Positions 1-32,329 of a stretch of 32,329 bases of DNA are shown here, in pieces. The notes below the pieces were generated by a model. That model saw only the letters and a list, made by a program, of their open reading frames with translations, had not been told where the DNA came from and made no database searches. The translations under genes were made by a program, and so were the position numbers. Each line of letters starts with the position of its first letter. Position 1 is the stretch's first letter. Source of the DNA: Candidatus Fermentibacterota bacterium. Its GTDB lineage: Bacteria > Fermentibacterota > Fermentibacteria > Fermentibacterales > JCC-6. The stretch is taken from NCBI GenBank assembly GCA_030592645.1, contig JAUVIR010000039.1, forward strand, positions 1 through 32,329, in the 5' to 3' direction.

Positions 1-576
1 CAGAATAAGCTGGTCCATTCTGTCAGCTGCAAGGGAAGATGGCAGCAGTAACAGCATCTCGGAAGTCATTGGAAAGGCAGAAAATATTGTTTCATCAAGA
101 AAGCTGATCTGACCATCATTCAGCCATCTGTCTGGTTGAACAAGGTAAGTCACCTGGGTATCATTGAAATTCATTTCCGGTCGCCCTGCCAGCATCAGGT
201 TTGTAATCAGAATGTATCCTGCCAGCAGGAAAGGGAGAGCAAACGCGAGGTGCCTCATCTGAATTCTGAAAGTTGGTCGTAACGTTTTCAACCGCAGGTA
301 GAGTACAAACGCCCCGGTTACCGCCCCGAATAGAATAAAAACTGGTACAATTCCTCTTGTAAGCAGATGAAGCAGTGACAGCAGCACCGCTGCTCCCATA
401 TACAATAGCATTCCGGGGATAACCGAAGGAATCAATCTGAAGTACTTCTTCATTATTCCGATTCGCATAAATAACGAACCGGTGCCATAGAATGCCAGCC
501 AGATCACTGCGATACGAAGCAGTGACCAGACAAGTGAGTCGATACTGAGCCAGTCAGTCATAGGTGTACTTATCAT
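1..576 (-). CDS. Multi-pass membrane protein, GT-C-like, 3' part cut off
   Basis: Only the first 192 codons are present; the gene continues past the left edge. I chose ATG 576 because an AGGA lies 7 nt upstream and it follows the stop of the previous gene by 3 nt; an in-frame ATG at 561 has no such site. Several hydrophobic segments are visible, followed by a polar stretch with VTYLVQPDRWL and later SLAADRMDQL. These line up with VTYAVQPDQWL and SLSQSKTDQL in the protein at 12603-14393, so the two are paralogues. By analogy with GT-C membrane glycosyltransferases, the first long loop after the early helices would hold the active site, but no catalytic residue can be fixed from this fragment. 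It is the last visible gene of the leftward glycan cluster. Function beyond membrane glycan work is not established. Confidence 0.75.
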   Translation of the reverse strand, partial: MISTPMTDWLSIDSLVWSLLRIAVIWLAFYGTGSLFMRIGIMKKYFRLIPSVIPGMLLYMGAAVLLSLLHLLTRGIVPVFILFGAVTGAFVLYLRLKTLRPTFRIQMRHLAFALPFLLAGYILITNLMLAGRPEMNFNDTQVTYLVQPDRWLNDGQISFLDETIFSAFPMTSEMLLLLPSSLAADRMDQLIL

Positions 577-579
577 GTA

Positions 580-1509
580 CTATTCCTGACTGTCTTGGGG
601 AAAGCTGAAATCGTACTGCAGATACTCATATACTATCGGCAATCTGAGACTTCCAGTATTCTGCTGCTCAATTGATGCATAGTATTCAGCGCCAAATTCA
701 TCCGTTGCCAGTACCGAATAGTATCCTGGATTCAGATTTGCAACAATGCTTGCCCCGGGCTGGAGAGCAATGCTATCAAGGTGAATGCCATCCGGACCAT
801 TCTGAGGTATTATCCGCAGTTCGGTTATCACAGCCATCGGCAGACAGTTTTCTATGAAAAGCAATCCGCTGCCATTTCCGGCTATTCCAACCGGTTGCGA
901 AGGATCGATAATCATACTGCCTGTTATTGACACAACGCGGACCGAATCCGGGACTGTGACACGTTCCACGCTGTAAGTTCTGCCGATCTGGTCCACAGCA
1001 TCAACCGAGTAGATACCTTTATCCAGCCAGAGCGTAATACTGTTCCCCGGGAATACTCTGAAGCCATCAATTATGATATCCTCATAAAGCCGTGTTGAAG
1101 ATAGTCTGAAGGTATCCAGGGCAAATCCGTTAAGTGAGTTGGCAATGTTCAGGAGGTAATACCCGTTATCAACATTCGGCCTTCCGAAGGTAATGTACTC
1201 CAGATCAATTTCTAAGGTATCGGGCGCGTTCTTTTTGTAGAAATCAGCAATACCGTAGGAATTTCCCAGTTCATCGAACGCGAGGAAATTACATATTCCC
1301 GAAGGCAGAATGAACGTGAAACTTGAATCCGGCTGTAAACTGAACTGCAGTCTGTTATCCCCTTTGCTTTTATGTCCTGCGCCCCAGACATAAAGACTAA
1401 CTATTTCAAGATCCCTTACTTCATTTATCACTGTAAATTCATGCCGGCCTGATTGATATGGAACATGACCGGAAAGAAGCGCCAGGCTTAAACAAGCGTA
1501 AATGAAAAT
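580..1509 (-). CDS. Secreted protein with three repeated beta-type domains, unknown function
   Basis: I do not recognise a family. The body of the protein contains three related units of about 80-90 residues. Each has an N-terminal L-x-I-x-N-like strand, a PG/PD-S-I/F turn, and a closing motif of the form G-x-Y-S-V-x-A-x-D-E/Q-x-G-x-x-Y (SVDAVDQIGRTYSVE in unit 2, SVLATDEFGAEYYAS in unit 3, FLAFDELGNSYGIAD in unit 1). The first ordinary start is GTG 1431. The frame is open back to the stop of the upstream gene, and the extra residues (FIYACLSLALLSG) look like a signal peptide. An AAGGAG at 1516-1521 sits 6 nt before an in-frame ATT at 1509, so I place the start there, tentatively. It lies between a GT-C glycosyltransferase and another membrane protein, so an exported role tied to the surface glycan is plausible. 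Confidence 0.7.
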   Translation of the reverse strand: MFIYACLSLALLSGHVPYQSGRHEFTVINEVRDLEIVSLYVWGAGHKSKGDNRLQFSLQPDSSFTFILPSGICNFLAFDELGNSYGIADFYKKNAPDTLEIDLEYITFGRPNVDNGYYLLNIANSLNGFALDTFRLSSTRLYEDIIIDGFRVFPGNSITLWLDKGIYSVDAVDQIGRTYSVERVTVPDSVRVVSITGSMIIDPSQPVGIAGNGSGLLFIENCLPMAVITELRIIPQNGPDGIHLDSIALQPGASIVANLNPGYYSVLATDEFGAEYYASIEQQNTGSLRLPIVYEYLQYDFSFPQDSQE

Positions 1510-1527
1510 TCTGAACTCCTTCCGCGG

Positions 1528-3291
1528 TTAAGAGCCAGGACCGGATTTGAGCCTGAAGAGAATGAAGCGGTCAACAGTTAATAATGGATGAAGATTGAAG
1601 GAGACGAATCTCCTCCATTGTTCCAGTTCACCGGCTGATAATTCCGGAGTAATATTTATTGAGGTAAGAAACATATCCAGGGCTAAGTGAGTAATTCCCC
1701 TGTCCCGGAGTGCATTCATCATCTCACCGGAATCCATTCCTGCCCAGAGCATCTCCATCAATTCAAACGGCACTACTTTATGATCGAAAACAGCATATCC
1801 TGGGAAATAGAATGGACGGTTCATATTAACTAACAGCGTTGTATCACTTTGGGATATGTAGCGATCACATTTCTGAAAAAAGTCATAATAGAAAGCGTTT
1901 TCATCAAGATATGTTTCATCATCCAGAAATTCCCATGGTCTTTCGTGTACGTAAAGGTTCATGATTTTGTCTGCTGACCAGATCACGCATACAGAAATCA
2001 GAAGAAGTGCAGCAGATCTCATGATTTTGCTTCTGTTCATGAGAAGGCTTCCGAATGCTTCTGATACCGGAACGGATAGCATTACAAGACCTGGAAGAAG
2101 GTATCGAACCCTGACAGCTGCTCCATTTGCGATCAGTGTTATAACCATATAAATAACCGGCAGCAGGAATTTCCGTCTTTTGTATTTCACTAATGGAAAA
2201 GCAAGGATCGTGCCTGCCAGAAGCAAGGGTCCGGATGATCCGTCGAACAGAGCAGGGTTGTTCCATTCTCCATGAAGCGATATTCGGACAGGAAGAAGGA
2301 GGTAATCCAGGATTCCATTGAGAGAGGTACTGACAGTGTTCATGGCATAGTATCCAGCTGCTCTGCTGCTAAGCTGAGTATCAGGGCCGAAGATCCCCTG
2401 AAACAGCGGATATACCGGATTACCCCATTGCAGGATATTTGGAATAACCCACCATGCCGTGGTAAAGAGAGCAGCGAAAATAGAATATAGAACAGCTCTC
2501 CTGGTCATGTTTCTAAAGAAATACGGCAGAAGAATACAGACGGATAGGAGCACAATGAAACCGTTGTACTTACAGCAGCTCGCGCCTCCAGCCCACAGTA
2601 CCGCAAGAACGGGATTACCTTCTTTTCTGATAAGCTCCAGATAGGCGAGAAGAGAAAAGAAAATAAGAAAAGAATCTGAATAACTCCAGGTTGCATTTCT
2701 GACAAGTTCAGGAATACTCATCAGCACAATCAGAGAAAGAATCGCAATCTTCTTTCTTCCTTTCCTGAGGAAGTAACCAGTAAGTACGGAGCAGCCGGCA
2801 AGGAAACCAAGAAGACTTACCGCTCTTGAGACTCTGAATCCGAAAGTTCCACCTGTAATCGTATAGAAAGTTTCAACAAGGTATGGATAGCTGAAAACTC
2901 CTGACCAGTCCGGTCTGACAATCCTTCCCGCGCAAAGCCATATCCTGGCCTGATAAAGATGATGAATCATGGCGTCTCTTGAAATCGGAGGAAGAAGTAT
3001 CAGAGGGAAGAGTATCAAGCCGCAGAGTGCTATCAGCGCGCCGCCTTCTGGCATAGCTCCCCGTCCGGGCCGAATCCATAGAAGAGTTCCGATTGCAAGG
3101 ATTGCCCATAGCAGCGCTGGTACCAGAAGCCCTGCCCATCCGGCAGCCGATATAAGGAAAAACATCAGCAGGCTTCCAGCGCCGAATCTCCTTGCCCACG
3201 AATTTGATTGAGGAAAAGCCAGAGCTCCGTACCCGCTGATGGAGATAGCCGCTATCGATAGGAAAACAAAAGTAATGATAAGCGTAATCAT
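1528..3291 (-). CDS. Polytopic GT-C-type glycosyltransferase (GT39/RgtA-like)
   Basis: This 587-residue protein is mostly hydrophobic, with roughly a dozen membrane helices and a polar C-terminal tail of about 120 residues. After the first helices comes the loop ISRDAMIHHLYQARIW (Asp about residue 106), followed by a short G-R-I-V-R-P-D-W segment. This resembles the catalytic Asp/YH loop of GT-C enzymes, which use polyprenyl-phosphate sugars as donors. A later GNPVYPLFQG motif is also typical of this group. The enzyme would act at the outer face of the inner membrane. Its start overlaps the stop of the flippase-like gene in an ATGA arrangement, indicating translational coupling. Sugar and acceptor cannot be told from the sequence. 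Confidence 0.85.
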   Translation of the reverse strand: MITLIITFVFLSIAAISISGYGALAFPQSNSWARRFGAGSLLMFFLISAAGWAGLLVPALLWAILAIGTLLWIRPGRGAMPEGGALIALCGLILFPLILLPPISRDAMIHHLYQARIWLCAGRIVRPDWSGVFSYPYLVETFYTITGGTFGFRVSRAVSLLGFLAGCSVLTGYFLRKGRKKIAILSLIVLMSIPELVRNATWSYSDSFLIFFSLLAYLELIRKEGNPVLAVLWAGGASCCKYNGFIVLLSVCILLPYFFRNMTRRAVLYSIFAALFTTAWWVIPNILQWGNPVYPLFQGIFGPDTQLSSRAAGYYAMNTVSTSLNGILDYLLLPVRISLHGEWNNPALFDGSSGPLLLAGTILAFPLVKYKRRKFLLPVIYMVITLIANGAAVRVRYLLPGLVMLSVPVSEAFGSLLMNRSKIMRSAALLLISVCVIWSADKIMNLYVHERPWEFLDDETYLDENAFYYDFFQKCDRYISQSDTTLLVNMNRPFYFPGYAVFDHKVVPFELMEMLWAGMDSGEMMNALRDRGITHLALDMFLTSINITPELSAGELEQWRRFVSFNLHPLLTVDRFILFRLKSGPGS

Positions 3292-4220
3292 TTCGATTTC
3301 TCATTTGAGAAGATCTTTTCGGCGGCAACAAAAACAGCCACAAGAAGAAGTTCTGCTGCAGTTGTTAGAAGGCGTATGGCGATTACTCCCACAATGACAG
3401 TCGGTCTGGGAATAAATGCGGGCAGGACAAGAAACAGCACACCCTCACGGATACCAATACCGCTGGGGGCGAAAAATGCCGCAAGGCCGACTAATCCCGC
3501 GATGCTGTATATACCTGTGATGGTAAGGTAATACCTGAAGCTTACAGGTGAAAGGGAGTTGAAAATGAGAAAAAGCGCAAGACCTGATAATAGAAGGGCA
3601 ATGGTATAAGCTCCGATAAAAAGCAGAATATTCCTGAATGCCGGAACTTCATCAGGGGGAGTTTTTTTTAATAATCTGAATCCCAGATTAATCAGTTTCT
3701 TCAGTAACGGCGGATAAAGGGTAACCAGCATCAGAGCTGCAGCGACAGCTGCTATCCAGCGTACATATTCGGGAATACTTTCCGGAGAAAACGATAATGA
3801 TACAAGTAGAACAAGACATGAAGCGGTAAGTGCGATAATGTATTCCACCATCGTGGCAACTGCCACTCTTTTCTTTGAAAAACCGCGGTAAGCATCCATT
3901 CTAACCAGCAGTAGCGTGATTTTCCCCGGAACGTACTTCCCGAGATAAGAAAGAAACCATCCCCTCGCAGCCCTTATCAGTGGAACGTGCAGACCCATAG
4001 AAGCTGTGAGCCGATGCCAGATCAGAAAACAGAACAGATAATTTATGATTATTAAAGCAGAACCTGCTATGAAATATTCATATTTCAATTCAAAATCATA
4101 GCTGGATATCTCAGAAATATTCTTCCATACGATCGCGATAACCGCAACCAGCACTATTATGAGAAGAACCCTGCTGTACCAGTTGGATTTTAACTTAGAT
4201 ATGTTCATACTGGAATTCAT
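3288..4220 (-). CDS. UPF0104 / lysylphosphatidylglycerol-synthase TM-region flippase-like protein
   Basis: This 310-residue protein has about eight membrane helices and the two family hallmarks: LGKYVPGKI around residue 92 and FAPSGIGIREG in the C-terminal half. The family (MprF N-terminal region, AglD-type proteins) is linked to moving or handling lipid-linked substrates across the membrane. The aminoacyltransferase domain of full MprF is absent. The gene overlaps its upstream neighbour (a glycosyltransferase) and its downstream neighbour (a GT-C enzyme) by 4 nt each. That placement suggests it works on the same lipid-linked sugar, possibly as the flippase, since no Wzx-type protein is visible in the window. 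That role is inference. Confidence 0.85.
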   Translation of the reverse strand: MNSSMNISKLKSNWYSRVLLIIVLVAVIAIVWKNISEISSYDFELKYEYFIAGSALIIINYLFCFLIWHRLTASMGLHVPLIRAARGWFLSYLGKYVPGKITLLLVRMDAYRGFSKKRVAVATMVEYIIALTASCLVLLVSLSFSPESIPEYVRWIAAVAAALMLVTLYPPLLKKLINLGFRLLKKTPPDEVPAFRNILLFIGAYTIALLLSGLALFLIFNSLSPVSFRYYLTITGIYSIAGLVGLAAFFAPSGIGIREGVLFLVLPAFIPRPTVIVGVIAIRLLTTAAELLLVAVFVAAEKIFSNEKSK

Positions 4221-5569
4221 TCAGCTGTATCAGGATAAGAGAATTCAATGATCTTGTTTTCCAATTCAGGCTTATCGGACAGACACAAGCCTTCTTTTCC
4301 TGCATATCCAATAAATCGTTCAAGCAGTAATTTTTCATTCTGCTCAGAAATTCCGCATCCGTGAACATACCGGATGTCTTTCGGATCATAAAGCCATTCT
4401 TCAGGATAGTCATCGTTGATTACACGCAGGAATCGCTCCGCTACTTTCGCGGGAGCCCACTGTTTTTGTACGAATCGCCGCGCCTTTTCTCCGAGTTCAA
4501 TTCGATAATCATGATTCGTGATAAGTTTTTCAATTGCGCTCTCAATATTATCCGGATGGTGATATTCGGTTGGCGGGACAGGTGCGCCCGGCAGGATTCC
4601 CATATCATCGAATGATGCGTAACCTCCGACAACTGCAGGTTTCCCGAAAAATGATGCTTCGGTGGACAGACCGGCCATTACCGTGTCAGAGTAAAGTTGA
4701 TCTATAACGAAATCACAGGCGGCAAGCTCCTGTAATACTTCCCGATTGGCTCTCCCGACTATTTCTACAAACTCAATGGAGTATCCTTTACTTTGCAATT
4801 TTCTGATAATATCGCGAAATACACCAGATCCCTTGAATTCTGAGAAGGAGGGAGCATGAACAATTCGCAGTTTCCTGTTTTCTCCTTCAATCGTATCATC
4901 AGAATTCCTGCTGCATTTTGAATAGAATGGATTTCCTATGCTGAGATATCGAATAAATTTCTTTTCATTGAAGTGTGAACTTGGAGGGTGACTTATGATG
5001 ACATCAGCGTAGTGTTCTATTCGCTTGATCCACTTCTTCTGTTTATTTGCTATCCCGGCACATTTTTCAATCGAACAACCATAATCCCTGGTAATACTTG
5101 AACCATTGATGTAGGAGGGTCTTGTATCACTGCCATGAAACACCCATACAATCTGCTTGCGAAAGAGCTTCAGCAGCGGCAGGTCATACATTTCAAAAAA
5201 GGATGATGTGCCATGAAAAAAGGAAGATGTACCATGAAAAACGAAAACATCACACCAGAACAATGACCAGACAAGCAAAGCAAGTCGCAGGGGGAACAGA
5301 ATCATAACCAGTAATAGAGTCCACCAGAGCTCACAGAGTGATTTCTTTTTCTTTGCTGCTACTTTCCGCGAGAGGATGAATGCCATCAGCCTCATATATG
5401 GATTATGCTTCTTTTCCTCGTTTCCATAATTGAATGGGTGGGCATCAATGCTGAAAAAGTAGGATTTTACCCCGATTTCATCGAAACCTTTTTTAAGATT
5501 CGTGTAATATCCAGCTACTTCGCCAATCCCGAGGAATATTCTGTGTTTACTGCAGCTGATCGGGCTCAA
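4217..5569 (-). CDS. GT4/GT1-like glycosyltransferase
   Basis: The C-terminal half has the GT-B fold signature: after RIVHAPSFSEFKG comes a phosphosugar-binding region with GLSTEASFFGKPAVVGG, then an arm ending near RRFVQKQW. The N-terminus starts RIFLGIGEVAGYY, the usual GT4 glycine-rich loop. The frame is open much further upstream (to 5716), but that part lies inside the preceding acetyltransferase and reads as nonsense. The first ordinary start is TTG 5569, whose TTGA overlaps the acetyltransferase stop. An ATC at 5560 lies 9 nt after AGGAG and is an alternative. A 7-residue HGTSSFF unit is present twice in tandem. The enzyme likely adds a sugar on the cytoplasmic side to a lipid-linked glycan; its donor is unknown. 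Confidence 0.8.
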   Translation of the reverse strand: MSPISCSKHRIFLGIGEVAGYYTNLKKGFDEIGVKSYFFSIDAHPFNYGNEEKKHNPYMRLMAFILSRKVAAKKKKSLCELWWTLLLVMILFPLRLALLVWSLFWCDVFVFHGTSSFFHGTSSFFEMYDLPLLKLFRKQIVWVFHGSDTRPSYINGSSITRDYGCSIEKCAGIANKQKKWIKRIEHYADVIISHPPSSHFNEKKFIRYLSIGNPFYSKCSRNSDDTIEGENRKLRIVHAPSFSEFKGSGVFRDIIRKLQSKGYSIEFVEIVGRANREVLQELAACDFVIDQLYSDTVMAGLSTEASFFGKPAVVGGYASFDDMGILPGAPVPPTEYHHPDNIESAIEKLITNHDYRIELGEKARRFVQKQWAPAKVAERFLRVINDDYPEEWLYDPKDIRYVHGCGISEQNEKLLLERFIGYAGKEGLCLSDKPELENKIIEFSYPDTAE

Positions 5570-6099
5570 CTCCTGTTTCTCAGGATCTGAGCAGGTACTC
5601 CGGCAACAACGCAATATGATGGAACATCTCTGGTTACAACGGAAGATGCACCAATAATCGAGCCTTCTCCCACACTGATGCCGGGGAGAATCACAGAGTC
5701 GATACCGATATCGCATCCGTCCTCTATTTTAACTGCCTTGAATTCCAGTTCGCCTGACATTACCGGTTTTGATAGTTCATCTTCACTGTGAGATGATGTC
5801 AGAATTTTGACCATTGGCCCGATCCCCACAGCTTTCCCGATCAAAATCCCGCCGGCGCTGTGAAAAAAGCATCCCTGCCCAATCCAGGTATGATCACCGA
5901 TGAGCATTTCATTTTTGTAATATCCTTTGAGAATGGTATTGTGACCTATGTACACGTTGTTCCCGATAGTGATACTTTCCGGATGAAAAACCAGAACACC
6001 TTGTTCGAATATTACATTATCTCCTATAGACTTGAAATCATCTATATCAAACTGACCATCTCCATGGCTCTGATACTTTTTATATCTGCTGATTTCCAT
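5566..6099 (-). CDS. Hexapeptide-repeat (left-handed beta-helix) acyltransferase
   Basis: This 177-residue protein consists of imperfect hexapeptide repeats such as IGNNVYIGHNTILKG, IGDHTWIGQGC and VGEGSIIGASSVVTRDV, ending in VVAGVPAQILR, the usual end of sugar O- and N-acetyltransferases of the WbbJ/galactoside-acetyltransferase group. A SSHSEDE segment near the middle carries the His expected to act as the general base. It would use acetyl-CoA in the cytoplasm. It lies 22 nt after the DegT-type aminotransferase gene, so acetylation of an amino-sugar nucleotide is a reasonable guess; O-acetylation of a glycan is the other option. It shares four bases with the next gene. Confidence 0.88.
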   Translation of the reverse strand: MEISRYKKYQSHGDGQFDIDDFKSIGDNVIFEQGVLVFHPESITIGNNVYIGHNTILKGYYKNEMLIGDHTWIGQGCFFHSAGGILIGKAVGIGPMVKILTSSHSEDELSKPVMSGELEFKAVKIEDGCDIGIDSVILPGISVGEGSIIGASSVVTRDVPSYCVVAGVPAQILRNRS

Positions 6100-6121
6100 T
6101 TTATAATCCCTGCATGTTTGC

Positions 6122-7207
6122 TTAAACGTTTTTCAGTGTTTCAACAATGTACTCGATATCCCCGGTTTTCAGATGGTCTCCGACAGGCAATGCAAGCCCC
6201 TTCTTATAAGCCTGCCGGGCAGCAGGGAAATCAGTATCCTCATAGCCGTATTTATCTTTGAAGTATGTCAGGCAATGCAGTGCGTGTGCGCCGAAATTCG
6301 TCTGAACCCCATTCCTGCGAAGATATTCAATCAGCTTATCACGTTCAATTCTCTCAGCCAGAAGAATATGATAGGTTTGATAAACATTTTTTCTGTCAGG
6401 GAAAATGACCGGGGTTCTGATATAATCACAGTTTTCAAGGAGCTTGTTATAACTGTCCGCCATTTTAATTCTGTTTACAATTGTTTTGTCAATATTATCC
6501 ATCTGGGCTAAGCCGAGAGCCGCCTGGAAATCCGTCATTCTATAATTCAATCCGGGGTAAACAAAACCGCTGTTATCCGAAATACCATGGTTTCGCAAGG
6601 CTTGAACCTTATCAGCCAGATTCCTGTCCTCAGTAACTATCAGACCACCTTCGCCGGTTGTAACAGCTTTGCGGGGATGAAAACTGAAACAACCGAAACT
6701 ACCGGATGTTCCGGCTTTTCTGCCATTGTATTCAGTACCGAGAGCACAGGCTGCATCTTCGATCACTAGAAGATCGTATTCCCGGGCTATTCGCATTATG
6801 GGCTCAATGTCAGCAGACTGCCCGAACTCATGTACGGGAATTATTGCTTTTGTTCTGTCCGTTATTTTCGCGACAATTCCTGAAACGTCCAGGCAATAAT
6901 CATCTAAGGTGATATCAACCAGTACAGGTACTGCACCGACAATTTCGACAACATTGGCAGTCGCTGGAAAAGAGAAAGCAGGGATAATTACTTCATCACC
7001 TTTTCCTATCCCGAGTGCCATCAGGCAGAGATGAAGAGCGGCAGTTCCGGATGAGACGATAATAGAATAGCTTGTATTCAGATACTCCTGAAGGACTGTT
7101 TCGAATTCCTTTACATATCTGCCCTGCACCAGATCACCGGATTTTAATATTTCTATTACACTGCTGAGCGCAGCCTCCGGGATACCTGGTTTTGCAAGTC
7201 TAATCAT
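6122..7207 (-). CDS. DegT/DnrJ/EryC1/StrS sugar aminotransferase
   Basis: This is a full-length 361-residue PLP enzyme. It has the SSGTAAL phosphate-binding loop near residue 52, a [10 protein letters not shown] segment whose Asp (about 151) pairs with the PLP ring nitrogen, and [15 protein letters not shown] with Lys at about 180 for the Schiff base. The family transfers an amino group from glutamate to a keto sugar nucleotide. The FHPRK-TTGEGG form resembles 4-aminotransferases (PerA/ArnB type) more than the 3-aminotransferase WbpE, but I cannot settle the position. It overlaps the epimerase/dehydratase gene by 8 nt; that enzyme would make the 4-keto sugar it uses. Confidence 0.92.
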
Positions 7208-8153
7208 TCTGCCTGAACCATTCAGCTGTCCTTTTTATACCCTCGTCCAACTCTATTTCTGCTTTGAAGCCAAGCATTCTGTCCGCTTTTTCCACCGATG
7301 GGATTCTCAACTCAATCTCTGCTGAAAGAGCTGGTTTGAAAAGAATTCTGGAGCTGGAATCCAGAACCCTGCAAACTGTCTGTGCCAATCCGTATGTAGT
7401 AACAACGGCTCGTGAATTACCGATATTGAAAGATTCTCCTACAGCTGCCGGATATTCGATACACTTCATCAGACAGTCAACGAAATCATCCACATAACAC
7501 CATGCGCGAATCTGATTACCATCGCCGTAAATATGTATTTCTTCATTCTTCAGTGCTCTCTTAATGAAAACCTGAATTGCACCTTCACCTGTTTGTCCAG
7601 GTCCATATACATTAAAAGGACGAACGGAAACAACAGGCAGCCCGAACTCTCTGAAATATGCAAATGTAAGGTGTTCACCAGCAAGCTTACTTACAGCATA
7701 AGTCCATCGGGCTTCCCCCGCGCTGCCGGCTACAGTTTCAGCGTCCTCAGTGGGTTTGAAAGCCATGCTGCCGAAGACTTCGGAAGTGGAGAAGTCGACA
7801 AAGCGATCTTTAATACCATGAAGTTTAGCGGCTTTAAGGACATTGGCGGTGCCGATCATATTAACAATCATTGTTTCTGTAGGTTTTATTATAACGGTAT
7901 CAATTCCTGCAATAGCAGCGGCGTGAATAACAATATCAGCGCCTTCCATGCTTTCCAGAACGTTTTCATAGTCAAGAACATCAGCATTAATGATTTTAAT
8001 ATTCCTGTGAGTATCGTATCCGCTTCCGGTTAGCGTATCACGATGAAAATTATCATATATTGTTATGGAGTTGTCATTTATCAATCTTGAGATGATGGCA
8101 TTCGCAATGAACCCGGCTCCTCCGGTTATGAATATTTTCTTGTTTGTTATCAT
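7200..8153 (-). CDS. NAD-dependent sugar-nucleotide epimerase/dehydratase (extended SDR)
   Basis: This 317-residue protein begins with the Rossmann motif ITGGAGFIA; the third glycine of the usual GxxGxxG is Ala. It has DVLDYENV and VIHAAA, the STSEVFG catalytic segment, and the Y-x-x-x-K pair in TYAVSKL (Tyr 152, Lys 156), then [10 protein letters not shown] and [10 protein letters not shown]. This is the extended-SDR group that includes 4,6-dehydratases, 4-epimerases and UDP-glucuronate decarboxylases. The S-E after the catalytic Thr fits LegB- or Uxs-like members better than RmlB. AGGA lies 8 nt before the ATG. The following gene encodes the aminotransferase, so a keto-sugar product is likely. 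Confidence 0.9.
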
Positions 8154-8194
8154 TCCGCCTGTCCTTTGGTTAATGTGAAAGAAAATCCTGCGGG

Positions 8195-9148
8195 TTACTT
8201 GCCTCTCAAATCCCTGTTTGCTTCCATATCAAAGAGCATTGCAAAGAGAATCGACTGCATCGCCATGATGGTGCAGAAGAGTATGGCTAAAGCGGTCATG
8301 GGTGGTGCAAAGCCCTGGGAAATCCATTGAATGGAAAGCCGGATAATAAGATAAATATCCACCAGTACCAGTACAAAACCCAAGGCGTAGAAAAAGATCA
8401 GAGGGTGGAAATCGCGGATGATGTACTTCTGTATCATCCGGCGGAAAAAAAGCCGTATCAGCAGCATAGGCAAAGAAAACAGCACTTTCGATATTCTGAT
8501 TCCGCTCTTCTCGCCTACATCGTACACAGGTTTTATAGGCACATCCATTACACGCATGTTGTAGATATTACAGGTTACAAGGAAATCGTTCGGCATACCG
8601 TAGCGGGGGTAAATACCTTCCAGGGGCAGCATACGAAGTGCTTTCCGATTAAGAGCCGTATACCCTGTCTGGGAATCGGTAACGTGCCAGTAGCCGGAGG
8701 CGATTTTCGTAAGGAGAGTCAGCGCAGAATTGCCGAGGTAGCGAATACGCGGGATTTTCTTCCAGGCCTCTCCGGTAATAAGGCGATTGCCTTTTGTATA
8801 GTCAGCGCGGTCTTCCACCACAGGATCAAGCAGTCCCGGCATATCATCCGGGTCCATCTGTCCATCTCCTGCCATTACTACGGCAATATCGATATCGTTC
8901 TCTCTGCACCAGATATAACCGGTTCCTATGGCCTTGCCGACGCCTCCGTTCTTTTCGTGCTGAATCAGGAGAACACGGTTATCTTCTTTTTCAAGGCGCT
9001 TGGCGATCTCTGCAGTGCGGTCTTTGCTCATGTCATCGACGACGATAATTTTATCAACGTAATCCGGCATCGTTTTAACTGTACGTTCGATCTGTGTTTC
9101 CTCATTGTAGGCAGGAACAACGATACCAATTTTCTTATTTCTGTACAT
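8195..9148 (-). CDS. GT2 polyprenyl-phosphate glycosyltransferase with two C-terminal TM helices
   Basis: The N-terminal 210 residues are a GT-A domain: [33 protein letters not shown] for the nucleotide, [10 protein letters not shown] for the metal site, and YTKGNRL. After an amphipathic stretch there are two strong membrane helices (about residues 250-270 and 280-305). This layout matches DPM1/GtrB-type enzymes, which load a single sugar onto undecaprenyl phosphate for later use by GT-C enzymes outside. Two GT-C-type proteins in the window are candidate users. The start overlaps the acetyltransferase gene by 14 nt. Confidence 0.9.
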
Positions 9149-9722
9149 CGTGAATCAACCATCCGTTTTCTTCCAGATAATATTTCAGGTTACATCTGGG
9201 ACACAGAATATTGCTTTCAAACACAGGTAGAATCTCACCGCATTCACACGCCCATCCAACTCGTTTTGCGGGGATACCAACCATAAGAGCGTAATCAGGT
9301 ACATCACAGGTTACCACGGCCCCGGAACCGATCAATGCATGTCTTCCAATTGTATTGCCACATACGATGGTAGCATTTGCACCGATTGAAGCGCCTTCCC
9401 GGACCAGTGTTTTCGCGTAGAACTGGGAGCCTCTCTGAGGATATTTACATCGGGGATCTATAACATTTGTGAAGACCATCGAAGGTCCGCAAAAAACGTA
9501 ATCCTCGAGAATAACTCCTTCGTAAACCGACACGTTGTTCTGTATCTTGCAGTGATTGCCGATTTTCACGTTGCTTTGAATGAAGACATTTTGACCAAGT
9601 GTACACTCTTCGCCCAATTCTGCACCAGACATGATATGGCTGAAATGCCAGATGCTGCTTCCTCTGCCGACAGCGGCACCTTTATCAATATACGCGGACT
9701 CGTGGACAAAAAAATCGGACAT
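9135..9722 (-). CDS. WbpD/WlbB-like sugar N-acetyltransferase with C-terminal zinc-ribbon-like tail
   Basis: This 195-residue hexapeptide-repeat protein has SIWHFSHIMSGAELGE, LGQNVFIQSNVKIGN, KIQNNVSVYEGV and VREGASIGANATIVCG, close to the WbpD/WlbB/FdtC group. In the known pathway WbpD acetylates the 3-amino group of UDP-2-acetamido-3-amino-glucuronate. The tail has CECG and CPRC (four cysteines spaced as a small zinc ribbon), often seen after GWACE in this group. It follows the WbpB/WlbA-like dehydrogenase gene by one base, matching the pathway partnership. The WbpA dehydrogenase that would make the uronate precursor is not in the window. Confidence 0.87.
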   Translation of the reverse strand: MSDFFVHESAYIDKGAAVGRGSSIWHFSHIMSGAELGEECTLGQNVFIQSNVKIGNHCKIQNNVSVYEGVILEDYVFCGPSMVFTNVIDPRCKYPQRGSQFYAKTLVREGASIGANATIVCGNTIGRHALIGSGAVVTCDVPDYALMVGIPAKRVGWACECGEILPVFESNILCPRCNLKYYLEENGWLIHDVQK

Positions 9723-9723
9723 A

Positions 9724-10674
9724 TCAATCCTTCTTTAAGGTAAATCGGTGTGAATTGCTGTTTATTCCAATAGGAGCTGATTCGCGAATGTTGTGTATAA
9801 GCTGTATAGATGGCCGGACATCTTCGATCCCGAAACCCGATCCTGCAAGAGTTCTCTCGTATAATTGATTGTGAAGCCCGGTAAATCCACTGCTGAATTC
9901 CAGTTCATCATCGTCGATGGAAATAACTCGATAGGTTGAAGGTTCGTTGTTCTTATTGAACAGAGGTGAATCTTCTCTGTCTATAGATAGATACCATCTG
10001 ACTCTAGCTCTCTTTAGCTCAAGAAATCCCGAACATCGGGTTGGTTCAGATATGTGGACTTCGCTTTTCTCCACCGCTCCGAATATCCAGATAAGCATAT
10101 CGTAGAAGTGTACTCCAATATTGGTTGCAAGCCCGCCTGAACGTTCTATATTGCCTTTCCAGGAATTCAGATACCACGGACCGCGAGGCGTTATGTATGT
10201 CAGTTCAATTTCGTATTTTCTACCTGGATTATCCTCTTCGATCCTCTTTTTCAGAGCGATGATAGAAGGGTGAAGGCGCAGCTGCAGAACCGACCATACG
10301 CGGCAGCCTGTTTCTACTTCGAGTTCAGCAAGAGCGTCCAGATTCCAGGGATTCAGAACTATCGGTTTTTCACATATAACATCGGCTCCCACACGGAAAG
10401 CCATTCTGATGTGCGCGTCATGAAGATAATTGGGCGAACAGATACTCATCCAGTGGATTCTATTATCTTCACCTGTCCTTCGAAGTTTCTCTATATGACG
10501 GTCGAACCTTTCAGGTTCGGGGAAAAATCGTGCATCGGGACAGTACTTGTCAAGAATGCCTACTGAATCATGTGGATCAAGTGCAGCGACAATTCTGTGC
10601 CCGTTGCCTGTAATAGCATCAAGATGTCTTGGAGCTATGTATCCTGCGACTCCTGTTATTGCGAAATTTGCCAC
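9724..10674 (-). CDS. Gfo/Idh/MocA oxidoreductase, WbpB/WlbA-like sugar-nucleotide 3-dehydrogenase
   Basis: This 316-residue protein starts with an NAD-binding fold (ITGVAGYIAPRHLDAI), followed by WMSICSPNYLHDAH and VICEKPIVLNPWNLD, the EKP motif of the family. The APRH start and the residues around LQLRLHPSI are typical of WbpB/WlbA, which oxidises C3 of UDP-GlcNAc uronic acid. Start GTG 10674 has GAGG 7 nt upstream; an ATG two bases earlier is out of frame. It is the first gene behind the promoter at 10775-10804. Together with the next gene it suggests a 2,3-diacetamido uronic acid in the glycan; this assignment rests on family resemblance. Confidence 0.88.
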   Translation of the reverse strand: MANFAITGVAGYIAPRHLDAITGNGHRIVAALDPHDSVGILDKYCPDARFFPEPERFDRHIEKLRRTGEDNRIHWMSICSPNYLHDAHIRMAFRVGADVICEKPIVLNPWNLDALAELEVETGCRVWSVLQLRLHPSIIALKKRIEEDNPGRKYEIELTYITPRGPWYLNSWKGNIERSGGLATNIGVHFYDMLIWIFGAVEKSEVHISEPTRCSGFLELKRARVRWYLSIDREDSPLFNKNNEPSTYRVISIDDDELEFSSGFTGLHNQLYERTLAGSGFGIEDVRPSIQLIHNIRESAPIGINSNSHRFTLKKD

Positions 10675-10774
10675 ATTAACGCCTCAATTGTCTGGTGATG
10701 TTCACTCGTTCTTTTGTAATTGCCGGAGAATCTGATTTCGCCGTATTCACCGGACCGCCCGAATTCAATAAATA

Positions 10775-10804
10775 ATAATACAATGAATTACAGGGTTGAG
10801 TCAA
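10775..10804 (-). promoter_or_regulatory. Sigma70-type promoter for the glycan cluster
   Basis: Reading on the minus strand, TTGACT (10799-10804) and TATTAT (10775-10780) are separated by 18 nt. Each hexamer matches the consensus at five of six positions. Transcription would start near 10768, giving a leader of about 95 nt before GTG 10674. No other good promoter is visible between 10674 and 1, and the genes are tightly spaced, so it may drive the whole leftward cluster. Confidence 0.65.
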
Positions 10805-10821
10805 ACACCCGCAACGAGTGT
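10805..10821 (-). terminator. Short hairpin after the GT-C-like gene, possible terminator
   Basis: On the minus strand ACACTCG-TTG-CGGGTGT forms a 7-bp stem (one G-U pair) with a 3-nt loop, followed by only three T. It lies 20 nt after the stop of the gene at 10842-12410 and touches the -35 box of the next promoter. It could separate the two units or act as a protein site for that promoter. Confidence 0.35.
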
Positions 10822-10841
10822 ACCGTGAAAACCGGAAAGTA

Positions 10842-12410
10842 TCAGAATTCAAGTTTGAAGCTTGCATCTATCAACTGCATTGATCTGCAGAATTCATACC
10901 TTTCACTGATGATATCAGGTGCAGATGGATCTTCAGATGCTGCATTGTAATATTCCGCAGCCAGCGCCCATTCCTGCCTGTGCTCTGCAAGAACTCCTCT
11001 GTAATAGTCTGTTTTTCCACCCCAGTGCTGCAGTATTGATGGAATCGTGAGCAGTGACCATAAGAGAAACAGAACTATCCCATTCCATGCGAACTTACTA
11101 TTCTTAAGTACGGTTCCGCAGAGGAAAAGCAAAGCGATAGTAAGAATCAAAGTTCCCGGAATACCAAACAGCCAGAGCGAATGGTGACCATCAAACATCA
11201 TTGTCAGGCCGATATTCAACTGGGGAAGGGGGATGGGGTTTTCAAATGGATGTACAGGCTGATGGATTTCACCGAAGGTGCCGATAAGTGCGATTAAAAT
11301 CGACGGCAGAACAAGAACAGCTGCAATGAATAAATGCTTTCTGCTGATGGCTATGAATTTTGCAAGCCCTATTGCAAAAAACGGTATTACCGGTATAAGA
11401 TGTCTCGGTCCGAAAGCCCAGCCGCCAGTTGGCATGTAATAGGCTGAAAAGAGGATTACATAGGTAACTGTCATCAGTGGGATTGGATTCTTTTTCAGTA
11501 CCGCGATAAACCGTTTCCCATGGAAGAACCCGGCGATACCCAGTAGCGTCCATGGCATGTAGAAGAAAAGTCCCCGCTCGGGTGAGAGCAGAAGAAGATA
11601 GATCGCTTTAAGTGAAGGGAGCGTGAAACCGAAAAGCCCTCTGCTCATTCCAGCAAAAGCTTCGACTGTTTCCAGTGAGTACCCCATGGTTAGAGGGTTG
11701 CCGAAGGCGATCCAGTTGTGAAGGAATTGCGGTATAAACATTAAAACAATTGCACCGATCATCTGAAGAACCTTTAAGGGGTTCCAGTACTGTCTCCCGC
11801 GATAGGCAGCAAGTATCAGGAATGGAACTATCACAGGGAATTCCGTTGCTGCTGCGAGTGCGCCGAAGATATCTGCCAGCAGGTATTTATCTCTGTTCTG
11901 GCAATAGTAGCTCATGAAAAGAAAGAATGCAGCCGGAACATGGCCATAAAGCAGGGTTGAGTAAGGCAGAAGAATGCTCCCTGCACCGAGGGCAAGCAGG
12001 GGAAGTAACAGAGGATTCTCTGACTTCCTGAGTTCCCCCAGCATGAAGAACAACAGAAGTATGAAAAGGATACCTGCTGAAAGTCGCTCAGCGATGTACC
12101 TGTACGCTGAGGATGGAACTTCGAATCCTGCTATTCCTGTAATGGATTGAGTTATTCCGTAGGGTACTGCAGCGATGATCGATGTTATTACCGCCTTGTC
12201 GCAGTAGTAGTGACCGTCTGCAAATGCTTTATCATTCGTGTATTCAGTATACGGATCTATGATCAGCGACCCATCATCGATCAACTGTCCTGCAAGAGCC
12301 CACCTGGTTACTACATTGTCGTAAGGATAAGGATGGAAGACAGAAAGGACTGCTAAAGATACCAGCAGAATTATCGTTATCGGGTAGAATCTGACAGTTG
12401 AATAAGGCAA
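10842..12410 (-). CDS. Polytopic membrane protein, GT-C-like glycosyltransferase
   Basis: This 522-residue protein has about ten to twelve membrane helices. The frame opens further upstream, but TTG 12410 has AGAGGA 6 nt before it and gives a clean signal-anchor start (PYSTVRFYPITIILLVSLAV). The first loop has YDNVVTRWALAGQLIDDGSL and then GHYYCDKAVITSIIAAVPYG, matching the pattern of GT39-like proteins (dG-x-Y-Y-x-D-K-x...P-x-Y) with a catalytic acidic residue in the first loop. FGNPLTMGY follows later. It stands alone as a leftward unit with its own promoter, upstream of the glycan cluster, so it may add sugars made by that cluster on the outside of the inner membrane. Donor and acceptor are unknown. 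Confidence 0.8.
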   Translation of the reverse strand: MPYSTVRFYPITIILLVSLAVLSVFHPYPYDNVVTRWALAGQLIDDGSLIIDPYTEYTNDKAFADGHYYCDKAVITSIIAAVPYGITQSITGIAGFEVPSSAYRYIAERLSAGILFILLLFFMLGELRKSENPLLLPLLALGAGSILLPYSTLLYGHVPAAFFLFMSYYCQNRDKYLLADIFGALAAATEFPVIVPFLILAAYRGRQYWNPLKVLQMIGAIVLMFIPQFLHNWIAFGNPLTMGYSLETVEAFAGMSRGLFGFTLPSLKAIYLLLLSPERGLFFYMPWTLLGIAGFFHGKRFIAVLKKNPIPLMTVTYVILFSAYYMPTGGWAFGPRHLIPVIPFFAIGLAKFIAISRKHLFIAAVLVLPSILIALIGTFGEIHQPVHPFENPIPLPQLNIGLTMMFDGHHSLWLFGIPGTLILTIALLFLCGTVLKNSKFAWNGIVLFLLWSLLTIPSILQHWGGKTDYYRGVLAEHRQEWALAAEYYNAASEDPSAPDIISERYEFCRSMQLIDASFKLEF

Positions 12411-12477
12411 TGAATTCCTCTTACAAGGTATTAGAACACTATGATTTCCTGTTACTTGATAAACACAATACAACCAT

Positions 12478-12505
12478 ATAATATTCGTATGATGCAAGAA
12501 AGCAA
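12478..12505 (-). promoter_or_regulatory. Probable promoter for the leftward GT-C-like gene
   Basis: On the minus strand TTGCTT (12500-12505) and TATTAT (12478-12483) are 16 nt apart. The -10 box is good and the -35 box is weak. It lies about 70 nt before TTG 12410 and next to the palindrome at 12508-12524. Confidence 0.4.
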
Positions 12506-12507
12506 AT

Positions 12508-12524
12508 TGCCGTTTGAAACGGCA
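12508..12524. promoter_or_regulatory. Perfect 17-bp palindrome between divergent promoters
   Basis: TGCCGTTT-G-AAACGGCA is a perfect inverted repeat with 8-nt arms and a 1-nt centre. The loop is too short for an RNA hairpin, so a dimeric DNA-binding protein site is the more natural reading. It lies beside the leftward -35 box and 14 nt upstream of the rightward -35 box, so one regulator could control both genes. Confidence 0.5.
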
Positions 12525-12538
12525 GCATATAACCAGTA

Positions 12539-12568
12539 TTGACATCCTACTGCGATTGCGGATACAAT
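12539..12568 (+). promoter_or_regulatory. Strong sigma70-type promoter for the rightward membrane gene
   Basis: TTGACA (12539-12544, perfect) and TACAAT (12563-12568, five of six) are 18 nt apart. Transcription would begin near 12575, about 28 nt before TTG 12603. It may also feed obg and dprA downstream, as no separate promoter is obvious there. Confidence 0.65.
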
Positions 12569-12602
12569 CTCCTATCGCCCAATTGCCTGCCGAAAGGATA
12601 TT

Positions 12603-14393
12603 TTGAACAGGATTTCTGAGGTTCTCTGGATATTCGTCCGCTTAACAGTGTTCTGGTTAGCAGTATACGGTTATGGCGATATCGTTCGCCGATACATTAA
12701 AAAACTCCGCTGCGACTTGCCTGTTGAGTTTGCAGGAATAGTCAGCCTGCTCGTGTTATCGATTCCCTTAAGTCTTGCGGGGATATTCAGCAGGCCGGTA
12801 CTTTCAGCCATTATTCTGATCGGTGCAGTAATCAGAATAGCAGCTTTGGTCAGGAATAAGCAGAAGTGTGCTCATTTTAAGTTTCCGGGAATAAAATGGT
12901 TGATACTCCTCTTTCTTGCGGCCTTTATCCTGATGTCGAATACGATGCAGGCGTCTGAACCACAGACAAATCCCGACGCATTGGTAACGTATGCAGTGCA
13001 ACCCGATCAATGGCTCTCCTCCGGCAGGATTTATTATCTTGAGGACAACATCTTATCCGGGCTGCCATTAATCGGTGAGATCCTTGCATCATGGCCTGCT
13101 TCGCTTTCGCAATCAAAAACTGATCAACTATCCCTTCTGCAGGTATTCCAGATGAGCATGCTTCTGTTATCAGCTTTTGCAGCATGGAAGATCCTTGGCA
13201 GGGGAAAAAACGGTTTACTTGTAACAGTCATTGCATGCATGGCTACATCCATGCTTGCAGGCTGGGCTTCACTTCCGAAGATAGAGATGACAGTTCTGTA
13301 CTTCTCGACGCTTGCTCTATGCCTGCTATTTAGAGGGTACATCAGAAAAGACGAGAAATTTGATCCGGTCCCGTTTCTTGCCATGGGATTGGCTCTGGGC
13401 ACCAAGCTCACAGCATACGTACTGCTCCCATCCTTTCTCCTGCTTGTTTTTTCAATCCATATATACAGAAAACACAAGACAATACTTGCCTGGGGCGCGA
13501 TTCTGGCGGTTATTCCACTTTCGTTTGCCCTGAGAACGATTTCCCACACTGGAACCCCATTCTATCCATACTCTGTTCCAATCTTCGAAGCCGATGATGA
13601 TCATCTGCTTCTGGAAGTTCCCAGGATAACTGAACTTGCCAGGATGAACGCAGCGCCCAATGATCAACTGGTTAACACAGAGCCGGAATCGTTATTCATG
13701 AACATTTCTGAATTGGTTTCTTCATGGGGTTTACCTGCAATTCTCTTTTTAATGGGCATGGTTTCACTGGCCATGAGGAGGAAACTCTCCCTTGCCCTTT
13801 TTCCTCTGATCGCAGTCCTCATCTATTGCCTGATCGCCTCAGTTGCGTTCAATCCTCTTAGATGGGGCGCGAAATATGCATTTCTCATGTCACCTTTTAT
13901 TGCAGCGCTGGGAACCAGGTGGACGGAAGAACTGACGTTCCCGCGGATATCCTTTTACGTATTTCTGCTTATTGTAGCATTTACATCTTCGCTGCAACCC
14001 CGGTTCGGGTATCTATTCGCCTACCCCGGGATGTCCTCATCTCTGGATTTCAGACCTCCGAATATTGTGATGGTGAAAGCTCTGCATGAATGGTGCAATG
14101 ACAATCTACCAGAAGGAACCAGGCTTCTGTCCCTGTGGAAGAGGGAGCGCTATTTTTCAGATCATGCGGTTATTGTGCTGGAAAATCATCCCCTCGGCAG
14201 ACGTTTGTTTCTGGTTGACGAACTCGAAGAAGAAATGGAACTGCTTCGGAGAATGAGTATTGACTATATATATTTTCAGTCTTCGGATCCTATGCCGGGA
14301 GATCTTGAGTACTACATTCAATTCCTGCAATCTGACAGATATGAGTATGTTACTGAGGTATCGGGGTTTACTTTGTGCAGAATAATTTACTGA
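12603..14393 (+). CDS. Polytopic membrane protein, GT-C-like, paralogue of the left-edge gene
   Basis: This 596-residue protein has about ten membrane helices and a soluble C-terminal part of about 130 residues. Start TTG 12603 has AGGA 4 nt upstream. After the third helix comes NPDALVTYAVQPDQWLSSGRIYYLEDN, a polar loop like the GT-C first loop, and GTPFYPYSVP recalls the GNPxYP motif of lipid-sugar-using glycosyltransferases. The partial protein at 1-576 matches it through this loop. The C-terminal segment with LHEWCNDNLPEGTRLLSLWKRE looks like the periplasmic tail domain seen in such enzymes. It ends 15 nt before obg. No substrate can be named. Confidence 0.8.
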   Translation: MNRISEVLWIFVRLTVFWLAVYGYGDIVRRYIKKLRCDLPVEFAGIVSLLVLSIPLSLAGIFSRPVLSAIILIGAVIRIAALVRNKQKCAHFKFPGIKWLILLFLAAFILMSNTMQASEPQTNPDALVTYAVQPDQWLSSGRIYYLEDNILSGLPLIGEILASWPASLSQSKTDQLSLLQVFQMSMLLLSAFAAWKILGRGKNGLLVTVIACMATSMLAGWASLPKIEMTVLYFSTLALCLLFRGYIRKDEKFDPVPFLAMGLALGTKLTAYVLLPSFLLLVFSIHIYRKHKTILAWGAILAVIPLSFALRTISHTGTPFYPYSVPIFEADDDHLLLEVPRITELARMNAAPNDQLVNTEPESLFMNISELVSSWGLPAILFLMGMVSLAMRRKLSLALFPLIAVLIYCLIASVAFNPLRWGAKYAFLMSPFIAALGTRWTEELTFPRISFYVFLLIVAFTSSLQPRFGYLFAYPGMSSSLDFRPPNIVMVKALHEWCNDNLPEGTRLLSLWKRERYFSDHAVIVLENHPLGRRLFLVDELEEEMELLRRMSIDYIYFQSSDPMPGDLEYYIQFLQSDRYEYVTEVSGFTLCRIIY

Positions 14394-14408
14394 TAAGGGG
14401 ATATACTA

Positions 14409-15413
14409 TTGCGCACCAGGTTTATTGATCTAGTTTCCATAGAGATATACGGTGGAAAGGGAGGAGATGGGATAATCTCTTTCCGAAGGGAAGCGTACGT
14501 TTCAAAGGGCGGCCCCAACGGTGGTGACGGGGGCTCAGGCGGCGATGTTCTTCTTCTGGTTGATCGAAGGCTGACAACACTTGCGGACTTTCGGAATGGA
14601 GCCATCTTCCGGGCTGAAAATGGAAGATCCGGCGGTTCGGCAAACAAGACAGGCAGAGGGGGAAAGGACGAAATACTTAAAGTTCCCCCGGGCACTGTAG
14701 TTTATGATTCAGATACAGGAGAGCAGCTTGGTGATCTTACAGACCCCGGGCAGGAACTGCTGGTTGCTCCGGGAGGCAGGCCGGGGAAAGGAAATACCTC
14801 ATTTGCTACTCCTAAGGTAAGAGCTCCGCGGAAGTTCACGAAAGGCGACCCAGGCTGCTACAGGAAGATCAGACTGGAACTAAGCCTGATAGCTGACGCA
14901 GGTCTTATAGGCGTTCCAAATGCAGGGAAATCAACTATTCTCTCCACGGTAAGCGCAGCGCGGCCGAAGATAGCTGGATATCCATTTACAACGCTGAACC
15001 CGGCTCTTGGAATGGTGAGGATGGCAAGGGGATTCAGTTTTGTACTGGCCGATCTTCCCGGTCTGATCGAAGGCGCCAGTGAAGGAGTAGGGCTCGGCTT
15101 GCGGTTCCTCCGGCACGTTGAACGGAACAGGGTTCTGATATTCATAGTTGGAGCCGGACTGGAGCTTGACCCTGCCGAGCAGTATAGAACCGTTCGTGAC
15201 GAAGTTATGACATACAAGCCTGACCTGGAAGAGCTGGATGAAATAGTCGTGCTTTCAAAAGCTGATCTGATTGATGAGGAAGAAAAAAATGCCATTCTTG
15301 AAACGCTTCCAGAAGGTACAATTGTTATAAGCGCCGTTACCGGGTTTGGAATGGAAGAGTTCCTGCGCAGGATAGCCGCCTCCATACGCCGGCTCCGGAA
15401 TGCTGATAAATGA
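14409..15413 (+). CDS. obg: Obg/CgtA GTPase
   Basis: This 334-residue protein has the glycine-rich Obg domain (residues 1-158, with GGKGGDG, GGPNGGDGG and GGSANKTGRGG) followed by the G domain: GVPNAGKST at about 168, the switch segment GYPFTTLNP, DLPG, and SKADL for guanine specificity. The C-terminal OCT domain found in some Obg proteins is absent, as is common. Obg helps mature the 50S ribosomal subunit and links growth to nutrient state. Start TTG 14409 has AAGGGG 8 nt upstream. Its stop overlaps the dprA start (ATGA), so the two are translated together. Confidence 0.96.
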   Translation: MRTRFIDLVSIEIYGGKGGDGIISFRREAYVSKGGPNGGDGGSGGDVLLLVDRRLTTLADFRNGAIFRAENGRSGGSANKTGRGGKDEILKVPPGTVVYDSDTGEQLGDLTDPGQELLVAPGGRPGKGNTSFATPKVRAPRKFTKGDPGCYRKIRLELSLIADAGLIGVPNAGKSTILSTVSAARPKIAGYPFTTLNPALGMVRMARGFSFVLADLPGLIEGASEGVGLGLRFLRHVERNRVLIFIVGAGLELDPAEQYRTVRDEVMTYKPDLEELDEIVVLSKADLIDEEEKNAILETLPEGTIVISAVTGFGMEEFLRRIAASIRRLRNADK

Positions 15414-16441
15414 ACAGCGCCATCCTGTTATCATCGTGGGAAAAAGTGAGCAGGGAGGACCTCAGAAGGCTTCTTCGCAACCACACACCTGACGAATCTG
15501 TCGAGATACTGAAAAGGGAGATCCGCTCTGGAATGCCAGGCGCGGAAGAGACTGAACTTAGGGTTAAGTCCGCTTCTGCAAAGTGTATAAAGACAGTTAT
15601 CTACGGCAATGATGATTATCCCGATGTTCTTATCAACATACCCGATCCGCCCGTTGTGCTGTTCTACAAGGGGGATCTTGAAAAATTCCTTACCATGCCC
15701 GCGATAGCTGTAATAGGATCTAGACGTTGTACGACTTACGGGAAGAAGGTTGCCAGAACACTAGCTCGAGATTTCGTCAGAAGCGGTGTTGCCGTGGTCA
15801 GCGGTCTGGCCAGAGGTATCGATGGTGAAGCACACAGAGGCGTTATTGAAGCAGATGGTGTAACCATGGCGGTGCTCGGGAATGGTCTTGATGTATGCTA
15901 TCCGCCGGAGCATGACCGGCTATCGGAGAATATCCTCAGAAAAGGAGTTCTAGTTAGCGAATACCCCCCCGGCACGGAACCTGCCAGGTATAGATTTCCC
16001 GAAAGGAACAGGCTCATAAGCGGTTTTTCCAGGGGAGTAGTAGTAGTTGAGGCGGGCAGGAAAAGCGGTACAATGATAACCGTGAGTACAGCGCTGGACC
16101 AGGGAAAGGATGTATTTGCTGTTCCCGGAGAAGTGACGAGAGCCCTTTCAATGGGAACGAATATGCTGCTTCGAGACGGGGCGGGAGTGGTGATTACCGC
16201 GGCAGATGTCCTTGAGCCTCTGGGGCTGGCAAGAGATCAGGGAAGTTCGGCAGAAACATTTGAACCGGATAATGATACTGCAAGGGCTATTCTGGAACAT
16301 CTGTCAATCGAGATGCTTCATTTCAACCAGCTGCTGCGGCAGGTGGGGGTTGGTACAGCTGTGCTTCAGTCAGAACTGCTGAGCCTTGAAATGGCGGGTG
16401 TTGTTGCTCAGCATCCCGGGAAATTCTACTCGCTGAGTTAA
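15410..16441 (+). CDS. dprA: DNA processing protein DprA
   Basis: The central Rossmann domain shows IGSRRCTTYG, SGLARGIDGEAHRG, AVLGNGLDVCYPPEH, SEYPPGTEP, FPERNRLISG and EAGRKSGTMITVSTALDQG, all standard for DprA. At 343 residues it has an N-terminal helical region and a C-terminal winged helix (about residues 287-343). DprA protects incoming single-stranded DNA and loads RecA in natural transformation. Its presence with a PilT-like ATPase in the same window fits competence but does not prove it. It overlaps obg by 4 nt and ends just before a REP-like hairpin. Confidence 0.96.
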   Translation: MNSAILLSSWEKVSREDLRRLLRNHTPDESVEILKREIRSGMPGAEETELRVKSASAKCIKTVIYGNDDYPDVLINIPDPPVVLFYKGDLEKFLTMPAIAVIGSRRCTTYGKKVARTLARDFVRSGVAVVSGLARGIDGEAHRGVIEADGVTMAVLGNGLDVCYPPEHDRLSENILRKGVLVSEYPPGTEPARYRFPERNRLISGFSRGVVVVEAGRKSGTMITVSTALDQGKDVFAVPGEVTRALSMGTNMLLRDGAGVVITAADVLEPLGLARDQGSSAETFEPDNDTARAILEHLSIEMLHFNQLLRQVGVGTAVLQSELLSLEMAGVVAQHPGKFYSLS

Positions 16442-16446
16442 CAAAT

Positions 16447-16520
16447 GGGGTTGGTCGCGTCGAATTTAGCGTTTTCATTTGTTACAACGTAGTTAATGCT
16501 GGAATTCGAGGCCCGACCCC
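16447..16520. repeat. REP-like inverted repeat, type 1
   Basis: The element starts GGGGTTGGTCGCGTCGAATT and ends AATTCGAGGCCCGACCCC, which are imperfect inverted copies of each other. Inside, TAGC/GCTG extend the fold around an A/T-rich centre. GGGGTC...GACCCC ends with an AATT next to the arm are typical of REP elements moved by Y1 (RAYT) transposases; none is visible here. It lies between the convergent ends of dprA and aroK and could terminate both transcripts. Confidence 0.65.
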
Positions 16521-16525
16521 CTGTG

Positions 16526-17029
16526 CTATGACCCCAGGATGCTGATTATTCTAAGAACAGTTTCGGCAGGGGTTATATCTGATGTATCTATGCGGTTGGG
16601 CAGTGAATTGTAGTGTTCACGCCTGTTTTCCAGGAGTTCAATGAATGCAGTATCATCCTCTGCAAGGGGTCTGTTTCTCTTCTGAGCTATTCTCCTTTTC
16701 AGGAGTTCATCGTCCGAGGCGGCAAGAGTGATCAGTATTCCCTTTTTCCTCACAGCAATGAGGTTACTGTTTTCCAGCAGGCAGCCTCCTCCAAGGGCAA
16801 CAACTACACTCTCCGGGGTTGAAAGAAGGGAAGTCAGTGCTTCTGACTCCAATCTTCTGAATCCTTCCTCTTTGAAGTGACTGAAGATATCTGGAATACT
16901 CATTGAGGCTGATGCCGCAATAATAGTATCAAGATCACGGAAAGGGAGGTTGAGTTTGAGTGCAAGGAGTTTTCCGGTGGTTGATTTCCCGGAGCAGGGA
17001 GGACCCGTTACAAAGATCGATCCGTTCAT
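16526..17029 (-). CDS. aroK: Shikimate kinase
   Basis: This protein of about 167 residues starts NGSIFVTGPPCSGKSTTGKLL with the Walker A P-loop, then RDLDTII (Asp for shikimate), FRRLESEAL, VVALGGGCLL and KRNRPLAEDD for the lid arginine, and RREHYN near the end. It phosphorylates shikimate at O3 with ATP in the chorismate pathway. I start it at ATG 17029; a longer reading to 17125 runs into the REP-like element, and ATG 17044 is also possible. No clear ribosome-binding site precedes either ATG. It is alone on the minus strand, with REP-like elements on both sides, and no other aro gene is in the window. Confidence 0.92.
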   Translation of the reverse strand: MNGSIFVTGPPCSGKSTTGKLLALKLNLPFRDLDTIIAASASMSIPDIFSHFKEEGFRRLESEALTSLLSTPESVVVALGGGCLLENSNLIAVRKKGILITLAASDDELLKRRIAQKRNRPLAEDDTAFIELLENRREHYNSLPNRIDTSDITPAETVLRIISILGS

Positions 17030-17100
17030 ATACAAGCTGTTCATTGAATGATGATAATCAAATAAACCGGCGCCGCAAGTTTCGAAGCTGAAGTCTAGTT

Positions 17101-17225
17101 GGGGTCGTATCTTGAATTTTTGCATTCAATAATTTTTTAAAAAATCAAATTCCAAAATTAAAGATACGACCCCTGTAGACGACCCCTGTAGACAAATCAA
17201 ATGCCAAAATTCAAGATACGACCCC
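17101..17225. repeat. REP-like repeat cluster, type 2
   Basis: An arm GGGGTCGTATCTTGAATTTT (17101-17120) is followed by its inverted copy ending at 17173. A second inverted copy at 17194-17225 repeats 17142-17173 with two mismatches in 32 nt. Between them GACCCCTGTAGAC occurs twice in direct tandem (17168-17180 and 17181-17193). The core contains a self-complementary A/T run. The structure is that of REP elements in head-to-tail copies, next to the 5' side of aroK. Confidence 0.7.
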
Positions 17226-17255
17226 AATACTAGCCCAATAGATGCAATCTGCCGG

Positions 17256-17284
17256 TTGACGGGTTACGAATGGTGATGTATTGA
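17256..17284 (+). promoter_or_regulatory. Possible promoter for the HU-fusion/ftsK gene string
   Basis: TTGACG (17256-17261) and TATTGA (17279-17284) are 17 nt apart. The -35 box is good and the -10 box weak, leaving a leader of about 105 nt to ATG 17397. TATACT boxes at about 17312 and 17354 lack good -35 partners but could be used instead. Confidence 0.25.
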
Positions 17285-17396
17285 GTTCAACGTCTGTTAA
17301 GATGGAGAGATAAATATACTTTGAATTCTATGATCATTATTGCTAAAGGCGTTTATACTTTATTAAGAGCGGTATTGCCGGTAATCGGAGATAATT

Positions 17397-17927
17397 ATGA
17401 CAAAGGATGAACTCGCGGGAGTAGTAGCCCAGAAGACAGGCGTGAGCAGGAAAGTTGCAAGGTCGGTACTCGCAGCCCTGCTTGATACTATTGCCGAACA
17501 GCTGTGTTCCGGAGAGATAATCTATCTGCGTGGTTTCGGCTGTTTCGAAACCAAAGAGGGAAGAAGCAGAAGAGCCCGCGATCCCCAGGGAGATGGGATA
17601 ATTGAGATCCCTCCAAGGATCAGGCCTCTCTTTCGGCCATACAACGACCTTAAGGATGCAGTGCAGGAGAAACTCGGAAAAAGGGTTACTGTGGATTTCC
17701 TCTGCCTCAGTGCCAAAAATGCTCTGACGGTATCCATTGTGGGCAAATTCAATAACTGGAATCAGGCAACCAATCCGATGCAGCGCCTTCCGGACGGAAG
17801 CTGGGTGGGCGAGATACAGGCAGTATCGGGTCAGACATTGAAATATCAGTACTGGATAGATGGTACGCTTGAAAGTGATCCGGCGTTTCCATCTGACAGT
17901 AAGGGGAATACAGTGAGGCAGATATAA
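17397..17927 (+). CDS. HU/IHF-like DNA-binding protein fused to a CBM48/AMPK-beta-type domain
   Basis: Residues 1-93 are a complete HU-type protein: two helices (KDELAGVVAQKTGVSRKVAR), then LRGFGCFETKE and an arm with RARDPQGDGIIEIPP ending in PLFRPYNDLKDAV. Residues about 97-176 form a separate beta domain with VSIVGKFNNWN (Trp 121), LPDGSWVGEI, LKYQYWIDG and DPAFPSDSKGN, the pattern of CBM48 or AMPK-beta glycogen-binding domains. Against AMPK-beta the first sugar-stacking Trp is kept, but the second Trp and the Lys appear replaced (DGTLESD, KYQYW). The domain may therefore bind another ligand or a protein. ATG 17397 follows GGAG. The stop overlaps the ftsK start by one base, so production is coupled to FtsK. 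The fusion role is unknown. Confidence 0.9.
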   Translation: MTKDELAGVVAQKTGVSRKVARSVLAALLDTIAEQLCSGEIIYLRGFGCFETKEGRSRRARDPQGDGIIEIPPRIRPLFRPYNDLKDAVQEKLGKRVTVDFLCLSAKNALTVSIVGKFNNWNQATNPMQRLPDGSWVGEIQAVSGQTLKYQYWIDGTLESDPAFPSDSKGNTVRQI

Positions 17928-20164
17928 TGGCTTCGGGAACTAAACACCGCACATCCAGAAGAGCAAAAAGGAAGAAAAAATCCCGCAGGATGCGAAATGC
18001 AATTCTGGTCGCAGTGCTTTTCCTTGGTGCAGCGCTGATCGCGGTTCTTGCTATACCGGCACCTGGTATTGCCGGCGGAATACGCCGGTTCCTTTACGCC
18101 AAACTGGGATTTCTTTCAATTCTCATACCGCTCTTTCTCTTTCAGAGCGGAGCATGGCTTCTTGATTTCAAATTCAGAAAGACCGGTTTTCGGATACTGT
18201 CCGGTATCGCAGTCACCGGCTACTTCTTTGCCGCATTGCTTGATTTTGTGTTAAGCCGGAGGATAGACGGATTCCACAACATTCCCGGGGGCAGTATCGC
18301 AGGGACTCTGGGAGACATTCTCCTTCCCCTTACTGGGGTCGCTATTACATTTCTTATTCTTTTCACAGCGTTTGTAGCTTCGCTTGTAGCTTTTACCGGC
18401 TGGGATATCGGTAGTGATTTCCAGGCAATCGCTGACAGGCTTTCTAAACTCATAAGTGGAAGCGGCGGCAGGAAGAGAAAAGAGAAGCCCCGTGCAGCTG
18501 ATGCAGATGAAACACGAGAGCCCAATGCCTGGTCGCGGAACAAGGAGGCTGAGACTGTTACGCAGATACCCTTCGGGTCGGAGAATAGTGTTAAACCCGA
18601 TATAGAGGGTGAAGCGGTTGAACAAACATCGCACAGGAAATCGAAGAGTGTGAGAAGGAGGGTCAGCCCCGAAATACTGCCGGGCGGGCAGAGACCTCAT
18701 GGGATGGCAGATACTGACGACGCGGATGGATACATTCGCCCGTCCTTTTCCTGCCTGGATATGCCAGACGAGAAGGCCCGGGTAAGGATGACTGACGAGA
18801 CGCTGGATGATCTGTCCGACCTCCTCATGGAGAAGCTGCAGGATTTCGGTATTGATTGCAAGGTCTCAGGCAGCTACCCCGGACCGGTCATAACCAGGTT
18901 CGAAGTCGAACCGGGTCCGGGTATTAAAGTAAACAAATTCGTTTCCCTTTCGGATGATCTTGCACTTGCCCTGAAGGCTAGAAGAATCCGAATCCTCGCT
19001 CCTATCCCGGGCAAGGGCGCGGTCGGTATTGAAGTGCCTAACCCTACTCCCGAAACTGTGTATCTAAGGGAGGTGATGGATGCGATAACAAACGAGAAAC
19101 TTCCTATCGCACTTGGTAAAATGATAGAGGGGAAACCATACGTTACCGATATCACAAGTATGCCCCATCTGCTTATCGCAGGAGCTACCGGATCGGGGAA
19201 GAGCGTCTGTATGCACTCAATAATAGCGTCCCTTCTTCTTACCAGAACCCCATCCCAGGTAAGACTGGCAATGATCGATCCCAAAATGCTGGAATTATCT
19301 ATTTACGAGGGGATACCGCACCTTTGGGCTCCTGTTGTTATTGAAACTGATAAGGCCACCGGACTTCTTGAGGCTCTTGTATCTGAAATGGAGAATCGTT
19401 ACAAGAGACTTTCCAGAATCGGAGTACGTTCCATCGATGAGTTCAATTCCAGGCTGACTGCGGAGACCGAAGACGAGAGGCTTCCCTATATCGTAGTGTT
19501 CATTGATGAGCTCGCGGATCTTATGCTTACCGTTTCGAGGGAGATAGAACCGGCGATATCAAGGCTGGCTAACATGGCAAGGGCAGTTGGTATTCACATG
19601 GTTCTGGCTACCCAGCGCCCGTCCGTGGATGTAATAACCGGTGTGATCAAGGCGAATTTCCCTTCGCGGATAGCTTTTAACGTGCAATCAAAAACCGATT
19701 CACGCACTATCCTTGATATGAACGGCGCTGAAAAACTTCTCGGTAAAGGGGATATGCTCTACCTTCCGACCACCTCACCCGAACCGGTCAGAGTTCACGG
19801 TTCATTTATATCAACGGAAGAAACAAGAACTATAGTCGAGCACCTGCGTGATCAGCCGGAGGTACCGTTCGAATTTGAATTTCCTGATGATGACAGCTGG
19901 AACATCGGTGATCCATTTGTGGTAAAGATAGATGATCCGCTGTTCGGTAAGGCTAAACAGGTTGTGATTCATACACAGCAGGGGTCGGTGTCGATAATCC
20001 AGAGAAGATTGAGAGTGGGGTATTCAAGAGCCGCCAGCCTTATAGACATGCTTGAACAGGCGGGTATAGTCGGACCGTTTCAGGGCAGTAAAGCCAGGGC
20101 GGTTCTGGTAACTATGGAGGAACTTCAGAAAGAGAATGAGAAAGAGGATAGCGATGAGGAGTAA
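17927..20164 (+). CDS. ftsK: DNA translocase FtsK/SpoIIIE
   Basis: This 745-residue protein has an N-terminal basic stretch and about four membrane helices (residues 20-165), a short charged linker, an alpha/beta motor with Walker A GATGSGKS at about 419-426 and Walker B FIDELADL at about 525, and a C-terminal gamma winged helix (GSVSIIQRRLRVGYSRAASLIDMLEQAGI), which reads polar DNA sequences. FtsK pumps chromosome ends through the closing septum and activates dimer resolution. The linker is short compared with E. coli FtsK. It starts within TAATG after the HU-fusion gene and overlaps the next lipoprotein gene by 11 nt. Confidence 0.96.
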   Translation: MASGTKHRTSRRAKRKKKSRRMRNAILVAVLFLGAALIAVLAIPAPGIAGGIRRFLYAKLGFLSILIPLFLFQSGAWLLDFKFRKTGFRILSGIAVTGYFFAALLDFVLSRRIDGFHNIPGGSIAGTLGDILLPLTGVAITFLILFTAFVASLVAFTGWDIGSDFQAIADRLSKLISGSGGRKRKEKPRAADADETREPNAWSRNKEAETVTQIPFGSENSVKPDIEGEAVEQTSHRKSKSVRRRVSPEILPGGQRPHGMADTDDADGYIRPSFSCLDMPDEKARVRMTDETLDDLSDLLMEKLQDFGIDCKVSGSYPGPVITRFEVEPGPGIKVNKFVSLSDDLALALKARRIRILAPIPGKGAVGIEVPNPTPETVYLREVMDAITNEKLPIALGKMIEGKPYVTDITSMPHLLIAGATGSGKSVCMHSIIASLLLTRTPSQVRLAMIDPKMLELSIYEGIPHLWAPVVIETDKATGLLEALVSEMENRYKRLSRIGVRSIDEFNSRLTAETEDERLPYIVVFIDELADLMLTVSREIEPAISRLANMARAVGIHMVLATQRPSVDVITGVIKANFPSRIAFNVQSKTDSRTILDMNGAEKLLGKGDMLYLPTTSPEPVRVHGSFISTEETRTIVEHLRDQPEVPFEFEFPDDDSWNIGDPFVVKIDDPLFGKAKQVVIHTQQGSVSIIQRRLRVGYSRAASLIDMLEQAGIVGPFQGSKARAVLVTMEELQKENEKEDSDEE

Positions 20165-20804
20165 ACTACTGTATTGCGTGCTGCCGGTTGTTATATTCGC
20201 CCTCGCATGCGGTGGCGGCAGCAAGGGTTTTGACCATGCGGGCTACTCGGTCGGTGAGGATGATCTATCCGTTTTTACAAGAGCCTGCCAGCAGTATTTC
20301 AGGGGAAGCCTGTCGAATTCAAAGGAATCTTTTAATTCTCTGATATACCGTTTTCCCGATTCCTACCTTAACGGAGATGCTCAGCTTGCAGTAAGGAGAA
20401 TAGAGTACGAACTGACCGGTGTAAGTGAGATCCCTATTGAGAATGACAGCGGCATGACTCTGATCTTCCCTTCGGTTGCGATCGTCGGCATACCATCCGT
20501 AGTTTCTACGGTTTCACAGCTTGAAATACTTATTGCGAGTACCGGTACTCCTCCCCTGACGATTGAAGATGCGGGAGCACCGGATGTGACCCTGGTTCTT
20601 TACCCCGATGGTTTCCAGGAGCAGGCGTTCACTGTTTCAGATTCTCTATCATCCTGGCTGTCATCACATTCCTCAGTGCCTGTCCAGCCGGGCGGAGACA
20701 TAATATCAACTGTCGCGCCGGGGCATTCGGGAATTGTTATTGTGATCGGAACCGATGCTATGGTCGACGGATATTTTCTTCAGAGCAATTACGTCGACCC
20801 CTGA
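20154..20804 (+). CDS. Predicted lipoprotein with helical (TPR-like) N-terminal part, unknown function
   Basis: I start at ATG 20154 because AGAGG lies 7 nt upstream; another ATG at 20136 only adds MRKRIA. A signal peptide runs to the lipobox FALAC followed by GGGSKG. Residues after the Cys form a helix pair of TPR type (FTRACQQYFRGSLSNSKESF, LIYRFPDSYLNGDAQLAVRR). The second half is rich in beta strands (GMTLIFPSVAIVGIPSVVS, DVTLVLYPDG), with no family I recognise. It overlaps the ftsK end and comes before the LolA-like gene, so a role at the cell envelope or septum is likely but not shown. Confidence 0.8.
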   Translation: MRSKLLYCVLPVVIFALACGGGSKGFDHAGYSVGEDDLSVFTRACQQYFRGSLSNSKESFNSLIYRFPDSYLNGDAQLAVRRIEYELTGVSEIPIENDSGMTLIFPSVAIVGIPSVVSTVSQLEILIASTGTPPLTIEDAGAPDVTLVLYPDGFQEQAFTVSDSLSSWLSSHSSVPVQPGGDIISTVAPGHSGIVIVIGTDAMVDGYFLQSNYVDP

Positions 20805-20827
20805 CCGTCTCATTTTAAGGAAGAAAT

Positions 20828-21418
20828 ATGCTGTACCTGTATCTGCTGCTTTCCATAACCGCTTCGTCTTCTGTAAATCCTCTTCTGGAGAAGATGAGAG
20901 ACACGGTATTCATGACCGGTTCGTTCGATCAGACAGATTCCTGGGCACTCACACTGGAAGAGGAAATATCATCTGGGACGATGTACCTGAGTCATCCAGA
21001 CCTGTTTCTGCTTTCCTATTCCGAACCTGCCGGAGCAGCAATGGGTTACGATGGATCAGTCCTGTATACGATCGAAGCCGATCTGCAGCAGGTTATCATT
21101 TATCCATCCCGGGAGCCGGGCAGCTTTCTGCATATGCTGGAAAAGTGTGCCGATACAACGGTTACTGAGACTATCCAGTTAAGCGGAGACAGTCTGACAG
21201 TTATGCTTGAAGGTGATTTCGGAGAGGGAATAAGCCGTATGAAAGTTGGTTTTACTCTTTCGGACAGTCTGCCGTTCCTTTTTTCAACAACCGATTACAA
21301 CGGCAACAGAACTGAGTACACTATCCGGGACCTGACAACCGGTGATTCCTCCCCGGAAGGTATTTTCCAGCTTATCGTACCCGATGGGTATACCATCGTA
21401 AATCCTGAGGAGTTTTAG
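20828..21418 (+). CDS. lolA: LolA-like periplasmic lipoprotein carrier
   Basis: This 196-residue protein has a short hydrophobic signal-like start (LYLYLLLSITASSS), then LLEKMRDTVFMTGSFDQT, MYLSHPDLFLLSYSEPAG, GYDGSVLYTIEADLQQVII and LIVPDGYTIVNP. These follow the LolA pattern of G-x-F-x-Q, P-x-x-F-x-x-x-Y-x-x-P, D-G-x-x-L-Y and the D-x-Q-x-x linker. LolA ferries lipoproteins from the inner membrane to LolB or the outer membrane. Adjacency to ftsK is a known arrangement in other bacteria. Sequence divergence is high, so the symbol is by family resemblance. AAGG lies a few bases before the ATG. Confidence 0.78.
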   Translation: MLYLYLLLSITASSSVNPLLEKMRDTVFMTGSFDQTDSWALTLEEEISSGTMYLSHPDLFLLSYSEPAGAAMGYDGSVLYTIEADLQQVIIYPSREPGSFLHMLEKCADTTVTETIQLSGDSLTVMLEGDFGEGISRMKVGFTLSDSLPFLFSTTDYNGNRTEYTIRDLTTGDSSPEGIFQLIVPDGYTIVNPEEF

Positions 21419-21419
21419 T

Positions 21420-22676
21420 TTGCAGAAGGCTTATCTTCTGACTCTGGGTTGTCCCAAGAACGAAGCAGATTCGGATGCTTTTGCAGGTTGTCTCAAAAAA
21501 GCAGGATGGGGGATAACCGGGAGCATTGAGAACTCTGATCTGCTTCTTATCAACACGTGCGCTTTTATTAAACCCGCGGTAGATGAATCCCTTGAAGTGA
21601 TAGGGGAGGCTCTGGATTGGAAAAATGAAAGACCGGAGAGAGTACTTATCCTCGCCGGCTGCCTGCCCGGCAGGTATCCGCAAGATGACTCGGGCGGGCT
21701 GGAGGGCTTCGATCTTGTAATTGGACCCGGGGATACAGCCCGGCTTGAGGAATACCTTCTGCTCTCTTCGGCTTCGAGTCCTGAGCCCGCCGGAGGCAGG
21801 ATATCAAGGTATCTTAAAATATCTGAGGGATGTTCCAACAACTGCTCTTACTGTACCATTCCTCTTATACGAGGCGCTAGAAGAGATAGAACCCCGGAGA
21901 GTATTCTGATGGATGCGCATCACCTTGCACAGCAGGGAGCGGTTGAGATAGGAATTGTCGGCCAGGATACCGCAAGCTGGAAATGCGGAAAGGATTCTGT
22001 ATCCTGGTTGATCTCTCAGCTTGCCGGTACGTACCCTGATATCTGGTTCAGGCTCTACTACATTCATCCAGCTTATTATCCTGATGATTTCCTTGCGCTT
22101 CTCGCGGAACATGAGAACGTTATGCCTTATGTAGATATGCCAGTGCAGCATGTTTCAGACAGGATACTGAAAAGAATGGGCAGACCCTATACCGGGGATC
22201 ACCTGAGAAAGCTTTTCGATGAATTTGAGGGTTATGACGGGATGCTGTCTGTAAGAACAACATTGATAGCGGGATATCCGGGTGAGACCGAAGAGGATTT
22301 CGATGAACTAATCGAATTCCTTTCTCAATACCGGTGCATAAGAACGATTGCCGCATTTCCATACTGGCCGGAAGAAGGGACTAGAGAGTATTCCAGACAT
22401 TCCTCTGAAGATATTCCAGACGCAGGTGCCGTTCAGTCAAGACTGTCTAGAATTGGCGACTCGGCGGATGAACATAATATTATCTGGGCTGACAGGCTGG
22501 ACGGTGAGGTAATGGATGTACTGGCGGATACACCACTGCTGGGGCACTCACGCCTTGATGCGCCGGAAGTCGATGGTGCATGCTGTTTTGATAGAAGTGT
22601 TGTCCCAGGACGTATTATCAGATGCCGGATAGCCGGAGGAACAGGATCCGACCTTAACGCTGAAGTGCTGATATGA
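21420..22676 (+). CDS. rimO: Ribosomal protein S12 methylthiotransferase RimO
   Basis: This 418-residue protein has the MTTase N-terminal domain with three cluster-binding cysteines (TLGCPKNEADSD, INTCAF, LAGCLPG). The radical-SAM domain carries CSNNCSYC after KISEGC, then VGQDTASW, PVQHVSDRILKRMGR and YPGETEEDFDEL, and a C-terminal TRAM domain follows (about residues 355-418). It adds a methylthio group to Asp in S12. TLGCPKNEAD and PVQH are closer to RimO than to MiaB. Start TTG 21420 has GAGGAG 7 nt upstream and lies one base after the lolA-like stop. Confidence 0.95.
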   Translation: MQKAYLLTLGCPKNEADSDAFAGCLKKAGWGITGSIENSDLLLINTCAFIKPAVDESLEVIGEALDWKNERPERVLILAGCLPGRYPQDDSGGLEGFDLVIGPGDTARLEEYLLLSSASSPEPAGGRISRYLKISEGCSNNCSYCTIPLIRGARRDRTPESILMDAHHLAQQGAVEIGIVGQDTASWKCGKDSVSWLISQLAGTYPDIWFRLYYIHPAYYPDDFLALLAEHENVMPYVDMPVQHVSDRILKRMGRPYTGDHLRKLFDEFEGYDGMLSVRTTLIAGYPGETEEDFDELIEFLSQYRCIRTIAAFPYWPEEGTREYSRHSSEDIPDAGAVQSRLSRIGDSADEHNIIWADRLDGEVMDVLADTPLLGHSRLDAPEVDGACCFDRSVVPGRIIRCRIAGGTGSDLNAEVLI

Positions 22677-22804
22677 TGGGTGTGGCGTATCACCGCATCC
22701 GGTTTTATCTTTACTTCAATGTGTAGTTATCATTTTGTAGTGTTGTCTGAAGTTCGGGATGGGAATTTCAGATTAAGTTCAAGTGCTAATATGAAGGAAC
22801 AGAT

Positions 22805-23395
22805 ATGTATACTATTCTGATGGCCGCTTTGCTTGCTCTGGTACCGTCGAATATGGAACTTGCCGAAGACGCGATCCTGATGGCTCTCCAGGAGCTTCCG
22901 GATAATCTCTCTTCCAACGGAGCTGATAATATTCAGATAGAGATCCTGGGAGAGCATTCCGGGAACTGGTTCATAGAACAGACCATTTCCTCCGTCCTCC
23001 ACGAGAATGGAATAACGGTATTTCAGCGGGATGCAGATTCTGACACTCCCGGTATGCTGCTGAGCGTAAGACCTATGGAATTGGTTGTGGAATATGGAGA
23101 TGTGAGCAGACCATGGATAATCGGTTCCAAACGTGTTGAAAGAATTGCCACATGCGAACTCTCATTCACTCTGTATGACGGCGATAGAAGCGTACTCATG
23201 ACCCAAAGAGCAACCGGAGTTGAGGTAGACAAGATATCCTGGTCCGATGCTGAAGTTCTTAACGGATCGGAAGGGTGGGACTGGCTTTCAGGTGAATTAC
23301 CCGAGAACAGGGGTGGTGGAATACTTGAACCCATAATTGTATCCGGCGTTGTGGCAAGCCTTGTATACCTGTTCTACTCCAGCCGTGCTGAATAA
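22805..23395 (+). CDS. Membrane-anchored or exported protein of unknown function
   Basis: I do not recognise this 196-residue protein. It begins with a short hydrophobic stretch (YTILMAALLALVPS) that may be a signal peptide, and ends with a single membrane helix (IIVSGVVASLVYLFYSS). Between them is a mixed alpha/beta domain: AILMALQELP, IQIEILGEHSGNWFIEQTISSVLHENGITVFQRD, then strands LLSVRPMELVVEYG and ELSFTLYDGDRSVLM. That pattern is loosely like CsgG/FlgO-type N-terminal domains, but not enough to name it. It follows a 128-nt gap after rimO in which I see no clear promoter, and comes before two lipoprotein genes. Confidence 0.72.
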   Translation: MYTILMAALLALVPSNMELAEDAILMALQELPDNLSSNGADNIQIEILGEHSGNWFIEQTISSVLHENGITVFQRDADSDTPGMLLSVRPMELVVEYGDVSRPWIIGSKRVERIATCELSFTLYDGDRSVLMTQRATGVEVDKISWSDAEVLNGSEGWDWLSGELPENRGGGILEPIIVSGVVASLVYLFYSSRAE

Positions 23396-23404
23396 ACAGT
23401 TTTA

Positions 23405-24412
23405 GTGATACGGGCTGCAGTTGTGCTGAGTCTGTTTCTGCTGCTTCCTATTTCTGCCGGTTGCGGCGGGGGGGAAATCAGCAGCGATATCCTTGAAGAG
23501 GCAAGACTACTGAGTCGGTCAGGAAACTACGCCCAGGCGGTTATGCTCTTTGAAGAAGCGGTAGCTCACGGAGACAGCCAGCCCGAATTGCTGCTGGATT
23601 ATGCAGAGACAGCCGTTCTGGCCGCACAAACGGAAAGAAACACACTATACCGGCAGAAAGCAAAAGAAGCGGTAGCTTTGCTGTCGGATCATCCCGGTGA
23701 TATCAACCCGAGGGAAATAGGTGAACTCTGGAGAAGACTGGCCTGGGAAATGGCAAGAGATTCAGATTCCCTTCAGGCATTTCACTGTTTTGAAAACGCG
23801 CTGGATTACGAAATTCATGATGCTTTCGAGTCCGAATGGCTTTTCAGAGGAGTTTACGCGGGCAACCATCTTGAACTCCTCGCTGAGATCCCGGATACCC
23901 TTGCCGGTTCAGCCGCCGCTGACAGCATACTCACGATCACGGCTGAGATATTCCTTGTAGAACTGGACAGGATACCAAGACCCAGAACAGACCTGAGGGA
24001 GAACGTTCTCAGGGCAAAGGCTGCTCTACTGCCCTATACATCCCGTACGGAGCAGGAACTCGAGGTTCTTACGGAACTTGACAGGCTTGGCGGGATACAA
24101 CCGGATGCACGCCTTAGAAGAATACGTCTTCTCCTTTGCGTTGCAGAAGCAGATATAGCGGAGAACCGCTTGACCCTTGCCAGAGAAAAACTTCTTGAGG
24201 TATGGAACTCTAATTTTTCAGGTGAGAGGATAGAATCGGCTTACATATTCGGGCTTATGCAGGAGAGGAACGGGAATATAGATAGCGCTCTTCAGTGGTA
24301 TAGAAGAGCGTGCACTGTTTCTCCGGGCTCATCCTCTCAGTATGCTTTACTTGCAGCTGCAAGAAGAGATTCTTTAACTTACGATTACGAACGGATGGAG
24401 CAGGATAACTGA
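23405..24412 (+). CDS. Predicted TPR-repeat lipoprotein
   Basis: A signal peptide (AVVLSLFLLLPISAGC) ends in a lipobox, followed by GGGE. The rest of the 335-residue protein is helical and shows at least three TPR-type pairs, such as LEEARLLSRSGNYAQAVMLFEEAV, and near the end AYIFGLMQERNGNIDSALQWYRRACTV. I take GTG 23405 as the start since it gives the signal peptide; no strong ribosome-binding site precedes it, so translation may depend on the preceding gene. It sits directly before the bamD-like gene, with no gap, which suggests a partner role at the outer membrane or in the periplasm. Function is inferred only from repeats and location. Confidence 0.82.
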   Translation: MIRAAVVLSLFLLLPISAGCGGGEISSDILEEARLLSRSGNYAQAVMLFEEAVAHGDSQPELLLDYAETAVLAAQTERNTLYRQKAKEAVALLSDHPGDINPREIGELWRRLAWEMARDSDSLQAFHCFENALDYEIHDAFESEWLFRGVYAGNHLELLAEIPDTLAGSAAADSILTITAEIFLVELDRIPRPRTDLRENVLRAKAALLPYTSRTEQELEVLTELDRLGGIQPDARLRRIRLLLCVAEADIAENRLTLAREKLLEVWNSNFSGERIESAYIFGLMQERNGNIDSALQWYRRACTVSPGSSSQYALLAAARRDSLTYDYERMEQDN

Positions 24413-25153
24413 ATGAGAAGGAACATTGTGGTACTTGCAGCCGCCCTTTTGCTTGTTGCGGCTTGCGGCAGATCCTATAACACGACGGGAATGAATCTTG
24501 AGCAGGTTGAAGAACTGGCTGATGAAGCATTCCGTGAGTCCGATTTCAGAGGAGCATCAAGACTGTACACGGAACTGATGTTCATGTACCCGGGGTCTTC
24601 GCAGATAGATTATTACCTTTACCAGCTAGGCAGGTCCGAGGCTGGCAGCAGGTACTGGGCTGATGCCTTGTTCTACTTCGACAGGGTAGAAAGAGAATAC
24701 AGCAGAAGCCAGTGGTCGGACGACTGCGCCTATCAATCAGCAATAGTATGGTGGAACCAGCGTCAGGATTACAGGAAGGATCTGACACCTGTACTGAACT
24801 GCAGGGCTGAACTGGAGGATTTTTTCCTGCAGTACCCCGGATCATCACTGCTGGGGGATGCCGAAGCTCTCATGCTTGCTGTGAATGGTCACCTTGCCAG
24901 AAGAGCGCTTTTCATAGGTCAGTTCTATGCAAGACGGGACAAATATGACGCTTCTCTCCTCTACCTGCTGGAAGCCCTGAACGATTACGGCGAGACCGAT
25001 TACATGGCGGAGGTGCTCATCTCTCTTGGAGACCTCTATATTGAAAAGGATAACGAGTACACCGCCAGGGATTACTATCGCAGAGCGATGAACGAGTGTG
25101 AATTGAGCGAAGAGCAAGTAATCGAAGTGCAATCCAAACTGGATGAACTGTGA
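24413..25153 (+). CDS. bamD: BamD-like outer-membrane assembly lipoprotein
   Basis: This 246-residue protein has a lipoprotein signal (VVLAAALLLVAACGRS) and five TPR-like helix pairs, with EQVEELADEAFRESDFRGASRLYTELMFMYPGSS as the first and RDKYDASLLYLLEALNDYGETDYMAEVLISLGDLY near the end. The pattern of F-x-D-A-x-x-x-Y-x-x-L-x-x-x-Y-P and the length are those of BamD/ComL (YfiO), which binds BamA in the machine that inserts outer-membrane barrels. Proteins of the wider YbgF/TPR lipoprotein group look similar, so the assignment is probable rather than certain. It begins right after the stop of the preceding lipoprotein gene. Confidence 0.78.
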   Translation: MRRNIVVLAAALLLVAACGRSYNTTGMNLEQVEELADEAFRESDFRGASRLYTELMFMYPGSSQIDYYLYQLGRSEAGSRYWADALFYFDRVEREYSRSQWSDDCAYQSAIVWWNQRQDYRKDLTPVLNCRAELEDFFLQYPGSSLLGDAEALMLAVNGHLARRALFIGQFYARRDKYDASLLYLLEALNDYGETDYMAEVLISLGDLYIEKDNEYTARDYYRRAMNECELSEEQVIEVQSKLDEL

Positions 25154-25154
25154 A

Positions 25155-25724
25155 ATGACAGGGCTCCTGGGCGGGACATTCGACCCTCCCCATTTTGGTC
25201 ATCTTATTCTAGCCCTGGAGGCAAGCCGGCAGTTTGATCTTAAAGAGGTACTGCTTGTTCCAACAAGAATTCCTCCTCACAAACCGGGAAGACGGATAAC
25301 ACTCTTCAGGCATCGTTTACGCATGACAGAACTTGCCACGATCGATTCCCCTGAGCTGACAGCAGCGGATCTTGAACCTGTGGATGGCCCATCATGGACA
25401 GTCAATCTCATAGAGAAGCTCAGCGGGATGGGTATGGATATCTGTTTTATCATGGGCATGGACAGCCTTTTAGAACTTCATACCTGGAAAGATCCGCAGC
25501 GAATTTCGGAAATGGCTAAGATGGTAGCAGGTACAAGACCCGGATACAGAGCTGAATCCATCGACATCAAGTACAGGTCCATTGTGGATACATTTGAGAT
25601 ACCCGGCACCAGCATTTCATCATCTGATCTCAGAGACAGGTTTGCCCAATGCTTCAATACACGCTATCTTGTACCTGACACTGTCAGGAACTACATCAGG
25701 GAGAATGATTTATATGTCACATGA
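25155..25724 (+). CDS. nadD: Nicotinate-nucleotide adenylyltransferase NadD
   Basis: The protein starts TGLLGGTFDPPHFGHLILA with the nucleotidyltransferase motif GTFDPPH-x-GH, continues VPTRIPPHKPG and FIMGMDSLLELHTWKD, and ends with ISSSDLRDR, the second ATP-binding motif. NadD joins NaMN with ATP to make NaAD for NAD synthesis. I prefer ATG 25155, which puts the P-loop at the N-terminus as usual; ATG 25143 would add four residues and overlap the bamD-like gene. Neither has a clear ribosome-binding site. Length (189 residues) is typical. The rsfS gene often found next is replaced here by a PilT-type gene. Confidence 0.94.
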   Translation: MTGLLGGTFDPPHFGHLILALEASRQFDLKEVLLVPTRIPPHKPGRRITLFRHRLRMTELATIDSPELTAADLEPVDGPSWTVNLIEKLSGMGMDICFIMGMDSLLELHTWKDPQRISEMAKMVAGTRPGYRAESIDIKYRSIVDTFEIPGTSISSSDLRDRFAQCFNTRYLVPDTVRNYIRENDLYVT

Positions 25725-26823
25725 AAAAGCTATTGATAAGCTTCTGAATGCTGTGCTTGATGAAGATGTCAGTGATATGCACTTCAAAGTGGGAAGCAAA
25801 CCGATAATCAGAAAAGCTGGTGAGATAGTTCATGTAGATGAATTCTCCACCATGAAGGTTGAGCATATTCAGCGTCTTATTCGTGAGATCATTACAGATG
25901 CCCAGGCTGAGGATTTTACCCTCGGTAACGAACTTGACCTGAGTTACTCGCTTGCGGACCAGGCCAGGTTCAGAGTCAATATCTACCATCAGCGCGGGAC
26001 ACCGGCTATGGTCATGAGGAAGATCCCATTCGAAGTCCCGATGCTGGATGACCTGGGGCTTCCCGAAGTAGTCAAGGAAATATCCATGCAGATGAGGGGG
26101 CTGGTCCTGGTAACCGGAGCAACCGGAACAGGTAAATCAACGACCATAGCAGCGATGATAAATCATATCAACATGAACCGTTCCGCCCATATCGTAACAA
26201 TAGAAGACCCCATCGAATTTCTTCATTCGGATATCAACTGCACTATATGCCAGAGGGAAGTGGGGATCGACACCAAGGACTGGAGTACCGGCCTCAAATC
26301 GGTATTCAGACAGGACCCGGATGTAATCCTTATTGGAGAGATGAGGGATGCCGAATCGATCTCCACAGCACTTATAGGAGCTGAGACAGGGCATCTTGTG
26401 CTCAGTACACTTCACACAACTAATGCTATGGAGACGATTTCCAGAATAATTGATGTCTTCCCTCAGGGGCAGCAGCATCTCATAAGGCTGCAGCTCGGTC
26501 AGCTTATAAGCGGGATAGTATCCCAGAGGCTTCTTCCCGCTATAAATGAAGAAGATGGAAGAGTCCTGGCTGCTGAGGTCCTGGTTCAATCATCTACTGT
26601 AAATGCGTGTATAATAAATCCCGAGAAAACTTACCTTCTCACAGAAACGATGGAGAAGAGCTATTCACAGTACGGCATGCAGACCTTTGATATGGCTCTG
26701 TACAATCTTCTTCTGGATGAAAAGATAGACAGGGAAGTAGCCCTGGCTACTTCATCGAACCCAACCAAGCTCGACCTCAGGCTCAAGGGTATAGAAACTG
26801 CTTCGGATTGGAGGATGGACTGA
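25714..26823 (+). CDS. pilT: PilT/PilU-type retraction ATPase
   Basis: This 369-residue protein has an N-terminal domain with DMHFKVGSKPIIRKAGEIV, then Walker A GATGTGKSTT (about 135), the Asp box DPIEFLH, Walker B DVILIGEMRDAESI and the His box STLHTTNAMETI. GMQTFDMALYNLLL closes it. These are the marks of type IV pilus retraction motors. The AIRNLIRE motif expected in PilT near residue 290 reads VNACIINPEKTYLL, which weakens a strict PilT call and makes PilU or another paralogue possible. ATG 25714 has GGGAG about 10 nt upstream; the start overlaps nadD by 11 nt. No other pilus gene is nearby. Confidence 0.88.
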   Translation: MSHEKAIDKLLNAVLDEDVSDMHFKVGSKPIIRKAGEIVHVDEFSTMKVEHIQRLIREIITDAQAEDFTLGNELDLSYSLADQARFRVNIYHQRGTPAMVMRKIPFEVPMLDDLGLPEVVKEISMQMRGLVLVTGATGTGKSTTIAAMINHINMNRSAHIVTIEDPIEFLHSDINCTICQREVGIDTKDWSTGLKSVFRQDPDVILIGEMRDAESISTALIGAETGHLVLSTLHTTNAMETISRIIDVFPQGQQHLIRLQLGQLISGIVSQRLLPAINEEDGRVLAAEVLVQSSTVNACIINPEKTYLLTETMEKSYSQYGMQTFDMALYNLLLDEKIDREVALATSSNPTKLDLRLKGIETASDWRMD

Positions 26824-27152
26824 TGTTGATAAATCAGATAGAGATAAGCGCGAATATAGTTCCGCTTGCCATAACAGGCGGGGTAGTCCTGCTTATTCTG
26901 GGGCTTATTCAGCTTTACCTGGGATTGAAAGCTCAGAAGTCACCTAAGGTGACAGGTGAGCAGACTATGGTAGGCGAAACGGGGATCATAAGAAAGGCGT
27001 CAGGCTTCATGGACAGGTCTATCGTTGAAGTTAGAGGCGAACTCTGGTGGTGCCTTCCAGCAGCAGGATCTAACGCTCTGGAAGAGGGAAACTCCGTGAA
27101 AATAGTGGGTATTGAAGAAGATTCAATGATACTTGAAGTTGATAGCGAATAA
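26823..27152 (+). CDS. Short NfeD-like membrane protein
   Basis: This 109-residue protein has one or two N-terminal membrane helices (IVPLAITGGVVLLILGLIQLYLGL) followed by an OB-fold: GEQTMVGETGIIRKASGFMDRSIVEVRGELWWCLP and VKIVGIEEDSMILEV, as in the C-terminal domain of NfeD. NfeD proteins pair with SPFH proteins, and the next gene is a slipin, the classic partner arrangement. The protease domain of long NfeD is absent. ATG 26823 overlaps the pilT-type stop (TGATG) and has GGAGG 8 nt upstream. Confidence 0.88.
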   Translation: MLINQIEISANIVPLAITGGVVLLILGLIQLYLGLKAQKSPKVTGEQTMVGETGIIRKASGFMDRSIVEVRGELWWCLPAAGSNALEEGNSVKIVGIEEDSMILEVDSE

Positions 27153-27186
27153 ATTGTAAACTGTCGAAAAGACGGAGGGAGTGACA

Positions 27187-27942
27187 ATGTATCCTGGAAT
27201 TATAGTAGTAGTGGTGATCCTGTTCCTTTTCCTGGCATCGGCGCTTAAAGTTCTCAAAGAGTATCAGAGAGGTGTTGTATTCAGACTGGGTAAGGTAATA
27301 GGTCTCAAAGGACCCGGGCTGATAATAGTCTGGCCCATGATAGACAGTATCAGGCGGGTTGATCTCCGAGTGGTAGCCATGGATGTGCCTCCGCAGGATG
27401 TCATAACTCATGATAACGTATCTGTACGGGTTAATGCGGTTGTTTACTTCAGGGTCATCGATCCTAAGAGAGCCATTCTGGAAGTAGAGAATTACATATA
27501 CGCTACAAGCCAGCTGGCGCAGACAACTCTCAGGAGTGTGCTTGGTGAGGCTACGCTTGATGAACTTCTTGCCAAAAGGGATGAGATCAACGCAAAACTT
27601 CAGGACATACTTGACAGAATGACAGATCCCTGGGGCATTAAGGTAAGTACCGTTGAGGTTAAGCATGTAGACCTTCCTGAAGACATGCAGAGGGTCATGG
27701 CAAAGCAGGCCGAAGCGGAGAGGGACAGAAGAGCCAAGATAATAAGGGCAGACGCCGAATTCCAGGCAGCCGCCAAGCTGGCCGAAGCAGCTGATATTAT
27801 AGACGCTCATCCTGTTGCACTGCAGCTTCGCTACCTTCAGACGCTTTCGGAGATAGCGGTGGAGAATAATTCCACAACAATATTCCCGCTTCCCATAGAG
27901 CTTCTTAAGCCTTTCCTGAAAACTATCGACAGCAGGAAATAG
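27187..27942 (+). CDS. Slipin, SPFH/band-7 (stomatin-like) membrane protein
   Basis: One N-terminal membrane helix ([20 protein letters not shown]) is followed by the SPFH domain: [57 protein letters not shown] and [16 protein letters not shown], then a helical stretch with [22 protein letters not shown] and a hydrophobic end. Slipins form large ring assemblies at the membrane, usually with NfeD. ATG 27187 has GGAGG 8 nt upstream; GTG 27181 is too close to it. The family's precise role in bacteria is uncertain, with membrane stress and microdomain order most often suggested. Confidence 0.94.
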
Positions 27943-27945
27943 GCT

Positions 27946-28812
27946 GTGTTCGCCGGCGCGATAACTGCCCTTGTTACACCTTTCCGCAGCGGTGCTGTAG
28001 ACCTGGATGCGCTGAATGGTCTTGTGAACTGGCAGATAGAAAAGGGAATAGACGGTCTGCTTGCCTGCGGGTGCACCGGTGAGGCGGCGACTCTAACCAC
28101 AGAAGAACAGCTTCTGGTGATAGAGAAGGTTATGGAGGCTTCGGCAGGAAGGGTTCCCGTGATAGCTGGTACGGGAACGAACGCTACCGCCTCCTCAATA
28201 GAGCTTTCCCTCGAAGCGGCTGCAATGGGTGTGGATGGAGTGCTTCTGATAACACCATACTACAACAAGCCTACTCCAAAGGGACAGATTGAACATTACA
28301 CAAAGGTTGCAGACGCGGTTGACTGCCCGGTAATACTCTACAATGTACCCGGCCGGACAGGCACCAACATGCTGCCTTCGACCATTGCGGTTCTATCAAA
28401 GCATCCGGGGATAGTAGCTATCAAAGATGCAGCGGGCTCTGCCGAACGTGTCACCGCAATCCGCAACCTCTGCGATATCACGATATTGAGCGGAGACGAT
28501 CCGCTTGCCATGGCTCAGGTAGCCCTGGGCGGTTCCGGAGTTATTTCGGTGGTTTCCAATATCGCACCCTCTGAAATGTCGGATCTCATTTCTCTGACCG
28601 CAGCGGGAGAGCTTGATGCCGCCCGTGCAGTTCAGGCAGGACTTTACCCTGTGATAAAGGCGATGTTCCTTGAAACGAACCCTATCCCTGTAAAAAAGGC
28701 TCTCTCTCTGATGGGGTTGATAACTGATGAACTCCGTCTTCCGCTGGTTTCAATGAGCGGGGAGCTGGTTCCGGAACTAAAAGGGGTGCTGGAAGAGGCC
28801 GGAATACTCTGA
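27946..28812 (+). CDS. dapA: 4-hydroxy-tetrahydrodipicolinate synthase
   Basis: This 288-residue TIM barrel has FAGAITALVTPF at the start, GCTGEAATLTTEEQ for pyruvate, the Tyr region LYNVPGRTGTNM, and the Schiff-base Lys in VAIKDAAGS. It condenses pyruvate with aspartate semialdehyde, the first step towards meso-DAP and lysine. Start GTG 27946 lies 8 nt after AGGA and just after the slipin stop. dapB follows with a one-base overlap (TGATG), so the two consecutive steps are translated together. DapA-fold relatives such as N-acetylneuraminate lyase are less likely given that neighbour. Confidence 0.95.
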   Translation: MFAGAITALVTPFRSGAVDLDALNGLVNWQIEKGIDGLLACGCTGEAATLTTEEQLLVIEKVMEASAGRVPVIAGTGTNATASSIELSLEAAAMGVDGVLLITPYYNKPTPKGQIEHYTKVADAVDCPVILYNVPGRTGTNMLPSTIAVLSKHPGIVAIKDAAGSAERVTAIRNLCDITILSGDDPLAMAQVALGGSGVISVVSNIAPSEMSDLISLTAAGELDAARAVQAGLYPVIKAMFLETNPIPVKKALSLMGLITDELRLPLVSMSGELVPELKGVLEEAGIL

Positions 28813-29540
28813 TGAAGCTCTGCATATTCGGAAGCTCCGGGCGAATGGGCAGGCTTCTCCAGGAGGAGGCGGGAGATTCTGTTGCTGCGTGCTACGACGC
28901 GCTTCCTCCGGGCATGAAAGCCGATGTTCCTCTGCCGGATGATATCGATGTGGTTCTGGATTTCTCCCTGCCTTCTGCATGGAAGGATCTGGACAGACTG
29001 CTCTTTGGAAGTGCAGCAGCTCTGGTTACAGGTACAACCGGGCTTGGCCCGCTGGAGATGGAAATGCTTGCAGGATGGGCGAAGGACCGGGCCGTGTTCG
29101 CTTCCTCGAACATGAGCGTTGGTATTTACGTTCTGGGTAAGCTGCTGGCGTACGCTGGGGAGATGCTTGCGGGGGATTTTGACCTTGAAATTGTTGAGTG
29201 CCATCACTCGGGAAAGATCGACAGTCCCAGCGGAACCGCTTTGACGCTTGCAGGAATCTGGGAGGAATCCGGCGGAGGAAGCCGGAAAACCTTCGGCAGA
29301 TCAGGCGCTGCGGGTCCGAGGTCTGCAGCTGAAACAGGGATTCATTCCATGAGGGGCGGGGACGTTGCCGGTGAACACCAGCTGCATCTTCTTGGAAAAG
29401 GGGAACGGCTTCTGCTCTCTCATTCGGCAGCTGGAAGGAGAACGTTCGCAGCGGGCGCCCTTAAAGCTGCAGAATACATAAACGGAAAACCGCCGGGTAT
29501 TTACACGATGGACGATCTGATGCGAAGAAGCGGAAAATGA
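28812..29540 (+). CDS. dapB: 4-hydroxy-tetrahydrodipicolinate reductase
   Basis: This 242-residue protein has the N-terminal dinucleotide fold (CIFGSSGRMGRLL), DVVLDFSLPSA, TGTTGL, SSNMSVGIYVLGKL, and the substrate motif ECHHSGKIDSPSGTAL with the catalytic His pair and Lys. IHSMRGGDVAGEH follows. It reduces the DapA product with NAD(P)H. It is somewhat shorter than E. coli DapB but no key motif is missing. It overlaps dapA by one base and Memo by four. Confidence 0.95.
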   Translation: MKLCIFGSSGRMGRLLQEEAGDSVAACYDALPPGMKADVPLPDDIDVVLDFSLPSAWKDLDRLLFGSAAALVTGTTGLGPLEMEMLAGWAKDRAVFASSNMSVGIYVLGKLLAYAGEMLAGDFDLEIVECHHSGKIDSPSGTALTLAGIWEESGGGSRKTFGRSGAAGPRSAAETGIHSMRGGDVAGEHQLHLLGKGERLLLSHSAAGRRTFAAGALKAAEYINGKPPGIYTMDDLMRRSGK

Positions 29541-30352
29541 TCAGGAAACCGGCAGTGGCAGGTATGTTCTATCCTTCGGACAGGAAAACCCTGCAAGAAC
29601 TTGTCAGCTCCCTCATATCAGGGTCAGGCAGACAGTCTGATGAATCTATCACGGGTATTGTAAGCCCGCATGCCGGATACGTTTACTCGGGGGGCGTGGC
29701 AGGTGCCGCTTTCGCGTCCGCGCCGGATAACGTGAAAAACGTTATCGTAATTGCACCGCCTCACAGGTATCCGGTGACGGGCGCTTCTGTATACGATGGA
29801 GAGGGTTACGAAACACCTCTGGGAACATTGCCCCTGCAGAGGGAAATAACATCCCGGCTTCTCGGGGCAGGGCTGACCTTCCAGCCGGGAGCTCACCGCA
29901 GCGAACATTCGGCAGAGGTGCAGCTGCCCTTCATACAGGTAAGGTGGCCCGATTCCTCAATAGTTGTAATTCTTCAGGGTTCAGTTTCAGCAGATTATTC
30001 AAGACAGCTGGCGGAAATCATATCCGAAGCTGTGCGCGGTTTTGATAACACCCTTGTAATAGCGTCAAGCGATCTTTCCCACTACCATTCACTCGCTGTG
30101 GCGGAGAAAATGGACATGAAGATCATTGATGCGTTCGTAAGCGGAAATCCTTCGAACATGGAGAAGGCGCTTCAGGAAGGTGCTGAAGCCTGTGGAATAG
30201 GCCCCATCCTAACACTCATGAACTACGCAGCACAATTGAAACAGACAAGGTTCGGGGAGATAATGTGGGAGACGTCCGCTGCTGCAAGCGGAGACAGCAG
30301 TTCTGTCGTTGGTTATTTCGCGGGTTTCTGCGGAGAGGAGGCAGGGAAATGA
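29537..30352 (+). CDS. amrB: Memo-like protein, AmmeMemoRadiSam system protein B
   Basis: This 271-residue protein begins RKPAVAGMFYPSD, then GIVSPHAGYVYSGGVAGAAF, VIVIAPPHRYPVTG, HRSEHSAEVQLPF and SSDLSHYHS: the conserved His-rich pocket of the Memo family, related to extradiol dioxygenases. In many bacteria and archaea it is encoded with an AMMECR1 protein and a radical-SAM protein (AmrS). Here AMMECR1 follows with a 4-nt overlap, but no radical-SAM partner is adjacent in the window. The cellular role of the set is not settled. Confidence 0.93.
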   Translation: MIRKPAVAGMFYPSDRKTLQELVSSLISGSGRQSDESITGIVSPHAGYVYSGGVAGAAFASAPDNVKNVIVIAPPHRYPVTGASVYDGEGYETPLGTLPLQREITSRLLGAGLTFQPGAHRSEHSAEVQLPFIQVRWPDSSIVVILQGSVSADYSRQLAEIISEAVRGFDNTLVIASSDLSHYHSLAVAEKMDMKIIDAFVSGNPSNMEKALQEGAEACGIGPILTLMNYAAQLKQTRFGEIMWETSAAASGDSSSVVGYFAGFCGEEAGK

Positions 30353-30906
30353 CATCGGAAGCTGATAGAAACAGTATCATTGATCTCGCCAGAGCGACAA
30401 TTTACGCTGCCGCTTCGGGGAAAGATCTTCCCGCAGTGCCTGATGGAGAGGTTTTCAGGCGGGAGGGAGGCGCCTTCGTAACAATTAAGAAGAACGGAGC
30501 TCTGAGAGGGTGTATAGGGCATTTCATCGGAACAGGGTCGCTTGGGAAGACGATAATCGAGATGGCCGCTTCCGCAGCCGTTCGGGATCCGAGATTTTCC
30601 CCCGTCGAACCCGATGAAGTCGATGATCTGGAAATTGACATATCTCTTCTTACTCCCATGATACCCGCGGAACCTGCGGATGTCGTACCGGGGGAGCATG
30701 GTCTTTATATTAAATTCGGGTTCAGGTCCGGAACACTTCTTCCGCAGGTTGCCGCCGATGCAGGATGGGACAGGGAAACCTTTCTTACCCATACATGCCT
30801 CAAGGCAGGGCTTCCGCCCGACTGCTGGAAGCGGGATGGTGTCCAGATATTTACTTACACCGCAGAAGTATTCTGCGAACAGGAGGATGGAGCAGATCCG
30901 ATATGA
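30349..30906 (+). CDS. amrA: AMMECR1-domain protein, AmmeMemoRadiSam system protein A
   Basis: This 185-residue protein contains GAFVTIKKNGALRGCIGHFIG, the AMMECR1 signature with its invariant LRGCIG, then AASAAVRDPRFSPVEPDEVDDLEIDISLLTPM and a C-terminal part with AGWDRETFLTHTCLKAGLPPDCW. The frame opens upstream inside Memo, but ATG 30349 overlaps the Memo stop as ATGA and gives the normal family length. The biochemical function is unknown; the Cys in RGCIG has been suggested as catalytic. It also overlaps the following lipoprotein gene by four bases. Confidence 0.93.
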   Translation: MTSEADRNSIIDLARATIYAAASGKDLPAVPDGEVFRREGGAFVTIKKNGALRGCIGHFIGTGSLGKTIIEMAASAAVRDPRFSPVEPDEVDDLEIDISLLTPMIPAEPADVVPGEHGLYIKFGFRSGTLLPQVAADAGWDRETFLTHTCLKAGLPPDCWKRDGVQIFTYTAEVFCEQEDGADPI

Positions 30907-31475
30907 AGTACTTTCTTATTATTGCTGTGATTTTGCTGCTGGGATGCGACATGCCCGGTGTTGGAGAACTTTCGGAGCGGGTGGATGATCTCGAAGAAGT
31001 AACAGCCTACGATGATTCTGACATTGTAGAGCAGGTTTACATGCTCGAGGGAGATATTGAAATAATCGATGAGAGAGTGTCTGCTCTCGAACATGGTGAT
31101 GTATCAGATATCACTCGTGTTCCCACAGAACCCAGAACCCCACGGGATACCCCTGTAGAGGAGTCTGAGGAAGAGATAACTCTTGTTATCGCCGATATCG
31201 AGGGGCTTCAGGAGTCTATGGATCTCCTCAGCACGAACCTTTCAGACAGTATACTCGTGCTTGATGAATCCATCGAGTTACTGGTTCTTTCACTGGACAG
31301 CCTTGTAATGGAGAATGATTCCCTCAGAGCCGACCTAGAGGATCTTAAGAGTACGGTTTCAAGCCTCAGCTACACTGTTGAAAACATGCGGTACACAGGA
31401 ACAGGGTCCGGCACTTCGTCCAGAAGCAGCAGCAGTAGTAGTACTGGAGGAAGCAGCAGCAGCGGCGGGCGCTGA
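30903..31475 (+). CDS. Coiled-coil lipoprotein with Ser/Gly-rich tail, unknown function
   Basis: This 190-residue protein has a short signal peptide ending at the lipobox LLLGC, then DMPGVGELSERVDDLEEV. Two stretches of heptad-like Leu/Ile/Val spacing follow (residues about 15-65 and 90-160), the second containing SMDLLSTNLSDSILVLDESIELLVLSL and LRADLEDLKSTVSSLSYTVE. They are separated by a Pro/Thr-rich linker. The end is SSRSSSSSSTGGSSSSGGR. It looks like an anchored rod with a flexible tip, not a named family. ATG 30903 overlaps the AMMECR1 stop (ATGA). It is the last gene of the plus-strand string before a strong hairpin. Confidence 0.82.
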   Translation: MKYFLIIAVILLLGCDMPGVGELSERVDDLEEVTAYDDSDIVEQVYMLEGDIEIIDERVSALEHGDVSDITRVPTEPRTPRDTPVEESEEEITLVIADIEGLQESMDLLSTNLSDSILVLDESIELLVLSLDSLVMENDSLRADLEDLKSTVSSLSYTVENMRYTGTGSGTSSRSSSSSSTGGSSSSGGR

Positions 31476-31499
31476 CAGCGATATTTCAAGGATTTGATA

Positions 31500-31532
31500 A
31501 AGCGGTGACACCTGCTCGTGATGTCACCGCTT
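31500..31532 (+). terminator. Strong hairpin after the gene string, likely terminator
   Basis: AAGCGGTGACA and TGTCACCGCTT form a perfect 11-bp stem around an 11-nt loop, 24 nt after the last stop. No T run follows, so it is not a classic intrinsic terminator; it may stabilise the 3' end or work with Rho. Confidence 0.5.
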
Positions 31533-31551
31533 CATCCATTCCAGAGTCATC

Positions 31552-31580
31552 TTGACTTGATTTACAGCTGCAAGTATACA
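31552..31580 (+). promoter_or_regulatory. Sigma70-type promoter for the C25-like gene
   Basis: TTGACT (31552-31557) and TATACA (31575-31580) are exactly 17 nt apart. The -35 matches at five positions and the -10 at four. Transcription would start near 31587, giving a leader of about 70 nt with foldable structure before ATG 31659. Confidence 0.55.
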
Positions 31581-31591
31581 AATAAAGTACT

Positions 31592-31654
31592 GGGGATTGG
31601 CCTCATCTTCGGTGTTGATCCCCTGTTACAGTTTATATCAAAACAGGGGGGGGG
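31592..31654 (+). promoter_or_regulatory. Leader with two mutually exclusive hairpins and a G9 ribosome-binding tract
   Basis: GGGGAT (31592-31597) can pair with ATCCCC (31618-31623), extended inward by four pairs including G-U. Alternatively CCCCTGTT (31620-31627) pairs with AACAGGGG (31642-31649), which takes in the first Gs of the nine-G tract (31646-31654) that must serve as ribosome-binding site for ATG 31659. The two stems share bases 31620-31623, so only one can form at a time. This is the layout of a translational switch; the signal is unknown. Confidence 0.45.
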
Positions 31655-31658
31655 TAAA

Positions 31659-32329
31659 ATGTGCTTTTCAAAAAAGATCATAACTCCGTTACTGCTGACA
31701 GTATTTCTTGTTATTCCAAACCCCTCCTTTGCCGGGTGGCTTGAGTTCGGCGCAGGCTGTACCGCAGGTTCAGAGCCGCTGACAGGGCATAACATAACCC
31801 TTGACGAATTTATAAGTTTTGGCGTTGAGCTCCTTGGGCTTCAGTCGGATACACTAAGTCATGATAGAACAAACTACCTTAGGTTCAAGGGAACACCCGG
31901 TACCCGCCCCATGGGAGAAGTCGGATATCCGGAGCTACCCGTTGTTACCTGCTTTATAGCTGTTCCGGATGAATCCGATCTGACTCTGGATTATTCAGCC
32001 AGCTGTATGACTGTTATTGACTGCCTTCCGGTCTATCCCGCACCTCTGGACAGTCTTGTTGCAGACAGTCTTCACACTCACTGGATAAAGGAGTTCTTCA
32101 GGAAGGATTCAGCAGCCTATTCTTCCTCTGAATGGTATCCTGCAGTACAGGCTGTTTTTTCGGGTGAGTTCAGGCTCCGTGACCAGCGAGTTGCAGTCGT
32201 TGATGTATATCCTGTTCAGTACCTTGCTTCAGAAGACAGCCTGAGGGTTTGGAGTGACATTGAGCTGTACATCAACTTCGAAGGCGCTGACCCTGTATGG
32301 AGCGATGCGGGATTGGGTTATTACGACAG
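31659..32329 (+). CDS. Gingipain-type (peptidase C25) propeptide protein, 3' part cut off
   Basis: The frame stays open for 223 codons to the right edge. A signal peptide is clear: basic CFSKK, hydrophobic ITPLLLTVFLVIPN, then PSFAGW for cleavage. The N-terminal region has RFKGTPGTRPMGEVGYPELPVVTCFIAVPDES, the G-x-P-x-L-P-V pattern of the C25 propeptide, with strands AVVDVYPVQYLASEDSLRVWSDIELYINF like the end of that domain. The catalytic domain would lie beyond the edge, so protease activity is expected from the family, not seen. Such proteins are secreted, often through a type IX-like route with a C-terminal sorting domain. ATG 31659 is four bases after a run of nine Gs. Confidence 0.82.
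   Translation, partial: MCFSKKIITPLLLTVFLVIPNPSFAGWLEFGAGCTAGSEPLTGHNITLDEFISFGVELLGLQSDTLSHDRTNYLRFKGTPGTRPMGEVGYPELPVVTCFIAVPDESDLTLDYSASCMTVIDCLPVYPAPLDSLVADSLHTHWIKEFFRKDSAAYSSSEWYPAVQAVFSGEFRLRDQRVAVVDVYPVQYLASEDSLRVWSDIELYINFEGADPVWSDAGLGYYD

What the first reader, a model, noticed from the sequence alone, without database searches (positions are those of the whole stretch)
17397..17927. Nucleoid protein HU fused to a carbohydrate-binding-type (CBM48/AMPK-beta) domain, coupled to ftsK
HU and IHF are normally about 90 residues and stand alone. Here a complete HU fold is followed in the same frame by an E-set domain with FNNWN, DGSWVGEI and YQYWIDG, a pattern known from glycogen-binding proteins. 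I know of no characterised HU protein with this tail. The first sugar-stacking Trp is kept while other contact residues seem lost, so the domain may have been repurposed for protein contact or may sense a metabolite near the chromosome. The gene overlaps ftsK by one base.
Basis: partly seen in the sequence, partly recalled or inferred. Interest (0 to 1): 0.78.

Follow-up and report, generated by a model that had tools for sequence, protein, structure and literature searches.

The report
HU protein fused to glycogen-binding-type fold
A DNA-bending protein of the bacterial chromosome carries a second domain of a sugar-binding type, and its gene sits next to the chromosome-pumping gene ftsK in every relative where the whole fusion gene was found, so it may be an unstudied partner of chromosome segregation in one bacterial phylum.

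Summary
Window 17397-17927 encodes one 176-aa protein: an HU domain (PF00216, residues 1-89, E 2.7e-22) and a CBM48-type E-set domain (PF02922, residues 104-157), both above Pfam's cut-offs. A model (mean pLDDT 89.7) gives both folds; Foldseek finds HU and AMPK-beta glycogen-binding domains. It is not a joined-genes error: the fusion spans 33 of 42 phylum genomes (one has an internal stop). Relatives include Ca. Aegiribacteria and Sabulitectum. No match spanning both domains was listed for 343 genomes outside the phylum (list cut). In 33 of 33 genomes ftsK follows on the same strand. Both halves are under similar purifying selection. The AMPK-type glucan contacts are mostly absent (K126-equivalent 4 of 33, W133-equivalent 1 of 33), but 13 of 14 other E-sets of the phylum lack both too. 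A private signature (L131, P132, S135, E139, R174) is invariant in 33 of 33 and present at 0, 1, 0, 1, 0 of 14 controls. Best reading: an HU-type dimer whose E-set became a protein-docking module working with FtsK. Architecture near certain; function inferred.

The parts
17397..17675 (+). HU domain, residues 1-93; helices 3-14, 18-37, beta saddle and DNA-binding arm, C-terminal helix 83-93
   Evidence: PF00216 E 2.7e-22; PDB HU 1hue E 9.5e-15; model and Foldseek 5lvt_A E 1.0e-7, TMt 0.90; R58, R59, R61, P63, F79 invariant in 29 of 29
17676..17924 (+). CBM48/AMPK-beta-type E-set domain, residues 94-176; first strand begins at residue 96, two residues after the HU helix
   Evidence: PF02922 33.0 bits on the domain alone; GlgB 6joy E 1.2e-6; model strands 96-103 to 172-175; Foldseek 1z0m_B TMt 0.76
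17787..17804 (+). invariant family signature L-P-D-G-S-W (residues 131-136), with M128, E139 and R174 the presumed docking face
   Evidence: 33 of 33 rows; in 14 control E-sets of the phylum L131 0, P132 1, S135 0, E139 1, R174 0
17927..20164 (+). ftsK, DNA translocase, 745 aa, with alpha, motor and gamma domains; its start overlaps the fusion's stop by one base
   Evidence: PF17854, PF01580, PF09397; adjacency in 33 of 33 genomes with the full fusion

Best explanation
The gene makes an HU-family, DNA-bending dimer with two C-terminal E-set domains (fusion shown by sequence and model; dimer and bending inferred from the HU fold). The E-set belongs to the glycogen-binding CBM48 fold family. It most likely serves as a protein-docking module through the invariant M..LPDGSW..E...R face rather than as a glucan binder. 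The gene overlaps or abuts ftsK and is probably co-transcribed and translationally coupled with it, so I propose that the partner is FtsK itself or another divisome protein. The fusion would hold or organise chromosomal DNA at the septum for translocation and segregation, much as MatP links DNA to the division machinery in E. coli (MatP recalled, not looked up). Shown: fusion, conservation, ftsK linkage, purifying selection, private invariant patch. Inferred: DNA bending, docking, identity of the partner.
For: Full-length match in 33 of 42 phylum genomes. ftsK directly follows on the same strand in 33 of 33; in 32 of 33 the stop codon to first aligned FtsK codon is -7 to +23 bp. Six genomes lack the fusion and none is a counter-example: in G008 and G010 the ftsK hit runs to the contig end, and G003, G005, G014, G034 have no ftsK match at E <= 1e-50. 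dprA is not a constant neighbour: about 1 kb upstream in the window, 16-21 kb away in G020, G022, G029, G038. dN/dS about 0.062 for HU and 0.073 for the E-set, over 22 and 21 of 78 congeneric pairs with 0 < dS < 1.5. Private invariants. HU arm residues kept. Ordinary tail-less HU genes exist besides, at least two in each of the 10 genomes from which I fetched paralogues, which I chose because two or more were listed. The fusions form one group, support 100/98.
Against: No partner was shown; gene adjacency is only suggestive. W121 (W100 of AMPK) is kept in 29 of 32 rows. The missing K126 and W133 contacts are also missing from 13 of 14 other E-sets of the phylum, among them four GlgB-like ones, so their absence does not by itself exclude glucan binding. 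Glycogen synthase-type genes are found in 38 of 42 genomes, and strong CBM48 matches outside the fusion, in frames of 188-1199 aa that I take as GlgB, in 35 of 42 (my count), so glycogen is probably present. G134 (14 of 14) and W136 (13 of 14) are common E-set residues. G002 has further FtsK-like matches on other contigs whose neighbours I did not inspect. Domain orientation in the model is not reliable (pTM 0.61).
Confidence: 0.42

Rival explanations
1. The E-set still binds glycogen or another glucan and ties the nucleoid to glycogen particles or senses storage polymer, tuning DNA compaction or FtsK expression.
For: CBM_48 above cut-off in the window protein; W121 kept in 29 of 32 rows; glycogen synthase-type genes in 38 of 42 genomes; the phylum's GlgB-like E-sets also lack the AMPK-type K126 and W133, so that site is not needed for every CBM48.
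Against: K126-equivalent K in 4 of 33, W133-equivalent W in 1 of 33, N150-equivalent N in 0 of 33 (last column uncertain); W100-equivalent is R in G009, G039 and G041, whereas it is W in 14 of 14 controls. The stand-alone E-set of G020, on the same contig within about 5 kb of GlgB-like and glycogen synthase hits, keeps W, K, W and N. AMPK contact residues are from PMC4032982 (two passages). In the window genome PF02922 matched only the fusion at E <= 0.001, though that genome is 93% complete.
Confidence: 0.2
2. The protein is a dedicated DNA-binding regulator of its own operon (fusion gene, ftsK and perhaps further genes) and does not touch FtsK protein; the E-set binds a metabolite or another regulator.
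For: First gene after a 271-bp stretch without a listed gene (17126-17396); directly upstream of ftsK in 33 of 33.
Against: HU-family proteins bind with little sequence preference (recalled). In 17000-17420 I found only a dispersed palindromic element and short repeats, and the promoter scan was no better than chance. The gene overlap suggests use of the two proteins together.
Confidence: 0.15
3. The E-set is mainly a structural add-on that drives oligomerisation or stabilises the HU dimer, making a DNA-bridging filament.
For: Only two residues lie between the HU helix and the first E-set strand in the model, so the domains may pack rigidly; both halves are similarly constrained.
Against: Does not explain the ftsK linkage; dimer or oligomer was not modelled.
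Confidence: 0.15
4. Assembly or sequencing artefact joining two genes.
For: The window genome is a draft of 73 contigs and the named relatives are metagenome assemblies.
Against: Match spanning both domains in 33 of 42 genomes, with low dN/dS.
Confidence: 0.01

Closest known systems
HU/IHF family (PF00216)
   Same: Complete HU fold; arm residues R58, R61, P63 and core F47, F50, F79 invariant
   Different: Ordinary HU ends near residue 90; here an 83-residue folded domain follows, and the gene is tied to ftsK
HU-HIG, 'HU domain fused to wHTH, Ig, or Glycine-rich motif' (PF18291)
   Same: An HU domain with a C-terminal partner, Ig-like in some; window protein scores 28.8 bits against a cut-off of 26.2, over the HU half only
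   Different: PF00216 scores far higher (79.2 bits); the match covers profile positions 33-84 of 125; the partner here is a CBM48-type E-set. The describing paper (Burroughs and others 2017, recalled) is not held, so I could not compare partner domains
CBM48 / AMPK-beta glycogen-binding domain (PF02922, PF16561)
   Same: E-set fold; FN.W, DG.W, Y..VDG and DP motifs; Foldseek matches to 1z0m, 1z0n, 4yef
   Different: AMPK contacts K126, W133 and probably N150 absent (as in most other E-sets of the phylum); private invariants L131, P132, S135, E139, R174
HU proteins with basic C-terminal tails (mycobacterial HupB, Streptomyces HupS; recalled)
   Same: HU with a C-terminal extension
   Different: Those tails are basic and unfolded (recalled); this one is a folded beta-sandwich

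Membership tests
HU/IHF family | Match to PF00216 above curated cut-off over the whole domain | tested here: met
   79.2 bits vs 22.4, residues 1-89, profile 1-89 of 90
HU/IHF family | HU fold with arm and arm-tip proline | tested here: met
   Model and Foldseek; P63 invariant in 29 of 29
HU/IHF family | DNA binding and bending as a dimer | not testable with these tools
   Needs a binding assay
CBM48 fold family | Match to PF02922 above curated cut-off | tested here: met
   30.9 bits vs 22.4 in the window protein; 29 of 29 members at E <= 0.01
AMPK-type glucan-binding site | Contact residues W100, K126, W133, N150 of AMPK-beta1 | tested here: not met
   W in 29 of 32, K in 4 of 33, W in 1 of 33, N in 0 of 33 (last column uncertain). 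Of 14 other E-sets of the phylum only the G020 stand-alone one has K and W at the middle two positions
CBM48 as a functional glucan-binding module of any kind | Binds glycogen or maltooligosaccharide | not testable with these tools
   Needs a binding assay
AMPK1_CBM (PF16561) | Match above curated cut-off | tested here: not met
   Window protein 20.3 bits (22.9 for the domain alone) vs 26.8; 28 of 29 members match at E <= 0.01, best 1.4e-7, so some relatives may pass
HU-HIG (PF18291) | Score above curated cut-off | tested here: met
   28.8 bits vs 26.2
HU-HIG (PF18291) | Match over the family profile beyond the HU core | tested here: not met
   Only profile positions 33-84 of 125, HU half

The most novel reading that the evidence does not exclude
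A whole bacterial phylum uses a chromosome-to-divisome adaptor built from an HU protein and a co-opted glycogen-binding fold, made in fixed coupling with FtsK, so that a nucleoid protein directly hands DNA to the septal translocase.
Probability: 0.3. Interest if true: 0.75.

Novelty: new variant of a known kind. Interest (0 to 1): 0.52.

Why it matters
HU is a very widespread bacterial nucleoid protein, and how general DNA-packing proteins are connected to division is poorly known. A dedicated HU paralogue with a folded partner domain, next to ftsK throughout the phylum as far as it could be read, offers a testable link between nucleoid architecture and chromosome translocation. It may also be a case of a glucan-binding fold gaining a new invariant face.

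Tried and rejected
Rejected: sequencing artefact (conserved frame). Rejected for what was searched: spread by plasmids or phages. tblastn found 1604 plasmid records, 4 of them covering 80% or more of the query, and 89 phage records, none covering 80%. I opened two plasmid hits, H1 and H5: both are ordinary HU genes of 273 bp, and the alignment runs on past their stop; H2-H4, of the same species as H1, were not opened. Long frames around other HU hits outside the phylum (L122-L127, L130, L131) were looked at by eye: the extra sequence is mainly upstream of the HU start, with no C-terminal E-set.

Glycogen-gene co-occurrence was meant as a test but is indecisive: glycogen synthase-type genes are in 38 of 42 genomes and the genomes without a GlgB-like hit are drafts. 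The loss of K126 and W133 first looked like a strong argument with 6 chosen controls; with all 14 fetched controls it is shared by 13 of them, so I lowered the main reading from 0.45 to 0.42 and raised the glucan rival from 0.17 to 0.20. The promoter scan gave no more than chance. In the first HU tree one row, G023a, was read in a wrong frame and two of the 22 paralogue loci were missed; the rebuilt tree gave the same result for the fusion group. A dimer model, a complex with FtsK, and model coordinates for surface mapping were not available to me. Literature on the architecture: searches listed no paper on it; two searches were background on the phylum and on CBM48. I saw listings and abstract starts only, plus two passages of PMC4032982.

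Full report
What is there. Window 17397-17927 (+) is one open frame of 176 codons starting with ATG. Residues 1-89 match Bac_DNA_binding (HU/IHF) with 79.2 bits and residues 104-157 match CBM_48 with 30.9 bits, both above Pfam's curated cut-offs. AMPK1_CBM matches more weakly, 20.3 bits against a cut-off of 26.8. Against solved structures the first half finds HU (1hue, E 9.5e-15) and the second half branching-enzyme GlgB (6joy, E 1.2e-6 for the domain alone). The stop codon overlaps the ftsK start by one base. FtsK has alpha, motor and gamma domains.

Structure. A first model from 6 sequences had mean pLDDT 59.4, with 65-88 per block in residues 101-176 and HU poor. Foldseek on it gave AMPK-beta, SEX4 and GlgB matches. 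A second model with 34 added HU rows had mean pLDDT 89.7 and pTM 0.61: a full HU fold, a helix ending at residue 93, and the first E-set strand starting at 96. Foldseek ranks HU first (5lvt_A, E 1.0e-7, TMt 0.90) and the first AMPK-beta entry at rank 33 (1z0m_B at rank 35, E 1.3e-4, TMt 0.76). Domain orientation is not reliable.

Who has it. Five named loci with the full fusion are titled Candidatus Aegiribacteria (2), Ca. Sabulitectum (2) and Ca. Fermentibacteria (1). NCBI places Aegiribacteria in the FCB group; that the phylum is GTDB's Fermentibacterota is recalled. Of the 42 genomes held for the phylum, 33 have a match spanning residues 1-175 or 1-176; the one in G004 has an internal TAG. 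Three more have pieces: G037 is split over two contigs, G035 is frame-shifted, G033 is cut by a contig end. Six have none: G003, G005, G008, G010, G014, G034. A wider search of 385 genomes, 343 of them outside the phylum, used E <= 1e-15, scored at most 9 candidates per genome and printed a cut list. Full fusions would rank at the top; among the rows printed for genomes outside the phylum none reached beyond residue 119, that is HU plus chance extension. Within that sensitivity the fusion is confined to the phylum.

Linkage to ftsK. In the 33 genomes with the full-length match, ftsK lies next to it on the same strand. In 32 of 33 the distance from the fusion's stop codon to the first aligned FtsK codon is -7 to +23 bp. 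In G030 FtsK aligned only from residue 267, so the distance reads 1009 bp. Seven genomes aligned from FtsK residue 1: six have the one-base overlap of the window (G000, G002, G009, G011, G012, G016) and G019 has a gap of one base. The six genomes without the fusion are not counter-examples: in G008 and G010 the ftsK hit runs to the contig end, and G003, G005, G014 and G034 have no ftsK match at E <= 1e-50. G005 is rated 98% complete, so its lack of both genes is odd; I take it as an assembly gap but did not show it. G002 has further FtsK-like matches on other contigs, not inspected. dprA is a less stable neighbour: about 1 kb away in the window and 16-21 kb away in G020, G022, G029 and G038.

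Selection and origin. Among 13 congeneric genomes (78 pairs) the ratio of mean dN to mean dS is 0.062 for HU (22 pairs with 0 < dS < 1.5) and 0.073 for the E-set (21 pairs); the other pairs were saturated or gave no estimate. Mean pairwise identity over A1 is 64% for HU and 57% for the E-set (406 pairs). In the HU tree of 62 rows the 29 fusions form one group with support 100/98, apart from 22 tail-less paralogues of the phylum and 11 of the 34 Bacteroidota-type HUs in A3 (few columns, bootstrap not settled, long branches meet, so the position of the group is unsure). The 10 genomes from which I fetched paralogues, chosen because two or more were listed, each have at least two ordinary HU genes; G040 showed no second match at E <= 1e-10. 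In those genomes the fusion is therefore an extra, specialised paralogue.

The sugar site. PMC4032982 (two passages) names W100, K126, W133 and N150 of rat AMPK-beta1 as critical contacts. In the 33 fusion E-sets the W100 position (window 121) is W in 29 of 32 and R in 3 (G009, G039, G041). The K126 position (151) is K in 4 of 33, the W133 position (158) is W in 1 of 33, and the N150 position is N in 0 of 33; that last column is uncertain, and a shifted alignment would put residue 171 there (N in 11 of 33). I first used 6 of 14 fetched control E-sets and then all 14. The controls keep W100 in 14 of 14, but K126 and W133 in only 1 of 14 each, the stand-alone E-set of G020. That one lies within about 5 kb of GlgB-like and glycogen synthase hits. 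So the absence of K126 and W133 is not special to the fusion and does not by itself show loss of glucan binding. What is special is the change of W100 in 3 rows and the private invariants: L131, P132, S135, E139 and R174 are in 33 of 33 fusions and in 0, 1, 0, 1 and 0 of 14 controls. D133 is in 4 of 14, D155 in 4, M128 in 12, W136 in 13, G134 in 14. G039 and G041 have lost the FNNW loop while keeping LPDGSW.

Mechanism. I infer an HU-type dimer that binds and bends DNA (R58, R59, R61, P63, F79 invariant in 29 of 29) and displays two E-sets whose invariant face docks a protein. In AMPK the corresponding loop, around Ser108, contacts the kinase domain (recalled), which shows that this side of the fold can be a protein interface. 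The adjacent, often overlapping ftsK gene makes FtsK or a divisome protein the first candidate. This last step is inference from gene order alone. Rivals are glucan tethering, operon regulation and self-assembly.

Known or new. HU with a C-terminal Ig-type partner exists as Pfam HU-HIG (PF18291), whose profile matches here only over the HU half. Searches joining CBM48 or isoamylase N-terminal domain with HU or nucleoid terms found no paper on this protein (related searches), in an open-licence library only. I rate it a new variant of a known kind: a new HU architecture, conserved across its phylum, with constant ftsK linkage.

Noticed in passing
window 17099-17227: Palindromic element (35-nt arms, 80% complementary; outer 28-nt arms, 96%) between the shikimate kinase-like gene and the fusion gene; AATTCAAGATACGACCCC occurs 33 times in the genome with up to 2 mismatches (28 exact), many as inverted pairs about 55 bp apart, against 0 for the reversed control: a dispersed REP- or MITE-like repeat.
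   Followed up: partly
L132, L134-L141 (genomes G030, G032, G040, G027, G037, G007, G033, G003, G001): Nine of ten small E-set proteins fetched from the phylum look by eye like lipoproteins (signal peptide then Cys) and share a D(W/M)N.WGG motif: a second, secreted use of the same fold.
   Followed up: no
L133 (G020:C65, about 25.4 kb): Stand-alone E-set protein without a signal peptide on the same contig as GlgB-like and glycogen synthase hits; the only one of 14 control E-sets with W, K, W and N at the AMPK contact positions.
   Followed up: partly
G005 (whole genome): Rated 98% complete yet no ftsK, dprA or fusion match was found at the limits used; either an assembly gap or a real loss.
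   Followed up: no
window 20136-22676: ftsK is followed by an unassigned probable lipoprotein gene, a LolA-type gene and a radical-SAM methylthiotransferase-like gene (the first and last named by eye).
   Followed up: no
L016 (G004) and L120 (G035): Copies of the fusion with an internal TAG (G004) and a frame shift (G035); sequencing error or decay not decided.
   Followed up: no
G002:C376, C298, C5: Additional FtsK-like matches beside the main ftsK of this genome, perhaps from mobile elements.
   Followed up: no
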